Made by a program: the position numbers and the translations under genes. Positions 1 to 64,000 of a stretch of 64,000 nucleotides of DNA are shown in pieces. Every line of letters begins with the position of its first letter. The first letter of the stretch is position 1. The DNA comes from Oscillospiraceae bacterium (GTDB taxonomy: Bacteria; Bacillota; Clostridia; Oscillospirales; Ruminococcaceae). The notes under the pieces are model-generated. The model was given only the letters and a program-made list of their open reading frames with translations. It was not told the origin of the DNA and did not search any database. Location: contig JAEEXH010000002.1 in NCBI GenBank assembly GCA_016291435.1, forward strand, positions 32,061-96,060, given 5' to 3'.

Positions 1-984
<984 letters not shown>

Positions 985-1019
985 AATTTGTGCGAGATGC
1001 CAAAAAAATGAAAAAACGA

Positions 1020-1049
1020 TTGACTTTGAAGCCGCATTTGTTGTATAAT
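1020..1049 (+). promoter_or_regulatory. Promoter of a short transcript upstream of the 1238 gene
   Basis: TTGACT (1020-1025), an 18-bp spacer and TATAAT (1044-1049) read rightward. A transcript would start near 1056 and meet a strong intrinsic terminator about 115 nt later. Confidence 0.65.
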
Positions 1050-1055
1050 GAAGTC

Positions 1056-1171
1056 GGTGAAATAATGTAATGTTATTTTCACTCGTTTTGTTGTCTCCTT
1101 TCTTTTGTTCTACACATTTTGATTTGACCTCATTTTATTTCGGAAAGCAGAGTTTCGACTCTGCTTTTTTT
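1056..1171 (+). ncRNA. Candidate small RNA or attenuated leader with an anti-SD stretch
   Basis: A promoter (1020-1049) and a perfect terminator (1144-1171) enclose about 115 nt with no credible ORF. The 5' end can fold into GTGAAATAA/TTATTTTCAC (1057-1082). The middle (1083-1143) is U-rich and looks unpaired; it carries CTCCTTTC (1095-1102), the exact complement of GAAAGGAG, the Shine-Dalgarno used by several genes in this window (before 27337, 50359, 51878 and 54629). The layout of 5' hairpin, single-stranded C/U-rich seed and terminator matches trans-acting small RNAs of Firmicutes. The alternative is a leader that attenuates transcription of the gene at 1238. Read from sequence only. Confidence 0.5.
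1144..1171 (+). terminator. Intrinsic terminator of the short RNA
   Basis: AAAGCAGAGT and ACTCTGCTTT form a perfect 10-bp stem with a TTCG loop, followed directly by a run of T. It stands before the gene at 1238, so that gene needs read-through or a promoter that was not found between 1172 and 1237. Confidence 0.85.
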
Positions 1172-1237
1172 CATTTCCTGTGCATGGAATGATCGAAATA
1201 CGCGCATGATGGTAACAAAAGAGGAGGCGGCACAGAC

Positions 1238-2023
1238 ATGCAGAAGCGGGAAAAGCGGGCAGTTTTCGCGGTATGGATCACATTGCGCACGGTTGTGCTG
1301 CTGGTCGCGGTGCGGTGCGCATTCCAGCAGCGGTGGGAGAGCTTTTTCACCTGTCTGCTGGCGCTCGTGCTCTTTCTCGCGCCGTCGTTTGCCGCAAGGC
1401 AGCTTCGTCTGCGGCTCCCTTCCGCAATGGAGATCACGGTGCTGATCTTCATTTTCTGCGCGGAGATTCTCGGCGAAGTCGCCGCGTTTTATGTGAAATA
1501 CCCGTTCTGGGACACGATGCTGCACACGGTCAACGGGTTTCTGTTCGCCGCGTTCGGCTTTTCGCTCGTCGATCTGCTGAATGAGGAACGCACGCTGCGG
1601 TTCCGGCTGTCGCCGCCGTTCCTGGCGCTTGCAGCCTTCTGCTTTTCAATGACCGCCGGCGTGCTCTGGGAGTTTCTGGAGTTCGCGGCAGACCGGCTTC
1701 TCCCGCTCGATATGCAGAAGGATACCATTCTCACCGGGTTTCATTCGGTGCTGCTCGACCCTTCGCACGGGAATCACCCGGTGCCGGTCCGCGGAATCAC
1801 GGAAACCGTCATCTCGCTCGCGGACGGGCGCAGGATCACGGTCCGCGGCTATCTCGACATCGGACTCTCCGACACAATGAAGGATCTGTTTGTGAATTTC
1901 CTCGGTGCTGCGGCATTTTCGGCAATCGGCGCCGTCTATGTCAGACGGAGGGGGAAGCAGCCCTTTGCCGCTGCGTTTATCCCGACCGCCGCAGCGGATG
2001 CGCAGGAGCCCCCGCACGCATAG
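1238..2023 (+). CDS. Multi-pass membrane protein of unknown function (DUF2238/YjdF-like)
   Basis: The 261-residue product has four or more hydrophobic segments: residues about 9-25, 36-52, 66-84, 103-117 and 127-148, plus one near 216-232. The stretch FYVKYPFWDTMLHTVNGFL and the following GFSLVDLLN resemble the WDTxLHxxxGFLxxxxGF pattern of DUF2238/YjdF-like integral membrane proteins; this is a resemblance judged by eye. A soluble loop of about 65 residues lies between the last two segments, followed by a Pro/Ala-rich tail. The start ATG has AGGAGG-like sequence upstream (aaagaggaggcgg). It sits alone between a terminator and the rpmH promoter, so it is probably not part of the rpmH operon. 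Function unknown. Confidence 0.75.
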   Translation: MQKREKRAVFAVWITLRTVVLLVAVRCAFQQRWESFFTCLLALVLFLAPSFAARQLRLRLPSAMEITVLIFIFCAEILGEVAAFYVKYPFWDTMLHTVNGFLFAAFGFSLVDLLNEERTLRFRLSPPFLALAAFCFSMTAGVLWEFLEFAADRLLPLDMQKDTILTGFHSVLLDPSHGNHPVPVRGITETVISLADGRRITVRGYLDIGLSDTMKDLFVNFLGAAAFSAIGAVYVRRRGKQPFAAAFIPTAAADAQEPPHA

Positions 2024-2094
2024 CAGGAATGCCTATATCGCCCCGCCGGAGCACGCTGTTTCCTGTCAAACTTTACAAATCCCATAAAAAGGGC

Positions 2095-2123
2095 TTGACT
2101 TTGGCGGGGAAATCGTGTATAAT
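2095..2123 (+). promoter_or_regulatory. rpmH operon promoter
   Basis: TTGACT (2095-2100), 17 bp, TATAAT (2118-2123). The leader to rpmH is about 120 nt and AT/GC mixed. Confidence 0.8.
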
Positions 2124-2249
2124 CAAACCTTGCAGGGCATTCTATATTTATATGAGTTTGCCGCACATGATTTCCTTCGCGTTTTCCCGCAGTTTTCTGC
2201 CGGAATGCGCGGTGATACATGAGAACGATAGAAAAGGAGTGACAATGCC

Positions 2250-2384
2250 ATGAAGAGAACATATCAGCCGAAGAAGCGCCATCGCAAGATGGAGCACGGC
2301 TTCCGGAAGCGTATGGCTACCACCAACGGCCGCAAGGTTCTGGCGCGCCGCCGTGCAAAGGGTCGTGCAAAGCTGACCTATTGA
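2250..2384 (+). CDS. rpmH: Large ribosomal subunit protein bL34
   Basis: A 44-residue basic protein, [20 protein letters not shown] and onward to KGRAKLTY, is unmistakably bL34, a small component of the 50S subunit. It is too short for the ORF track. The SD AAGGAG (2234-2239) lies 10 nt from this ATG. A second ATG at 2245 is only 5 nt from the SD and opens the two-codon frame ATG CCA TGA, whose stop overlaps the rpmH start (ATGA), so initiation there could compete with or feed rpmH. It is the first gene of the conserved rpmH-rnpA-yidD-yidC-jag series and is followed by an attenuator-like hairpin. Confidence 0.98.
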
Positions 2385-2408
2385 TTCCGAATCATACGCC
2401 ATGCAGAG

Positions 2409-2442
2409 GGTCACAACAAGCTTTGTTTGTTGTGATCCTTTT
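2409..2442 (+). terminator. Terminator/attenuator between rpmH and rnpA
   Basis: TCACAACAA (2411-2419) pairs with TTGTTGTGA (2427-2435) and is followed by CCTTTTCTG. A leaky terminator here would explain how much more bL34 than RnpA is made. The short U-run suggests partial termination. Confidence 0.6.
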
Positions 2443-2477
2443 CTGTTATCCGCAAGAGGACAGGGGAGGTGCAGGAC

Positions 2478-2918
2478 ATGCTGTTCACCGAATCGCTGAA
2501 CCGCAATGAGGATTTTCAGCGGCTGTACCGGCGCGGCGCCTTCTGCTCGCTCGGCTCGGCGCTGCTCTATGTGATGCCGAACCGCCTGCCCTATAACCGC
2601 CTCGGCATCACCGCCGGCAAGAAGATCGGCAATGCCGTGAAGCGCAACCGTGCAAAACGCATCATCCGTGCGGCTTACACCGCCGCAGAGAAGGATATGC
2701 CCATCGGCGTCGATATTGTCGTCGTGGCGCGGTCGATCCTCCCGGAGCAGAACGCAAACACACTCACAGACGCGATGTGTACACGCGGCGTCCGGCATGT
2801 GCAGGGCGTCAGCAGCGGAGAAATCCCGCTCGGTCAGCCAAAGGCACAGGGCGGCTCCCCGAAGCAGAAAACACGGCGCGTCCCGCACAAAGCACCGCAG
2901 AAGCCGGGGAAACAGTGA
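2478..2918 (+). CDS. rnpA: Ribonuclease P protein component
   Basis: This is the protein subunit of RNase P, which helps the catalytic RNA cut tRNA 5' leaders. The signature is [20 protein letters not shown] (residues about 50-70), preceded by RLYRRGAF and followed by DIVVVAR. The ATG at 2478 has GGGGAGG 8 nt upstream; the track's start at 2469 is a GTG inside that SD and is rejected. The 146-residue length is well above the usual 110-125. After the core, the normal last helix is hard to recognise and is replaced by a Gln/Lys/Pro-rich tail ([20 protein letters not shown]). The stop overlaps the yidD start (TGATG), so the two are translationally coupled. Confidence 0.95.
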
Positions 2919-3289
2919 TGCTCCGCCCGTCGCTTCTGCTCATCCGGTTTTATCAGCGGCATATCTCGCCGCATTTTCCCGCGGTCTGCCGCTATCGCCC
3001 GACCTGTTCGCAGTATGCGTTCACGGCGATCGAACGGTACGGCGCGATCCGCGGCATCTGGCTCGGATTTCTCCGCATCTGCCGCTGCAACCCGTGGTCA
3101 AAGGGCGGCTGGGATCCCGTGCCCCTGAAGTTTGATATATTCGGCAGACACCGTCAGCCCCAGCCCGATCCGCTTCCCGCTTCTGCGCGCCGTGCGTCGG
3201 AATTTGGCTGGAAGCTCGCGCCGCGCACAAAATACAGATGCGGCAGGAACACACGCGGCTACCGGTATCTGCGCCCTTATTTTGAATAG
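2918..3289 (+). CDS. yidD: Membrane protein insertion efficiency factor YidD
   Basis: The family core is plain: [19 protein letters not shown] followed by [15 protein letters not shown], with the conserved cysteines. YidD is a small amphipathic membrane-associated protein that helps YidC insert membrane proteins. The ATG overlaps the rnpA stop by one base. At 123 residues it is longer than the usual 70-90 because of a C-terminal tail rich in Arg, Pro and Tyr. The stop codon overlaps the SD of yidC, which fits coupled translation along the operon. Confidence 0.93.
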
Positions 3290-3302
3290 GAGGACAACAT
3301 CC

Positions 3303-4448
3303 TTGTTTGACTTGATCGCAATTCCGCTCGGCTGGGTCATGTGGGCGATTTATCAGGTCGTCCACAACTACGGCATTTCTCTCGTGCTCTTTACATTATT
3401 CATCAAGCTCCTGACGCTCCCGAGTACCTATAAGATGCAGGTCAATACGGCGCGTATGGGACTGATCGCTCCGAAGATCGAGAAGATCAAAAAATCTTAC
3501 CCGAACAACCCGCAGCGCGTGCAGGAGGAGCAGACAAAGCTCTACGGACAGGAGGGCATCAATCCCGGCTCCGGCTGTCTGGGCAGCCTTGTCACGATGC
3601 TCCTGCTCTTCGGCGTCTACCGCGTTGTGCTGAAGCCGCTGACGCATATCCTGCACATCTCGAATGAAACACTCACGCAGGCACAGACCGCGCTTCAGAC
3701 ATGGCTCCAGGACAACAACATCACGGAGAAATATCTGACTGCGCGTCCGGAGCTGATTATGCTGAAATACGCAAAGTCGAATCCTGAGGCGTTTTCCGGC
3801 ATCGAGGGCTTCGCAGACAAGCTCCGCGGCTTCCAGAATAACTTCCTCGGCTTCGATCTCACCGGCACGCCTGAGCTGCACCCGGAGGTCTGGAGCAAGA
3901 CGGCGATCCTGCTGATCGCACTGCCTGTGCTCGCGGCAATCGCACAGCTCGCAATCACGATCGTCACACAGATGCGCCAGAAGAAGGTCAACCCGAATAT
4001 GCAGAGCATGGGCGGCATGAACGCGATGCTCTACGCCTCCCCGCTCATGACCGTCTGGATCGGCATGTCCACGCCGGCAGGTCTTTCGCTCTACTGGCTC
4101 GTCAACAGCATCCTGAGCCTTGTGATGATGGTGCTCATTTATAAGTATCTCGACAACAAGGAGCGCCTGCTTGCCATCAATGAGAAGGAAAAGCAGAAGC
4201 AGCTCAAGAAGGGTCCCGGCTTCATGCAGCGCATGATGGAGCAGTCCGCACAGATGCAGGCACAGCAGAACGGGACAAATAACCGCGGCGAAGCCAACCG
4301 CACCCGCTATGCAGACGGCGACGACGGCATGACCCGCAAGGAACGCGCTGAGTATGAACGCAAGCTCGTTGAAGCGGCAAGACGGCGCGCAGCAGAAAAA
4401 TACGGCGAAGAGCTCCCGGATTCCGACCCGGGGGATGACGATCTGTAA
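3303..4448 (+). CDS. yidC: Membrane protein insertase YidC/SpoIIIJ/Oxa1 family
   Basis: This is the polytopic insertase that places proteins into the cytoplasmic membrane with or without SecYEG. The hydrophobic segment GISLVLFTLFIKLLTLP is followed by the cytoplasmic hairpin with KMQVNTARMGLIAPKIEKIK, as in SpoIIIJ-type YidC. Later segments include ILLIALPVLAAIAQLAITIV and the SLYWLVNSILSLVMM end, and then a basic, Gln/Met-rich tail. The track's start at 3132 lies inside yidD. A TTG at 3303 is 9 nt from a perfect AGGAGG (3288-3293) and gives MFDLIAIPLGWVMWAIY, the normal family start, so it is chosen, giving 381 residues. No N-terminal lipobox is seen. Confidence 0.95.
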   Translation: MFDLIAIPLGWVMWAIYQVVHNYGISLVLFTLFIKLLTLPSTYKMQVNTARMGLIAPKIEKIKKSYPNNPQRVQEEQTKLYGQEGINPGSGCLGSLVTMLLLFGVYRVVLKPLTHILHISNETLTQAQTALQTWLQDNNITEKYLTARPELIMLKYAKSNPEAFSGIEGFADKLRGFQNNFLGFDLTGTPELHPEVWSKTAILLIALPVLAAIAQLAITIVTQMRQKKVNPNMQSMGGMNAMLYASPLMTVWIGMSTPAGLSLYWLVNSILSLVMMVLIYKYLDNKERLLAINEKEKQKQLKKGPGFMQRMMEQSAQMQAQQNGTNNRGEANRTRYADGDDGMTRKERAEYERKLVEAARRRAAEKYGEELPDSDPGDDDL

Positions 4449-4496
4449 AAACACGCAGATCCGCATAATTCAATTTGGAAAGGGGATTATGATCCG

Positions 4497-5534
4497 ATGG
4501 CATCTATGACAGAAATCTTTACCGCCCCCACGCTTGAGGAGGCGAAGCAGAAGGCGGCAGACGCATTCGGCGCGCCGGTTTCTGAGATCACATTCACAGT
4601 GATTGAGGAGCCGAAGCGCTCGATCCTGGGCGGCTTGTTCGGCAAGAAGGATGCAGAGTGCAAGGTCCGCGCTGAGTATCAGTCCGCAGAAGCACCGGAA
4701 GAGGAAACGGCATCCGAAGCAGTCAGCTCCGATGTTGTTGAGACGGCGGCTGAAGCTGTCGCTGACACAGCAGAGGAAACCGCCGATACGCCCGCAGCAG
4801 AGGAAAAGAACGACGACAGACCCGCCTGGGAGGATATCCCCGAGGAGATCCGTCTCGCAAAGATGCAGCTTGCAGTGGATTATCTTCAGCAGGTGCTCGC
4901 ACGGCTCAGCCCGGATGTGACTGTCAGCGCAAAGCTCGACAACGGCATCGCAATCACGCTTGAGGGTGACAATCCCGGCGTGCTGATCGGCAGACGCGGT
5001 GACACACTCGATGCACTTCAGTATCTCACCTCTATGGTCGCAAACCGCGGCGACAAGGACTATGTCCGCCTGACCATCGACGCTTGCGGCTACCGTACAA
5101 AGCGCCGCAAGGCACTCCAGGAGCTTGCACAGCGCATCAGCAAGAATGTGCTCCGCAGCGGCAGAAGCGTCGCGCTTGAGCCGATGAACCCCTATGAGCG
5201 CCGCATCATCCACTCGACCGTCACCGAGATCGAGGGCGTTTCGTCCCACAGCTCCGGCGAGGAGCCGTACCGCAAGGTGATCATCACCTCTGACTCCGCC
5301 CCTGCTTATAAACGCGATGACAAAAACGCGCGCGGGTATCGCAGCGGAAACGGCGGCAGACGCGACCGCAATGACCGCGGTGACAAGCGCGGCGGCAGAC
5401 GCGACCGCGGTGAGCGCCGTCCTCCGGTCGAGGCAAGAAAGCTCGATCTTTCGACCAGCTTCGAGCGCGACTACAAGCGTCCGAAGCCGGAGGATTCTCT
5501 CAACACCGGCGTTTACGGTAAAATTGATATCTGA
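4497..5534 (+). CDS. jag: RNA-binding protein Jag/KhpB (Jag-N, KH and R3H domains)
   Basis: This is an RNA-binding regulator found next to yidC throughout Firmicutes, linked to cell elongation and sporulation. Domains in order: Jag-N (residues about 1-55, FTAPTLEEAKQKAADAFG...LGGLFGKKDAEC), an acidic Ala/Glu linker (about 60-110), a KH domain with the GxxG loop GVLIGRRGDTLDALQYL (about 160), and R3H with ALEPMNPYERRIIHSTV (about 225-245). The C-terminus is unusual: an Arg/Gly/Asp-rich tail (GGRRDRNDRGDKRGGRRDRG) resembling RGG RNA-binding repeats. At 345 residues it is longer than the usual 200-260. A terminator follows immediately. Confidence 0.95.
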   Translation: MASMTEIFTAPTLEEAKQKAADAFGAPVSEITFTVIEEPKRSILGGLFGKKDAECKVRAEYQSAEAPEEETASEAVSSDVVETAAEAVADTAEETADTPAAEEKNDDRPAWEDIPEEIRLAKMQLAVDYLQQVLARLSPDVTVSAKLDNGIAITLEGDNPGVLIGRRGDTLDALQYLTSMVANRGDKDYVRLTIDACGYRTKRRKALQELAQRISKNVLRSGRSVALEPMNPYERRIIHSTVTEIEGVSSHSSGEEPYRKVIITSDSAPAYKRDDKNARGYRSGNGGRRDRNDRGDKRGGRRDRGERRPPVEARKLDLSTSFERDYKRPKPEDSLNTGVYGKIDI

Positions 5535-5543
5535 GACTGACGG

Positions 5544-5571
5544 AAAGGGCGGCGGCAATGCTGCCCTTTTT
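5544..5571 (+). terminator. Intrinsic terminator after jag
   Basis: GGGCGGC (5547-5553) pairs with GCTGCCC (5560-5566, one G-U pair), then TTTTT. It marks the end of the rpmH-jag unit; mnmE begins 55 nt later. Confidence 0.8.
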
Positions 5572-5626
5572 GTTTTATAAAAGCGCGTGTCTTCGCGAAA
5601 TCTAAAGCACTTGTAAGGAGCTTGTC

Positions 5627-6973
5627 ATGACAACGATCGCAGCAATTTCAACACCCCCTGCACAGGGCGGCATCGCAATGATCCGTGTCTCAGGCGAGAA
5701 TGCAATCGAAATATCGGAACATATGTTCTGTGCATATCAAAACAAAAAGCCGTCTGAAATGACAGGATATACCTGCGCCTACGGCGAAATCCGGGACGGC
5801 ACAGAGCGCATAGACGATGTGATTCTGACCGTATTCCGTGCGCCGCACAGCTACACAGGCGAGGATACGGTTGAAATCACCTGTCACGGCGGACTGTATG
5901 TATCACGGCGCATTCTCGGGCTGCTCTATCGCAGCGGCGCAGAGCCGGCAGGCCCCGGAGAGTTCACAAAGCGTGCATTTCTGAACGGCAAACTCTCGCT
6001 CTCACAGGCAGAAGCCGTCATGGATCTGATACGCGCTGACGGTGACGCTTCGCTCAGGCAGGCAAATTATGCACGCGAGGGCAGACTAGGCAAGCAAATG
6101 CAGGCTATCTGTGCAGCACTTACAGACCTGCTGTCAGCGATGACATACTGGCTCGATGACGCGGAGGAATTCCCGCCTGAGCTGTCGCCCGAACATCTTT
6201 CTGCGCAGATTACAAAAACAGCCGACAAACTGCACGACATGATCACGCACTATGATGACGGAAGAATGCTCAGAGAAGGGATCCGAACTGTCCTGCTCGG
6301 TCTGCCGAATGCCGGGAAATCCACGGTCATGAACTGGCTCTGCGGCGCGGATAAAAGCATTGTCACGGAATACGAGGGCACAACACGGGATGTGATCACG
6401 GAGCAGGTGCGCATCGGTGACTATACGCTGCTGCTTTCGGATACCGCCGGCATACGCGATACAGACAATCCGATTGAAACCATCGGCATCGCTGCTGCTT
6501 ACAAGGCGCTTGACGACGCAGATCTTGTCCTGTATACGGTCGATGCCGTGCGCGGGCTCAGGGACGAAGACCTGGAAGCACTCGCGCGCTGCGGTGCAAG
6601 ACATGTGATCATTCTCTGGAACAAAACGGATCTTCCGCACGAGGAATTGCCGGAATGCAGATATCCGATCGTTCCAATCGCCGCGAAAAGCAATCCTTCT
6701 CTCAATGTACTTGCAGATGCTCTGCATAATATTCTCGGTGATACCGTAACAGGAACATACATTTCCGCACTGAATGAACGTCAGCAACAAATTCTGGTTG
6801 CGGCATACGAGCGCATCTCGCAGGCTCAAACGATGCTCATTGAGGGTGCTCCCCTTGACCTCATATGCAGTGAACTGGAGATCGCGGCGAACAAGCTGGC
6901 GGAAATTGAGGGGAAGCAGGTCACAGACGATGTCATCGAAGGTGTTTTCGAGAAATTCTGTGTCGGAAAGTGA
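5627..6973 (+). CDS. mnmE: tRNA modification GTPase MnmE
   Basis: MnmE and MnmG together install the 5-carboxymethylaminomethyl group on U34 of certain tRNAs. The 448-residue protein has the N-terminal folate-binding domain (TIAAISTPPAQGGIAMIRVS), the helical region, and an inserted Ras-like G domain with G1 GLPNAGKST (about residue 225), G3 DTAGIRDTDN and G4 NKTD. It ends with FCVGK, the conserved C-terminal cysteine motif. It starts with ATG after AAGGAG. The stop codon is followed one base later by the first of two parS palindromes that fill the gap to mnmG. Confidence 0.98.
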   Translation: MTTIAAISTPPAQGGIAMIRVSGENAIEISEHMFCAYQNKKPSEMTGYTCAYGEIRDGTERIDDVILTVFRAPHSYTGEDTVEITCHGGLYVSRRILGLLYRSGAEPAGPGEFTKRAFLNGKLSLSQAEAVMDLIRADGDASLRQANYAREGRLGKQMQAICAALTDLLSAMTYWLDDAEEFPPELSPEHLSAQITKTADKLHDMITHYDDGRMLREGIRTVLLGLPNAGKSTVMNWLCGADKSIVTEYEGTTRDVITEQVRIGDYTLLLSDTAGIRDTDNPIETIGIAAAYKALDDADLVLYTVDAVRGLRDEDLEALARCGARHVIILWNKTDLPHEELPECRYPIVPIAAKSNPSLNVLADALHNILGDTVTGTYISALNERQQQILVAAYERISQAQTMLIEGAPLDLICSELEIAANKLAEIEGKQVTDDVIEGVFEKFCVGK

Positions 6974-6974
6974 A

Positions 6975-6990
6975 TGTTCCACGTGGAACA
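6975..6990. other. parS site 1 (ParB/Spo0J binding)
   Basis: TGTTCCACGTGGAACA is a perfect 16-bp palindrome matching the bacterial parS consensus (TGTTNCACGTGNAACA). ParB nucleates here to organise and segregate the origin region. It lies in the mnmE-mnmG gap. Confidence 0.93.
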
Positions 6991-7013
6991 TTGTGAAACA
7001 AATCAGATTATGA

Positions 7014-7029
7014 TGTTCCACGTGGAACA
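7014..7029. other. parS site 2 (ParB/Spo0J binding)
   Basis: A second identical TGTTCCACGTGGAACA, centred 39 bp from the first and only a few bases before the mnmG SD. ParB spreading from here could affect mnmG expression. Confidence 0.93.
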
Positions 7030-7040
7030 ATGGAGGAACT

Positions 7041-8918
7041 ATGGAACCAATACGAAGATTTGACGTCGGGGTCATCGGTGCAGGACATGCCGGAATCGAA
7101 GCAGCGCTTGCAAGCGCAAAACGCGGATGTAAAACTGCTTTGTTCACAATTTCGCTGGATCAGATTGGCAACATGCCCTGCAATCCTTCGATCGGCGGAA
7201 GCGCAAAAGGGCATCTGGTGCGTGAGATTGACGCGCTCGGCGGAATTATGGGCACCGCCGGAGATGCATGCTGCATTCAAATGCGGATGCTGAACAAAAG
7301 CAAAGGCGCATCCGTCCACAGCCCGCGTGCACAGGCAGACAGGCGGCTGTATCACGCATATACGAAGAAAATATGCGAAGATACACCAAATCTCGAAATC
7401 ATACAGACAGAAATTGCCGATATATGCATGGATGAAAGCAACCGCATCACAGGTGTAGTCAACGCATTCGGCGCAGTATTCGCATGCAAGGCGGTGATAC
7501 TCTGCACCGGTACATTCTTAAAAGGAATGATCTACATCGGCAGGCACGGTGAAGAAGGCGGCCCGGATGCATGTTTGCCTGCACGGAGGCTATCGCAGAG
7601 TCTTGCAAACGCAGGAATCAAACTCCGCAGATTCAAAACAGGCACACCTTGCCGCGTGCACCGCAGAAGCATAGATTACACCAAGTTGCAGCCGCAGTAC
7701 GGCGATGAAGATCCGCAGCCATTTTCCTTCGCGCACAGCGGTCAGCTCAGAAACGATGCCGTCTGCTATATCGCAAATACAAACGAAGAAACACATCGGA
7801 TTATACGCGAAAACATCGGAGAATCGCCGCTTTACAGCAAAATGATCAGCGGAGTCGGACCGAGATACTGCCCATCCATCGAGGATAAGGTCATACGGTT
7901 TGCCGAAAGAGAGCGGCACCAGATATTCGTAGAACCGACAGGATTTGACACTGAGGAAATGTATTTGCAGGGATTCAGCACCTCTCTGCCTGAATATGTG
8001 CAGATACAAATGCTGCGCAGCGTATCAGGGTTTGAGCACATCGAAATCATGCGGTCCGCATATGCAATCGAATATGACTGCATCAATCCGATCTGTCTCG
8101 ACCATACACTTGCATTCAAAGGGCTCCACGGCCTGTACGCAGCGGGACAATTCAACGGAACGTCCGGTTACGAGGAAGCTGCGGCGCAGGGATTAATCGC
8201 CGGAATCAACGCATCAGCGTACATTCGAGGTGATACGCCGATTGAACTGCAGCGCAGCAGTTCATACATCGGGACACTCATTGACGACCTTGTGACCAAG
8301 GGGACAGATGACCCCTACCGAATGATGACAGCTCGCAGCGAATACCGCCTGTCTCTCCGGCACACGACGGCAGACAAACGCCTGACTCCCATCGGGTATC
8401 AATATGGTCTGATCAGCGAAGAACGATACAAGAATTTTCAGTCTAAAATGGAGCATATTGAATCCGCAGTCGATCAAATCCGTAATATAACGCTCAAACC
8501 GACTGATGCACTGAACGAATATCTGCAAAACTGCGGCACATCACCAATCAGCCAGCCGCAAAAGCTGTATGCAATACTGAAACGCCCACAGGTGAAATTT
8601 CACGATATTACGAGTATTTGCGGCATCGACCTCAATTTGACAAAAGAGGAAGCAGACGAAGCAGAGCTCACTGTCAAATACGATGAATACATCGCCCGGC
8701 AGAACAGACAAAGCGAAGCGCTCAGTGAACTTGAGCGGATTCGCCTGCCGGAAGGACTGGATTACAGCCAGATTCACGGGATGTCCTCTGAGGCAATCGA
8801 AAAGCTGACGCGCATCCGCCCTTCCCAGCTTGCACAGGCATCCCGCATCTCCGGCGTTTCTCCGGCGGATATTTCGCTGATCATGACTTATCTGAAAGCA
8901 GGTGGATACCATGGATGA
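7041..8918 (+). CDS. mnmG: tRNA uridine-5-carboxymethylaminomethyl modification enzyme MnmG (GidA)
   Basis: This is the FAD-dependent partner of MnmE. The 625-residue protein begins with the dinucleotide-binding fold DVGVIGAGHAGIEAALASAK, followed by the family marker CNPSIGGSAKGHLVREIDALGG, and later GLYAAGQFNGTSGYEEAAAQG and MTARSEYRLSLRHTTAD. All belong to full-length GidA. The start follows the SD TGGAGGA at about 6-nt spacing. Its last 8 nt overlap the rsmG start, indicating coupling. Confidence 0.98.
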   Translation: MEPIRRFDVGVIGAGHAGIEAALASAKRGCKTALFTISLDQIGNMPCNPSIGGSAKGHLVREIDALGGIMGTAGDACCIQMRMLNKSKGASVHSPRAQADRRLYHAYTKKICEDTPNLEIIQTEIADICMDESNRITGVVNAFGAVFACKAVILCTGTFLKGMIYIGRHGEEGGPDACLPARRLSQSLANAGIKLRRFKTGTPCRVHRRSIDYTKLQPQYGDEDPQPFSFAHSGQLRNDAVCYIANTNEETHRIIRENIGESPLYSKMISGVGPRYCPSIEDKVIRFAERERHQIFVEPTGFDTEEMYLQGFSTSLPEYVQIQMLRSVSGFEHIEIMRSAYAIEYDCINPICLDHTLAFKGLHGLYAAGQFNGTSGYEEAAAQGLIAGINASAYIRGDTPIELQRSSSYIGTLIDDLVTKGTDDPYRMMTARSEYRLSLRHTTADKRLTPIGYQYGLISEERYKNFQSKMEHIESAVDQIRNITLKPTDALNEYLQNCGTSPISQPQKLYAILKRPQVKFHDITSICGIDLNLTKEEADEAELTVKYDEYIARQNRQSEALSELERIRLPEGLDYSQIHGMSSEAIEKLTRIRPSQLAQASRISGVSPADISLIMTYLKAGGYHG

Positions 8919-9624
8919 CACACATCTTGCCGAAAAGATCACATTATTCCGACAGTATGGCATTGGCCTGAGCGAAGAAAACGCGGTATTATTGCAGAAA
9001 TTTGCCGACATGATGATCGCTGAATCAAAGATACAGAACATCACGGCTGTCACCGATCCGGACGCAATCTGGACGCGGCATTTTCTTGATTCTGCGTGCC
9101 TTTCCAGCTATTTGCCCTCTGAACAGAGTAAAATCATCGACATCGGAACCGGCGGCGGAATCCCCGGTATTCCGCTTGCAATTTTAAAGCGCGGCAGCGC
9201 GCACACTGTTCTTCTGGACAGCGAACTGCGGAAAATTGAATTCTGCGCCCGTGCTGCGAAAACGCTTGGGCTCAGCGCAGAAGCCAGATGCGCCCGCGCC
9301 GAGGAGCTGGCACAGGATCCCATTTACCGGGGAACATTCGATATTGCAGTCTCCCGCGCGATGACAAACGGCGCAATATTATGCGAAATGGCGATCCCGT
9401 TCCTGAAAGTCGGCGGAAAGCTGCTCGCGATGAAGGGCAAGAATTACTCCGAGGAAACAGAAGGGTTCGGCAAAGCTGCAAAGAAGCTCGGTGCGCACAT
9501 CGCAGAGGTCGTCCGGTATGAGATCGAAGGGGAAGAAAAACATCTGATCATTGTGCAGAAGGACTGTGAAACGCCGGCGCAATATCCGCGGAGATTCGCG
9601 AAAATCAAGCGATCCCCGCTGTAA
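8911..9624 (+). CDS. rsmG: 16S rRNA (guanine-N7) methyltransferase RsmG (GidB)
   Basis: RsmG methylates N7 of G527 in 16S rRNA using S-adenosylmethionine. The SAM fold is visible as IIDIGTGGGIPGIPLAIL (about residue 75), preceded by WTRHFLDSACL and followed by FDIAVSRAM. The ATG at 8911 (MDDTHLAEK) overlaps the mnmG stop by 8 nt; the track start, a GTG 9 nt earlier, is less likely. The product is 237 residues, normal for the family. In many Firmicutes noc/parA/parB come next. Here a third parS follows immediately and then an unrelated minus-strand gene. Confidence 0.97.
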   Translation: MDDTHLAEKITLFRQYGIGLSEENAVLLQKFADMMIAESKIQNITAVTDPDAIWTRHFLDSACLSSYLPSEQSKIIDIGTGGGIPGIPLAILKRGSAHTVLLDSELRKIEFCARAAKTLGLSAEARCARAEELAQDPIYRGTFDIAVSRAMTNGAILCEMAIPFLKVGGKLLAMKGKNYSEETEGFGKAAKKLGAHIAEVVRYEIEGEEKHLIIVQKDCETPAQYPRRFAKIKRSPL

Positions 9625-9640
9625 TGTTCCACGTGGAACA
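9625..9640. other. parS site 3 (ParB/Spo0J binding)
   Basis: A third perfect TGTTCCACGTGGAACA sits exactly between the rsmG stop (9624) and the stop codon of the convergent SpoIID-like gene (9641-9643). Confidence 0.93.
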
Positions 9641-10627
9641 TCACTGCTTCCGCAGCTCTGTGCCCGGGTAATAATGCAGCAGGATTTCTTCGAAAGATGC
9701 GCCAGCAAGTGCCATCCGGTGCGCACCGTACTGGCTCATACCGACTGAATGCCCGTAGCCGTGAACAGTGAACACAAACTGCCGCTGTTCTGCATCATAC
9801 GCCGCTGAAAATGCAGCAGATCGCAGCGCAAGCGCCTGCCTGATGACGGCCCCGGTCAGATCCGAACCTGCAATCTCCATGCGCAGGACTGTGCCCGCGT
9901 CAGAATAGCTGCACGCACCCAACCACAAGGCCGGATCCTGCGGAAATGTCAGCGACGGCTCGGCTGCAACGAGTGACGCAGACAGCGTCTCAGGAGAAAA
10001 GCTGCACACAGTCTCAAATTGCGGCGCTGCACAATCCGCCTCAGATTCCACTGATACCAGATACGGCAGACTTGTGCCCCAAGCATTTTCTGCCGACTCC
10101 GTTTCGCCCGGAGAAACCGCATGAAACGCCGCTACGATCGGCGCGTTGTCATAATAGAGCACCAGATCACCGACCGCATCCACGGCATCGGTGATCTTTT
10201 TTCTGTTTTCCTCGTAGTGTGTGCCCCAGAGCAGGCGCATGTCCGTATCCGTGTAATACGCCTGATAACGGCTGCTGTCATCGGAGAAATCGGCATCCGG
10301 GAGACTGTCATCCGGCTGTGTCATATGAAGCTGATGCAGCCGTTCTGCATAGGTATGTGACGCGATCACCTGTGCACACAATGCCTCATGCGCATAGTCA
10401 GCCGGCATCTCAGCAGCCACAGCGCCAATCAGATAGTCACGCACAGGCACTTGTTCAACAGTGTCTGTCTTTGTTATATATATACTGTAATACCGCGTAT
10501 CTTCGTTATTTTCATGATCCGATTCATTTACATTCAGACGGCTGTGCCATTGACCGAATGCAGCCGTTGACGGGATCGCCAGCATCAGCAGCCCCGAGAG
10601 CAGTGCCGACCTGATCAGTTTCTGCAT
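9641..10627 (-). CDS. SpoIID/LytB-family secreted protein
   Basis: SpoIID-type proteins are lytic transglycosylases that remodel peptidoglycan during forespore engulfment; relatives also work in vegetative cells. The 328-residue product starts at MQKLIRSALL with GGAGG 6 nt upstream. The longer track start (10783) runs through the divergent promoter region and is rejected. It has a signal peptide (residues 1-25, hydrophobic LLSGLLMLAIPSTAAFG). The SpoIID catalytic region reads YLIGAVAAEMPADYAHEALC, with the likely catalytic Glu of AAEMP. The C-terminal HGYGHSVGMSQYGAHRMA is the second family hallmark. Placement next to parS and rsmG is unusual. The call as the true sporulation gene spoIID is plausible but not proven. 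Confidence 0.88.
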   Translation of the reverse strand: MQKLIRSALLSGLLMLAIPSTAAFGQWHSRLNVNESDHENNEDTRYYSIYITKTDTVEQVPVRDYLIGAVAAEMPADYAHEALCAQVIASHTYAERLHQLHMTQPDDSLPDADFSDDSSRYQAYYTDTDMRLLWGTHYEENRKKITDAVDAVGDLVLYYDNAPIVAAFHAVSPGETESAENAWGTSLPYLVSVESEADCAAPQFETVCSFSPETLSASLVAAEPSLTFPQDPALWLGACSYSDAGTVLRMEIAGSDLTGAVIRQALALRSAAFSAAYDAEQRQFVFTVHGYGHSVGMSQYGAHRMALAGASFEEILLHYYPGTELRKQ

Positions 10628-10678
10628 AATACGCCTCCGTTCGACCCGCGCTTCCGGACAAATGTTTGCAATTATCCA

Positions 10679-10707
10679 TTGACAGCGGGAGAAAAATGCT
10701 GTATAAT
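10679..10707 (+). promoter_or_regulatory. Citrate synthase operon promoter
   Basis: A perfect TTGACA (10679-10684), 17-bp spacer and TATAAT (10702-10707) stand 59 nt before the citrate synthase ATG. Confidence 0.88.
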
Positions 10708-10765
10708 AGTAGGATAGAATGGTATAAATCTGCTCAGAAGCAGCAGCATAGAAAGGACACTCCCT

Positions 10766-12142
10766 ATGAATCAACACGATCACACTGCCACTCTCCGCAC
10801 TCTATGCGAGGAGCTGCGCAGTTATTCCACACTGGATCCCGCGCTCTATCAGAAATATCAGGTCAACCGCGGGCTGCGCCGCTCCGACGGCACCGGCGTT
10901 GTGGCAGGCATCACCAAGATCTGCAATGTCCACGGCTATGTCATCAATGAAGGCGAGCTGGATCCGATCCCCGGCGAGCTCATTTACCGCGGCTATCAGA
11001 TCACGGATCTCGTACACGCGGTCGAAAAGGACAACCGCTTCGGATTTGAAGAAGTGGCCTATCTGCTGCTGTTCGGCAAGCTCCCGACGGCAGATCAGCT
11101 CAGTGAATTTCAGCAGCTTCTTGCAGAAAACCGTGAGCTGCCCGACGGCTTTATCATCGACATGATCGCGAAGGCGCCGTCCAAAAACATCATGAACAAG
11201 ATGGCGCGCTCTGTGCTCGCACTCTACTCCTACGACGACGACTGCGAGGTGCGCACACTCGAAAACGAAGTGCGCATTGCAATTTCGATGATTGCGCGGC
11301 TGCCTGTCATCATGACCGCGGCATATCAGGTGAAGCGGCAGCATTTTGACGGCGAGAGCTTCATCCTGCACCCGACCAGACCCGAGGAATGCAACGCGCA
11401 GACGATTCTTTCGCTGCTGCGTCTCGACCGGCAGTATACACCCGAGGAAGCGCATCTGCTCGACATCTGCATGATGCTGCACGCAGAGCACGGCGGCGGC
11501 AACAACTCCGCGTTCACCTGCCGTGTGCTGACATCCTCCGGCACAGACCCCTATTCTGCATATTCCGCTGCAATCGGCGCACTGAAGGGCTTCCGTCACG
11601 GCGGCGCCAATATCAAAGCCGTCGAGCAGCTTCACCTCTTCCGCGAGCGCATCAAGAATCCCGATGACGAGGGCGCAATCGCCGATCTGCTCAGAAAGAT
11701 CCTCCGGCGCGAGGAGGGTGACGGCGCAGGGCTTGTCTACGGTATGGGTCATGCGGTCTATACCCTCTCTGACCCGCGTGCGCTGCTGCTCAAGGAGAAG
11801 GCCTATGAGCTGGCAAAGGGCACAGAGCATGAGCGTGATTTCAAGCTGCTCAGTGCGATCGAGCGCATCACGCCGGAGCTTGTGCGCGAAAAATCCGCAA
11901 GAGCCGCGGCGAAGAATGTCTGCGCGAATGTTGACCTCTACTCCGGTCTTGTCTATGAGATGCTCGGCATCCCGAGCGATCTGCTGACGCCGATGTTTGC
12001 AGTCTCGCGCATCGCGGGCTGGGCGGCACACCGCATCGAAGAAGTGCTGACCGGCGGCAGAATCATCCGCCCGGCATATAAATCCATCACAAAAACAACC
12101 GCATATGTCCCGCTGGCGGAGCGCACCGCCCAGACGAAATGA
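10766..12142 (+). CDS. gltA: Citrate synthase
   Basis: This enzyme condenses oxaloacetate and acetyl-CoA to citrate. The 458-residue protein carries both active-site histidine regions: MLHAEHGGGNNSAFTCRV and VYGMGHAVYTLSDPRA, plus GFRHGGANIKAV. The N-terminal part with GELIYRGYQITDLV is typical of the long clostridial type. It overlaps the next gene by 4 nt (ATGA), so the lipoprotein is translated from the same mRNA. In an anaerobe with a 2-oxoacid:ferredoxin oxidoreductase (28.6 kb), the likely role is the incomplete TCA route toward 2-oxoglutarate and glutamate (inference). Confidence 0.97.
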   Translation: MNQHDHTATLRTLCEELRSYSTLDPALYQKYQVNRGLRRSDGTGVVAGITKICNVHGYVINEGELDPIPGELIYRGYQITDLVHAVEKDNRFGFEEVAYLLLFGKLPTADQLSEFQQLLAENRELPDGFIIDMIAKAPSKNIMNKMARSVLALYSYDDDCEVRTLENEVRIAISMIARLPVIMTAAYQVKRQHFDGESFILHPTRPEECNAQTILSLLRLDRQYTPEEAHLLDICMMLHAEHGGGNNSAFTCRVLTSSGTDPYSAYSAAIGALKGFRHGGANIKAVEQLHLFRERIKNPDDEGAIADLLRKILRREEGDGAGLVYGMGHAVYTLSDPRALLLKEKAYELAKGTEHERDFKLLSAIERITPELVREKSARAAAKNVCANVDLYSGLVYEMLGIPSDLLTPMFAVSRIAGWAAHRIEEVLTGGRIIRPAYKSITKTTAYVPLAERTAQTK

Positions 12143-13479
12143 TCCGCAGACTGCTGAGCGGCATGCTTGCCGCGTTCCTGACGGTGCAGCTTCCGTCCTG
12201 CGCGTTTTCCGGCAATGTCGAAACGATGCTCTCTCCGCCCCGTCTGACGGTTGAGCAGGAGAATATCTACCGCGCCTTACAGGCGGCAGTCGGCAGCTCT
12301 GTCAGCCTGAAATATCCGAAATCGGGCGAGCGGCTCTCCGCTTTTACGGTCGAGGATCTTGACGGCGACGGACAGGATGAAGCAATCGTCTTTTACGAGA
12401 GCAGCCGAAGCACGGAGGATGAGAACCGCCTGCGGCTCGGGCTGCTGGCACAGGAGGACGGCACATGGCGCGCAATGGCGGAATACCCGACGGCGGGCGC
12501 TGAGGTCGAGCGCATCGACATTGAACAGCTCGGCACAAATTCCCGCAAGAATCTCGTCATCCGATACAGCGTTGTAGACGGCGCAAACCGCACCGCAGAG
12601 GTGCTGCATTATGACGACAAGGCGCTGACCCGCACGCTCTCGCTGCCCTATTCCCGCATGAGCGTCACAGACCTGGACGGCGACGGCACACGCGAGCTGC
12701 TGGTGCTCTCGGGCTCCACAACCTCTGCAACAGCCTCCGCGACTGTCTATGCACTGGATGAAAAAGGCAGCTATCTGCAAACATCCGCACAGCTTCCCGA
12801 AACAGTTACGGAGATCAGTTCCATCGGCTATGGCACGGTTCCCGCGCTGTACGGCACCGGACAGATCCCCGCGATCTTTGTGGACGGCAGCTCCGGCGCA
12901 ACCACTGCGCAGACGGTCGTGCTCTCCTATGCGGACAGCGCACTCACACTTGTTTACACCGACAGCCCCGACCGCTTCCCGAATACATCCCGTCCCGCCG
13001 GTCTCCTGACGGCTGACCTGAACGGCGACGGCGAGCCTGAGATTCCGGTGCAGACTGTTTTCTACGGCTACGCAAACGCGGAGGACGGCTCCCCGCTCAG
13101 CATGACGAACTGGTATGTCTGCCGCGGCGGTGTGCTGATGCTCGAATATTCCTCCTACTACGCCGTGCAGGAGGGCTATGTCTTCCTGCTGCCGAAGCGC
13201 TGGGAGCGCAGGGTCACGGCAGTCCCGGAGGATGAGGAGATCGTCTTCTATGAATATGATCCCGACACGCAGAAGGAGGACGGCAGCCCCGTGCTCCGCG
13301 CCCCGCTGCTGCGGCTCCGCACCGTGACAGATCCCGTGCAGGCAGATAATTTACAGGAAAACGGCTATCTGCTGATTCAGAAGCGCGGCGGCAGCTATTA
13401 CCTCGCGAACGCAGAATCCGGCAGCGCCTCGCTCACACTGACACAGAGCGAGCTGCTCTTTGCAATGAAATATCTATGA
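12139..13479 (+). CDS. Lipoprotein with FG-GAP/VCBS-like DxDGDG repeats, unknown function
   Basis: The 446-residue product begins with a lipoprotein signal, MIRRLLSGMLAAFLTVQLPSC, in which Cys21 would be lipidated. It carries three calcium-loop-like motifs, DLDGDGQDEAIV (about 72), DLDGDGTRELLV (about 177) and DLNGDGEPEIPV (about 293), which recur in beta-propeller repeat proteins. It is predicted to sit on the outer face of the membrane. It overlaps citrate synthase by 4 nt and is followed 25 nt later by a two-component system, so a sensory or cell-surface role is conceivable. No specific function is claimed. Confidence 0.85.
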   Translation: MIRRLLSGMLAAFLTVQLPSCAFSGNVETMLSPPRLTVEQENIYRALQAAVGSSVSLKYPKSGERLSAFTVEDLDGDGQDEAIVFYESSRSTEDENRLRLGLLAQEDGTWRAMAEYPTAGAEVERIDIEQLGTNSRKNLVIRYSVVDGANRTAEVLHYDDKALTRTLSLPYSRMSVTDLDGDGTRELLVLSGSTTSATASATVYALDEKGSYLQTSAQLPETVTEISSIGYGTVPALYGTGQIPAIFVDGSSGATTAQTVVLSYADSALTLVYTDSPDRFPNTSRPAGLLTADLNGDGEPEIPVQTVFYGYANAEDGSPLSMTNWYVCRGGVLMLEYSSYYAVQEGYVFLLPKRWERRVTAVPEDEEIVFYEYDPDTQKEDGSPVLRAPLLRLRTVTDPVQADNLQENGYLLIQKRGGSYYLANAESGSASLTLTQSELLFAMKYL

Positions 13480-13504
13480 ACCGAATGAAAGGCAGGTGCT
13501 TTGA

Positions 13505-14218
13505 ATGAAGCGTGTACTGGTCTGTGAGGATGAAGACGTCATCCGCGAATTTGTGGTCATCAATCTGAAGCGCGCAGGCTACGATGTGGTCGATGTGAGC
13601 TGCGGCGAGGATGCCCTCACCATGTTCGATCAGGAGAACGGCAATTTTGACATTGTGCTGCTCGACATCATGATGCCCGGCATCGACGGATTCACCGTCT
13701 GCAAGCGGCTCAGAGAGCGTTCCTCCACCATCGGCATCATCATGCTGACGGCGAAGGCGCAGGAGATGGACAAGGTCAACGGCCTGATGATTGGCGCAGA
13801 TGACTACATCACCAAGCCCTTTGCCCCCTCGGAGCTCACCGCCCGCGTCGATGCGATCTACCGCAGAGTCTGCATGAGCTTCATGAAGACCGAGAAGACC
13901 ACCGTGCTCGAATCGGGCCCGTTTGTGCTCAATCTCAAGAGCCGCACCATCACCAAGAACGGCAAGCCGATCGACCTCACGCAGGTGGAATATCAGATCC
14001 TCGAATATTTCCTCAACAACAAGAATACCGCTCTTGACCGTGCGAGCATTCTCTCGCATATCTGGGGCGACAGCTACTACGGCGACAACAAGATCGTCGA
14101 TGTCAACATCCGCCGCATCCGCATGAAGATCGAGGATGACCCCTCCGATCCGAAGTATATCATCACAATCTGGGGCTACGGCTACAAGTGGGAAGAGAAC
14201 CCGGATAACCGCCGGTAA
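13505..14218 (+). CDS. OmpR/PhoB-family response regulator
   Basis: The 237-residue protein has an N-terminal receiver domain (VLVCEDEDVIREFV, phosphoacceptor Asp54 in VLLDIMMPG, LTAK, and the Lys of YITKPF) and a C-terminal winged-helix DNA-binding domain (LTQVEYQILEYFL...VDVNIRRIRMKIE...GYGYKWE). The adjacent sensor kinase begins 15 nt later, so the two form a cognate pair. The target genes are not evident from the sequence. Confidence 0.95.
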   Translation: MKRVLVCEDEDVIREFVVINLKRAGYDVVDVSCGEDALTMFDQENGNFDIVLLDIMMPGIDGFTVCKRLRERSSTIGIIMLTAKAQEMDKVNGLMIGADDYITKPFAPSELTARVDAIYRRVCMSFMKTEKTTVLESGPFVLNLKSRTITKNGKPIDLTQVEYQILEYFLNNKNTALDRASILSHIWGDSYYGDNKIVDVNIRRIRMKIEDDPSDPKYIITIWGYGYKWEENPDNRR

Positions 14219-14233
14219 AGGAGACGCCGCATC

Positions 14234-15682
14234 ATGGCGAAAAAAAGCATTACCCGCCGCTGGATCCTCAATAACCTCGGCGTGATCGTGCTGATCCTGC
14301 TGGCGATCGAGCTGGCGCTGATCTACGGCGTGCAGAGCTATTTCTATAACTCCGCACGCACCTACATGGTCTCGAAGATCAATGCCGTCAACGGCGTCCT
14401 GACAAACTACGCGCGCGCCTCGGGCACAAACCTCAACACAGAGCTCCGCCGCACGCTTGAGACCTTCTCCGACAAGGACAAGATGGAGCTCATGGCGATC
14501 GACTATGACGGCATGATCGTCCTCACCTCCTCGGGATTCTCTCCCGACTACGAGATCAGCATGCCGGACTACGATGCCGCGATGCACGGCACCGGCAGCT
14601 ACGGTTACAGCACCTCCGTCACAGAAAACGGCGAACGCATCATGGCGGTCAGCATCCCGATCACGGAGATCAGCGGCGAATACAGCGCGATCCGTGTTGT
14701 CACATCGCTGGAAACCATCGACGAGACCATCCGCGCATTTGTCCTCTGGATGACGCTGCTGGCAGTGGCGATTCTGCTGCTGCTCGGTCTCTCCGACCTC
14801 TACTTCGTCGGACTGATCCTGCGCCCGATCCGCGAGATCAACGCGAACACGGAAAAATTTGCACAGGGCGATTTCAGCGCACGCATCCGGCAGGAGAGCG
14901 AGGATGAGATCGGCGAGCTCTGCCGCGGCATCAACCACATGGCTGACGAGCTCTCGACCGCAGAAACGATGAAAAACGAATTCATCAGCTCCGTCTCGCA
15001 CGAGCTCCGCACGCCGCTCACGGCAATCAAGGGCTGGGCGGAAACGCTCACCTACATGGCAGAGCCCCCGAGCGAAGGGGAACCGGCTGAGCCTGCCGAT
15101 CCCGAAATGATGCGGAAGGGTCTGCGCGTCATCGTCGGCGAGACAGAGCGCCTCTCGGAAATGGTCGAGGAGCTGCTCGATTTCTCGCGCATGCAGAGCG
15201 GTCACTTCACGCTGCAAATGGCAACAATGGATGTGCTCGCTGAGCTCGGCGACGCGGTGCTCATCTATATGGAGCGCGCAAAGAAGGATGACATCCGCCT
15301 GACTTACTCGGAGCCTGAGAACCTGCCGTTCATCATCGGCGACAAGAACCGCATCCGGCAGGTCTTCATCAATGTCATCGACAACGCGATCAAATATACC
15401 GAAAAGGGCGGCTTTGTCGCAGTCACCGCAGAGGCGGCAGAAAACGACACCCTCGTCCGCATCACCGTGCAGGATACCGGCTGCGGCATCAAGCAGTCCG
15501 ATCTTGCAAAGGTCAAGACAAAATTCTATAAACCGAACCACACCAAGCGCGGCTCCGGCATCGGGCTGGCAGTCGCCGATGAGATCATTTCGCTGCACAA
15601 GGGCACACTGGAGCTTGAGAGCGAGGAGGGTGTCGGCACAACCGTCATCATCACGCTCCCGGCAAAGCCGAAGGAAGGCTGA
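14234..15682 (+). CDS. Sensor histidine kinase (HAMP, HisKA, HATPase)
   Basis: The 482-residue membrane kinase has TM1 (about 13-35), an extracytoplasmic sensor of about 125 residues, TM2 (about 165-193), HAMP, a dimerisation/phosphoacceptor domain with His256 in SVSHELRTPLTAIKGW, and an ATPase domain (N box FINVIDNAIKYTEKGG, G1 QDTGCGIK, G2 GSGIGLAVADE). It would phosphorylate the regulator encoded upstream. The overall layout recalls PhoR/WalK-type kinases but no PAS domain is seen. The stimulus is unknown. Confidence 0.95.
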   Translation: MAKKSITRRWILNNLGVIVLILLAIELALIYGVQSYFYNSARTYMVSKINAVNGVLTNYARASGTNLNTELRRTLETFSDKDKMELMAIDYDGMIVLTSSGFSPDYEISMPDYDAAMHGTGSYGYSTSVTENGERIMAVSIPITEISGEYSAIRVVTSLETIDETIRAFVLWMTLLAVAILLLLGLSDLYFVGLILRPIREINANTEKFAQGDFSARIRQESEDEIGELCRGINHMADELSTAETMKNEFISSVSHELRTPLTAIKGWAETLTYMAEPPSEGEPAEPADPEMMRKGLRVIVGETERLSEMVEELLDFSRMQSGHFTLQMATMDVLAELGDAVLIYMERAKKDDIRLTYSEPENLPFIIGDKNRIRQVFINVIDNAIKYTEKGGFVAVTAEAAENDTLVRITVQDTGCGIKQSDLAKVKTKFYKPNHTKRGSGIGLAVADEIISLHKGTLELESEEGVGTTVIITLPAKPKEG

Positions 15683-15721
15683 TGCCCCCGCAGGCAGCCC
15701 CCCGAAAGGACACAGGATACA

Positions 15722-16942
15722 ATGGCTGAAAAAGACGCGGCACTCGCAGCCGCAAAAGCAGAATACGCCCACCGTTCAAAAATCGGCGGGCAGGCGCTCA
15801 TTGAGGGTGTCATGATGAAGGGTGCGTTCCGCGGCGCAATGGCTTGCCGCCTCCCGAACGGCGAGATCGACCTGGAAACATGGGATCTCCCCGCAGAGTG
15901 GACAACCGATCCGAAGACCGGCGAGAAAAAGCTCCTGCGTCCGTGGTACACAAGGATCCCGCTCGTGCGCGGTGTCTACGGCTTCTTCGACTCCGCAGTC
16001 GGCGGCTACAAGTGCATGATGAAATCTGCGGAAAAGCAGATGGACGAGGAAATCGACAGCTTCTGCAAATGGAAAAAGGAGCAGAAGATCGACAAGCTCG
16101 AAGAAGACGAGCAGAAGATAAGATTCGCAGAATGGTACAGAGCGGAGCGGAAGCGTCTCGATGAGGAAAAGGCAAAGGAAGACGCGGATTATGTCCCGCT
16201 CGGCGAGCCGGACGATGACACGATTGCCCGCAGATGGGACTATCTTGTCAAGGCAAGCGAACACTATGACTACGAGGAGCCGGGCAAATTTGAGCAGTGG
16301 CTCGATGACAAGCTGGGCGACAAGATCTTCGGCATCATCATGGGGATTGCTGCCGTGCTGAGCATCGTCATCGCCTTCGGACTGTTCCTCTGGCTCCCGC
16401 GCTTCACGGTCGGGCTCATCAAGCCGCTGACCGAAAGCCGCATCATCCGCTCCTGCGCGGAGGGTCTTGTCAAGATGGCAATTTTCATCGGCTATATGGC
16501 ATTCACCGGCTGCATGAAATCCGTCCGCCGCACCTATGAATATCACGGCGCAGAGCACAAGACCATCGCCTGCTTTGAGGCAGCACTCCCGCTCACCGTC
16601 GAGAATGTGAAGAAGCAGTGCCGGTTCCACCCGCGCTGCGGCACCAGCTTCATCTTCCTTGTGCTGATCATCAGCATCTTCTTCGGCTGCTTCAATCCGT
16701 TTGACATTGTCTGGCAGCGCGTGCTCTTTTCGCTGGCGATTCTGCCGGTCATCATGGGCGTCAGCTATGAGGTCATCCGATACGCAGGCCGCAAGGAAAA
16801 CATCCTGACGAAGATTCTCTCCGCGCCCGGTCTCTGGGTGCAGCGCATCACAACAAGAGAGCCGGATGCCTCACAGATCGAATGCGCGATTGCCGCAATG
16901 ACCCCCTGCATCCCCGAAAATCTGGAAGACGATGAATGGTAA
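15722..16942 (+). CDS. DUF1385 (YqhQ-like) membrane protein
   Basis: The conserved opening KIGGQALIEGVMMKGAFRGA identifies the DUF1385/YqhQ family. The later EYHGAEHKTIACFEA and CRFHPRCGTSFIFLVLIIS are further hallmarks. Membrane segments lie at about residues 207-230, 255-270, 314-330 and 337-355. A charged Lys/Glu-rich insertion (about 102-155) makes it longer (406) than the usual 300-330. The family commonly neighbours prmC and prfA, and prmC is two genes downstream here. The biochemical role is not known. Confidence 0.92.
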   Translation: MAEKDAALAAAKAEYAHRSKIGGQALIEGVMMKGAFRGAMACRLPNGEIDLETWDLPAEWTTDPKTGEKKLLRPWYTRIPLVRGVYGFFDSAVGGYKCMMKSAEKQMDEEIDSFCKWKKEQKIDKLEEDEQKIRFAEWYRAERKRLDEEKAKEDADYVPLGEPDDDTIARRWDYLVKASEHYDYEEPGKFEQWLDDKLGDKIFGIIMGIAAVLSIVIAFGLFLWLPRFTVGLIKPLTESRIIRSCAEGLVKMAIFIGYMAFTGCMKSVRRTYEYHGAEHKTIACFEAALPLTVENVKKQCRFHPRCGTSFIFLVLIISIFFGCFNPFDIVWQRVLFSLAILPVIMGVSYEVIRYAGRKENILTKILSAPGLWVQRITTREPDASQIECAIAAMTPCIPENLEDDEW

Positions 16943-16948
16943 ACACCG

Positions 16949-17461
16949 ATGATCGTGACAGAAAACCGCTATGATCTCGCCTATGCACGCGCTGTTGCAT
17001 GGAATCAGCCGTTTGAGTATCTCTGGATCGGGCTGCTCGCCTACGGTGGATACCGCCTCCTGCACATGCTTTGGACGCTTGCCGCAAACGGGCTGCTCCT
17101 GCGTGCGCTCCGGCTGCCGCAGTTTTATATCGTCCCTGCCATGGTCGCACTGCTTGTTTTGCTTTACATCCTGCGGATGCCCTTTATGAAGCAAAGGCGC
17201 TGGGCAAAGGATGACCCGGTCGCTGTCTGGGCATTTTCGGCGGAGAAATTCACCTGCGACTTCACGCGCCGCGGCTATTCCTCACACAGCGATTACAGCT
17301 ATGCGAATGTCCGCTCAGCAAAGCGCCGCAAGGGATATTTCAAGCTGTCACTGGACTCGCTCGGCGCGGTCATCATCATGGATCACATGTTCCGTGAGGG
17401 CACGCCCGAAGATCTCGAAGCGCTGCTGATCACAGTGCTCGGCAGCAAATACAAATTCTGA
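16949..17461 (+). CDS. Small membrane protein, YcxB-like
   Basis: The 170-residue product has two membrane segments (about 25-50 and 56-75) followed by a soluble domain: EKFTCDFTRRGYSSHSDYSYANVRSAKRRKGYFKLSL. This pattern of two TMs and a short PH-like beta domain with a serine-rich strand is that of YcxB-like proteins. The resemblance is by eye. Two further genes of similar design lie between gyrB and gyrA. It starts 7 nt after the DUF1385 gene with a weak SD, so coupling is likely. Confidence 0.65.
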   Translation: MIVTENRYDLAYARAVAWNQPFEYLWIGLLAYGGYRLLHMLWTLAANGLLLRALRLPQFYIVPAMVALLVLLYILRMPFMKQRRWAKDDPVAVWAFSAEKFTCDFTRRGYSSHSDYSYANVRSAKRRKGYFKLSLDSLGAVIIMDHMFREGTPEDLEALLITVLGSKYKF

Positions 17462-17472
17462 CAGGATACGAT

Positions 17473-18285
17473 ATGAAAATCACAGACCCCGTGCTCCGCA
17501 AAGAGCTCACGGACATTCTGGAGGCAGGCGGCATCGAAGACGCCGCGCTCGAAGCACAGTGGATCGCGGAGGATATCCCGGATGCGGAAAAGGCAAGGGA
17601 GATCGCCCGCCGCCGCGCACAGCATGAGCCGCTGCAATATCTGCTCGGCACATGGGAATTCTACGGGCTGACGCTCAGAGTCGGCAAAGGGGTGCTCATC
17701 CCGCGTGCCGACACGGAAACACTGGTGGATGCGGTGCTCAGCCGTCTGCCGCAGACGCCGAAGCCGGAGATTGCAGATCTCTGCACCGGCAGCGGATGCA
17801 TTGCCCTCGCGCTGAAATCGCAGCGGAGAGACGCAGAGATCATCGGCATCGAGAAAAGCCATGACGCCATGCAGTATGCCGTCATCAATGAAATGCACCT
17901 TTCGCTCGGCGTGCAGTTCTTTCACGGCGATGTGACCGATCCCGCTGTGTACGGGCTGTTCCGGGGGCTGGACGCCGTTGTGAGCAACCCGCCCTATCTC
18001 ACGGCAGAGGACATGCGGCATTTGCAGCCGGAGGTCACATATGAGCCGGAGACGGCACTCGCGGGCGGAGAAGACGGTCTCTGCTTCTACCGCATCATCA
18101 CGGAGAAATGGAAGGGCGCGCTGAAAACAGGCGGGCTTCTCGCATATGAAGCAGGCATCGGGCAGGCAGACGCCGTGGCGGAGATTCTCCGCGCAAACGG
18201 CTTCACCGGCATTGAGCAGATCGCCGACTTAAACGGCATCGCGCGCGTGATACTCGGATTCAAAGACGAACAGTCTATACGATAG
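17473..18285 (+). CDS. prmC: Peptide chain release factor N5-glutamine methyltransferase PrmC
   Basis: PrmC (HemK) methylates the GGQ glutamine of release factors RF1/RF2. The 270-residue protein has the N-terminal helical domain ([20 protein letters not shown]), [14 protein letters not shown], a SAM-binding [17 protein letters not shown] and the catalytic VSNPPYL. It is 12 nt from the YcxB-like gene and 18 nt before recA. The usual partner prfA is not in this window. Confidence 0.96.
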
Positions 18286-18302
18286 AAAGGAAAGATACAC
18301 AC

Positions 18303-19490
18303 ATGGCAAAGCAGGATCTCAAGAAGAAGCAGACCGGCATGGTCGTTCCCGCCAGCAAAGAGGAGCGCGAGAAGGCGCTCAAAAACGCCATCGCACAGCT
18401 CGAAAAGCAGTACGGCGCAGGTGCCGTCATGCGGCTCGGTCAGCGCACCACAGCGAATGTGCAGGCGATCTCGACCGGCTCCCTGACCCTCGATATGGCA
18501 CTCGGCATCGGCGGTGTCCCCCGCGGGCGCATCGTCGAGATCTACGGACCGGAAAGCTCCGGCAAAACGACCGTCGCGCTCCAGATCATCGCAGAGGCAC
18601 AAAAACAGGGCGGCGAAGCGGCGTTCATCGACGTGGAGCATGCGCTCGACCCTGTCTATGCGGAAGCACTCGGCGTCAACATCGACAACCTGCTGGTCTC
18701 CCAGCCGGACAGCGGTGAGCAGGCGCTGGAAATCGCGGAAGCACTCGTGCGCTCCGGCGCGATCGACGTCATCGTCATCGACTCCGTTGCGGCAATGACA
18801 ACCCGTGCGGAAATCGAAGGCGAAATGGGCGACTCCCATGTCGGTATGCTCGCACGCCTCATGTCGCAGGCCATGCGCAAGCTGACCCCTGTTATTTCCA
18901 AGTCGAACTGCGTCGCGGTGTTCATCAATCAGATCCGCGAGAAGATCGGCGTCATGTACGGCAACCCCGAGACCACCACGGGCGGCAGAGCGCTCAAGTT
19001 CTACGCATCCGTCCGCATGGAGGTGCGCAAGGGTGAGGCGATCAAGAACGGCGCCGAGGTCATCGGCAGCCGCACCCGCGTCAAGGTCGTGAAGAACAAG
19101 GTCGCACCGCCCTTCCGTGAGTGTGAATTCGATATGATGTACGGCAAGGGCATTTCCCGCATTGGCGAGGTGCTCGATCTTGCCGTGGAGCTTGATATCA
19201 TCCACAAGAGCGGCTCCTGGTTCAGCTACGGCGACCGTAAGCTGGGTCAGGGCAGAGATGCCGTCAAGGAGCTGCTGGAATCGGATCCCGCATTTGAGGC
19301 AGAGGTCGAGCAGAAGATCCTCGAGATGAAGGACAGCCTCGTGCTCGCCTCGAAGAAGAACAAGAAGGATGCGGCAGTCTCCGGCGCAAAGTCGAAGGCA
19401 GAGCAGGCAGCGGCAGAGACCGGCGCCGCGCTCGCAGAAAGCACCGCGGATTCCGATGAAAACTTTGAAGAGTTTTCGCCTGAGGAATGA
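18303..19490 (+). CDS. recA: Recombinase RecA
   Basis: This is the strand-exchange ATPase for homologous recombination and SOS co-protease activity. Motifs: Walker [13 protein letters not shown] (about residue 82), VIDSVAAM, and loop 2 [22 protein letters not shown]. At 395 residues it is longer than the common 345-355, with about 18 extra N-terminal residues ([20 protein letters not shown]) and an Ala/Lys/Glu-rich acidic tail. No LexA-type box (GAAC-N4-GTTC-like) was found in the 100 bp upstream, and recA is placed inside a long operon. It overlaps recX by 4 nt. Confidence 0.98.
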
Positions 19491-20137
19491 TCATCACATC
19501 TGTTTCACCGTCGAAGGGCAAGCTCTTTGAAGTGACGCTCGACGACGGGCAGAAGCTCTGGCTGCATGCCGACCTGCTGGCGGAAGCCGCCCTGCACACG
19601 GGGGATTCCCTCTCTGCGGAGGACATCGCAAGGCTCCGGCACCGTGCCGCGGAGCACCGCGCCTATGAATACGGGCTCTATCTGCTTGAAAAGCGCGGAT
19701 ACTCCTACCGCGAGCTCTATGACAAGCTCATGCACGCGCAGAACGCAGAGGAGGAGGCTGTCCTCACAGCGCTCGAAAAGCTCATGCGCTACGGCTTCCT
19801 GAACGACGCCCGCTACGCGGAGCAGCTTGCGCGGCATTTTGTCGAGGGGAAGAAATACGGCATCCGGCGCGCAGAATATGAGATGCGGCACCGCGGTCTC
19901 TCGCAGACCGACATCGACGATGCGCTCGCGGAGTTTGATGACCCCGTGCGCATTTCGGAGACGCTTTCAGAGCTCCTGCATAAAAAATATGCGCGGTATC
20001 TCTCCGACCCCGATGACCGCAAGGCAATCGAGAAGGTCACGGCGGCGCTCGTGCGGCGGGGATTTACCTATCAGCAGATCCGTTTTGCGATCGAAGATTA
20101 TTACGCTTCTCCGGAAGATGAGGAGGAGGGAGACTGA
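19487..20137 (+). CDS. recX: Regulatory protein RecX
   Basis: RecX binds and inhibits RecA filaments. The 216-residue protein shows the tandem three-helix repeats: [54 protein letters not shown] and [17 protein letters not shown]. The ATGA overlap with recA fixes the start and implies coupled expression, the common arrangement of this pair. Confidence 0.93.
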
Positions 20138-20565
20138 TGGAGAACACGATCACTGTCCGGCAAACCACGCTGCTGCATGTGGTCATCTGTGCGGCTGTGC
20201 TCGGCATCGGCATGCTGCTCGGGCTGCTCATCGGCAAGCTGATTCTGCTCATTCTGCTGATGCTCCCGGGGCTTGGCTATGCACTGCATCTGATTTTCTG
20301 GTCGCTGGAATGCGACACAGCCTCCGGCACATTCACCTACCGCACGCTGACGCAGGGCATCCGGACATTCACGGTATCCGATATCCGCAGCAAGCGCATC
20401 TCCGACGGCGGCTATCAGCGGAAGAATGAGCAATATGAGATCTATGTCCACAAGGAGGGCATGAGCGAACGCATCTGCATGCCGCTCAGCAGGGCTGAGG
20501 CACTGCGGGCATATCTCGAAGCGCAGCCGCAGCCGCAGACAGAGAAAGGAACCCCCGCCCCATGA
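20137..20565 (+). CDS. Small membrane protein of unknown function
   Basis: The 142-residue product has two close hydrophobic segments (about 13-32 and 34-58, LLHVVICAAVLGIGMLLGLL and ILLILLMLPGLGYALHLIF) and a C-terminal soluble part with alternating polar beta strands (TFTYRTLTQGIRTFTVSDIR), reminiscent of bacterial PH-like domains. The A of its ATG is the last base of the recX stop, and it overlaps the next gene by 4 nt, so recX, this gene and the next are coupled. No function is assigned. Confidence 0.7.
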   Translation: MENTITVRQTTLLHVVICAAVLGIGMLLGLLIGKLILLILLMLPGLGYALHLIFWSLECDTASGTFTYRTLTQGIRTFTVSDIRSKRISDGGYQRKNEQYEIYVHKEGMSERICMPLSRAEALRAYLEAQPQPQTEKGTPAP

Positions 20566-21677
20566 TGCGCGTCTTTGATACCTATGTGTTCAATCTCGCA
20601 GACAGAGTGACCTTCGCAAAGGCGGCTGCCTATCTGAACGATATGCTCGCGGAGACCGGCTTCACGGCGCCGAAAACCGCATTCTCGGTCTATGCGGCCG
20701 GGGAGAGCGTGCCGCAGAAGGCAGCGGAAGCCTGCCCGTTTCTCTGCAAATATGCGCAGAAGGGCGACGGCACCTGCGGCTTCACCAGCGCAGACACCGA
20801 TCCCGCGGCGTGCGACCGGGGCAAAATCTTCGCGGAGGAAAGCGACCGCGCTGAAATCTGCGCGCTCTTTGCAAAGATCCCGCACAGGCTGAATTTCCCG
20901 TTCTGCACGCTGATATTCGGCGGCATCCGCTGGTTTCCCGACAGCCGGGACGATGCCGTGCCGGAATCCCGCAGTGAGCGGCGCTTCCGCAATCCGTTCC
21001 TGATCCCGGGGAGCATGTACTGCAACTCCGTGCGGCTCTCCCGCAGCTATGACGACGGCAGAAAACTGGTGTCTGTCTCTCTCTGCATCGAGGTCACAGG
21101 CGAGGATGCCCCGCGGGATCCATCGGAGATTCTTGCAAAGCTCGCGCCCTATCTCGGCGAACCGGAGCTGAAAAACCGCGTCTGTGTCTTTGATGACGCG
21201 GCGGAATGGGAACGGCTGCATACACTCGAACAAACACACCGCACGGCACTCAGCGCACAGATCCGTGCTGCAATGCCGGCACCGATCAATCCCAGCGCCG
21301 GGATGCGGGACGCAGAGCAGCATGCAAAGACTGCGCTGCTCGACCGGATCTTCCGCGGCACAGGCTTCGTAAAAGTGAAGGGATACCCCGGCTGGCTCTC
21401 ATGCTATGCCTGCACCGACGCACACGGCTTCTGCTTTGAAGCCTATGTGCAGCGTGTCTCCGCCTTCGGTGAATTCCGTGTCTGGCTGGAGGTGACGGGC
21501 TGCAATTTCACAATGAGAGAGCTGCCCTTCCCGTCGCTGGATTATGCAGGCACCGACCCTGAAACGGCAAAAAGCATCCTCTCGCGCTTTGCGGCATGCT
21601 GTGTGTCCGCCCGCGATACCTATGCGGCAGCACTCGCAGAGGATTTCGGCAACACCCCGGACTGGTTCCGGGAGTAA
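20562..21677 (+). CDS. Uncharacterised cytoplasmic protein
   Basis: The 371-residue protein has no signal peptide, no membrane segment and no motif recognised here. It is rich in Cys and aromatic residues (CPFLCKYAQKGDGTCGF, GYPGWLSCYACTDAHGFCFE), but the cysteines are not in a clear CxxC pair set. It overlaps the preceding small membrane protein by 4 nt and is followed 21 nt later by rimO. The coding bias and SD are like those of its neighbours, so it is a real gene. Function unknown. Confidence 0.72.
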   Translation: MMRVFDTYVFNLADRVTFAKAAAYLNDMLAETGFTAPKTAFSVYAAGESVPQKAAEACPFLCKYAQKGDGTCGFTSADTDPAACDRGKIFAEESDRAEICALFAKIPHRLNFPFCTLIFGGIRWFPDSRDDAVPESRSERRFRNPFLIPGSMYCNSVRLSRSYDDGRKLVSVSLCIEVTGEDAPRDPSEILAKLAPYLGEPELKNRVCVFDDAAEWERLHTLEQTHRTALSAQIRAAMPAPINPSAGMRDAEQHAKTALLDRIFRGTGFVKVKGYPGWLSCYACTDAHGFCFEAYVQRVSAFGEFRVWLEVTGCNFTMRELPFPSLDYAGTDPETAKSILSRFAACCVSARDTYAAALAEDFGNTPDWFRE

Positions 21678-21698
21678 GATAAATTTTAGGAGCATCTC

Positions 21699-23030
21699 AT
21701 GACAGTCAGTATGATCTCGCTTGGCTGTGCCAAGAATTTAGTAGACTCCGAGCGCATGCTTGCCCTGCTCGAAAAGGGCGGCTATTCGCTCACAGCAGAC
21801 CCCGCCGACGCCGACATTGCGGTCATCAATACCTGCGGCTTCATCCAGTCGGCAAAGGAGGAGGCCATCGACACAATTTTAGAGATCATCGGTCTCAAGG
21901 AAGCGGGCACGCTGAAGGGCATTGTCGTCACAGGCTGTCTCGCCGAGCGCTATAAGCAGGAGGTCGCAGAGCAGTTTCCCGAGGTGGATGCCGTCATCGG
22001 CATCGGCGACCAGACGGAGATCTGCAAGGTGCTCGATGAGATCACGGGCGGCAGCCGCGTCACACGCTTTGCGCCGAAGTGCAATATGCCCCTGACAGGC
22101 GAACGCCTGCTGGCAACGCTTCCGTTCTTTGCCTACCTGAAAATCGCAGAGGGCTGCTCCAACGGCTGCACCTACTGCGCCATCCCGCAGATCCGCGGAA
22201 AATACCGCTCTGTCCCGATGGAGGATGTGCTCGCGGAGGCGCGGGCGCTCGCCGGGCGCGGCGTCACGGAGCTTGTCGTCATCGCGCAGGATACAACCCG
22301 ATACGGCGAGGATTTCAGCGGCGGCAAATCGCTGCTCCCGGATCTTCTCACAGCGCTTTGCAGAATCGACGGCTTCCGCTGGATCCGCGTGCTTTACTGT
22401 TACCCCGAGCGCATCACCGACGAGCTGATCGAGGTCATCGCACGGGAGGAGAAAATCGTCAAGTATCTCGATATTCCGATTCAGCACTGCTCCGGCAGCG
22501 TGCTCAAAGCCATGCGCAGAGAGGGCGATGTCAACACGCTGCGTGCACTTTTCAGAAAGCTCAGAGACCGCGTCCCGGGCATCACGCTCCGCACAACGCT
22601 GCTGGTCGGCTTCCCCGGCGAGACCGAGGAGGACTTCACGGAGCTCTCGGAATTTGTCGAAGAAATGCGCTTTGACCGCATGGGCTGCTTTGCCTATTCG
22701 CAGGAGGAAAACACCGTCGCGGCAAGAATGCCCGATCAGGTGGACGAGGAGATCCGGCAGAAACGCGCCGATCTTCTGATGGAACAGCAAATGACAATCT
22801 CCGCAGAACTGAACGCTGCCCGCGTCGGCACTGTCACAGAAGCGGTGATCGAAGGATATGATACATGGAGCGGCTGCTGCATTGCCCGCACAGCCGCGGA
22901 TGCTCCCGATATTGACGGGCGGCTGCTCATTGCCGCAGATGAGGGACAGTATGCGATCGGGCAGTTTGTGACCGCTCAGATCACAGACACGGCAGATTAT
23001 GATTTGATAGGCGAGGTGATCTCAAGTTGA
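21699..23030 (+). CDS. rimO: Ribosomal protein uS12 methylthiotransferase RimO
   Basis: RimO is a radical-SAM enzyme that adds a methylthio group to an Asp of ribosomal protein S12. Evidence: N-terminal MTTase domain (MISLGCAKNLVDSERML, INTCGFI), the radical-SAM cluster cysteines in GCSNGCTYCAIPQIRGKYRS, and the C-terminal TRAM domain. SLGCAKN plus ILEIIGLKEAG favour RimO over MiaB. The stop overlaps the TTG start of pgsA. Confidence 0.96.
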   Translation: MTVSMISLGCAKNLVDSERMLALLEKGGYSLTADPADADIAVINTCGFIQSAKEEAIDTILEIIGLKEAGTLKGIVVTGCLAERYKQEVAEQFPEVDAVIGIGDQTEICKVLDEITGGSRVTRFAPKCNMPLTGERLLATLPFFAYLKIAEGCSNGCTYCAIPQIRGKYRSVPMEDVLAEARALAGRGVTELVVIAQDTTRYGEDFSGGKSLLPDLLTALCRIDGFRWIRVLYCYPERITDELIEVIAREEKIVKYLDIPIQHCSGSVLKAMRREGDVNTLRALFRKLRDRVPGITLRTTLLVGFPGETEEDFTELSEFVEEMRFDRMGCFAYSQEENTVAARMPDQVDEEIRQKRADLLMEQQMTISAELNAARVGTVTEAVIEGYDTWSGCCIARTAADAPDIDGRLLIAADEGQYAIGQFVTAQITDTADYDLIGEVISS

Positions 23031-23611
23031 ATACACCGAATAAGCTGACACTGGCGCGTGTGCTGCTGGTACCGATCTTTGTCATCTGCTTTTTCTGGAG
23101 ATTCCCCGCGCATTATCTCGTTTCCCTTGTGATCTTTGTGATCGCCTCTGTCACCGATGCGATCGACGGCAAGCTGGCACGCTCCCGCAATGAGATCACG
23201 GACTTCGGCAAATTTCTCGATCCGCTTGCAGACAAGGTGCTCGTCATCTCCGCAATGGCATGCTTTTTGCAGCAGCAGCGGATGAACATTGCTGCCTTCC
23301 TGCTGATTGTCACGCGGGAATTCATGGTCTCGGCGCTGCGCCTTGTGGTCGCCAACAAGGGCACAGTTGTCCCGGCGAGCTTCGCAGGCAAGCTGAAAAC
23401 CGCATTCACGATGATCGCGATTATCACGGCGCTGGTCTGGTGGTCGTTCCAGGGCGATTTCAAGGCATTCGGGCTGGATCTGCCGCATGCGCTCTATACC
23501 GGCTGCGAGGTGCTGATCCAGATTCTGTTCTGGATTGCGGCGGTGCTGACCGTCTGGTCGGGCATCGAATATCTGAAGGCTTACTGGAAAGACATCAATC
23601 CGAACAAATAA
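23027..23611 (+). CDS. pgsA: CDP-diacylglycerol-glycerol-3-phosphate 3-phosphatidyltransferase
   Basis: This integral membrane enzyme makes phosphatidylglycerol phosphate, the committed step to phosphatidylglycerol. The CDP-alcohol phosphotransferase signature is complete: DGKLARSRNEITDFGKFLDP, followed by LADK (DG-x2-AR-x8-G-x3-D-x3-D). Four to five hydrophobic segments are visible. The start is a TTG overlapping the rimO stop, preceded by GAGGTGAT inside rimO. 194 residues is normal for the family. Confidence 0.94.
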   Translation: MNTPNKLTLARVLLVPIFVICFFWRFPAHYLVSLVIFVIASVTDAIDGKLARSRNEITDFGKFLDPLADKVLVISAMACFLQQQRMNIAAFLLIVTREFMVSALRLVVANKGTVVPASFAGKLKTAFTMIAIITALVWWSFQGDFKAFGLDLPHALYTGCEVLIQILFWIAAVLTVWSGIEYLKAYWKDINPNK

Positions 23612-23623
23612 CGGAGGAAACGT

Positions 23624-24241
23624 ATGTTCAAGCAACTCAAACGCGAAATTGATCTGATCCGCGACCGCGACCCGGCGGCGCGCAGCTCCGTTGAGATCCT
23701 GCTGACCTATTCGGGGCTGCATGCAGTGGTGGCATACCGCATTGCACACAAGCTGCTGAAGGCGGGCTTCCCGACGCTTGCGCGTATTGTCTCGCAGCTC
23801 GCAAGGTTCTTCACGGGCATTGAGATTCACCCGGGCGCAACGATCGGCAAGGGGCTTTTCATCGACCACGGCATGGGTGTTGTGATCGGTGAGACAACAA
23901 TCATCGGCGATGACTGCACGCTGTATCAGGGCGTCACGCTGGGCGGCACGGGCAAGGACCGCGGCAAGCGTCACCCCACGCTCGGCAACAATGTCACGGT
24001 CGGCGCGGGCGCAAAGGTGCTGGGACCCTTCAAGGTGGGTGATAACGCAAAGATTGCGGCAGGCGCGGTCGTGCTGCGGGAGGTTCCCGCGAATGCAACG
24101 GCAGTCGGCATCCCGGCGCATGTGGTGAAGATGAACGGCGTGCGCGTGCAGGATCTCGACCAGATTCACATTCCCGACCCGGTGCAGCAGGAGCTGGAGA
24201 AGATCGAGCAGCGTCTCCGCAGGCTGGAGAAGCGCAGATAA
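23624..24241 (+). CDS. cysE: Serine O-acetyltransferase
   Basis: CysE acetylates L-serine with acetyl-CoA, the first step to cysteine. The 205-residue protein has the N-terminal helices ([20 protein letters not shown]) and the left-handed beta-helix with hexapeptide repeats: [40 protein letters not shown], and the active-site loop around [13 protein letters not shown]. It ends the long rightward run that began at citrate synthase. Two hairpins follow. Confidence 0.96.
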
Positions 24242-24262
24242 GCGGGGAGCCGTGCCCCGTTA
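24240..24262 (+). terminator. Hairpin just after cysE
   Basis: AGCGGGG and CCCCGTT (with wobble) fold directly behind the cysE stop. There is no U-run, so termination here may need the second hairpin at 24275-24299. Confidence 0.35.
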
Positions 24263-24274
24263 TGCGAAAAAAAA

Positions 24275-24299
24275 TGACCTGTCTGACAAAGACAGGTCA
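24275..24299 (-). terminator. Terminator of tRNA-Leu
   Basis: TGACCTGTC and GACAGGTCA form a perfect 9-bp stem with a 7-nt loop. On the minus strand it is followed by eight T residues, placing it correctly to end the leftward tRNA transcript. The loop and stem nearly repeat, in inverse orientation, the terminator at 24474-24503. Confidence 0.85.
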
Positions 24300-24311
24300 C
24301 TTTCTATATAA

Positions 24312-24395
24312 TGCCGGTGGCGGGGGTCGAACCCGCACGGTATCGCTACCAACGGATTTTGAGTCCGTCACGTCTGCCAATTCCATCACACCGGC
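24312..24395 (-). tRNA. tRNA-Leu (anticodon CAA)
   Basis: Read on the minus strand, the gene has acceptor stem GCCGGTG/CACCGGC, a D arm containing GATGGAATTGGCAGAC, an anticodon stem ACGGA/TCCGT with loop CTCAAAA (anticodon CAA), a long variable arm (TTGGTAGCGATACC) and T arm GCGGGTTCGACCCCCGC with discriminator A. The long variable arm confirms class II (leucine). The 3' CCA is not encoded. A terminator with a T-run follows downstream at 24299-24275. Confidence 0.96.
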
Positions 24396-24473
24396 GCAGC
24401 ATATACAGTATAACATAAAACAGAAAAAAAGTCAATGCCCGGCGGAGCGCCCGTGCAGGCATTATTACAGTGA

Positions 24474-24511
24474 AGCGGCCTGTCCTTTGTCAGACAGGCC
24501 GCTTTTCTTTT
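24474..24511 (+). terminator. Intrinsic terminator, probably bidirectional
   Basis: AGCGGCCTGTC (24474-24484) pairs perfectly with GACAGGCCGCT (24493-24503), followed on the plus strand by TTTCTTTT. On the plus strand it would stop read-through from cysE. On the minus strand it lies just after the stop of the gene at 24522 but lacks a good U-run there. Confidence 0.8.
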
Positions 24512-24521
24512 CATATCATAA

Positions 24522-25355
24522 TCAGGATGCGCTGTAATTCGCTGAGCCGAAGAACACACGGTCGAAGAAATCGCGGGTCTTGTCCTCGCCGAGCGCCTTC
24601 TTGAAGACATCGGTCGAAACGCCGCCCTTCTCGATCAGTCCGTCGGAATATGCCTTTGTATTTGCAAGCTGCGCCGCCTTGTCCGCCGCACTGCTCTCAG
24701 AGAGAATGTCCGCCGCATTGAGATACATCCCGAGCGCGGTTCCGAACAGCTCGCTGTTGCGCGTGTCGTCCTTCAGCTGCTTGTGCAGCACAACGCTCAG
24801 CAGACCGTCATACCAATTCTCAGACGCGGGCAGTTCATCCAGATCCGCAAAGAGCTCCTTGAGACTGCCAAGCTGCGAGAGGACGGTTTTATATTCGTCG
24901 GTCTCTGTGTCGCCGACCAGATCGTAGAACTCAACATAGGACTTGCGGTTTCCGAAGATATACATGAAATCGAGCGTGCAGAGCGGTACATTTTTCTCAT
25001 AGGGTGTGATCATGAATGAGACCATCTGCATGAAGCCCATGTTCGCACGCATGACCGAGAGATTGCCGAGCCCTTCGATCTCATACTGATAGGTATGGAA
25101 TTTCATGAAGCCGTAGATGCGCATATCTTTATATTCGTCAGTGTACTTGTCTGGCTGCGCGGCGGCATCGCATTCGGTGACAGTGTAATGCTCAGCGACC
25201 TGACTGAGTCCGTCGCCGATCATTTCGTAGATCAGCTTGTTGTTTTTTACGGAGAAAAAGACACATGTGCCGACCAGCACGCAGATCAGAGCCAGGAGAA
25301 TCCCCAGCACAATCAGCAGCGGCTTTTTCTTCGATTTTGTACTCATATCATTCAT
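24522..25355 (-). CDS. Membrane-anchored protein of unknown function
   Basis: The 277-residue product has a basic N-terminus (KSKKK) and one membrane anchor (about residues 12-33, PLLIVLGILLALICVLVGTCVFF), with the remaining 240 residues predicted outside the cell. The soluble part is helical and acidic (VLSQLGSLKELFADLDELP, AADILSESSAADKAAQLA). No known domain is recognised. The first ATG (25355) is only 2-3 nt from GGGAG and the second (25346) about 11 nt, so the start is uncertain by three codons. It lies 36 nt downstream of guaA on the same strand and is probably co-transcribed. Confidence 0.75.
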   Translation of the reverse strand: MNDMSTKSKKKPLLIVLGILLALICVLVGTCVFFSVKNNKLIYEMIGDGLSQVAEHYTVTECDAAAQPDKYTDEYKDMRIYGFMKFHTYQYEIEGLGNLSVMRANMGFMQMVSFMITPYEKNVPLCTLDFMYIFGNRKSYVEFYDLVGDTETDEYKTVLSQLGSLKELFADLDELPASENWYDGLLSVVLHKQLKDDTRNSELFGTALGMYLNAADILSESSAADKAAQLANTKAYSDGLIEKGGVSTDVFKKALGEDKTRDFFDRVFFGSANYSAS

Positions 25356-25391
25356 AGCTCCCTATCGTTGTTTCTGTGAAAATACTTTCGG

Positions 25392-26945
25392 TTACTCCCA
25401 CTCCACCGTCCCCGGGGGCTTCGATGTAATATCATACACCACGCGGTTCACATGCGCGACCTCATTGCAGAGGCGGTTGGAAACACGCGCCAGCACATCA
25501 TAGGGGATGCGTGCCCAGTCTGCGGTCATGAAGTCATCGGTCGTGACGGCGCGAATCGCAATGAGATGTTCGTAGGTTCTGTGGTCGCCCATGACGCCGA
25601 CCGTATGCACATCGGGGAGCACGGCGAAGAACTGTTTGAGTTCCCGCGCAATGCCGCTCTTTTCAATTTCATCGCGGAAGACGGCGTCTGCCTCCTGCAA
25701 AATGCGGATCTTCTCCTCGGTGATCTCGCCGAGGATGCGCACGCCGAGACCCGGTCCCGGGAAGGGCTGCCGCCACACGAGCTCTGAGGGGATGCCCAGC
25801 TTCTCGCCAACCGCACGCACCTCATCCTTGAAAAGATCGCAGAGCGGCTCGATCACGCCGTCAAACTGAATATCTTCGGGCATCTTCACCATATTGTGAT
25901 GGGTCTTGATGACAGCGGTGCTGCCCTGCCCTGCCTCGTTGCCTCTGCCGCTTTCAATGCGGTCGGGATAGATCGTGCCCTGTGCAAAGAAGCCCTCAGC
26001 GCCGGTTTCGCGGATCTTATCCCAGAAGACATTGTAAAATTCCGTGCCGATGATCCTGCGCTTCTGCTCCGGGTCGGTGACGCCGCGGAGCTTTTCGAGA
26101 AACTGCTTCCCGCAGTTCACGCGGACAAAATTCATGTCAAAGAGCTTTGTGAAGGTCTGCTCGACGAAATCGCCCTCATCCTTGCGCATAAGCCCCTGAT
26201 CGACAAAGACACAGGTGAGCTGTCTGCCGACGGCGCGGCTTAAAAGTGCCGCTGCGACAGAAGAATCGACGCCGCCGGAGAGACCGAGCACAACCTTCTT
26301 ATCGCCGATCTCCGCACGGAGCCGCTGCACCGTGGTCTCGATGAAATCATCCATCACCCAGTCGCCGGTGAAGCCGCAGACTTCATAGAGGAAATTGTGC
26401 AGGATCTGCCTGCCGAAGACGCTGTGTGTGACCTCCGGGTGAAACTGCACCGCATAGACCTTCTGCGCAGGATTCTCAAAGGCGGCGCAGGGGCAGTCTG
26501 CGGAATGCGCGGTGACGGTGAAGCCCTCGGGGAGGCGGCTCACAAAATCCGTGTGGCTCATCCAGACGGTGCTCTGCTGCGGGACATCTTTGAAGAGGAC
26601 GCTTTCGGCATCCGCAGTAATCTCGATTTTGCCGTATTCCGATTTTTCGCAGGCAGAGACCGCGCCGCCGAGCGTATAGGCGACAAGCTGGCAGCCGTAG
26701 CAGATGCCGAGCACGGGCACGCCGAGCGAGAAGATCTCTTTTCCGATATGCGGGGAGCTTTCGTCATAGACGCTGTTGGGGCCGCCGGTGAAGATGATGC
26801 CGGCGGGCTTTCTGGCTGCGATCTCAGAGAGCGGGGTGTCATAGCGCAGGATCTCGCAGTAGACGCCGCATTCACGGACGCGCCGCGCGATCAGCTGGTT
26901 ATACTGCCCGCCGAAATCCAGCACAATGCAGAGCTGATTTGCCAT
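25392..26945 (-). CDS. guaA: GMP synthase (glutamine-hydrolysing)
   Basis: GuaA converts XMP, glutamine and ATP to GMP. The 517-residue protein has the class I glutamine amidotransferase domain (DFGGQYNQLIARRVRECGVY, nucleophile Cys in GICYGCQ near residue 80, VQFHPEVTHS), the PP-loop ATP pyrophosphatase domain (LGLSGGVDSSVAAALLSRAV) and the C-terminal dimerisation domain ending SKPPGTVEWE. ATG follows AGGAGG-like sequence on the minus strand. Its leader contains a copy of the dispersed hairpin repeat; no purine riboswitch core was seen. Confidence 0.98.
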   Translation of the reverse strand: MANQLCIVLDFGGQYNQLIARRVRECGVYCEILRYDTPLSEIAARKPAGIIFTGGPNSVYDESSPHIGKEIFSLGVPVLGICYGCQLVAYTLGGAVSACEKSEYGKIEITADAESVLFKDVPQQSTVWMSHTDFVSRLPEGFTVTAHSADCPCAAFENPAQKVYAVQFHPEVTHSVFGRQILHNFLYEVCGFTGDWVMDDFIETTVQRLRAEIGDKKVVLGLSGGVDSSVAAALLSRAVGRQLTCVFVDQGLMRKDEGDFVEQTFTKLFDMNFVRVNCGKQFLEKLRGVTDPEQKRRIIGTEFYNVFWDKIRETGAEGFFAQGTIYPDRIESGRGNEAGQGSTAVIKTHHNMVKMPEDIQFDGVIEPLCDLFKDEVRAVGEKLGIPSELVWRQPFPGPGLGVRILGEITEEKIRILQEADAVFRDEIEKSGIARELKQFFAVLPDVHTVGVMGDHRTYEHLIAIRAVTTDDFMTADWARIPYDVLARVSNRLCNEVAHVNRVVYDITSKPPGTVEWE

Positions 26946-26965
26946 AGGGTTCCTCCTTTAGAAGT

Positions 26966-27040
26966 GTCGCTGATGCGACGGGATTTATAATGGGGCTCTG
27001 CCCCAAACCCCGCTGGGGATAGCGATCCCCAGACCCCTGC
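26966..27040. repeat. Dispersed multi-hairpin repeat, copy A
   Basis: Three hairpins in series: GTCGC-tgat-GCGAC, GGGGC-tct-GCCCC and CTGGGGAT-agcg-ATCCCCAG, with the constant linker AAACCCCG. The same order appears at 31230-31285 (the last two hairpins) and 37316-37386 (all three). This copy lies within the guaA leader, opposite to the direction of guaA transcription. Confidence 0.8.
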
Positions 27041-27058
27041 TTATAAATAACATAAGAT

Positions 27059-27087
27059 ATTATAGCATATTATGCGGGAAAATTCAA
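27059..27087 (-). promoter_or_regulatory. guaA promoter
   Basis: On the minus strand, TTGAAT (27082-27087), 17 bp, TATAAT (27059-27064). The resulting guaA leader is about 105 nt and includes repeat copy A. Confidence 0.7.
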
Positions 27088-27116
27088 GCGCAAATTTGCG
27101 GGTTCCGGGTCAAGGC

Positions 27117-27164
27117 GCGCACTTCTTATAGGGGGTGCGCTTCTTGCGCTTCTTGCGCGCCTTA
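27117..27164. repeat. Left inverted repeat of the RepA-type gene
   Basis: Its reverse complement starts TAAGGCGCGCAAGAAGCGCA and ends AAGTGCGC. It contains two or three AAGAAGCGC/AAGAAGTGC units and can form a GCGCAC/GTGCGC hairpin by itself. Confidence 0.85.
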
Positions 27165-27190
27165 CTCCGTCATATTGCTGCGATCTGCAC

Positions 27191-27316
27191 TGCACAAACC
27201 TGTGTCTCTTGTGCATATCACAGAATCTTGTTTGTTATATGAAAAAAGTTGTACGCCGACATACAACTTTTGCGGAAAAAGCCGCTGTATGTAGAGGGGG
27301 AAGTCCCCTCACGGCT
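27191..27316 (+). promoter_or_regulatory. Palindrome-rich leader of the RepA-type gene
   Basis: Three inverted repeats precede the SD: TGCACAA-N11-TTGTGCA (27191-27215), AAAAGTTGTA-N8-TACAACTTTT (27244-27271, perfect 10-bp arms) and a stem AGCCG...GAGGGG-gaagt-CCCCTC...CGGCT (27280-27316). They could be operators, replication-origin features or leader structure. A convincing sigma-A promoter was not seen in this interval. Confidence 0.5.
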
Positions 27317-27336
27317 GACTGCGAAAGGAGTTTTAC

Positions 27337-28332
27337 ATGGCAGAAGAAAAGACTTTGGAACAGGCGCTTCAGGAAAACGGCTCGCTGATCTTTCTCGACG
27401 GTGTGGAGAAGAAAGAGACCCGCTGGCTCTGGTATCCGTACATCCCGCTCGGGAAGGTGACGATCCTCATGGGCGACCCCGGAGAGGGCAAATCGACCTT
27501 TGCCCTGAATCTTGCCGCTGCGGTGACAAGGGGGATGCAGTTCCCGGAGACGCACCAAATCGTGACAGCGCCGGATTATGTCCTCTATCAGAATGCGGAG
27601 GACGGGCTCGGCGACACCATCTGCCCGCGGCTTGAGAAAGCAGGTGCGGATCTCCGCCTGGTCATGACGATCAACGAGATGAAGGAGAATGCCGACATGC
27701 AGAGCACGATGCTCTATGAGATCATCTCGAAGATCAGACCGAAGCTGGTGATCCTGGATCCGCTGCAAGCCTATCTCGGCGATCATGTGGACATGCACAG
27801 AGCCAATGAGGTCAGACCCGTGATGCGCTATCTTGCGATGCTTGCCGATCACTTCGGCTGCGCCATTGTCCTCATCGGGCACATGAACAAGAAAGCCGAC
27901 CTGAAATCGCTTTACCGCAGCATCGGCAGCATTGACCTCACGGCTGCGGCAAGATCTGTCCTGCTTGTCGGGCGCGACCCCTCAGAGCCCGCGCGCAGAG
28001 TGATTGCACAGGTGAAGAATTCACTGGCTCCCGAGGGGGAAAATGTCGCATTCACGATCAATGACGGGGTCTTTCACTTCGAGGGCGTCTGCGATGTGCC
28101 GACAGAACGGCTGCTCTCCCAGAGAGAGCGCAGGGTCACCCCGCGCGACAGGGCGGCTGAATGCCTGACCCGCTGGCTGACCGAACACGGGGAGATCTCC
28201 GTGCGCGAGATCTATGACATGGCATGCGGGGAGGAAATCACAAAAGCAGCGCTTCTGCGGGCAAAAGCATCACTTGGCATTCATGCGCACAGGCAGAATA
28301 ATCAGTGGTACTGGTCGCTTCCGAAAGCGTAA
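27337..28332 (+). CDS. RepA-type (AAA_25) replicative helicase-like ATPase
   Basis: The 331-residue protein has a RecA-fold core: Walker A ILMGDPGEGKSTFALNLAAA (about residue 48), Walker B-like KLVILDPLQAYLG, and the GHMNKK and RSIGSIDLTAAARSVLLVGR motifs of RepA/AAA_25 ATPases of phages and plasmids. The C-terminal 65 residues form a probable winged helix ending QWYWSLP, as in that group. Such proteins unwind DNA at plasmid or phage origins; here the gene sits alone in the chromosome with inverted repeats on both sides. SD GAAAGGAG at ideal spacing. A role in replication of a mobile element is inferred from family and context only. Confidence 0.85.
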   Translation: MAEEKTLEQALQENGSLIFLDGVEKKETRWLWYPYIPLGKVTILMGDPGEGKSTFALNLAAAVTRGMQFPETHQIVTAPDYVLYQNAEDGLGDTICPRLEKAGADLRLVMTINEMKENADMQSTMLYEIISKIRPKLVILDPLQAYLGDHVDMHRANEVRPVMRYLAMLADHFGCAIVLIGHMNKKADLKSLYRSIGSIDLTAAARSVLLVGRDPSEPARRVIAQVKNSLAPEGENVAFTINDGVFHFEGVCDVPTERLLSQRERRVTPRDRAAECLTRWLTEHGEISVREIYDMACGEEITKAALLRAKASLGIHAHRQNNQWYWSLPKA

Positions 28333-28385
28333 GGCGCGCAAGAAGCGCAAGGAGAGCAAGAAGCGCACCCCCTTATAAAGTGCGC
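28330..28385. repeat. Right inverted repeat of the RepA-type gene
   Basis: It starts with the gene's stop TAA and reads TAAGGCGCGCAAGAAGCGCA onward, with a 9-bp insertion relative to the left copy. Its distal half is a perfect hairpin AAGAAGCGCAC-N11-GTGCGCTTCTT (28358-28390). Confidence 0.85.
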
Positions 28386-28454
28386 TTCTTAAAATGTAAA
28401 GCAGGGAGCACGACATGTTCAATAGCTGCGAACAGCAGCGTCAACGGTCTGTCA

Positions 28455-28515
28455 TTGGGCGTCTTCGGTTGGGCTCCCGGAGGCAAAACGCCAGCACGGG
28501 CTCCGTGCTTCACAA
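28455..28515. other. Structured intergenic segment before the oxidoreductase operon
   Basis: The 280-bp gap 28333-28616 holds, after the right inverted repeat, a GC-rich stretch with complementary pieces (GGCGT...ACGCC, and GCACGG-gct-CCGTGC) just upstream of the korDABC promoter. No start codon with SD gives a credible protein. Possibly another repeat type or an upstream regulatory structure. Confidence 0.3.
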
Positions 28516-28523
28516 TTTCCCTC

Positions 28524-28552
28524 TTGCAATTCCCTGTAAAATGTGCTATAAT
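28524..28552 (+). promoter_or_regulatory. Promoter of the korDABC-like operon
   Basis: TTGCAA (28524-28529), 17 bp, TATAAT (28547-28552). Confidence 0.8.
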
Positions 28553-28616
28553 AATAGATACGCTGAGGCGCAATGCCGGCGGCGCACATTAAAAACGGAA
28601 AGGACTGATATGGACT

Positions 28617-28823
28617 ATGGCGAAAATGAACGTCATCTTCGACCGCTGCAAGGGCTGCGAGCTCTGCACGACCGCATGTCCCAAGCAAATTGTCGCGATT
28701 CAGCATGAGAAACGCAACAAGGAAGGCGTATTCACCGCCTACTGTACCGATGACGATGCCTGCATCGGCTGTGCAATGTGCGCGATGATGTGCCCGGATT
28801 GTGCCATTATCATCGAGAATTAA
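28617..28823 (+). CDS. korD: 2-oxoacid:ferredoxin oxidoreductase, ferredoxin-like delta subunit
   Basis: The 68-residue protein carries two 4Fe-4S motifs, CKGCELCTTACP and CIGCAMCAMMCP, and begins MAKMNVIFDRCKGC as do KorD/VorD subunits. It passes electrons from the TPP site to free ferredoxin. It is first of four adjacent subunit genes. The SD (GGAAAGGA) is about 12 nt from this ATG; another ATG at 28610, closer to the SD, is out of frame and encodes nothing recognisable. Confidence 0.92.
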   Translation: MAKMNVIFDRCKGCELCTTACPKQIVAIQHEKRNKEGVFTAYCTDDDACIGCAMCAMMCPDCAIIIEN

Positions 28824-28840
28824 CGAAAGGATGTGCTTCA

Positions 28841-29902
28841 ATGGAAAAGGTTTTAATGAAGGGTAATGAAGCACTTGCCGAGGCTGCCATCCGTGCAGGC
28901 TGCAAATGTTTCTTTGGCTACCCGATCACCCCGCAGACCGAGCTCTCCGAGTATCTCGCAAAGCAGATGCCGAAGCGCGGCGGTGTCTTTCTTCAGGCGG
29001 AATCTGAGGTCGCTGCAATCAATATGGTGCTTGGCGCCGCAGGTACCGGCACCAGAGTCATGACCTCCTCCTCCTCCCCCGGAATCTCTCTGAAATCTGA
29101 GGGTATCTCCTATATCGCAGGCTCCGATGTGCCCTGCCTCATCGTCAATGTCGAGCGCGGCGGCCCGGGTCTCGGCTCGATCCAGCCCTCCCAGCAGGAT
29201 TACTGGCAGGCGACAAAGGGTCTTGGCCACGGCGATTTCCACCTCATTATCCTGGCGCCGAACTCCGTGCAGGAGGTCGTCAACCTCGTCACAAAGGCGT
29301 TTGACCTCGGCGAAAAGTACCGCATGCCCGTCATGCTGCTCTCCGACGGTCTGCTCGGTCAGATGATGGAGCCGGTAGAATTCCCGGAGATCACCCCCTC
29401 TCAGGCGGATAACTCCGCATGGGCAGCCTGCGGCACCAAGATGGAGAGAGAGCACCATATCGTCAACTCGCTCTACATCGAAGCCCTCGACCTCGAGGAG
29501 CAGGTCAAGCGCCGCTACGAGCGCTATGCAAAGATCGAGGAGACCGAGGCAATGGCAGAGACCTATCTCTGCGAGGATGCTGACATTATCGTGACCGCAT
29601 TCGGCGCGACCTCCCGTGTCGCAAAGTCTGCCGTCAACAAGGCAAGAGCCGAGGGCATCAAGGCGGGTCTCTTCCGTCCGATCACGCTCTGGCCGTTCCC
29701 GAAGGCTGAGCTCAATGCCGCCTGCAAGAATGCAAAGGCTGTCCTCTCCGTCGAGATGAACATGGGTCAGATGATCGACGATGTGAAGCTCGCGCTCGAT
29801 TGCCGTCTCCCGGTCTCCTTCTTCGGCAGAACCGGCGGTGTTGTGCCGTCGCCGAAGGAAGTGCTTGAGGAGCTGAGAAAGCTGAACGGAGGTGCGCAGT
29901 AA
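28841..29902 (+). CDS. korA: 2-oxoacid:ferredoxin oxidoreductase, alpha subunit
   Basis: The 353-residue subunit matches KorA/VorB: KGNEALAEAAIRAGCKCFFG, YPITPQTELSEYL, FLQAESEVAAINMVLGAAGT and VNVERGGPGLGSIQPSQQDY. It starts at MEKVLMKGNE (28841, AAAGGA upstream); the track's 28778 start lies inside korD. It forms the pyrimidine-binding half of the enzyme with KorB. Substrate could be 2-oxoglutarate or branched 2-oxoacids and cannot be decided here. The end overlaps korB by one base (TAATG). Confidence 0.93.
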   Translation: MEKVLMKGNEALAEAAIRAGCKCFFGYPITPQTELSEYLAKQMPKRGGVFLQAESEVAAINMVLGAAGTGTRVMTSSSSPGISLKSEGISYIAGSDVPCLIVNVERGGPGLGSIQPSQQDYWQATKGLGHGDFHLIILAPNSVQEVVNLVTKAFDLGEKYRMPVMLLSDGLLGQMMEPVEFPEITPSQADNSAWAACGTKMEREHHIVNSLYIEALDLEEQVKRRYERYAKIEETEAMAETYLCEDADIIVTAFGATSRVAKSAVNKARAEGIKAGLFRPITLWPFPKAELNAACKNAKAVLSVEMNMGQMIDDVKLALDCRLPVSFFGRTGGVVPSPKEVLEELRKLNGGAQ

Positions 29903-30687
29903 TGGCTGTGAAATTTCAGAGACCGCATTCCCTGTGTGATGTCCGTCTGCACTATTGCGCAGGCTGCACGCACGGCATCATCCACCGTCTTGTCGCAGAA
30001 GTGATCGACGAGATGGGCATTGAGGGCACGACCGTCGGCGTATGTCCGGTCGGCTGCTCCGTGTTTGCATATAATTACTTCAACTGTGACATGATCGAGG
30101 CACCGCACGGCAGAGCTCCGGCCGTCGCAACCGGCGTCAAGCGCGCAAGACCCGATCTGAATGTCTTTACCTATCAGGGCGACGGCGACCTCGCTGCAAT
30201 CGGTACCGCGGAGACTGTCCATGCGGCAACCAGAGGCGAAAATATCGTTGTCATCTTCGTCAATAACGGTACCTACGGCATGACCGGCGGTCAGATGGCT
30301 CCGACCACGCTGCCCGGTCAGGTCACCACGACCTCTCCTTACGGCAGAGATCCGAAGACCGCAGGCTATCCTGTCCGCGTCTGCGAGATGCTCTCGACCC
30401 TTTCCGGCACGGCACTCGCTGTCCGCACGGCTGTTGACTCCGTCCCGCATATCCGCGAGACCAAGAAGATGATCCGCAAGGCATTCGAGAATCAGCAGAG
30501 GGGCAACGGCTTCTCCATCGTCGAAGTCCTCTCGACCTGCCCCTCGAACTGGGGTCTCACGCCGAAGGAGTCCATCAAGCGCCTGCAGGAGGAGTGCATC
30601 CCCTACTATCCGCTCGGTGTTTACAAGGATGTTGAGATCGCAGAGGCAAATGCCGATCTGCTCGCAATGGGAGGTGCCGCGAAATGA
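29902..30687 (+). CDS. korB: 2-oxoacid:ferredoxin oxidoreductase, TPP-binding beta subunit
   Basis: The 261-residue subunit has the thiamine diphosphate motif GDGDLAAIGTAETVHAATRG ending in NNGTYGMTGGQ, the Cys cluster HYCAGCTHG and GVCPVGCSVF, consistent with KorB/VorA. It couples decarboxylation to electron transfer. It overlaps korC by 4 nt. Confidence 0.94.
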   Translation: MAVKFQRPHSLCDVRLHYCAGCTHGIIHRLVAEVIDEMGIEGTTVGVCPVGCSVFAYNYFNCDMIEAPHGRAPAVATGVKRARPDLNVFTYQGDGDLAAIGTAETVHAATRGENIVVIFVNNGTYGMTGGQMAPTTLPGQVTTTSPYGRDPKTAGYPVRVCEMLSTLSGTALAVRTAVDSVPHIRETKKMIRKAFENQQRGNGFSIVEVLSTCPSNWGLTPKESIKRLQEECIPYYPLGVYKDVEIAEANADLLAMGGAAK

Positions 30688-31220
30688 CATATGAAATTCT
30701 GCTCGCGGGCTTCGGCGGACAGGGCATCCTGTTTGCCGGCAAGCTGCTCGCTTACTGTGCGCTGTTTGAGGGCAAGGAAATCTCCTGGCTCCCCAGCTAC
30801 GGTCCTGAGATGCGCGGAGGCAAGTGCAACTGCTCCGTGACAATCTCCGATGAGCCGATCGGTTCCCCGCAGGTGCTGGAGCCGGATCTGCTGGTCGTGC
30901 TGAACGGTCCGTCCTTTGACGCTTTCATGGGCAATGTGAAGCCCGGCGGCAAGGCATTTGTTGACAGCTCGATGGTCGCGCAGAAGACCGACCGCACCGA
31001 TATTGAGACATTCTATGTCCCGGCGACCCAGCTCGCAGATGACAACAATCTCGCGAAGGGCGCAAATATCGTCCTGCTCGGCAAGCTGCTGCACGAGACC
31101 GGCATCTTCTCCTTTGAGACCGTCCGCAAGGCACTCGAGAAGAACACCCCGGCAAAGCGCGCACATACCATCGACAACAACATGAGAGCACTCCAGCTCG
31201 GCGCGGACTACGCGGGATAA
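30684..31220 (+). CDS. korC: 2-oxoacid:ferredoxin oxidoreductase, gamma subunit
   Basis: The 178-residue subunit begins with the gamma-subunit signature LLAGFGGQGILFAGKLLAYC and has SWLPSYGPEMRGGKCNCSV and IVLLGKLL, typical of KorC/VorC. ATGA overlap with korB. Last gene of the operon; a copy of the dispersed hairpin repeat and a terminator-like hairpin follow. Confidence 0.93.
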   Translation: MTYEILLAGFGGQGILFAGKLLAYCALFEGKEISWLPSYGPEMRGGKCNCSVTISDEPIGSPQVLEPDLLVVLNGPSFDAFMGNVKPGGKAFVDSSMVAQKTDRTDIETFYVPATQLADDNNLAKGANIVLLGKLLHETGIFSFETVRKALEKNTPAKRAHTIDNNMRALQLGADYAG

Positions 31221-31229
31221 GCGGAAGGA

Positions 31230-31285
31230 TTGATAATGGGGCTCTGCCCCAAACCCCGCCGGGGACAGCGGTCCCCGGACCCCGT
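31230..31285. repeat. Dispersed multi-hairpin repeat, copy B
   Basis: ATTGATAATGGGG leads into hairpin GGGGC-tct-GCCCC (31238-31250), linker AAACCCCG, and hairpin CCGGGGAC-agcg-GTCCCCGG (31259-31278). The first hairpin and linker are identical to copy A; the second keeps the pairing with different bases, a sign of compensatory change. Confidence 0.8.
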
Positions 31286-31303
31286 TATATGGCAAAAAGA
31301 TTG

Positions 31304-31331
31304 CCCCTGAGACCGTATGTGGTTTCAGGGG
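31304..31331 (+). terminator. Terminator-like hairpin after the korDABC operon
   Basis: CCCCTGAGACC and GGTTTCAGGGG form an 11-bp stem with one mismatch and a 6-nt loop. The U-run is poor, so efficiency is uncertain. Confidence 0.5.
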
Positions 31332-31385
31332 TGAATTGTATTTAGCGCCCGAAGCTGCCATTTTTGTAAAAAAATTCCCCTTTGA

Positions 31386-31414
31386 TTGACATATCCCGCA
31401 TGATCTGCTATAAT
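31386..31414 (+). promoter_or_regulatory. Promoter of the PrsW-like gene
   Basis: Perfect TTGACA (31386-31391), 17 bp, TATAAT (31409-31414), 24 nt before the ATG. Confidence 0.85.
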
Positions 31415-31437
31415 ATACAAAAAAGGAGGGAAGCCCT

Positions 31438-32463
31438 ATGACTTATATTCTGGCTGCACTTGCCGTCATCCCGGCAATCATCGTGATGCTTTACATCCGG
31501 GGAATTGACAAAATCGAGAAGGAGCCCTGGAAGCTGCTGTTTTCCATTTTGCTCCTCGGCGCGCTCAGCGTCATCCCGATCATGATCGCGGAGCTGATTG
31601 TCGATATCCCCATCAGCATTTTCCCGGAGGGCTCGCTGATTCACGGCTTCTTGCAGGCGTTTGTCTGCGCGGCATTCGTGGAGGAGAGCTTCAAGATGAT
31701 GGTGCTCTGGCTGCGCACATGGAAGCACAAGGAATTCAACTACGTCTTCGACGGCGTGGTCTATGCGGTCTTTGCCTCGATGGGCTTTGCACTTGTGGAG
31801 AATATCCTCTATGTGTTCCAGATGGGCATTACCACGGGCATCCTGCGCGCCGTGACATCCATTCCGGGGCATATGATCTTCGGCGTCTTCATGGGCATGT
31901 ATTACGGCCTTGCAAAGCGGGAAGCGCTCCTCAGAAATGAAAGCGGCAGAAAGAGATATATGATTCTCACATGGCTTGTGCCCGTCATGCTGCACGGCAT
32001 CTATGATTTCTGCCTGATGGTGAACAGCTGGGTGATGCTGCTCATCGGCATTGTCTATTATATCGTGCTGGTGATCTACGCTTTCCGCAAGCTCTCGCGC
32101 ATCCGCAAGGAGGACGCACCGCTCCCGCAGGAAACACCCGTGCCCCCCTATCCGCCGTATCCGGGATACCCGCAGAATCCGGTGTATCCGCAGAATCCGG
32201 CATATCCCCAGAATCCGACATATCCGCAGAATCCGGGATACCCCCAGAATCCGGTGTATCCGCAGAATCCGGCATATCCCCAGAACCCGACATATCCCCA
32301 GAATCCGGCATATCCCCAGAACCCGGTGTATCCGCAGAATCCTGTCACCCCCCAGAGCCCGGTGTACCCGCAGAATCCTGTCACCCCGCAAAGCCCGGCA
32401 TACCCGCAGAATCCGCCTGTCCCGCCCGCACAGGATCCCGCTGACCCCGCAGATCCGCGCTGA
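31438..32463 (+). CDS. PrsW-family intramembrane metalloprotease with a YPQNP repeat tail
   Basis: PrsW proteins are multi-pass membrane proteases that cut anti-sigma factors at site 1 in some Firmicutes. The 341-residue protein has about seven membrane segments in its first 225 residues and the family motifs: AFVEESFK (Glu-Glu), FDGVVYAVFASMGFALVENI, a His in SIPGHMIFGVFMG and HGIYDF. The C-terminal 100 residues are a hydrophilic Pro/Gln/Asn/Tyr repeat: 12 YPQNP and 2 TPQSP units, then DPADPADPR. The repeat tail is not a feature of PrsW as usually described and could be a protein-interaction or wall-facing segment. No sigma/anti-sigma pair is adjacent. Confidence 0.85.
   Translation: MTYILAALAVIPAIIVMLYIRGIDKIEKEPWKLLFSILLLGALSVIPIMIAELIVDIPISIFPEGSLIHGFLQAFVCAAFVEESFKMMVLWLRTWKHKEFNYVFDGVVYAVFASMGFALVENILYVFQMGITTGILRAVTSIPGHMIFGVFMGMYYGLAKREALLRNESGRKRYMILTWLVPVMLHGIYDFCLMVNSWVMLLIGIVYYIVLVIYAFRKLSRIRKEDAPLPQETPVPPYPPYPGYPQNPVYPQNPAYPQNPTYPQNPGYPQNPVYPQNPAYPQNPTYPQNPAYPQNPVYPQNPVTPQSPVYPQNPVTPQSPAYPQNPPVPPAQDPADPADPR
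32167..32415 (+). repeat. In-frame pentapeptide tandem repeat (YPQNP)
   Basis: A 15-18 bp DNA repeat of the form tatccgcagaatccg runs 249 bp inside the PrsW-like gene, with third-position variants. It is prone to slippage and copy-number change, which would alter tail length without breaking frame for 3n changes. Confidence 0.9.
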
Positions 32464-32506
32464 ACGCTCCTATTATGAAAGGTATGCGAAAAATCCGTGT
32501 GAGCCA

Positions 32507-32535
32507 TTGCATTTTTCCACAATCTGTGCTATAAT
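32507..32535 (+). promoter_or_regulatory. Promoter of the 42-aa membrane peptide gene
   Basis: TTGCAT (32507-32512), 17 bp, TATAAT (32530-32535). Confidence 0.75.
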
Positions 32536-32596
32536 ATAAAAGGCGGAGAAGATACCGCAGAGAAAATGCCGGTCTCCGGCAGGAAGGAGCGTCTAT

Positions 32597-32725
32597 ATGA
32601 AAGCAGTTTGCAAGACATTGCTCTTTATCGTCATCGCGGCAGGCGCCGTGTTTTCCGTGTATCACGCGATCAAACTCTACCGCAGCAAATATGCCCCGCG
32701 CTACCTGAAAGGGAATGCCTGCTGA
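32597..32725 (+). CDS. 42-residue single-span membrane peptide
   Basis: This ORF is too short for the track. It starts MKAVCKTLLFIVIAAGAVFS and continues YHAIKLYRSKYAPRYLKGNAC, giving one membrane helix (residues about 7-24) and a basic cytoplasmic tail. Support: its own promoter 60 nt upstream, SD AGGAAGGAG at 7-nt spacing, and codon use like its neighbours. It lies between the PrsW-like gene and ilvE. No family is recognised; it may be a regulatory or stress small protein. Confidence 0.7.
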   Translation: MKAVCKTLLFIVIAAGAVFSVYHAIKLYRSKYAPRYLKGNAC

Positions 32726-32781
32726 TCGGTGTATCAGCTGACATAGAAATCTTAAGGCTTTAAGAAAAGAGGAAAAACATC

Positions 32782-33849
32782 ATGGACATTCGTTTTGAGA
32801 AGGCAGCCGTGCTGAAAGAAAAGCCGGCAGACGAAACCAAGCTGGGATTCGGCCACGTCTTTACCGACTATATGTTCGTCATGGACTATACCGCCGGTCA
32901 GGGCTGGCATGATGCCCGCATCATCCCTTACGGCAATCTGTCGCTTTCCCCGGCTGCACTCTGCCTGCACTACGGCCAGGAGGTCTTCGAGGGCATGAAG
33001 GCATATCGCCGTGCTGACGGCGGCATCCAGCTCTTCCGCCCGGAGGAGAACTTCAAGCGTCTGAACAGCTCCAATAACCGTCTGGTCATCCCGGAGCTCC
33101 CCGTTGATATGGCAATGGAGGGTCTCAAGGAGCTGCTGAAGGTCGAGAAGGACTGGGTTCCGCACATCGACGGCGCATCGCTCTATATCCGCCCGTTCAT
33201 CATCGCAGTTGACCCGTTCCTCGGCGTCAAGCCCGGCGATGAGTATATGTTCATCATCATTCTCTCCCCGTCCGGCGCTTACTACGCATCGGGTCTCGAT
33301 CCCGTCAAGATCTATGTCGAGTCCAAGTATGTCCGTGCGGTGCGCGGCGGCATGGGCTACACCAAGACCGGCGGCAACTACGCTGCTTCCCTGATCGGTC
33401 AGGATGAGGCACACAAGGAGGGCTATTCTCAGGTTCTCTGGCTCGACGGCGTGGAGCAGAAGTACATCGAGGAAGTCGGCGCAATGAACATCATGTTCGT
33501 CATCGACGGCGAGATCGTCACGCCGGAGCTTCAGGGCTCCATCCTCCCGGGCATCACGAGAAAGTCTGTGCTCGAGCTGACCAAGAGCTGGGGCATGAAG
33601 GTGTCCGAGCGCCGCATCACCATTCAGGAGATCGCGGATGCCTATGATGCAGGCAAGCTCGACGAGGTCTTCGGCACCGGCACTGCGGCTGTCATCTCCC
33701 CGGTCGGCCACCTCAAGTGGGGCGACAAGGTCATGACGATCAACGACAACAAGATCGGACCGATCTCCCAGAAGATTTACGATACCATGACCGGTATCCA
33801 GTGGGGCAAGATCGCAGATCCGTTCGGCTGGGTCGTGCCGCTGGACTAA
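32782..33849 (+). CDS. ilvE: Branched-chain amino acid aminotransferase
   Basis: This PLP enzyme (class IV fold) interconverts branched 2-oxoacids and leucine, isoleucine or valine. The 355-residue protein shows YGQEVFEGMKAYRRADG, RPEENFKRLNSS and, near the PLP lysine, GGMGYTKTGGNYAAS; GTGTAAVISPVG forms the phosphate-binding end. The size and motifs match the long (BCAT group II) type. ATG follows AAGAGGAAA. It stands alone with hairpins on the 3' side. Confidence 0.96.
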   Translation: MDIRFEKAAVLKEKPADETKLGFGHVFTDYMFVMDYTAGQGWHDARIIPYGNLSLSPAALCLHYGQEVFEGMKAYRRADGGIQLFRPEENFKRLNSSNNRLVIPELPVDMAMEGLKELLKVEKDWVPHIDGASLYIRPFIIAVDPFLGVKPGDEYMFIIILSPSGAYYASGLDPVKIYVESKYVRAVRGGMGYTKTGGNYAASLIGQDEAHKEGYSQVLWLDGVEQKYIEEVGAMNIMFVIDGEIVTPELQGSILPGITRKSVLELTKSWGMKVSERRITIQEIADAYDAGKLDEVFGTGTAAVISPVGHLKWGDKVMTINDNKIGPISQKIYDTMTGIQWGKIADPFGWVVPLD

Positions 33850-33980
33850 GACCCGGAGCCCGGGCAGGCGCTTTTCTCAAGTCAACTGACTTTCCCGTTC
33901 TTGTCAGCGCACCGGTGACGCCGCTGTTCGCGGCTGTTGCAGGGATGACTTCGAGTTTGTGCAGATATAATTGAATGAAA

Positions 33981-34011
33981 ATGCCCCCGGTAAGGTTTTT
34001 ACCGGGGGCAT
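33981..34011. terminator. Strong hairpin between ilvE and thyX
   Basis: ATGCCCCCGGTAA and TTACCGGGGGCAT are fully complementary around GGTTT. There is no long U-run on either side. The preceding 130 nt (33850-33980) hold no gene that can be supported. Confidence 0.6.
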
Positions 34012-34024
34012 GCTGTATATACAG

Positions 34025-34053
34025 TTGACAGATTGCGCATTTCATGATACAAT
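34025..34053 (+). promoter_or_regulatory. thyX promoter
   Basis: TTGACA (34025-34030), 17 bp, TACAAT (34048-34053), 39 nt before the ATG. Confidence 0.8.
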
Positions 34054-34092
34054 AAATTAACAGCACACTTCACCGAAAGGAAGCCAAATCCC

Positions 34093-35445
34093 ATGAATAA
34101 AGCACAAGCGAAAATCATCGCATCTTCTACCGCCGGAGAGCTCGTCTGTGCCTCCGCCGGGCGCATCTCCACCACGCAGGGCACCTCGCTCGAAATTCTG
34201 GAGCGCTCGAAGCAAAAGGAAAACAACGGCACGCTGATCGAGAAGGTCGTCGCCTCGGGACATCAGTCGCTCATCGAGCACGCGATGTTCACCGTCGCAT
34301 TCGACAGTGTCTCTGTCTGCGTCGAGGAATTCGTCATCGAATACCGTCTGGCGTCGTTCACTGTGCAGTCGCGCAGATACGTCGATTTCACAAATATCGG
34401 CTGCTATGTTCCGGAGCTGCCGGAGGCGCTCTCTGCACGCTTCACGGCACACATGGAACACATGTTCGGTGTCTATGCCAAGCTCCTCGAGCTGGAGATT
34501 CCGAAGGAGGACGCCCGCTTTGTGCTGCCCTATTGCTTCCGCAGCAATTTCTACTGCACGCTGAATGCCCGCGAGCTCATGCACATGATCTCCGCAATGC
34601 TCTGGGGACGCGGCGCACAGTTTCCCGAGCTCAGAATGCTCGGTGCATCGCTGAAAAAGCAGTTTGAGGCGTTTTTCCCGCATCTGCTCGATGCCGCCGA
34701 GAAGAAATATCACGCGGACACCGCCCGCTATGCGCTGCCGGATGCCCTGCCCGCGATCCCCGATCCCAAGCCGATGCAGGCAGGCATAAAGCTGCACGAC
34801 ACCACCGCTTCCCCGGAAACGGTCATCACGCAGGCAGCCGCCGCAAACTGGATGATCCTGCCCGATGAGAACCCCGAGCTCCGTGCGGTCGTCTGCGGCG
34901 AACGCCCCCGCGAGCTGGAAATGGTGCAGGCGCGCTTTACCGTGCAGAATCTCTCGCTCGCCGCAGTCACACATCTTGTGCGGCACAGAATGCAGAGCGT
35001 GCTCGTGCCGCAGGTGACAGCAGCCGTTCTGCGCAATACCTATCTGATTCCGCAGAGCATCGCGGAAAACGCCGATGCACTGGCGCTTTACAAGCAGGCG
35101 TTCACAGACAACACCGCCGCGCTCCGCTCGATGCTTGCCGACGGTCTGCCCGTCTCTGCGGTGCAGTATTTTGCGCTGGCAGGCAATCAGCTCGATGTTC
35201 TCTGCATGATGAACGGGCGCGAGCTCCGGCATTTCTTCGCGCTCCGCACATGCAATCGCGCACAGTGGGAGATCCGTGCCGCCGCGGTTGCACTGCTGAT
35301 GCAGCTTCGGAAGCAGTCCCCTGCGCTCTGGTCGCTGATGGGACCGAGCTGCTATGTCACGGGCGTATGTCCCGAGGGGCGGCTCTCCTGCGGAAAAATC
35401 CGCGAGGTGCAGGCATATTTTGCCGAAGACCGCAGCGATGAATAA
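34093..35445 (+). CDS. thyX: FAD-dependent thymidylate synthase, tandem double-domain form
   Basis: ThyX makes dTMP from dUMP using FAD and methylene-tetrahydrofolate. The product is 450 residues, about twice the usual 210-260, and both halves look like ThyX. N-half: GHQSLIEHAMFTVAF, then YRLASFTVQSRRYV, then EDARFVLP...TLNARELMH. C-half: THLVRHRMQS, then VSAVQYFALAGNQLDVL, NGRELRHFFALRTCNRAQWE. The consensus RHRxxSxxxQSxRY is split: the N-half keeps S...QSRRY but has EYR for RHR, and the C-half keeps RHRMQS but lacks QSxRY. This is seen directly; functional complementation between halves is inference. No thyA occurs in the window. It overlaps the next gene by 8 nt. Confidence 0.9.
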   Translation: MNKAQAKIIASSTAGELVCASAGRISTTQGTSLEILERSKQKENNGTLIEKVVASGHQSLIEHAMFTVAFDSVSVCVEEFVIEYRLASFTVQSRRYVDFTNIGCYVPELPEALSARFTAHMEHMFGVYAKLLELEIPKEDARFVLPYCFRSNFYCTLNARELMHMISAMLWGRGAQFPELRMLGASLKKQFEAFFPHLLDAAEKKYHADTARYALPDALPAIPDPKPMQAGIKLHDTTASPETVITQAAAANWMILPDENPELRAVVCGERPRELEMVQARFTVQNLSLAAVTHLVRHRMQSVLVPQVTAAVLRNTYLIPQSIAENADALALYKQAFTDNTAALRSMLADGLPVSAVQYFALAGNQLDVLCMMNGRELRHFFALRTCNRAQWEIRAAAVALLMQLRKQSPALWSLMGPSCYVTGVCPEGRLSCGKIREVQAYFAEDRSDE

Positions 35446-36178
35446 GCTGAAACCGCTGTCCCCGATGCGCAGACGCTATATTCTGCGGCTGATCCTGCGC
35501 ATCGCCGTGCTGATCTTCTGCGCAGTCTGGCTGATTCACGACCCCTCGCAGGCAGATATCCTCCGCGGCTGGAATTTTTTTCGGAAGCTCTCGCCTTTTC
35601 ATGTTCTCTGGGTGCTCTGGATCGTCGATATGCTCTGGCAGCTCATCCCGGTGCATAAGAATCTGCATATCGCGCTCGGCTCGCAAAAACATTTCAGATT
35701 CCGCTTTCAGCCTGTCGCGGAAAAGATCAATTATCCCGCGCTGCGTGATCATATCATCAGCACGACAAAGGCGGCATACAAGGTGTTTCTCATCTGGATC
35801 GCCGTGGTCGCGCTAGTGTCGTTCCTGCGTTATTTCAATGTGCTCGATGACGCCGCGCTGTTTCTCATCACAATCGCATTCTATGTCTGCGACCTGATCT
35901 GCGTGGTCGTCTGGTGCCCGTTCCGCCTGATTCTCAGAACCCGCTGCTGCACAACCTGCCGCATCTTCAACTGGGATCACCTGATGATGTTCTCGCCGAT
36001 GCTGCTGATCAGCGGCTTTTACCCGCGCTCGCTGCTCATCATGGCAATGGTCGTCTGGCTGATCTGGGAGCTGTTTATTATGATGTATCCCGAGCGCTTC
36101 TGGGAGCAGACCAACGAAGCCCTGCGCTGTGCAAACTGCACCGACCGTCTCTGCGGCAAGCGCTTCGAGCAGGAATAA
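35438..36178 (+). CDS. Polytopic membrane protein with CxxC pairs, unknown function
   Basis: The 246-residue product starts at MNKLKPLSPMRRRY (35438), overlapping the thyX end by 8 nt; the track start at 35354 lies inside thyX. Five or so hydrophobic segments are seen (about 14-33, 48-66, 112-132, 143-160 and 183-212). Two Cys clusters stand out, RTRCCTTCRIFNWDH and the C-terminal CANCTDRLCGKRF, which could bind a metal together on the cytoplasmic side. It is coupled to thyX. No function is assigned. Confidence 0.75.
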   Translation: MNKLKPLSPMRRRYILRLILRIAVLIFCAVWLIHDPSQADILRGWNFFRKLSPFHVLWVLWIVDMLWQLIPVHKNLHIALGSQKHFRFRFQPVAEKINYPALRDHIISTTKAAYKVFLIWIAVVALVSFLRYFNVLDDAALFLITIAFYVCDLICVVVWCPFRLILRTRCCTTCRIFNWDHLMMFSPMLLISGFYPRSLLIMAMVVWLIWELFIMMYPERFWEQTNEALRCANCTDRLCGKRFEQE

Positions 36179-36208
36179 CGGAGCAGACAGGAAATCTTCA
36201 AAAAGGGC

Positions 36209-36237
36209 TTGCATTCTGTCGGAAAATCCGTTATAAT
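36209..36237 (+). promoter_or_regulatory. Promoter of the SGNH-like gene
   Basis: TTGCAT (36209-36214), 17 bp, TATAAT (36232-36237). Confidence 0.75.
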
Positions 36238-36280
36238 AGTAATGTATGACTGAATCCACGCATACGAAGGGAGACTTGAT

Positions 36281-37264
36281 ATGCCAAGCACGAACTCACC
36301 GCGCCCGCGCACTTCGGCAAAATCCAGAAAAAGACGCCGCAGAAAGCGCCGCGGTCCCGTTATCAGATTCAAATTCGGCAAGCTGATCCTGATCTGGGTG
36401 CTCTGCCTCATCGCTGCATTCCTGCTCTATATGCTGAGCCGCAACCTGCACCCCGAGAAAAATGTCTTCCGCAAGGGCTGGCAGCCGGGCGAAAGCTCTG
36501 TCTCCGATTCGGCGGCAGATATAACCCCGGTCATCACACCGTCAGAGAGCAGCCTCTCTGAAAACAGCTCTGCCGAAAGCAGCACTGCTGAAAACAGCAC
36601 TGCGGAATCCAGTGCAGAGGAATCGGGCGAAGGCGGCGAGGAATCCTCGCAGGTGCCGGTCACGAACAAGGTCAATCCTGTGCCGGAAACCGCTGCCCGT
36701 TCCGCAGATTATCTCAAGACCTGCGCCTTCGTCGGAGAGGTCGATATTTACCGCATGGGGCAGTCCGGTCAGCTCCAGGAAAAGAGCTATTACGCCAGCG
36801 AGGAGATCAATCTCACAAATTACGGCTCTGAATATGTCTTGCTGGACGGCACGACCATTCACATTCAGAGCGCGATGTATGCCGCAAAATGCCCGATCTA
36901 CCTGATGTTCGGCACAGAGGATCTCGCAGCGGGTCAGCCCGCGGATCAGACCGCAGACCAGTTTTCGGTGCTGCTCGGACTGATGAAGGCATCGGCGCCG
37001 TCAGCGACCATCTATGTGCTCTCAATCCCGCCTGTTACAAAGAACGGCGAGAAGACTGTGGCAAACAGCGTGATCGACGAATACAATTCGCTGCTGCTCC
37101 AGATTTCCAATGAAAACGATGTGTATTTTGTAGACACAAACACTGCACTGAAAAATAATGAAGGCAGACTGGATTCCGCCTATGCAGACGAGGACGGCAT
37201 TCATCTGAACGCCGTCGGCAGAGAGACGCTGCTGAACTATGTGCTCTCGCATGTGCCCGCATAA
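36281..37264 (+). CDS. Membrane-anchored SGNH/GDSL-like protein, catalytic serine not evident
   Basis: The 327-residue product has a highly basic cytoplasmic start (KSRKRRRRKRRG), one membrane helix (about 34-52), a Ser/Glu-rich stalk (about 75-128) and an extracellular domain. The domain has the order of SGNH hydrolases: a first strand block CAFVGEVDIYRM where a GDS(L/R) motif would be expected, SATIYVLSIPPVT, and the final DGIHLNAVGRE (Asp-x-x-His type). The nucleophile Ser of block I is missing, so it may be inactive or use a different residue. Own promoter and terminator make it a single-gene unit. Confidence 0.75.
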   Translation: MPSTNSPRPRTSAKSRKRRRRKRRGPVIRFKFGKLILIWVLCLIAAFLLYMLSRNLHPEKNVFRKGWQPGESSVSDSAADITPVITPSESSLSENSSAESSTAENSTAESSAEESGEGGEESSQVPVTNKVNPVPETAARSADYLKTCAFVGEVDIYRMGQSGQLQEKSYYASEEINLTNYGSEYVLLDGTTIHIQSAMYAAKCPIYLMFGTEDLAAGQPADQTADQFSVLLGLMKASAPSATIYVLSIPPVTKNGEKTVANSVIDEYNSLLLQISNENDVYFVDTNTALKNNEGRLDSAYADEDGIHLNAVGRETLLNYVLSHVPA

Positions 37265-37276
37265 TTGAAGCATGAC

Positions 37277-37309
37277 AAAGCCCCCGACCGCGTGCCGGGG
37301 GCTTATTGT
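37277..37309 (+). terminator. Terminator after the SGNH-like gene
   Basis: AAGCCCCCG and CGGGGGCTT, followed by ATTGTTAT. Strong stem with a modest T-rich tail. Confidence 0.7.
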
Positions 37310-37315
37310 TATGGT

Positions 37316-37386
37316 ATCGCTGCGCGATGATTTTGAATGGGCTCTGCCCAAACCCGCCAAAGGGACATTGTCCCTTTGGAAACCCG
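37316..37386. repeat. Dispersed multi-hairpin repeat, copy C
   Basis: ATCGC-tgc-GCGAT (37316-37328), ATTTTGAATGGG, GGGC-tct-GCCC (37339-37349), linker AAACCCGC, CCAAAGGGAC-att-GTCCCTTTGG (37357-37379), then AAACCCG. Hairpin order and linker are those of copies A and B, with shorter arms and a changed last stem. It lies between convergent genes. Confidence 0.75.
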
Positions 37387-37469
37387 CTTTAGAAAGGGGT
37401 GCGTTTTCTCACAGACTCACAGCAAAGCGTGCGGGTATTCCCCAATATCATCTATGGTATCATTTTGAA

Positions 37470-39653
37470 TCAGCTCTGCGCAGTCTGCCCTGCGTTCAGA
37501 AATTCCTCCGAGACCGCAATCTCGTGCCTGTGCAGGCGCTCCCGCAGATCGGCAAGCGGCATCGGCTTCCCGAAAAGATAGCCCTGCGCACGGTCACAGC
37601 CGATCGACCGCAGGAATTCATACTGCTCCTTTGTCTCCACGCCCTCTGTCAGCGAGACCATATCCAGCTGCTGCGTCAGGTTGATGATATTCTGAATGAT
37701 CGTCGTGGTCTTCTGATTCTTGCCGAAGCCGGAGAGGAATTTCATATCGACCTTCAGCACATCGAAATAGTAATCCTTCAGCACATTCAGCGAGGAATAG
37801 CCGCTGCCGAAATCGTCGAGCCACACCTTATAGCCCGCACTGCGCAGAGACTGGATCACTTCGAGCAGCAGGTCGGCACGGTCAGAGAGCGCACTCTCCG
37901 TGATCTCCACATCGAGATATTCCCGCGGCACACCGTATGCTTCTGCCTGCGCATTGAGATGCCCGATCATATCGCACATTTCAAAATCCAGCCGCGAGAA
38001 ATTGATCGAGACCGGCGCAAAGGGCTCACCGTGATCTGCGGAGTCGCGGTAATCGCGGCACACCTGCTCGACGATATAGCGGTCGAGCTTATAGATCTGC
38101 CGGTATTCCTCCAGCACACCGATGAATGCACCCGGCGGCAGCAGACCGTAGTCGGGATCCTGCCAGCGAGCAAGCGCCTCCAGCCCGACGATTTTGCCGT
38201 TTTTCGTCGAGACAACCGGCTGATAGAACACCTTGATAAAGCCGTTCTCGATCGCAGTGTCGATATTGTTGACGATATACTGCTTGAGCTGGAACTGATC
38301 CTCCAGCGATTTGTCGTAGTAACAGAAGCTGCGGTCATAATGCTTCTTGATCGCATTGCAGGCAAAGCGGGCTCTGTCGCAGGCAAGGCTCGGGTCGGCT
38401 TCATCGTCCGCGGGGCGATAGGCGCCGCATTTCAGCGAAAGCTGCACCTCGCCCTGATTGTTCCGGATCCCGCCGGAAAGCTCCGCAACGGTCTTTTCGC
38501 AGCCTTCATTCGAGGTCAGCACGACAAAGTGATCGTCGGAATACCGCGCAACGATTGAGCCGGGGAATGACTTTTCCAGTGCCTTCGCAAAGCGCCGCAG
38601 GAGATCATTGCCCTGATGAAAGCCGTACTGCTCATTATAGGACTTGAAATTTTCGATATCGAGAAAGAGATAAACCACACGCTCGCGGTCAGTGGTGACA
38701 TAGCTGAGGAGCTTTTTTGCCTCCTCGCGGAAATAGAACATATTGTGAATACCGGTGAGCTCATCGGTGACAGAGATTTCGCTCAGGTGCTCGTTCATTT
38801 TGACAAGGCTTTCATCCTGCATCGCCTGCGAGCGGGTCTTGCGGTAGCTGGAGATACAGAACAGCAGTGTCGAGAGCCACATGGTAAAGCCGTTGATCTG
38901 CGTGCTTTCCGTGATGCCGGGCAGACCGTCCGGGCTGTTGACGGCGACCAGCGTATCAATCTGCTCGAAGAAAACCACATAGGAGACCGTCAGAATCAGA
39001 AAACCGATGACCGGGCGCCATGTCAGCAGGCAGACGACGAACAGCTCCATCGTGAGGAAGGTCAGGATCTGCTCGCCCTTTGCGTAGGAATTCACGGAAA
39101 TGATGATGCCGAAATTGATGCAGATGAAAGAAAAAATATAGAGCACAGAAAGTGTCTGCCATTTTTTGTCTTTCCTGGAGCTGATCAGCATTGCAGAGAA
39201 TACAATCATCGCGGCACCGGCAATAAAGAGGATGATATAATTGAGATAGGTGAGTGCGGAAACATTGCGGATCGTGTGCGTCGAGAGCATGTGGATCTCA
39301 TAGACGCAGACCGTCAGGCTCAGTGCGGCGACAAAGAGCGCCGCCCAGCGTGACTTCTGCCAGCCGTATGTAAACCGCAGCGCATAGAGCAGCATCAAAA
39401 TGCCGGCGCTCAGGAGGATAAAGTAATTCATGAAATACTTATCGACCACGCCCCAGAAGACATCGCCTGTCAGGTGATTCGTGACGACCGTGCGGATCAT
39501 GCGAAGGATCATCCATACCTCAAGCGCGATGACCACAACGGACATATAGATGCTGGAACGGATGTTATACTTATAGAAATAGTCGCGGACATATTTGCTC
39601 TGCTTTTCAATGCCGAGCCACTGCATCAGCTTATTGTGTGCTGCATCGCTCAT
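37470..39653 (-). CDS. Membrane GGDEF-EAL protein, probable c-di-GMP phosphodiesterase
   Basis: The 727-residue protein has about seven to eight N-terminal membrane segments (residues about 30-260), a GGDEF domain (about 285-440) and a C-terminal EAL domain (about 455-715). The GGDEF site reads ARYSDDHFVV, lacking the catalytic GG(D/E)EF, so cyclase activity is unlikely. The EAL domain keeps VGLEALARWQ, LDVEITES, WLDDFGSGYSSLN, LKVDMKFL, EGVETKEQ and QGYLFGKP, so it should hydrolyse c-di-GMP. Its presence implies c-di-GMP signalling in this organism. No partner gene is adjacent. Confidence 0.93.
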   Translation of the reverse strand: MSDAAHNKLMQWLGIEKQSKYVRDYFYKYNIRSSIYMSVVVIALEVWMILRMIRTVVTNHLTGDVFWGVVDKYFMNYFILLSAGILMLLYALRFTYGWQKSRWAALFVAALSLTVCVYEIHMLSTHTIRNVSALTYLNYIILFIAGAAMIVFSAMLISSRKDKKWQTLSVLYIFSFICINFGIIISVNSYAKGEQILTFLTMELFVVCLLTWRPVIGFLILTVSYVVFFEQIDTLVAVNSPDGLPGITESTQINGFTMWLSTLLFCISSYRKTRSQAMQDESLVKMNEHLSEISVTDELTGIHNMFYFREEAKKLLSYVTTDRERVVYLFLDIENFKSYNEQYGFHQGNDLLRRFAKALEKSFPGSIVARYSDDHFVVLTSNEGCEKTVAELSGGIRNNQGEVQLSLKCGAYRPADDEADPSLACDRARFACNAIKKHYDRSFCYYDKSLEDQFQLKQYIVNNIDTAIENGFIKVFYQPVVSTKNGKIVGLEALARWQDPDYGLLPPGAFIGVLEEYRQIYKLDRYIVEQVCRDYRDSADHGEPFAPVSINFSRLDFEMCDMIGHLNAQAEAYGVPREYLDVEITESALSDRADLLLEVIQSLRSAGYKVWLDDFGSGYSSLNVLKDYYFDVLKVDMKFLSGFGKNQKTTTIIQNIINLTQQLDMVSLTEGVETKEQYEFLRSIGCDRAQGYLFGKPMPLADLRERLHRHEIAVSEEFLNAGQTAQS

Positions 39654-39810
39654 CAGAATTCGCCCCCTTTCTCTGTCTGAAAAAAGCCGCTATTATCGCA
39701 GTTTACATCTCCATAATAACATAATTATGATAAAATGTCAATGCATCATTGAATTATTTGGTGTATAATATCAAAATTTAAGCATATGATTTGTGCGTTC
39801 ATACAAAGAA

Positions 39811-39839
39811 AGCTCCCGATGTATCTCACACCGGGAGCT
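39811..39839. terminator. Bidirectional terminator after the YfhO-like gene
   Basis: AGCTCCCG and CGGGAGCT form the stem. Minus-strand transcripts leaving the YfhO-like gene meet TTTCTTT after it; plus-strand reads meet TTTTCTC. It lies in the 200-bp gap before the GGDEF-EAL gene, otherwise AT-rich and without genes. Confidence 0.75.
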
Positions 39840-39852
39840 TTTCTCATTGCAA

Positions 39853-42800
39853 TCAGGAATTCAGAAGCTGTTTCTTCTTCTCCTGGAATTCCTCCTCCGT
39901 GATGATACCCTCGTCACAGAGCTTCTTGTATTCGCGGATCTCATCCGCAATTTCCTTTGCGCTGCGCTTCGGCGCCGTTGCCGTTGTGACCGTGCTGCTG
40001 CCGCCGGAAGATACAGCCTTTTCAGCGGGCTCCGGATCATCCTCATAAGGCAGATCGTAGATGCCCTTCTTACGGTTCGCTGCAAGGAGCTTCACCGTAT
40101 CGTTGTGCTTCTGATCGTAGAGCCAGAAGAGGACGCACAGTGCCAGACCGACCAGCAGCAGGATCAGACCGGTTTTCAGTCCGGGCGGGGTGTACTTCAT
40201 CCTGACCGTGTGCTCACCTGTGGGGAGACGCACACCGATCATCGCCTTTGCAACATTCAGCACATCCTCATCCTTGACCTTTTTGCCGTCGATCCAGACC
40301 GACCAGCCCGGTTCCCACGGAACGGAGGTCATCATGATCTGGTTCTGCTTCGCGGTGATCTTGCCCTCGAGCGTTCTGCCGCCGTAGGTCGTCAGATCCC
40401 ACTGATTCGTCTTGAGCTTGTTGATATCCTCCTGGAACAGCGCGGTGTTGAAGTGCGTGAAATAGAACGCCTTGACAATCGCATACTTTTCCTTTGTGCC
40501 GGCTGCATCCGTGCGGAGCGTCATGCGAAGCTGGAGCTGCGTGCCCTTCGGATAGGTGCCGACATAGAGAATATGATAATCGTCGGTCTCGAAATAGGAG
40601 CCGAGCGATTTTGCATCGGAGCCGTCCTTATTGCAGCAGGTGGTGCCGTCAACATTCCACTGATCCGTCAGCCAGAGATTGACCTTGCTCTCGTTCTCCG
40701 TCTTGAAGAAGAGGTAGATCGGATCATCGGACTGCGCCTCAATGAACATATCGACTGTCGGATCGACTGCATGGCTGCCGTCCGCCTGCTTGACCTCGCG
40801 GAAGTTCATCTGACTGCCGTAGCTGTCCTTGTAGACATCGTTCAGTCGCATCTCCTCAGTAATCGGGAGATCATAGAAATAATGCTCGAAGGGATCATCG
40901 GCAAAGTTGCCGTCTTCCTTGAACTTTGTCTTGCCGACGAGCGTGCTGAGGAGTGCATTCTGGCTGTTGAACGGATTGTCATTGCCGAAGAAGCCGACCT
41001 TCAGGATATCCTCGCTGACCATATAGCCGAGCGCCAGTGCATTCGGATTCTGATAGACGCTGACATCCATATCGGTCTCGCTCTGTGTCTTGCAGACCTC
41101 GGTGAATTTCAGATCATAGGCAATATCCAGATCGGAATTCTGCCCCTTCTTGAGCACATTCTTGTTGTCATCGCCCTTATCGAGCACATACTTGATGCCG
41201 AGCAGGGAGTCTGCCAGCGGGGTATTGCCCTCATAGCGGGAGTAGTAGCTGCGGCAGGAATAGCCCATTGCCTCAATGAACTTGAGAATCTGGGTGTTCA
41301 TCACCGAGCTGGAGTGCGTGATGCCGCGGAGCCGGAAGCCTGCATCATCGTTGACCGTGCGGACATAGGTTTTCTCGGCACGGTAGAAGGAAGGATCTTC
41401 CGTATAGAGCTTGTCCACGAGCGCTCTGCCGGATTCGATATACTGCGAATAGGATTTCTTGGTGGAATATGCGACCTCATGATGGATCGCCTCGAAGGAA
41501 GCCTTTGCATTGAAGGTCAGCTCGCAGCTCACAACCGCAAGAATGCCGATTGTAGCCGTCACGATCTTCTTCTTCGGGGTATTCTTTTTAGAAAGCAGAT
41601 ACACAAAGCCTGCATAGACTGCAAGGAGAATGATCGTCAGACCGATCGACCAGAAGATTGTCTCGGAGGATTTATTGGAATTCCAGAGATTGTTGAAGTA
41701 AACCTCGCCCTTCTGGTTGACGAACATGCCGTGATGCTTGTCATTGAGCTCAGCCGCACCGAGCTTGACAAAGTAGGTCACGATCATCAGGAAGACGAAA
41801 TAAACGCCGAAGGTGCCGAAGATTTCCTTCTTCTTGAGGCTTGTCACATAGCGGAGCGTCATGCCTGCCATCGAAAGCATGATGAAGGAGAAGATGAAGG
41901 AATAGCGGAAGGGCAGCCAGTTCGGCATCTGTCCGCCGTGCCACATCATGTCGATCGGGCGGATCATCATGCAGAGCATCATCACAAGCGCCATGATGCC
42001 GTAGCCAAGACGCTGACGGTACGGAATGCGGCGGTTCAGGAAGAAGAGCGGCAGAAGGAACGCTGCCAGCACACCGCAGTAGATCTCCGGCTTACCGAGC
42101 ACATTCACCGAGCTGTACTGGTTGACGCAGGTAAACTGCGCAATGAACTCGATCGGATTGAACTGCGTTTTGAAGGAGTAGTCCGGATTCTTGGTGAAAT
42201 CAAACTTACCGAGCGCCAGTGCATTGTAAACCGGCAGGATCATGAATGCTGCAAGGCTGATTGCTGCCGCAGCCGAAATGCCCATTCTGCCGCATGTGAC
42301 CAGCAGGGGCTTTGCCTCAAACTTCACCTTCTGCGAAATGAAGCAGGTGTAGATCACGAAATAGATCGCGGTGAAGATGCAGCACATGAAGCCGATATAG
42401 AAGTTCGCGATGCAGATATATGCCAGCGGAATGATGAAATTCAGCTTTCTGCCGTCATCGACGAGATATTCGATGCCGAGCGCGATCAGCGGCAGTGCGA
42501 TCAGACCGTCGAGCCACATCGGGTCGATCGTCTGGATGACACCGTATGCGCACATGCCGAACATCGTACCGAGGATCACAGAGGTGAATGTTCCCACATG
42601 GCGTGCCTTGCGCAGGAAGTAGGTCATCGTGACGGATGCTGCGCCGAGCTTGCAGAGGATCATGATAAACAGGGATGCAAGGATCCACTTGCGCGGCAGG
42701 AGAATGACAATCAGGGTAAAGGGACTCGCAAGATAATAGCCGATGACACCCTGATAGCCGCCGGAAAGGTTCCGCGACCAGTTATACAGAATGCTGCCGT

Positions 42801-43056
42801 TTCCGTGGAAGGCATCGCGGATCGCCTCAAAGTAATACACATACTGACCGTTCAGGTCGAGGCAGAGCACGGAGTGATCTCCGTAAGGCGTGAGCCCGAA
42901 GAAGGCATACGCGATATAGAGCAGGATGACAGGAATGAAGAAGGCGGCGAAATACGCCCGATTCCTGTAAAACCATGCCTGTACCTTTTGAAGCCCGCCC
43001 GTGCTGCTCCCTTTCATGAAAGCGGCAGTCGCGGCTTCAGTTGATGGATTTGCCAA
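39853..43056 (-). CDS. YfhO-family giant membrane protein with C-terminal SHOCT domain
   Basis: YfhO-type proteins are large polytopic membrane proteins with a GT-C glycosyltransferase-like layout; some take part in lipoteichoic-acid or glycolipid glycosylation. This 1067-residue protein has an early luminal loop with DLNGQYVYYFEAIRD and NWSRNLSGGYQGVIGYY, about 12 membrane segments in the first half, a large extracytoplasmic region, a final membrane segment (GLILLLVGLALCVLFWLYD) and a tail ending AKEIADEIREYKKLCDEGII with EEEFQEKKKQLL, a SHOCT oligomerisation motif. The track start (43104) would place AGGAGG inside the gene; a TTG at 43056 is 8 nt from that AGGAGG and is preferred. Confidence 0.88.
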   Translation of the reverse strand: MANPSTEAATAAFMKGSSTGGLQKVQAWFYRNRAYFAAFFIPVILLYIAYAFFGLTPYGDHSVLCLDLNGQYVYYFEAIRDAFHGNGSILYNWSRNLSGGYQGVIGYYLASPFTLIVILLPRKWILASLFIMILCKLGAASVTMTYFLRKARHVGTFTSVILGTMFGMCAYGVIQTIDPMWLDGLIALPLIALGIEYLVDDGRKLNFIIPLAYICIANFYIGFMCCIFTAIYFVIYTCFISQKVKFEAKPLLVTCGRMGISAAAAISLAAFMILPVYNALALGKFDFTKNPDYSFKTQFNPIEFIAQFTCVNQYSSVNVLGKPEIYCGVLAAFLLPLFFLNRRIPYRQRLGYGIMALVMMLCMMIRPIDMMWHGGQMPNWLPFRYSFIFSFIMLSMAGMTLRYVTSLKKKEIFGTFGVYFVFLMIVTYFVKLGAAELNDKHHGMFVNQKGEVYFNNLWNSNKSSETIFWSIGLTIILLAVYAGFVYLLSKKNTPKKKIVTATIGILAVVSCELTFNAKASFEAIHHEVAYSTKKSYSQYIESGRALVDKLYTEDPSFYRAEKTYVRTVNDDAGFRLRGITHSSSVMNTQILKFIEAMGYSCRSYYSRYEGNTPLADSLLGIKYVLDKGDDNKNVLKKGQNSDLDIAYDLKFTEVCKTQSETDMDVSVYQNPNALALGYMVSEDILKVGFFGNDNPFNSQNALLSTLVGKTKFKEDGNFADDPFEHYFYDLPITEEMRLNDVYKDSYGSQMNFREVKQADGSHAVDPTVDMFIEAQSDDPIYLFFKTENESKVNLWLTDQWNVDGTTCCNKDGSDAKSLGSYFETDDYHILYVGTYPKGTQLQLRMTLRTDAAGTKEKYAIVKAFYFTHFNTALFQEDINKLKTNQWDLTTYGGRTLEGKITAKQNQIMMTSVPWEPGWSVWIDGKKVKDEDVLNVAKAMIGVRLPTGEHTVRMKYTPPGLKTGLILLLVGLALCVLFWLYDQKHNDTVKLLAANRKKGIYDLPYEDDPEPAEKAVSSGGSSTVTTATAPKRSAKEIADEIREYKKLCDEGIITEEEFQEKKKQLLNS

Positions 43057-43120
43057 AGCAGTTTCCTCCTTTTCTTTTGCTGACAGACCGAAAAGATCCG
43101 TCAAATATGCAGACTCTTTT

Positions 43121-43149
43121 ATTATACATGATTTCTTCGGAATTTACAA
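43121..43149 (-). promoter_or_regulatory. Promoter of the YfhO-like gene
   Basis: Minus strand TTGTAA (43144-43149), 17 bp, TATAAT (43121-43126), about 60 nt before the TTG start. Confidence 0.6.
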
Positions 43150-43390
43150 GTATTTTTGAAAATTTCTTTGCGCAGAAATCACATATTATATATGTATTCG
43201 GAATCTCTGCCGCTTTCCTCACAGAATCCGCGTAAAATCTTCGGTTTGATACACAATCTATCATTTTTGCCGAAATATACTATTTATATAAGGCTTTTTA
43301 TAGAGCTGTTGAAATCCCGGCTTTTAGATGGTAAAAGAATCCGATAGTCGGATTCCGATATTTGTGAAAAGCGACAGAGATTATATGACC
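43150..43390. other. AT-rich region upstream of the dnaA promoter
   Basis: About 240 bp without a gene. It holds a perfect palindrome GAATCCGA-tag-TCGGATTC (43337-43355) and one isolated DnaA-box-like TGATACACA (43247-43255). It could be the upstream half of a bipartite origin or simply the dnaA control region. Evidence is weak. Confidence 0.35.
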
Positions 43391-43393
43391 TCC

Positions 43394-43422
43394 TTGAAAT
43401 TTAACGCTCAATATGCTATAAT
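43394..43422 (+). promoter_or_regulatory. dnaA promoter
   Basis: TTGAAA (43394-43399), 17 bp, TATAAT (43417-43422). The dnaA leader would be about 173 nt. Confidence 0.8.
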
Positions 43423-43444
43423 ATATGATGTATCGGACTGTGCT

Positions 43445-43481
43445 GCTGTAGCTCGCGGACTGCGATTACAGCCTTTCTTTT
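43445..43481 (+). terminator. Terminator-like hairpin in the dnaA leader
   Basis: GCTGTA-gc-TCGC-ggact-GCGA-t-TACAGC followed by CTTTCTTTTC begins about 16 nt after the predicted start point. A further hairpin GGGGC-agac-GCCCC follows at 43483-43496. This may attenuate dnaA or shield the leader. Confidence 0.45.
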
Positions 43482-43601
43482 CGGGGCAGACGCCCCCGAT
43501 CCAAAGGATCAGCTCCGCGCTGTTCCCGGACCCGGACATGGTTCCCGGAAAGCGAAAAATCATAAAATATTATATATAGATAAAGGATGTGAACATACTC
43601 C

Positions 43602-44969
43602 ATGAATTCCTTTAAGGAAGTGTATGAAGCAGTCGTGGATTATTGCAGCAAGCAGGGTGTCGGTGATATGGCACGCAATCTCTGGCTCACGACTCTCGAA
43701 CCCGCAAGACTGGAGGGCAATATCGCTGTGTTCTATTGCCCCAATGATTTCCACAAGAATATCATTATGTCGAACTATCACAAGATTCTCTGCGAAGCCT
43801 TCGAGCAGATCGTCGGCTTCCCGGTCGAGCTGAAGCTCATTGTCACCGATGACAGCCTGAGCGACGCCGAAAGCCCGGAGCTTGACCCAGAGAGCTTCGA
43901 TGCGCTGCACAGCGATCTCAGCGAAGCCTATGAAAATTCCAATTATCCCTATACCTTTGAAACATTCATCGTCGGCAGCTCCAACCGCTTCGCCTATGCA
44001 GCCTGCACCAGCGTTGCACGCGGCGACAATGCCGACAATACCTATAACCCCCTCTTCATCTACGGCGATTCCGGTCTCGGCAAGACCCATCTCATTCACG
44101 CCATCTCCCACGAGATGAAGAAGCGAAATCCTGACCTGAACATTATCTATGTCACCGGCGAAACCTTTACCAATGAGCTGATCGAAGCAATCCAGCAGAA
44201 GAAGCAGCCGGAATTCCATCAGAAATACCGCAGCGCAGATGTGCTGCTCGTCGATGACGTCCAGTTCATCAGCGGCAGAGAATCCACGCAGGAGGAATTC
44301 TTCCATACCTTCAATATCCTGCACAACGCAAGAAAGCAGATCGTGCTGACCTCTGACCGTCCGCCGAAGGATATCAAGATCCTTGAGGACCGCATCCGTT
44401 CCCGCTTTGAGTCGGGTCTGATCACAGACGTTGCGCTCCCCGATTTCGAGACCCGCGTCGCGATCGTCCGCAGAAAAGCAGAGCTGCTCGATCTCCAGAT
44501 TCCCGATGAGGTTGCGGAATTCATCGCAAATCACCTGAAATCCAATATCCGTCAGCTCGAAGGTGCCGTGAAGCGTCTTCTGGCGCTCAAGCAGCTCGCA
44601 GGCTCCCCGCCTTCGATCCAGATGGCACAGACTGTCATCCGCGATATCCTGACGGACGAGCAGCCGACACCTGTCACGGTTGAGCATATCATCTCCGAGG
44701 TTGCCAATGTCTACGGCGTCACGCCGGAAGACCTGCGCTCCAAGAAGCGCTCGCAGCAGATCTCCAATGCCCGCAAGGTCGCGATTTATCTCGTCAAGAA
44801 TATCACACAGATGTCTCTTGCGGCAATCGGAGAGGAATTCGGCGGCAGAGATCACTCCACCATCGTCTATGCGATCCAGAGCGTGCAGGGTGCGATGAAG
44901 AAAGATGCACAGATGCGCGACATCATCGAGAACATCACGAAGACCATCCGCGAAGGATTCGGAAAATAA
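43602..44969 (+). CDS. dnaA: Chromosomal replication initiator protein DnaA
   Basis: DnaA binds DnaA boxes, oligomerises with ATP and melts the origin. The 455-residue protein has the N-terminal helicase-loading domain (FKEVYEAVVDYCSKQ...MARNLWLTTLEP), an acidic linker (about 87-115), AAA+ with Walker A IYGDSGLGKTHLIHAI and Walker B VLLVDDVQFISG, and domain IV with the DnaA signature GGRDHSTIVYAIQSV. Start ATG after AAAGGATG. The origin region follows directly. Confidence 0.99.
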   Translation: MNSFKEVYEAVVDYCSKQGVGDMARNLWLTTLEPARLEGNIAVFYCPNDFHKNIIMSNYHKILCEAFEQIVGFPVELKLIVTDDSLSDAESPELDPESFDALHSDLSEAYENSNYPYTFETFIVGSSNRFAYAACTSVARGDNADNTYNPLFIYGDSGLGKTHLIHAISHEMKKRNPDLNIIYVTGETFTNELIEAIQQKKQPEFHQKYRSADVLLVDDVQFISGRESTQEEFFHTFNILHNARKQIVLTSDRPPKDIKILEDRIRSRFESGLITDVALPDFETRVAIVRRKAELLDLQIPDEVAEFIANHLKSNIRQLEGAVKRLLALKQLAGSPPSIQMAQTVIRDILTDEQPTPVTVEHIISEVANVYGVTPEDLRSKKRSQQISNARKVAIYLVKNITQMSLAAIGEEFGGRDHSTIVYAIQSVQGAMKKDAQMRDIIENITKTIREGFGK

Positions 44970-45570
44970 TCTTCCGCCGCTTTCCACATCTTTGTGCGTT
45001 CCGGCAAATGGGGCAAAATTTTGACAAAATCCGCCGAATGCTGCCGATTCGGATCAAATTCAACGAACTGGAAAATCATGCGGAAGTGCTGTGAGACAGT
45101 ATGTTCGATTTCTCCGGTTTTCAACAGGTGTTGAAAAGAAAGTGGAAAACCTGAGCCCTGTTTGCGCCGTTTCTGCGGTTTTCACGGCATTTCACATGAT
45201 GAAATGTGGAAAACTCCGGTCATATACTCCGAGTATTCACAATTTCCACCGATTTTTCAACACACATTCCTGCGTTTCCACTCTTTGCACTTTTCTGATT
45301 CCGGGCGGACTTGCTTTCAACTTTTCCAAATTTTCTGCACATCCGCTCCCGGAAAACTTTGCCGCTCGATCGGACAAAGGTTTTTGCGCTGTTTCAGAAA
45401 AAAGCGATCTGCGCAAAAACAGTTTCAACCTTTCCACAGCCCCTACTACTACTACTGAATTATAATTATACTCTTTTCTGAGATCAGATCCGCTTCGCGG
45501 CTGAAAACGGAAATCCCGTTTGTGAAAACAGCCTGCACCCTGAGCGGGATATGAAAAGGAGAATTATCAA
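44970..45570. other. Replication origin (oriC), dnaA-dnaN intergenic
   Basis: This 601-bp gap has no ORF of merit and is studded with DnaA-box-like 9-mers on both strands: CTTTCCACA (44980-44988), TTTTCAACA/TGTTGAAAA as an inverted pair (45118-45137), TGTGGAAAA (45205-45213, reverse of TTTTCCACA), GTATTCACA (45233-45241, one mismatch to TTATNCACA), TTTTCAACA (45254-45262) and CTTTCCACA (45430-45438). The last box is followed by a basal unwinding module. In Bacillus subtilis the unwinding site is likewise between dnaA and dnaN. The boxes depart from TTATCCACA, mostly to TTTTC(C/A)ACA, suggesting a lineage-specific consensus. Confidence 0.88.
45430..45478 (+). other. Basal origin unwinding module (DnaA box, GC patch, DnaA-trios, AT-rich DUE)
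   Basis: In order: box CTTTCCACA (45430-45438), GCCCC, four TAC triplets (45444-45455; on the other strand repeated 3'-GAT-5'), then GAATTATAATTATAC (45457-45471). This is the arrangement of the DnaA-trio element described in B. subtilis, where DnaA extends from a box onto single-stranded trios and opens the adjacent AT-rich DNA. Confidence 0.85.
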
Positions 45571-46680
45571 ATGAAATTTACATGCCAGAAGACAGACCTC
45601 ATCGAGGTGCTGCCGAATGTTGCGAAGGCGACCTCTGCGAAAACACCGATGGAGGTGCTGGCGGCAGTCCGGCTCCAGGCAGAGGGCATTGCACTTTCGC
45701 TGACAGGCTATGATCTTGAGCTCGGCATCCGCACGGAGATTCCGGCAGCGGTTGAGGAGGCAGGCATCCTGCTCGCAGACAGCCGCCTTTTCTGTGAGCT
45801 TGTCCGCAGAATGCCGGAAGGCATCATCACGGTCAGCTCCGATGAGCACCTGAAAATCACGATCCGCGGCGGCGATACCGAATGCCAGCTCCCGGGTCTT
45901 CCCGCAGACGAATATCCTGATCTGCCGGCCGTGGAGCAGGAGGCAGGTGCGGTCATTCCGCAGGGTCTGCTCAAGAATATGATCAACCAGACGATCTATG
46001 CAGTCTCGCTCGATGAGACCAAGCCGATCTTTACCGGCGAGCTTATCGAAATGGAAAACGGTGCGATGAATATTGTCGCGCTAGATAATTACCGCATGGC
46101 AATCCGCACAGAGCCGCTGCCCGGTCAGGACCCTGTCCGCTTCGTTGTGCCGGCAAAGGCGCTCCGCGAGATCGAGCATCTGCTCACGGAAGACGAAAAG
46201 AACGAGAAGCCGAGCAGCATCCGTCTCGACCAGCATCATGCGATTTTCGAGATCGGCGGCTATTCTGTCTATACCAGACTGCTTGCCGGTGATTTTATCA
46301 ACTACAAGCGCAGTGTTCCGACCGGCTTCAAGACCGAGATGAAGCTCTCGAAGCGGGAGCTGACCGACAGCCTTGAGCGCTGTGCACTGCTCATCAGCGA
46401 GAAGAACAAGACCGCTGTGCGCTTTCAGATCGAGGATGACTGTGTCCGCGTCAGCTGCCAGAATGTCATCGGCAGCATCGACGATGTGATCGCAGGCGAC
46501 ATTACCGGCGATAAATTGGTCATCGGCTTCAATAACCGCTATCTGCTCGATGCCGTCCGTGCAATTCAGGGCGACGTCGTACGCATTCAGCTCACCGCTG
46601 CCGACAGAGCCGTCAAGATCATGGAAGCAGACGGCGAGGGTTCGGTCGCGATCATTATGCCTGTCCAGGTACGGAGATAA
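45571..46680 (+). CDS. dnaN: DNA polymerase III beta subunit (sliding clamp)
   Basis: The ring-shaped processivity clamp. The 369-residue protein has the three clamp domains, opening MKFTCQKTDLIEVLPNVAKA and ending with GSVAIIMPVQVRR, where the conserved (M/L)P(V/M)(R/Q) pocket-edge motif appears as IMPVQ. Also seen: GYDLELGIRTEIP and AGDFINYKRSVP. SD AAAAGGAG. It is the first gene to the right of the origin module and is followed one base later by yaaA. Confidence 0.98.
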   Translation: MKFTCQKTDLIEVLPNVAKATSAKTPMEVLAAVRLQAEGIALSLTGYDLELGIRTEIPAAVEEAGILLADSRLFCELVRRMPEGIITVSSDEHLKITIRGGDTECQLPGLPADEYPDLPAVEQEAGAVIPQGLLKNMINQTIYAVSLDETKPIFTGELIEMENGAMNIVALDNYRMAIRTEPLPGQDPVRFVVPAKALREIEHLLTEDEKNEKPSSIRLDQHHAIFEIGGYSVYTRLLAGDFINYKRSVPTGFKTEMKLSKRELTDSLERCALLISEKNKTAVRFQIEDDCVRVSCQNVIGSIDDVIAGDITGDKLVIGFNNRYLLDAVRAIQGDVVRIQLTAADRAVKIMEADGEGSVAIIMPVQVRR

Positions 46681-46681
46681 T

Positions 46682-46915
46682 ATGGAAACCATCGAAATTA
46701 CGATAAAAACATCGTTTATCAAGCTGGAACAGCTCATGAAGCTCGCAAATCTCACTGATACCGGCGGCTTTGCAAAGCAGCTCATTCAGGACGGTCATGT
46801 AAAAGTGAACGGCGAGATCTGCACCATGCGCGGCAAAAAGCTGCGCGACGGCGATCAAATGCAGGCGGGCGAATATGAGGTCATCGTGCATGCGCCGAAG
46901 GACGAAGAGGCGTAA
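46682..46915 (+). CDS. yaaA: S4-domain RNA-binding protein YaaA
   Basis: The 77-residue protein is essentially one S4 RNA-binding domain: FIKLEQLMKLANLTDTGGFA, then IQDGHVKVNGEICTMRGKKL. A gene of this type is found between dnaN and recF in many Firmicutes, and its product is probably ribosome-associated. The start at 46682 (METIEITIK) is taken because the track start lies inside dnaN. Its stop overlaps the recF start. Confidence 0.92.
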   Translation: METIEITIKTSFIKLEQLMKLANLTDTGGFAKQLIQDGHVKVNGEICTMRGKKLRDGDQMQAGEYEVIVHAPKDEEA

Positions 46916-48051
46916 TGCGGATCGTTTCGCTGGAGGCGGAGGATTACCGCAATCTGCATGCGGTCTCAATGACACCGCATCCTTCGCTGAATCTGATTCT
47001 CGGGAACAACGCGCAGGGCAAGACAAATCTGCTGGAAGCGATCTGGACCTGTACGGGCTGCCGGAGCTTTCGCGGCGCGAAGGAGAGAGATTTCATCGGG
47101 CTGAAATCCCCTGCCATGCACCTCAGACTGAAATTTGAAGACAGCCGCAGAACGCAGGAGATTCAGATTCACATGCAGCGCGGCGACGCAAAGCAGAAAA
47201 AGATCCTGCTGAACGGCGTGCCCGTGCAGGGCGGCAGCCGTCTCTTCGCGGAATTCCAGTGTGTGATCTTTTCGCCGGATGACCGGGAGCTGATCCGCTC
47301 AGGACCCGAAAAGCGGCGTGCCTTCATGGATCTCTGCGGCTCGCAGCTCTCCCCTGCCATGCTCGGGGTGCTGCGGCGGTTCGATCATCTGACAGCGCAG
47401 CGCAATGCCGTGCTGAAACAGATTCAGCTCGGAAAGGCAGACCGCAGGGAGCTCTCTGTCTGGGATACGCAGCTTGCGGCGCACGGTTCGCTGCTCACCT
47501 GCCTCAGATATGCCTATATCCGGCAGCTTGCCGCGGTTGCGTCCGGATTTTATCATACCGTCACAAGCGGAAATGAGAAGCTCTCGGTCAAATACCGCTC
47601 CAATCTTTTCCGCAATTCCGAGATTCCCGACAGGCCGACCGCGGAGATGCAGGCATATTATCTTGAGCAGCTTACGAAAACGGCGGAGGATGATATCCGG
47701 CTCGGCTTTACGGCAAAGGGTGCGGGGCGCGATGACTTTTCCTGCAAGATTGACGGGCTTTCTGTCCGGGAATTCGGCTCGCAGGGGCAGCAGAAATCGA
47801 CTGCGCTTGTCTTAAAGCTCGCACAGGCGGCGGTTTTCTATGAGAAAAAAGAGGAAACGCCGGTCATTCTGCTCGACGATGTGATGGGTGAGCTCGATGC
47901 GCAGCGGCAGAATCTTGTCTATGAAATTATCGAGGACATGCAGATTTTCCTGACGGCATGTCACCCGGATGCAATCGGCAGGGCACGCGAAATCAGTGCG
48001 TCGGGCAGCTGCAATGTGTATCACATGGCGGAAGGAAGCCTGACAGAATAA
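46915..48051 (+). CDS. recF: DNA replication and repair protein RecF
   Basis: RecF helps load RecA at gaps during replication-coupled repair. The 378-residue SMC-like ATPase has Walker A LILGNNAQGKTNLLEAIWTC (about residue 30), the signature FGSQGQQKSTALVLKLAQA and Walker B VILLDDVMGELDAQRQ. It begins one base into the yaaA stop (TAATG), as is common in this cluster. Confidence 0.97.
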   Translation: MRIVSLEAEDYRNLHAVSMTPHPSLNLILGNNAQGKTNLLEAIWTCTGCRSFRGAKERDFIGLKSPAMHLRLKFEDSRRTQEIQIHMQRGDAKQKKILLNGVPVQGGSRLFAEFQCVIFSPDDRELIRSGPEKRRAFMDLCGSQLSPAMLGVLRRFDHLTAQRNAVLKQIQLGKADRRELSVWDTQLAAHGSLLTCLRYAYIRQLAAVASGFYHTVTSGNEKLSVKYRSNLFRNSEIPDRPTAEMQAYYLEQLTKTAEDDIRLGFTAKGAGRDDFSCKIDGLSVREFGSQGQQKSTALVLKLAQAAVFYEKKEETPVILLDDVMGELDAQRQNLVYEIIEDMQIFLTACHPDAIGRAREISASGSCNVYHMAEGSLTE

Positions 48052-48068
48052 GGGAGGAGGCGCCCTTT

Positions 48069-48323
48069 ATGTATATTCATCTCGGAGAGCGCATCTCCAT
48101 CCATGACAGCACCGTGATCGGGCTGTTTGATATTGAAAATACGACCATCGGGCCGGATACGCGCGCGTATCTGAACCGCATGGAGGCGGAGGGCAGAGTC
48201 GTCAATGTCTCGGAGGAAATGCCGAAGAGCTTTGTGATCTGCATGGAAAACGGCACGGAGACGGCATATATTTCCTCCATCTCGGCGGCAACACTCAGAA
48301 AACGCGCAGGCACGATGTTTTGA
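48069..48323 (+). CDS. remB: RemB-like extracellular matrix regulator (DUF370)
   Basis: The 84-residue protein MYIHLGERISIHDSTVIGLF...EEMPKSFVICMENG matches the DUF370/RemB (YaaB) family located between recF and gyrB in Firmicutes. Relatives bind DNA and regulate matrix genes in Bacillus; the role here is inferred only from family. The start is the ATG at 48069 with GGAGGCG upstream, not the track's earlier start in recF. Confidence 0.9.
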   Translation: MYIHLGERISIHDSTVIGLFDIENTTIGPDTRAYLNRMEAEGRVVNVSEEMPKSFVICMENGTETAYISSISAATLRKRAGTMF

Positions 48324-48338
48324 CATATATACAAATGA

Positions 48339-50321
<1,983 letters not shown>

Positions 50322-50358
50322 TCAAATTTTGTAAGACCTCTGAAAGGAGGTATCCCCT

Positions 50359-51207
50359 ATGGCAAAGGAAACAAAGCTGTTTTCCGTGCAGACGGAGATG
50401 CGCGATCTTGACTATGAGGATGTGTACCGCATCTACTTGCAGGAGGAGCGCGGCAGAGACCGCAGAACCGCAATGATCGTCTGCGGCATTCTGGCAGCAG
50501 TCTTTGTGCTGATGACGGTGCTGTTCCATAATTTCACCTTCCTGATCTATGCAGGCGGCTGCCTGATCGTCGCGGGCATGTATTATCTGGTGCCGACGAA
50601 CCGTAAATTTCTGGCGCAGAATAAGCTGCAATACGGCGAAAAGCGCGAGACGACGTTCTTTCCGCATCATATCTCGACCTTTGAGCTGCTCGATGACGAG
50701 GAGGAGCTCAGCGAGGAGGAGAAGCAGGAGGCGACCACGGAATTTTCCACCGGCGTCATGAAAGCGTATGAAAATGAGCGCGGCTTCCTCTTTGCAGACG
50801 GCAAGATCTCGAATCAGTTTCTCTATCTTGCAAAGCGGAATCTTGATGAGGAGGAGATCGAGTCGATCCGCACCTTCGCAAAGGATCGCTGCTCGGGCGG
50901 CTATCTTCTGCTGGAGATGCGCACGATGCTCGACGGCTCCGACGGTGCGGAGGATGAAGAAGAAACCCGCGAATCTACGCTGGTTTCCGGCGCGTGCGAT
51001 CAGTATTACGGCGCAAAGCGGCTGCATCTCTATGACGAATCGGGCAGACGGATCAAGCCTGAGAATGAGGACGGGGACGCAGAAGCAGAATATGCGGCAG
51101 ACGCCGATGATGCACAGCAGGAAAGCCATACGGCAGTGATGGATGCGCCGGAAATGGACGTTGATGCCGAATGGGAAAAGATCGTTTCGGAGGATGCCGA
51201 TGAGTAA
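50359..51207 (+). CDS. Membrane protein between gyrB and gyrA, YcxB-like layout
   Basis: The 282-residue product has a cytoplasmic start (FSVQTEMRDLDYEDVYRIYL), two close membrane segments (about 38-58 and 60-78) and a soluble region with RETTFFPHHISTFEL and ENERGFLFADGKISNQFLYL, reminiscent of the YcxB beta domain. It ends in a long acidic tail rich in Asp/Glu/Ala. SD AAAGGAGG at ideal spacing. It overlaps the next gene by 8 nt. Function unknown; the pairing with its neighbour suggests a heteromeric complex. Confidence 0.75.
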   Translation: MAKETKLFSVQTEMRDLDYEDVYRIYLQEERGRDRRTAMIVCGILAAVFVLMTVLFHNFTFLIYAGGCLIVAGMYYLVPTNRKFLAQNKLQYGEKRETTFFPHHISTFELLDDEEELSEEEKQEATTEFSTGVMKAYENERGFLFADGKISNQFLYLAKRNLDEEEIESIRTFAKDRCSGGYLLLEMRTMLDGSDGAEDEEETRESTLVSGACDQYYGAKRLHLYDESGRRIKPENEDGDAEAEYAADADDAQQESHTAVMDAPEMDVDAEWEKIVSEDADE

Positions 51208-51847
51208 AAATCCGACGCTGACAAAGCGCTATCACATCCCGCTGGATATGTTCATGGATGCGTTCCGCGCATTTCAGCGAAAATATGTTTATCCGCAGAA
51301 CATCGTGCTTTCGGTGATTCTGCTGGCGGTCGCGGGCGTCTATGTCTATGCCGCGGTGCGCGACAGCTCCAAGACGCTGCCCTATATCGTGATTGTGTTC
51401 TGCGTGGCATTTGTGATGAGCACATGGTATAAGACGCTGAAAATGCGGCGGTCGCTGCGGGAAGCGCTCAAAGAGATCGAGAGCGACACCTATGAGATGA
51501 AGCTCTTTTCTGATAAGCTGACAATCCGCACGGAGGATGCTGTGCCGGTTCCCGCTGAGACAGCGGCTTCTTCGGAAGCAGACGAAGCACCGGGGGCGGA
51601 TCCGGAGCCCGCAGAGGATGCTGCATCAGAGGATGCGGAAGGCTTCAATTCCATTTTCCCGGAGAAGCTCGCAGAGCCGGTGCAGGATATTCCGCCGACG
51701 GAGATCTTCTTCGAGGACAGAGTGAAAATTCACGAATTTGCGGAATATTTCATGGTATATCTTGTGAAGCGGAACTTTTATCTGATCCCCAAAAAGGATT
51801 TTTCTGAGAATGAGCTCACACAGCTCCGCACAGCATTCAAACTATAA
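51200..51847 (+). CDS. Membrane protein before gyrA, YcxB-like C-terminal domain
   Basis: The 215-residue product starts at MSKNPTLTKRYHIPLDMFMD (51200, GGAGG 6 nt upstream). It has two membrane segments (about 33-52 and 58-75), an Ala/Glu/Pro-rich linker of about 50 residues and a C-terminal FEDRVKIHEFAEYFMVYLVK with LIPKKDFSENELTQLRTAF, a pattern close to the end of YcxB-like domains. It is coupled by overlap to the preceding gene. Confidence 0.75.
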   Translation: MSKNPTLTKRYHIPLDMFMDAFRAFQRKYVYPQNIVLSVILLAVAGVYVYAAVRDSSKTLPYIVIVFCVAFVMSTWYKTLKMRRSLREALKEIESDTYEMKLFSDKLTIRTEDAVPVPAETAASSEADEAPGADPEPAEDAASEDAEGFNSIFPEKLAEPVQDIPPTEIFFEDRVKIHEFAEYFMVYLVKRNFYLIPKKDFSENELTQLRTAFKL

Positions 51848-51877
51848 TTTCCTTTGACAGAAAGGAGCCTGAGACTC

Positions 51878-54550
51878 TTGTACGATACAAGTAATTCGAT
51901 TCTGATTCATCGCGATATTGAGGAGGAAATGCGGTCATCGTTCTTAGCATATTCGATGTCCGTTATCACCTCGCGTGCCCTGCCGGATGTCAGGGACGGT
52001 CTGAAGCCTGTTCACCGGCGCATTCTCTACACGCTCTTTGAGAAGAGCCTGACGCCGGAAAAGCCGTACCGTAAATGTGCGGACATCGTCGGTACCGTGC
52101 TCGGTGAGTATCATCCGCACGGCGATGCGTCTGTTTATATGGCGCTCGTGCGTCTGGCGCAGGATTTCTCGATGCGCTATCCGCTCGTGGACGGTCACGG
52201 CAACTTCGGTACCGTGGACGGCGACCCGCCTGCTGCTTACCGTTACACAGAAGCGAAAATGACAAAAATGTCAACCTGCATGCTGACGGACATTCAGAAG
52301 GAAACGGTCGATTTCCAGTCGAACTACGATGACCGTCTGAAGGAGCCGGTCGTGCTGCCGTCGCGCTTCCCGAATCTGCTGGTCAACGGCTCGGAGGGCA
52401 TCGCGGTCGGTATGGCATCGCATATCCCGCCGCACAATCTCGGCGAGGTCATCGACGGGCTGGATTATCTGATCGAAAACCCGGATGCAACGCTTGAACA
52501 GCTCATGCAGTTCATCAAAGGACCGGACTTCCCGACCGGCGGCGTCATCATGGGCAGAGCGGGCATCCGTGCAGCCTATGCGACCGGCAGAGCAAAGCTC
52601 ACCGTGCGCTCGAAGACCGAGATCACCGAGATCAAGAACCGTCAGTGCATCATTGTGCATGAGATTCCGTACATGGTCAACAAGGCGGAGCTCATCAAGT
52701 CGATTGCCGAGCTTGCAAAGGAAAAGAGAGTCGAGGGCATTCACGATATCCGCGACGAATCGGGCAGAGAGGAAGAGGTCCGCATCTGCATCGAGCTCAA
52801 AAAGGACGCAAATGCGAACCTTGTGCTCAATCAGCTTTTCCGCTATACACAGCTTCAGGATACCTACGGCGTCATCATGCTGGCGCTCGTGAACGGCATC
52901 CCGCGTGAGCTTTCGCTGAAGCAGATTCTGGAGCTCTATCTGGAGCATCAGGTCGATGTTGTGCAGAGAGCCTGCCGCTACGATCTCCGCAAGGCGAGAG
53001 AGCGTGCGCATATTTTGCAGGGCTTCCTGGTTGCACTCGATTTCATTGACGAGGTTGTGGCAATTCTGCGCAGCTCGAAGACGATCCCCGAGGGCAAGCA
53101 GCGCCTGATGGAGCGCTTTGCTGAGGTCGATCTCACAACGCTGATGGAAGACCCCGCATACCGTGCCGCGATGGGCATGGCGGTCGATCCTTCCGAAAAG
53201 GAATACCCGACGATCGGTCTTTCTGAAGCGCAGGCAGACGCGATTGTCTCCATGCGTCTCGGTCAGCTGACAGGTCTCGAGCGCGACAAAATCCTCAATG
53301 AGGTCATGTCCCTCTGCGATAAAATCAACGATCTGCGCGATATTCTCGCACACAAGGAGCGTCAGCTCGGCATCATCCGCGATGACCTCGAGGAGATCCG
53401 CGGCAAATACGGCGACGAGCGCAGAACCGAGATTGAGAATGTCAGCGGCGAAATGGATATTGAGGATCTGATCCCGGTCGAGGACTGCGTGGTCACATAT
53501 ACAAACTTCGGCTATATCAAGCGTGTGCCGCTCTCTGTCTATAAGTCGCAGAAGCGCGGCGGCAGAGGCGTCACGGGCATGAAGCAGCGCGAGGAGGACT
53601 TTGCCTCCGAAATGTTCGTTGCCTCAAGCCATGACCATGTGCTTTTCTTCACAAACCGCGGCATCATGTTCGATCTCAAGTGCTATGAGATTCCGATGGG
53701 CGGCAAGGACAGCAAGGGCACGAACATCGTGAACCTGCTCCCGCTCATGGAGAATGAGAAGATCGCTGCGATGATGAAGGTCAGCGAATTCAATGACGAG
53801 AGCTATATCGTCATGGTGACCAAGAACGGCAAGATTAAGCGCACGGCGCTTCCGGCATACAAAAATGTACGCAAGAACGGCATTATTGCGATCAAGCTCG
53901 AGGAGGGCGATGAGATTGCGGGTGTCCGCATGACGAACGGCAAGGATCAGCTCATTGTCGCGACAAAGAACGGCATGGCGATCCGCTGCGACGAAAACTG
54001 CATCCGTCCGCAGGGCAGAAGCGCACACGGCGTCCGCATCATGAAGCTCAGAGAGGGCGATGAGATTGTCTCGATGGCGCGTGTCAGAGCGGGTGCATCT
54101 CTGCTGACTGTCACCGAAAAGGGCTTCGGCAAGCGCGCTGACATCGAAAGCTATCCGCTCAGAAACCGCGGCGGCTTCGGCATCACGAACTACAAGCCCG
54201 ACGATGAGCGCGGCAAGGTCTGCGGCATCAAGGTCGTCGATGAATCCGATGATATTATCCTTATTTCGAGCGACGGCATCATCATCCGCATCCGTACAAG
54301 CGATATCCGCATGATGGGACGCATCGCAAAGGGCGTCCGCGTGATGCGCGTCTCCGAGACCGGCAGAGTGGTGGCATTCACCCGCACGGAGCACGAGGAA
54401 GATGCGGAAATGAGCGAGGTCGAGCAGCTCTCCGAGGAGGAGCTTGCGGCACAGGAGCAGGAGGCAAAGGCGGCGGAGACCGCTGAGGCAGCCGTTCCCG
54501 AGGAGCCGGCAGAGTCCGATGACGCGGAGGAAGCGGAAGAGGAATCCTGA
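51878..54550 (+). CDS. gyrA: DNA gyrase subunit A
   Basis: This subunit cuts and rejoins DNA. Motifs: [54 protein letters not shown] (quinolone-resistance region) and catalytic Tyr123 in [10 protein letters not shown]. The C-terminal beta-pinwheel has the GyrA box [11 protein letters not shown]. The track start (51854) reads through the SD AAAGGAG; the TTG at 51878, 10 nt after it, gives [20 protein letters not shown], the normal start. The 890-residue protein ends in an acidic Glu/Ala-rich tail. Confidence 0.98.
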
Positions 54551-54628
54551 CCTGCACACAGTCTGCTGATATTCGGCGCAGGGAAATCGGCGAAGAAATA
54601 AAACTATATGCGAAAGGAGATATCTCCC

Positions 54629-55873
54629 ATGCAGGCAATAAAATGTGAGCTTTGCGGCGGCAATCAGCTGATCAAGAAGGACGGCTTTTTCCAGTGTGAA
54701 TTCTGCGGCACGAAATATACGCTTGAGGAGGCGCGCAAGCTGTTTGTCAGCGGAACGGTCTCCGTTGAGGGCGATGTCAAAACAAAAGATGCCGATTTCA
54801 TTGTCAAGGCAGGCAAGCTGAAAAAGTATAACGGCAAATCGACCGATGTGGTGATTCCCGAAAATGTCAAGGTGCTGGGAGACTTCTGCTTTAGTGGTCT
54901 CAATATTGAGACAGTTGTGATTCCAAGCAGCGTGACAACGATCGGTTATCGTGCTTTTGCCGGTTGCACGAGCTTGACCTCAATCGAGATTCCAAGCAGC
55001 GTGGTAGAAATCGGATGGGATGCTTTTGCCGGCTGCACAAGTCTGACCTCGGTCAGGATTCCGGGCAGTGTGAAAGAAATCGGCTCGGATGCTTTTGCCG
55101 GCTGCACAAGTCTGACCTCGATCGAGATTCCGAGCAGTGTAAAAAGAATTGGCAGTGACGCTTTTTCTGACTGTAAGAGTTTGTCCTCAGTTCAAATTTC
55201 AGACAGATTGATGTTCATCGGTGATTTTGCTTTTAAGGGCTGCGAAAGATTGATTTCAGTTCATATTTCGGACAGCTTAACAGAGGTAGAAAAGAAAAAT
55301 CTCAGATTTGACCCTGACTGGATAGATAGTTATATCGGTAACAATGCTTTTATGTATTGTAAGTGCTTGACCTCAATCGAGATTCCGAGCATCGTGAAAG
55401 AAATCCGCAGGTATGCTTTTTCCGGCTGCACGAGCTTGACTTCGATCAAGATTCCAGACAGCGTGATAGAAATCGGTGAGTGTGCTTTTGACGGCTGCAC
55501 GAGCTTGACTTCGATCAAGATTCCGAGCAGCGTGACAAAAATCGGTGATCGTGCTTTTTCCGGCTGCAAGAGCCTGACCTCGATCGAGATTCCGAGCAGC
55601 GTGACAAAAATCGGTGATCGTGCTTTTTCCGGCTGCAAGAGCCTGACCTCGATCGAGATTCCAGACAGCGTGACAGAAATCGGTGAGCATGCTTTTTCCG
55701 ACTGCACATCTCTTGATCCGGCAAAGATCAGAATATCCCCAAGAAAACAACAGATTTTTACAGGGTTACTAAAAAAAGGTTATTGTGAAAAATGCGCCGG
55801 ACCGCTGGAAAAGAGACAAGTGGGCGGTTATGTATGCTCCAGATGCGGTGCTATATATCTGATGCTTTTCTAA
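54629..55873 (+). CDS. Zinc-ribbon and BspA-type leucine-rich repeat protein
   Basis: The 414-residue protein starts at MQAIKCELCGGNQL (54629, SD AAAGGAG). It has an N-terminal zinc ribbon (CELCG...CEFCG), a linker, then about a dozen 23-residue repeats of the LRR_5/BspA type (IPSSVTKIGDRAFSGCKSLTSIE) from about residue 75 to 365, and a C-terminal second ribbon (CEKCAGPL...CSRCGAIY). No signal peptide is seen, so unlike many BspA proteins it is probably cytoplasmic. Two adjacent repeats are identical at DNA level. The role is likely protein binding; the partner is unknown. Confidence 0.85.
   Translation: MQAIKCELCGGNQLIKKDGFFQCEFCGTKYTLEEARKLFVSGTVSVEGDVKTKDADFIVKAGKLKKYNGKSTDVVIPENVKVLGDFCFSGLNIETVVIPSSVTTIGYRAFAGCTSLTSIEIPSSVVEIGWDAFAGCTSLTSVRIPGSVKEIGSDAFAGCTSLTSIEIPSSVKRIGSDAFSDCKSLSSVQISDRLMFIGDFAFKGCERLISVHISDSLTEVEKKNLRFDPDWIDSYIGNNAFMYCKCLTSIEIPSIVKEIRRYAFSGCTSLTSIKIPDSVIEIGECAFDGCTSLTSIKIPSSVTKIGDRAFSGCKSLTSIEIPSSVTKIGDRAFSGCKSLTSIEIPDSVTEIGEHAFSDCTSLDPAKIRISPRKQQIFTGLLKKGYCEKCAGPLEKRQVGGYVCSRCGAIYLMLF
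55520..55657 (+). repeat. Perfect 69-bp tandem duplication inside the LRR gene
   Basis: Bases 55520-55588 and 55589-55657 are identical by eye and encode two copies of the 23-residue repeat. The identity indicates recent duplication or gene conversion, so repeat number may vary between strains. Confidence 0.9.
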
Positions 55874-55899
55874 AAACAAATGATAAACGGAGGCTGCCT

Positions 55900-56343
55900 A
55901 TGGAAAGAAAGATCGAATCCGGCTTTGTCAAGAGATTCATCTTGGTATTTCTCGGCAGCCTTTTTGTGCAGTGCTTCTGCTGGGCGATGTACAGCTACCT
56001 CTCGCTCTCTGTCTGGCTCTGCGGGCTGAGCGCCGTTGTCACGGCGATCCTCTATCATTTCCTGCAAGCGGAGGAGGAGACGGGAATCTCACGCAGAAGC
56101 GTCTTTTTTGCTGCAATCCTCACGCCGTTTCTGATAAGCACGGCAGTGACGGTCGTGCAGCTCATCAAATACCCGCAGCTCAATTTGCTGAGTGCAAATC
56201 TCGACGGCGTCTCGCCGATGACGGAGCTCATCTCGCTCTATGCGGCGCGGCTCATGCTGAACGGCATCCCGCTGCTGATCTTCGCGGCGGTGGACAGGGC
56301 ATATCTTGCGGGAAAGGGTGGACAGCATGCAAAAGATTCGTAA
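55900..56343 (+). CDS. Small four-span membrane protein, cassette member 1
   Basis: The 147-residue product starts at MERKIESGFVKRF (CGGAGG 6 nt upstream). Four hydrophobic segments are seen (about 12-28, 32-50, 67-85 and 112-130). Its end overlaps the next gene by 17 nt. No known family is recognised. It is first of three similarly sized, overlapping membrane genes. Confidence 0.75.
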   Translation: MERKIESGFVKRFILVFLGSLFVQCFCWAMYSYLSLSVWLCGLSAVVTAILYHFLQAEEETGISRRSVFFAAILTPFLISTAVTVVQLIKYPQLNLLSANLDGVSPMTELISLYAARLMLNGIPLLIFAAVDRAYLAGKGGQHAKDS

Positions 56344-56746
56344 TTTCGCAGTATTTCTGCTGATTCCGCTGCACCTGCTGATTTATCCGGCAGAATTTCA
56401 GAACGGAGCGCTGTTTTTCGGCGCCTGCTTGCTGGCGCTGCTTGCGGATTTTGCGCTCTCCTTCCGGGATCTGCGCATCTTCACCGCAAGGCGCGGTAAA
56501 ATCGGCGTATTTGCGCATGATTTCCTGCCGCATCTCGGAAAAAAGGCGCTCATTGCCGCCGCGGATTTTGTGATCTATCTGATTCTGAACGTGACGCAGC
56601 ATCACAGTTTTGACGGCTTTATTTTCGATAATGAGCTGCTCTGGTTTTCCATCTGTATCGCGGAGCTGATCTGCGGGCTGCTTGTGAGCTTTGTCACGGG
56701 CGCTGCAAGCACGATGCTTCATCATGACGACATAGAAAAGCGGTGA
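56327..56746 (+). CDS. Small four-span membrane protein, cassette member 2
   Basis: The 139-residue product starts at MQKIRNFAVFLLIPLHLLIY (56327); the track's earlier start is less likely as it lacks an SD. Four hydrophobic stretches are seen (about 6-20, 25-43, 72-90 and 107-127). It overlaps the third member by 4 nt (GTGA). Unknown function. Confidence 0.72.
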   Translation: MQKIRNFAVFLLIPLHLLIYPAEFQNGALFFGACLLALLADFALSFRDLRIFTARRGKIGVFAHDFLPHLGKKALIAAADFVIYLILNVTQHHSFDGFIFDNELLWFSICIAELICGLLVSFVTGAASTMLHHDDIEKR

Positions 56747-57207
56747 AGCAGATGCGGAAGAAACGGGCGTGGATGCGGTATGTCTGGTGCGGGATTGCGA
56801 TGTTTCTGCTCCAGGTGTTCAGCATCCTGATTCAGGCAAGAGGCGGCTTCTTTTATGCCTACGGCTTCAACTTTGTGCTCTCCCTCGGCATCATGATGTT
56901 CAGCGCAAAGCTCTTTGAGGATAAGCAGCGCACATTTCTGCGCTATATGCGCGACTTTCTGCCCTATCTGCTGCAAACGGTCTGTGTGATCGGCACAGAT
57001 CTCCTGCTTGCGCTTCTGGCGATGCATCTGTCATCGAAGCTCTACATGCCGGATTATCTTGTCAGCGCGGATACTGTAACGATCATATTATTTGCGTTTG
57101 TGTCGGGCGGGATGCCCTATATCTTGATTCAGATTCTCTGCGCGGCGGTCGGCTTTCTGATCGCGGCAGGGTTCTCCATTGCGGACTACATCAATCGGAG
57201 GCGATAA
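56743..57207 (+). CDS. Small four-span membrane protein, cassette member 3
   Basis: The 154-residue product begins at a GTG overlapping the previous stop, or at ATG 56752 (MRKKRAWMRYVW). Four hydrophobic segments are seen (about 13-30, 38-52, 75-95 and 110-142), with the internal sequence FLRYMRDFLPYLLQT resembling FAHDFLPHLGKKALI of member 2. This suggests the members are distant paralogues. deoC starts 2 nt after its stop. Confidence 0.72.
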   Translation: MKQMRKKRAWMRYVWCGIAMFLLQVFSILIQARGGFFYAYGFNFVLSLGIMMFSAKLFEDKQRTFLRYMRDFLPYLLQTVCVIGTDLLLALLAMHLSSKLYMPDYLVSADTVTIILFAFVSGGMPYILIQILCAAVGFLIAAGFSIADYINRRR

Positions 57208-57208
57208 C

Positions 57209-57856
57209 ATGACAAATGCGGAAATTCTTTCGCATATTGACCACACGCTCCTGAAACAGGATGCAAAATGGGAGGATATTGCAAAGCTCTGCGAGGAGGC
57301 ACTCAGGTTTCACACGGCATCGGTCTGTATCCCGTCTGCGTGGGTGGAAAAGGCGCATGCAGCGTATCCTGCGCTCACGCTCTGCACGGTGATCGGCTTC
57401 CCGCTCGGCTATGTCCCGACTGCGGTGAAGGTTTATGAGGCGGCGCTGGCAAAAGAGCAGGGCGCTGCCGAAATTGATATGGTAATCAACGTATCTGCGC
57501 TGAAAAGCGGCGATGATAACGCCGTGCTTGATGACATTCGGCAGGTGCGGAAGGCAGCAGAGGGATGTATCCTCAAGGTCATCATCGAGACCTGTCTGCT
57601 CACGGAGGCGGAGAAGATCCGCTGCTGTGAGATGGTGACAGCAGCCGGCGCAGATTTCATCAAGACCTCGACGGGATTCAGCACCGCCGGGGCTGCACTG
57701 GAGGATATTGCACTGTTCAGACAGCATATCGGCGCGAATGTGAAGATCAAGGCAGCGGGCGGCATCCGCACACGCGAACAGATGGAAGCATTCCTTGTGG
57801 CAGGCTGCGGCAGGCTCGGCACGAGCGCGGCGCGCATCCTCTTTGATGCGCCGTGA
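57209..57856 (+). CDS. deoC: Deoxyribose-phosphate aldolase
   Basis: DeoC splits 2-deoxyribose 5-phosphate into acetaldehyde and glyceraldehyde 3-phosphate, for use of deoxynucleosides. The 215-residue TIM-barrel protein shows HIDHTLLKQDAKWEDI, EIDMVINVSALKSG and the Schiff-base lysine region ADFIKTSTGFSTAGA, plus KAAGGIRT. The start at 57209 follows CGGAGGCG. It overlaps the next gene by 4 nt. Confidence 0.95.
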   Translation: MTNAEILSHIDHTLLKQDAKWEDIAKLCEEALRFHTASVCIPSAWVEKAHAAYPALTLCTVIGFPLGYVPTAVKVYEAALAKEQGAAEIDMVINVSALKSGDDNAVLDDIRQVRKAAEGCILKVIIETCLLTEAEKIRCCEMVTAAGADFIKTSTGFSTAGAALEDIALFRQHIGANVKIKAAGGIRTREQMEAFLVAGCGRLGTSAARILFDAP

Positions 57857-58530
57857 AGGTGCTGCTTTCGGGATACGACAGACTTACGCAGGAGCTCATG
57901 TTCCGCGTCTATGCCGCTGAGATCCCGACAGCGGACAGAAAGCTGCGGACACATCTTGCGCACAACTATGCAAACGATCTGCTGGGCGCTGCGCTCGAAG
58001 CGGATTTCGGCGTGAAGCACGCAAAGATTGTGCGGAAGGAGCACGAAAAGCCGCTTCTCGTGCATGAATCGCTGCACATGAATATCTCGCACTGCAAGGG
58101 GCTTGCAGTCGCGGCAATCGGCAAAATGCCGCTCGGCGTCGATGCAGAGCCGCCGCGGGAAATCGCAGAAAAAATGATGCGCACTGTCTGCATGCCGGCG
58201 GAATTCCGCTGGCTCGGCGAGCAGCCCGCAGAGCAGCGTGCGTTTTGCTTCTCGCGCCTCTGGACGCTGAAGGAAGCATATACAAAATATACCGGCGAGG
58301 GCATCCGCCGCCCCTTCTCGACGCTCGGCTTCAAGCTCGGCAGGGCGGCAGACAGCCTGCGCAATGACACAATCGAATTCCTGCACCCGGCGGCATGCAA
58401 GGTGCGGTTCTATCAGATGCTCTGCGGCGAAAAATATGCCGTATCGCTCTGCATCCCGCGGCTCGGCGCAGGCGGATTCGATCTCTCGAAGCTGCCCGAG
58501 GGGTGGGTGCTGAACAGAGACGGAGACTGA
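57853..58530 (+). CDS. 4'-phosphopantetheinyl transferase (Sfp type)
   Basis: These enzymes move phosphopantetheine from CoA onto carrier proteins. The 225-residue protein has the three family motifs: MNISHCKGLAVAAIG, the Mg-binding GVDAEP, and FSRLWTLKEAYTKYTGEGI (WxxKEA). The start is a GTG overlapping the deoC stop. No polyketide, peptide-synthetase or other carrier-protein gene is in the window, so its client could be the fatty-acid carrier or an unlinked pathway. Confidence 0.9.
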   Translation: MKVLLSGYDRLTQELMFRVYAAEIPTADRKLRTHLAHNYANDLLGAALEADFGVKHAKIVRKEHEKPLLVHESLHMNISHCKGLAVAAIGKMPLGVDAEPPREIAEKMMRTVCMPAEFRWLGEQPAEQRAFCFSRLWTLKEAYTKYTGEGIRRPFSTLGFKLGRAADSLRNDTIEFLHPAACKVRFYQMLCGEKYAVSLCIPRLGAGGFDLSKLPEGWVLNRDGD

Positions 58531-58560
58531 ACACCTGCCGCAGGATCGGAGGGCGCAGAA

Positions 58561-58842
58561 ATGACACGGCTGAATCAGAAGGATCTCCCGTTCAGAAAGC
58601 TGTTTGATGTCAGAACAACAGATCAGTTCCGGGCATTTGCCGCGGTCTCAGAGGGCAGGCTGCTGTATATCACCGAAGAGCAGGCGGGCATGATGCTGGT
58701 GCACTGCGAGAGAATGATTTTTCAGCTCAGCAAGGAAGAATTCCGGGCACATGCCGAACGGGCAAGGAAAAACGGTAAATTGCAGAAAGCCTTTGACAAT
58801 CACTGGGTCACGCCCGAAGAAATCGAGGCGCTTTGCAGATAA
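58561..58842 (+). CDS. Small uncharacterised protein
   Basis: The 93-residue soluble product (MTRLNQKDLPFRKLFDVRTT...) has no membrane segment and no recognised motif; it is charged and probably helical toward the C-terminus (KEEFRAHAERARKNGKLQKA). It has GGAGGGCG upstream at normal spacing and coding bias like its neighbours. Unknown function. Confidence 0.62.
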   Translation: MTRLNQKDLPFRKLFDVRTTDQFRAFAAVSEGRLLYITEEQAGMMLVHCERMIFQLSKEEFRAHAERARKNGKLQKAFDNHWVTPEEIEALCR

Positions 58843-58863
58843 TATATCGGAGGAACATGACAA

Positions 58864-59400
58864 ATGATCTTGCTGCTTATTTTGGCGGGGCTGTGTATTT
58901 ACACTGCATATGCCTACAACAAAAAGCGGAAGTTTTATCTGGAGCACGGCAGAGAGGTCTCAGGTGAGGTGCTGTTCTTTGAGAAGCGGCGCGGCTGGAA
59001 AGGGCAGAAGAACTATCCCTATTACATGCTGAAGGTCGCGGCAGAGGGCAGGGAATATCTCATCGAGACGGACAACTCAAAGGCGCGGAAATACGGGAAG
59101 CAGACGGATATTGTCCTCTTTGTGCCGGAGGAGCTTGAAAATCCGCTCTCGGAAGGCAATCTCGCGCTTTACAGCGCACAGGCACAGACCCCCGAGGCGC
59201 GTTCTCAGGTCGCGGATCTCTACGCGAAATCGCAGGATATGGAACGCGAGCTCGACCGGGTCAACACGCAGATGCGTACAAATCTGGCAATCATCAAGGA
59301 GGATCTGCCGGGGCTCGGCGGCATCATTTTCGCTGCCGTGTTCGGCGCGTTCCTGCTGGCGCTCGCGGTCATTACTGCGATCGGGGCGCTCATCAAGTAA
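58864..59400 (+). CDS. Membrane protein with an extracytoplasmic or cytoplasmic beta domain (DUF3592-like)
   Basis: The 178-residue product has an N-terminal membrane segment (about 2-16) and a C-terminal one (about 150-175), with a beta domain between: REVSGEVLFFEKRRGWKGQK, YMLKVAAEGREYLIETD, DIVLFVPEE. That strand order resembles DUF3592-type domains. A helical stretch (QDMERELDRVNTQMRTNLAI) could be a short coiled coil. Function unknown. Confidence 0.68.
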   Translation: MILLLILAGLCIYTAYAYNKKRKFYLEHGREVSGEVLFFEKRRGWKGQKNYPYYMLKVAAEGREYLIETDNSKARKYGKQTDIVLFVPEELENPLSEGNLALYSAQAQTPEARSQVADLYAKSQDMERELDRVNTQMRTNLAIIKEDLPGLGGIIFAAVFGAFLLALAVITAIGALIK

Positions 59401-59424
59401 ACAAAACAAATGGAGGAAACGGCT

Positions 59425-60198
59425 ATGCTGTCGATTGATCTGCGCGGTCACACCGCACTCATCACAGGCGCCTCGGGCATGCTCGGGCGCGTCATCGCAC
59501 GCACCTTCGCCGACTGCGGTGCAAACCTCATCCTGCATTATTGCCGCAACAAGGAGGAAGCCGTCGCGCTCGGCAATGAGCTCCGCTCGAAGACCGGCAG
59601 ACGCATCCTCACGGTGCAGGCGGATATTACAGACGCCGATTCTGTCAGAGCGATGCGCGATACGGTCGCGGCCTCGTCTGTCGGGATGCCGGATATTCTG
59701 GTGCACAATGCGGTGATTCAGTATGAATGGAAGCCGGTTCTTGAGCAGCCGCTCGGCGATTTTGACAGTCAGTACGGCTCCTGCGTGATGCAGACGGTGC
59801 ACATGACGCAGGCGTTCGTGCCGCATATCATCCAAAAGGGCGAGGGCGGCAGAATTGTGGTCATCAACACGGAATGCGCGGCGCTCGCAGAGGCAAACTG
59901 CGGTGCCTACACTGCCGCAAAGCGCGGGCTCGACGGGCTTGTGCGCGTGCTGGCAAAGGAGCTGGGACCCGATAACATTACGGTGAATCAGGTCGCGCCC
60001 GGCTGGACGGTCACGGAGAATGACCGCAGAAACCGCACCGAGGTGCAGCCCGATTACGACAGGACCGTACCGCTCGGGCGGCGCGGCACAGACGCTGAAA
60101 TCGCGCAGATGTGTGCATTTCTCGCATCGCCGCTCGCCTCCTTCACAACCGGCGCCTATATCCCGGTCTCCGGCGGCAGAGTGATGCCGGCGATCTGA
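59425..60198 (+). CDS. Short-chain dehydrogenase/reductase
   Basis: The 257-residue SDR has the NAD(P) motif LITGASGMLGRVIA, HNAV in place of NNAG, and the catalytic YTAAKRG (Tyr-x-x-x-Lys), with a preceding VVINTECAA where the usual Ser is replaced by Thr or lies nearby. It ends YIPVSGGRVMP, as in 3-oxoacyl-ACP reductase-like SDRs. The start at 59425 has GGAGG 8 nt upstream; the track's ATG at 59410 overlaps that SD. The substrate is unknown. Confidence 0.85.
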   Translation: MLSIDLRGHTALITGASGMLGRVIARTFADCGANLILHYCRNKEEAVALGNELRSKTGRRILTVQADITDADSVRAMRDTVAASSVGMPDILVHNAVIQYEWKPVLEQPLGDFDSQYGSCVMQTVHMTQAFVPHIIQKGEGGRIVVINTECAALAEANCGAYTAAKRGLDGLVRVLAKELGPDNITVNQVAPGWTVTENDRRNRTEVQPDYDRTVPLGRRGTDAEIAQMCAFLASPLASFTTGAYIPVSGGRVMPAI

Positions 60199-60229
60199 TC
60201 CGGCGGTATCGCAAATCATCTGAAATCAT

Positions 60230-60248
60230 GAGACCGCAGGCCGGTCTC
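60230..60248. other. Hairpin in the SDR-purB gap
   Basis: GAGACCG and CGGTCTC with a short loop, about 20 nt before the purB ATG. No U-run; it could be a weak terminator or a leader structure. Confidence 0.35.
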
Positions 60249-60270
60249 TGAAAAGAAAGGAATATGTTAC

Positions 60271-61704
60271 ATGAATACCAACAGCTATGAATCCCCGTTT
60301 TGCACCCGCTATGCAAGCCGAGAGATGCAGTATCTCTTCTCCGCAGACAAGAAGTTCACGACATGGCGCCGCCTCTGGGTCGCGCTGGCAAGAGCAGAGC
60401 ATGAGCTCGGGCTGAATGTCACCGCGGAGCAGGTCGCGGAGCTTGAGGCACACATCGAGGATATCGACTACGAAGCAGCCGCAAAGCGCGAGAAGGAGTG
60501 CCGCCATGACGTCATGTCGCATGTCTACGCCTACGGCCTCTGCTGCCCGAATGCAAAGGGCATCATTCACCTCGGCGCAACCTCCTGCTATGTCGGCGAC
60601 AACACCGACATTATCATCATGCGCGATGCGCTGAAGCTCGTGCGCACAAAGCTCGTCTCCGTGCTCGCAAATCTTGCGAAGTTCGCGGAGGAGTGGAAGG
60701 CACAGCCCTGTCTGGCATACACCCACTGTCAGCCTGCACAGCTCACGACCGTCGGCAAGCGTGCGACGCTCTGGATGAATGAGCTGCTGATGGATCTTGA
60801 GGAGCTCGACTTCCAGCTTGGCAGAATGAAGCTGCTCGGCTCGAAGGGCACGACCGGCACGCAGGCATCCTTCATGGAGCTTTTCGGCGGCGACGGCGCG
60901 AAGATCCGTGCGATGGAGCAGAAGATCGCTGCGGAGATGGGCTTTGCACCCGATGCGGTCGTTCCTGTCTCCGGTCAGACCTACTCCCGCAAGGTCGATG
61001 CACAGGTGCTCAATGTGCTCTCCGGCATTGCACAGAGCGCGATGAAGTTTGCGAATGACATCCGTCTGCTGCAATCCTTCAAGGAGATCGAAGAGCCGTT
61101 TGAGAAGGGGCAGATCGGCTCCTCTGCAATGGCATACAAGCGCAACCCGATGCGCTGCGAGCGCATCACCGCACTCGCCCGCTACCTCATGACTGACACG
61201 CTGAATCCGGCATTCACCGCGGGTACACAGTGGTTTGAGCGCACGCTCGACGATTCCGCAAACAAGCGCATCGCCGTCGCGGAGGGCTTCCTCGCGGCAG
61301 ACGCGATCCTCAATATCATGATGAACGTCACGAGCGGACTGGTCGTTTATCCGGCAGTCATCCGTCAGCGCGTGATGGCAGAGCTGCCGTTCATGGCGAC
61401 CGAGAATGTCATCATGGACGCTGCGGCAAAGGGCGGCGACCGTCAGGAGCTGCATGAGCATATCCGCGTGCATTCGATGGCGGCGGGTGCCGAGGTCAAG
61501 CAGAAGGGCCTTGCAAACGATCTCTGCACGCGCATCGTGAACGATCCGATCTTCGGCGTCACCGAGGAGGAGCTGAACGCAAAGCTCGATCCGGCAAACT
61601 ACACCGGCAGAAGCGTGCAGCAGGTCGAGGAGTTTCTCGCAGAATTTGTCGCGCCGGTGCTCGCAAATGCGGAAACTTCCGGCGAGGTTGAGCTGACTGT
61701 GTGA
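60271..61704 (+). CDS. purB: Adenylosuccinate lyase
   Basis: PurB releases fumarate at two steps of purine synthesis, forming AICAR and AMP. The 477-residue protein has the fumarase/aspartase signature GSSAMAYKRNPMRCERI, the ligand loop HLGATSCYVGDN, and TGTQASFMELF. The length and PLxxRYAS-like opening (FCTRYASREMQYLFS) match the long, animal-like PurB type also found in many Clostridia. SD GAAAGGA. It probably ends its own unit, since a new promoter follows. Confidence 0.96.
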   Translation: MNTNSYESPFCTRYASREMQYLFSADKKFTTWRRLWVALARAEHELGLNVTAEQVAELEAHIEDIDYEAAAKREKECRHDVMSHVYAYGLCCPNAKGIIHLGATSCYVGDNTDIIIMRDALKLVRTKLVSVLANLAKFAEEWKAQPCLAYTHCQPAQLTTVGKRATLWMNELLMDLEELDFQLGRMKLLGSKGTTGTQASFMELFGGDGAKIRAMEQKIAAEMGFAPDAVVPVSGQTYSRKVDAQVLNVLSGIAQSAMKFANDIRLLQSFKEIEEPFEKGQIGSSAMAYKRNPMRCERITALARYLMTDTLNPAFTAGTQWFERTLDDSANKRIAVAEGFLAADAILNIMMNVTSGLVVYPAVIRQRVMAELPFMATENVIMDAAAKGGDRQELHEHIRVHSMAAGAEVKQKGLANDLCTRIVNDPIFGVTEEELNAKLDPANYTGRSVQQVEEFLAEFVAPVLANAETSGEVELTV

Positions 61705-61732
61705 TGATTTGCGGAGAATTCCGATATTTCTC

Positions 61733-61761
61733 TTGACAATTTACGCGAAATGTTCTATAAT
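61733..61761 (+). promoter_or_regulatory. secDF promoter
   Basis: Perfect TTGACA (61733-61738), 17 bp, TATAAT (61756-61761), about 90 nt before the secD start. Confidence 0.87.
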
Positions 61762-61853
61762 AAAAGATACTTGTCGGCATAGATACAAAAACACCGGTCT
61801 TCGGGGATTTGACCTATCTCCTGCCGATATACGAAAAACAAGGAGGCTTGGCA

Positions 61854-63311
61854 GTGAAGAACAAGAAATCAGTCTTCTTCATCGTGGCGATTCTGATCAT
61901 CGCGTTCGCGGTTTCGACCGTGCTCGGCGTGAAGAATCAGTACGGCGACCTCACCACCACCTATATCAAGGGTCTCAGAGATATCCGTCTCGGCATTGAT
62001 ATTCAGGGCGGCGTGGACGTCACCTTCTCGCCCGCAGACGGTGAAGATGCAGACGCGGATCAGCTCGATTCCGTCAAGGAGGTCATGAAGACCCGTCTGG
62101 TGACACTCGGCGTAAATGACTACGAGGTCTATACCGACGATGCGAACGATAAGATCATCGTCCGCTTCCCCTGGCAGACCGGCGAAACGAATTTTGATCC
62201 GGAAAAGGCAGTCAAGGAGCTCGGCGAGACCGCAAAGCTCCAGTTCCGCAAGGGTCTCAACTACACCAGCGATGTCGATGATGACGGCAACGTCACCCTC
62301 ACTCCGCTCGGCGATGTTGTCATCGAGGGAAGCGATGTTGCGGAAGCATATGTCGGCTATGAGTATGATCAGTCCGGCAACCAGACCGGCAATTTCGCCG
62401 TCAATCTGGAGCTGAAGGAAGAAGGCGCAAAGGCGTTCGCAGATGCGACTGCTGCTGCTGTCAACGGCGATTCTGAGTATCTCGATGTTTCCGCGGGCGG
62501 TCAGAATCATGTCATCTCGATCTGGATGGATACCAACTGCATCTCCTATCCGGCGGTCAATTCCGTCATCAGCGAGGGCAGAGCCCAGATCACCGGCTCT
62601 TTCGATTATGACGGCGCAAAGGCGCTTGCCGATAAGATCAACGGCGGTGCGCTCCCCTTCAATCTGAAGACCGTCACCTTCAAGACCATTTCCCCGAGCA
62701 TGGGCTCCGGTGCGCTGCGTATCATGATGATTGCAGGCGTCATCGCGCTCATTCTCATCTGCATCTATATGATCATCCTCTACCGTCTGCCCGGCGTTGT
62801 TGCGTCCATCGCGCTGATCGGTCAGGTCGCGGGCACGCTGGCAGTCATCTCCGGCTGGTTCGGCTTTGAGGATTCCAATACGCTCACCATCCCCGGCATC
62901 GCAGGTATCATCCTTGCGATCGGCATGGGCGTGGACTGCAACATCATCACCGGCGAGCGCATCAAGGAGGAGCTGAATACCGGCAAGTCGCTGGAATCTT
63001 CCCTCCAGGCAGCATATAAGCGTTCCTTCACCTCCATCCTCGACGGCAACATGACAGTTATCATCGTTGCGATCATCCTGATGGGCGCATTCGGTGTGTC
63101 CTCCAGCTTCTTCGCAAAGGTGCTGTCGTTCCTGTTCAGATGGTTCGGCGTTTCCACCGAGGGCACGATCTATTCCTTCGGCTTCACGCTGCTGACGGGC
63201 GTTATCTTCAACTTTATCATGGGCGTTGTCGCTTCTCGTCTGATGCTGACCTCCCTCTCGAAGTTCAAATGCTTCCAGAACAGAAAGCTGTACGGAGGTG
63301 CTGAGAAATGA
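61854..63311 (+). CDS. secD: Protein translocase subunit SecD
   Basis: SecD with SecF uses the proton-motive force to pull proteins out of the SecYEG channel. The 485-residue protein has TM1 (about 7-24), the extracytoplasmic P1 domain beginning LRDIRLGIDIQGGVDVTFSP (the conserved D1-like GxDxxGG), and TM2-6 with IPGIAGIILAIGMGVDCNII and ERIKEE. The GTG at 61854, 7 nt after AGGAGG, is chosen over the track start (61809). It overlaps secF by 4 nt. Confidence 0.96.
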   Translation: MKNKKSVFFIVAILIIAFAVSTVLGVKNQYGDLTTTYIKGLRDIRLGIDIQGGVDVTFSPADGEDADADQLDSVKEVMKTRLVTLGVNDYEVYTDDANDKIIVRFPWQTGETNFDPEKAVKELGETAKLQFRKGLNYTSDVDDDGNVTLTPLGDVVIEGSDVAEAYVGYEYDQSGNQTGNFAVNLELKEEGAKAFADATAAAVNGDSEYLDVSAGGQNHVISIWMDTNCISYPAVNSVISEGRAQITGSFDYDGAKALADKINGGALPFNLKTVTFKTISPSMGSGALRIMMIAGVIALILICIYMIILYRLPGVVASIALIGQVAGTLAVISGWFGFEDSNTLTIPGIAGIILAIGMGVDCNIITGERIKEELNTGKSLESSLQAAYKRSFTSILDGNMTVIIVAIILMGAFGVSSSFFAKVLSFLFRWFGVSTEGTIYSFGFTLLTGVIFNFIMGVVASRLMLTSLSKFKCFQNRKLYGGAEK

Positions 63312-64000
63312 GTAAGCAGAACAAGAAAAAGAATACAAACCAGACCAATATCCAGTCCATCATCGAGCAGGTGAAGGTGCGCGATTTCTACGGCACCCGC
63401 AAGGTGTTCTTCGCGCTCTCCGCTGTACTGATTGTGCTGGTGCTGCTCTGCTGCTTCATCCGCGGCGTGCAGATCTCCATTGAGTTCAAGGGCGGCACGC
63501 TTGCCACCTACGCCTACACCGGCACCGTTGACGAAAGCGGGCTTGCCGCTGTCGGTCAGGAAGTGCTCGGCACCCAGGTCAATGTCCAGACCGGCGAGAC
63601 CTTCACCGGCGAGAAGCAGACGACCTTCACGCTCTCCTTCAGCATGGACGATCCGTTCAGCGCAGAGCTTCAGGATGAGCTGCTTCAGAAGCTCACGGAG
63701 AAATATCCCGATGCCGGCATCGAATCACTCGAGACCAACGATGTCGCGGCGAATTCCGGCGTCAAGTTCCTGACAAAGTGCCTTGTCGCAGCGATTTTCG
63801 CAATCATCGTGCTGATTCTTTACATCGCATGGAGATTCAAGCGCATTTCCGGCTGGAGCGCCGGTGCATTCGCAATCGTTGCGCTGCTGCATGACCTGCT
63901 GATCGTCTTCGGCACATTCGTGATCTGCGGCTTCGAGCTCGACTCGAACTTCGTCGCGGTCATCCTGACGATCCTCGGCTACTCCGTCAATGACACCATC
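63308..64000 (+). CDS. secF: Protein translocase subunit SecF (partial, runs off the right edge)
   Basis: It starts with the ATGA overlap of secD and reads MSKQNKKKNTNQTNIQSIIE. TM1 (FFALSAVLIVLVLLCCFI) is followed by ISIEFKGGTLATYAY, the SecF equivalent of the D1 motif, then TM2 and WRFKRISGWSAGAFAIVALL, HDLLIVFG and the last visible LTILGYSVNDTI, all SecF hallmarks. About 231 residues are present. The ORF track omits it because no stop occurs in the window. Confidence 0.95.
   Translation, partial: MSKQNKKKNTNQTNIQSIIEQVKVRDFYGTRKVFFALSAVLIVLVLLCCFIRGVQISIEFKGGTLATYAYTGTVDESGLAAVGQEVLGTQVNVQTGETFTGEKQTTFTLSFSMDDPFSAELQDELLQKLTEKYPDAGIESLETNDVAANSGVKFLTKCLVAAIFAIIVLILYIAWRFKRISGWSAGAFAIVALLHDLLIVFGTFVICGFELDSNFVAVILTILGYSVNDTI

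Follow-up and report, generated by a model that had tools for sequence, protein, structure and literature searches.

Can a ThyX whose catalytic residues are divided between two fused domains still serve as the thymidylate synthase of its cell, and how would such a protein build its active site? Many bacteria make dTMP through ThyX alone, and the enzyme is a drug target. The question is raised by an open reading frame in the window, by which we mean the whole 64-kb stretch of DNA that was analysed. The frame is uninterrupted on the forward strand, and its product of 450 amino acids contains two ThyX domains in tandem. We propose, at a probability of roughly 0.8, that this protein is an obligate composite ThyX that arose by tandem duplication and fusion and acts as the thymidylate synthase of the cell.

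Layout of the tandem ThyX gene and protein

The two halves of the protein are matched separately by PF02511 (Thy1), with E=2.2e-40 for the N-half and E=3.3e-27 for the C-half, and the whole protein lies above the cut-off for NCBIfam TIGR02170 (thyX). An earlier note on this DNA had described each half as ThyX-like, with EYR in place of RHR and a retained SRRY in the N-half, and with RHR and a lost QSxRY in the C-half; the open reading frame reads as described on all these points. The features are given below in window positions, with counts from the 90-tandem alignment described in the next section and, where named, the numbering of Thermotoga maritima ThyX.

34025-34053 (+): candidate sigma-70-like promoter TTGACA-17-TACAAT, 11/12 consensus matches (0.3 expected in shuffles)
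34093-35445 (+): tandem ThyX gene, 450 amino acids and stop codon
34117-34683 (+): N-terminal ThyX domain, residues 9-197 (Thy1 match, AlphaFold2 model)
34258-34269 (+): GHQS, residues 56-59 of the N-half, with the canonical H53/S55 third-subunit role; H57 90/90, S or T59 90/90
34339-34347 (+): EYR, residues 83-85, the degenerate RHR of the N-half; R78 replaced by E 88/90 or Q 2/90
34369-34380 (+): SRRY, residues 93-96, the dUMP-side S88/R90/Y91 of the N-half; 90/90
34516-34518 (+): R142 of the N-half (T. maritima R147); N-halves 90/90, C-halves 0/90
34684-34791 (+): interdomain linker, residues 198-233, separating the Thy1 matches; variation and gaps across the aligned tandems
34792-35322 (+): C-terminal ThyX domain, residues 234-410 (Thy1 match)
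34903-34911 (+): R271-P-R273 of the C-half, in place of H53/S55; R271 88/90, R273 90/90
34981-34989 (+): RHR, residues 297-299, the flavin-side motif of the C-half; 90/90
35011-35022 (+): QVTA, residues 307-310, the lost SxRY of the C-half; in C-halves R90 and Y91 0/90, S88 19/90
35245-35247 (+): R385 of the C-half (T. maritima R174); C-halves 90/90, N-halves 0/90
35341-35394 (+): GPSC...CPEG...CG tail with C420, C426 and C433, invariant in 90/90

The tandem gene is flanked on one side by a class IV aminotransferase gene and on the other by an open reading frame that starts inside its last codons. An Rfam scan of the window returned tRNA only and no other element. Also encoded in the window, at 31438-32463 (+), is a PrsW-family protease whose tail is a long, proline-rich stretch of YPQNPx repeats. 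The three cysteines of the C-terminal tail are joined by C387, likewise present in all 90 C-halves, and the four are a candidate metal site. A comparable cysteine tail is also present in single clostridial ThyX.

Residue partition between the two halves

We aligned 90 N-halves and 90 C-halves with 116 single-domain ThyX and the T. maritima ThyX, whose true numbering is used (a count along the crystal sequence runs 12 higher, apparently from a tag). In the single-domain proteins, R78, R80, S88, R90, R147 and R174 are invariant (116/116), accompanied by H79 in 115 and Y91 in 114. The tandems distribute these residues over their two domains. Only the N-half carries H53, S/T55, H59, S88, R90, Y91 and R147, the last of which we take to belong to the dUMP-side subunit. 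Only the C-half carries R78 (90/90), H79, R174, C176 and A179-W181. Common to both are E58, R80, N163, R165 and E182, and the stretch from E144 to A146 is universal in N-halves and partly retained in C-halves. At position 55, an arginine occupies all C-halves and a serine or threonine all N-halves; H53 and H59, invariant in the N-halves, are missing from nearly all C-halves together with S/T55. The split is therefore broader than the RHR and SxRY motifs, as it also involves H53, S/T55 and R147 on one side and R174 on the other.

The contiguous signature RHRx(7)SxRY is found in neither domain and is complete only across both halves, in 90 of 90 tandems. Taken across the two halves, R78, H79, R80, R174, H53, S/T55, S88, R90, Y91, R147 and R165 are all present. 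Absent from both are C30, R70 (which corresponds to the dUMP ligand R87 of M. tuberculosis) and Q75; position 75 of the C-half is invariably a histidine. The loss of R70 and Q75 counts against a composite reading; T. maritima ThyX itself has an isoleucine at position 70. At the level of sequence, the alignments establish the partition: a duplication, a reciprocal split, and its conservation.

Subunit roles and a proposed composite active site

The active sites of known ThyX enzymes draw on several subunits. In M. tuberculosis ThyX, subunit A contributes RHR 95-97 and R199, subunit B S71 and R190, and subunit C S105, R107, Y108 and R87 (PMC6514825). H53 of a third monomer forms a pair with Y91 (PMC11940539), and in PBCV-1 ThyX, Gln75 and Arg182 are provided by one monomer and Ser88 and Gln89 by the other (PMC3498832). 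When these roles are mapped onto the tandem, the subunit-A residues all fall in the C-half except Q75, the subunit-C residues all fall in the N-half except R70, and the subunit-B residues H53/S55 fall in the N-half. Because the published sites take these residues from three subunits, the halves are complementary by role. As the H53/S55 role is also confined to the N-half, a full site probably consists of one C-half and two N-halves, contributed by two tandem chains. ThyX activity is stated to need homotetramer formation (PMC9931769), so that dimerisation of the tandem is expected.

An ordinary ThyX forms four sites from four identical subunits, each site combining RHR and R174 of one subunit, S88, R90, Y91 and R147 of a second, and H53/S55/R165 of a third. 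For the tandem we postulate the following arrangement. Its C-half would have specialised to the flavin-side set, and the N-half to the dUMP-side and H53/S55 sets. Under 222 symmetry, a C-half would take the A role, two N-halves the B and C roles, and the other C-half the fourth position. Two chains would then assemble into a C2 pseudo-tetramer, in which each live site is built from a single C-half together with N-half elements contributed by both chains. The two remaining sites would be dead, with the E/F/R of the N-half (E or Q for R78) on the flavin side and R271/R273 of the C-half on the opposite side. The residues at N83 and C271 are an E-R pair in 88 tandems and Q-W in two; this pairing fits a contact within the dead site, yet the switch from one pair to the other probably happened only once.

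Most likely, two tandem chains pair into an active pseudo-heterotetramer in which two composite sites are live and the other two sites are dead; its assembly, stoichiometry and activity are what we infer from the conserved residues. The earlier note had suggested that the two halves complement each other as a built-in heterodimer. Complementation between the halves agrees with the reciprocal losses in all 90 tandems and with a genome in which no second ThyX or ThyA was found. A single self-sufficient chain is less probable, as the third role also lies in the N-half only and probably calls for two chains.

Structure and profile comparisons

An AlphaFold2 model of the tandem, computed from 52 diverse sequences, reaches a pLDDT of 93.4 and a pTM of 0.90 (0.77 in an earlier model from 26 close sequences). 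The main strands and helices follow in the same order in both halves. Foldseek comparison of the model with ThyX crystal structures gives E-values down to 4e-9 and TM-scores of up to 0.8 on the target. Against a tandem profile, T. maritima ThyX aligns in two pieces, one to positions 41-167 in the N-half and one to 379-423 in the C-half; seen from the tandem, the ordinary ThyX thus looks like a composite of both halves.

Distribution and history

Scanning 84,980 genomes with N-half patterns yielded 550 encoding loci. The best 80 of these all match over both halves, and the remaining 470 are known by the N-half patterns alone. The best 80 loci belong mostly to Oscillospiraceae and other Clostridia, with further members in Desulfobacteraceae, Desulfobulbaceae and another deltaproteobacterium. 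Related loci number several hundred, in Clostridia and some Desulfobacterota, and the split may be fixed across as many genomes of gut bacteria and anaerobes. The earlier note had put forward a survey of long ThyX in Clostridia; the split is kept in every one of the 90 aligned bacterial tandems.

Of 399 genomes drawn evenly from the phylum, seven besides the source genome contain a full-length tandem, and the sampled related genera of its own family carry a single-domain ThyX or none. This scatter across taxa suggests horizontal spread. In a tree of 103 domains, all N-halves and all C-halves group in a clade of their own (support 100 and 99, respectively), with matching subclades, which indicates a single fusion within this set, after which the halves were passed on as a unit. 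A single ThyX of 380 amino acids (L181:739-1881 (+), genome G297) carries an insertion of about 140 residues directly after SxRY, in an active-site loop, and several ThyX frames of 387-432 amino acids in the phylum draw may resemble it.

Tandem ThyX in large phages

Among viral models, Foldseek found full-length counterparts in the 491-residue ThyX of Microcystis phage LMM01 and in a 461-residue protein. Four phage tandems were identified, in Microcystis phage LMM01, Microcoleus phage My-WqHQDG, Vibrio phage BONAISHI and Tunturiibacter phage Tunturi_5. Their N-halves contain a GHxS-like motif and GQExSTR(Y/F) and lack RHR; their C-halves contain RHR and an LR motif and lack SxRY. The long ThyX of these cyanophages and jumbo phages therefore shares its layout and split polarity with the bacterial tandem, although the two are only about 15% identical; the profiles align over 391 columns with an hhalign probability of 97.4% and an E-value of 1e-11, at 14% identity. 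A tree joining phage and bacterial halves has long branches and is compatible with one or two origins. In either case, a polarity shared by proteins this far apart lends strong support to a functional split. The split may even have arisen at least twice, in bacteria and in large phages, with the dead sites kept for a new role, such as regulator binding or a dimer lock, and not as mere relics, but we regard this as unlikely.

IMG/VR viral contigs gave matches of single-domain length only. An unannotated and unverified record from human faeces (L267, MT835736.1, 'Bacteriophage sp.') encodes a full clostridial-type tandem ThyX at 16440-17813 together with a dTMP kinase; it represents either a phage-borne copy or bacterial contamination.

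Genome content

The source genome is a 3.16-Mb metagenome-assembled genome (MAG) of a gut bacterium, with 93% completeness. Besides the tandem, no second Thy1 gene was found in it, and neither ThyA nor thymidine kinase was detected, an absence that is never certain at about 93% completeness. A second, normal thyX or thyA in the genome, which would have spoken against the earlier note, was looked for within these bounds and did not appear. The source genome also gave no Thymidylate_kin (PF02223) match, while 13 of 14 control genomes were matched; its dTMP kinase may lie on a missing contig or be divergent.

The same tandem recurs in 27 of 30 sampled species of the genus (the other 26 copies at 58-72% identity to that in the window), so that a fusion by chance or misassembly is rejected. 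ThyA is found in none of the 30 genus genomes, with the reservation that absence from MAGs is never certain, and thymidine kinase exceeds its cut-off in two. DHFR is required by ThyA and not by ThyX. It occurs in one of the 30, G015 (L270), a genome of 96% completeness in which neither ThyX nor ThyA was found; ThyA may be absent from this assembly or divergent.

Beyond the genus, ThyA is likewise absent from eight divergent tandem-bearing genomes. Among 15 tandem genomes checked for Thy1 genes, these eight included, the tandem is the only one in 13. The other two contain further Thy1 genes. Of G459 and G456, one has two tandem ThyX genes and a fragment, and the other an extra Thy1 about 3 kb from the tandem. 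A divergent ThyX-like protein with MRHE for RHR (L046, G027:C28:38820-39389, open frame of 259 amino acids) shares a genome with a tandem and is possibly mobile or repurposed.

A dTMP kinase gene adjoins the tandem at 16 of the 55 loci from outside the genus, which points to a role in dTMP synthesis. The unverified record L267 adds one more to these 16. Such neighbours include the following, among others:

L104:1277-1939 (-): dTMP kinase gene
L111:1280-1951 (-): dTMP kinase gene
L129:1205-1891 (-): dTMP kinase gene
L120:3957-4667 (+): dTMP kinase gene
L267:15618-16292 (-): dTMP kinase gene

Seven of eight scanned neighbour kinases match NF005923 and TIGR00041 below the cut-offs only. Two deep-branching tandems have as neighbours genes for a mini-ribonuclease III and an rlmB-type methyltransferase.

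Alternative interpretations

A pseudogene or an auxotrophic host is weakened as an explanation by residue conservation and genome content. The same observations bear on the view that the tandem is degenerate or repurposed and no longer a thymidylate synthase, the cell depending on thymidine uptake or an unseen ThyA. Either half alone does lack essential residues, and ThyX can be non-essential, as illustrated by 3fnn and 3ge9, structures of a C. glutamicum ThyX that is described as atypical and unneeded for thymidylate biosynthesis. However, the losses are complementary, not random, and invariant in 90 of 90 tandems; ThyA is missing from all 30 plus 8 genomes, thymidine kinase is nearly absent, and dTMP kinase genes are neighbours. 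We consider such a loss of function very improbable. A closer competitor keeps the composite enzyme and changes its geometry: the C-half of the other chain would fill the third role, R271/R273 would bind the FAD phosphates in place of S55, and a live site would comprise two C-halves and one N-half. The conservation of R273, E276, N374 and R376 in the C-half would suit this arrangement, as would the presence of N163 and R165 in both halves. It is nevertheless doubtful, as every N-half retains the canonical H53, S/T55 and H59, which nearly all C-halves lack, and the described partner residues H53 and Y91 (PMC11940539) both reside in the N-half.

A further objection concerns novelty and not mechanism. 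Chlamydial ThyX is about 530 amino acids long, about double the usual length. It is conceivable, though we lean against it, that this E. coli-complementing enzyme is also such a tandem and only the residue bookkeeping presented here is new; the activity of a split ThyX would then already have been shown. The C. trachomatis thyX has served as a positive control for complementation (PMC9931769), and a duplicated ThyX was noted in Chloroflexi in 2009 and left uncharacterised (Valas and Bourne 2009, PMC3224940). On the other side, our literature search, mostly of non-subscription sources, found no paper describing a split ThyX active site, and on tandem ThyX only that 2009 report, whose passages on the duplication give no residue analysis.

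Relation to known enzymes and significance

The obligate composite ThyX that we favour resembles the homotetrameric ThyX of T. maritima (TM0449), M. tuberculosis, H. pylori and PBCV-1 in fold, family (PF02511) and overall set of conserved residues. It differs in that two specialised domains are fused and most site elements occur in one half only, and in that two sites are predicted per four domains instead of four. In function, the nearest parallel is offered by the monomeric herpesvirus dUTPase (PMC8961515), an oligomeric nucleotide enzyme that was duplicated, with motif III moved to the N-terminal end and a single composite site remaining. The tandem likewise combines internal duplication with reciprocal motif loss, as seen in the domain scan and the residue partition. 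The fold of the dUTPase is unrelated, however, and its path led from trimer to monomer, whereas the tandem ThyX probably still needs dimerisation. Domain matches and alignments give good support to the view that the tandem is a variant of a known enzyme family not described before in the literature that we found.

As a natural separation-of-function tool, the split tandem would allow flavin-side or dUMP/folate-side mutations to be confined to one half. A homotetramer never permits such one-sided mutation, and the predicted number of sites falls from four to two per four domains. The tandem would provide a clean example of how duplication and reciprocal loss turn a homo-oligomer into a pseudo-hetero-oligomer, here one whose two halves have long been co-inherited.
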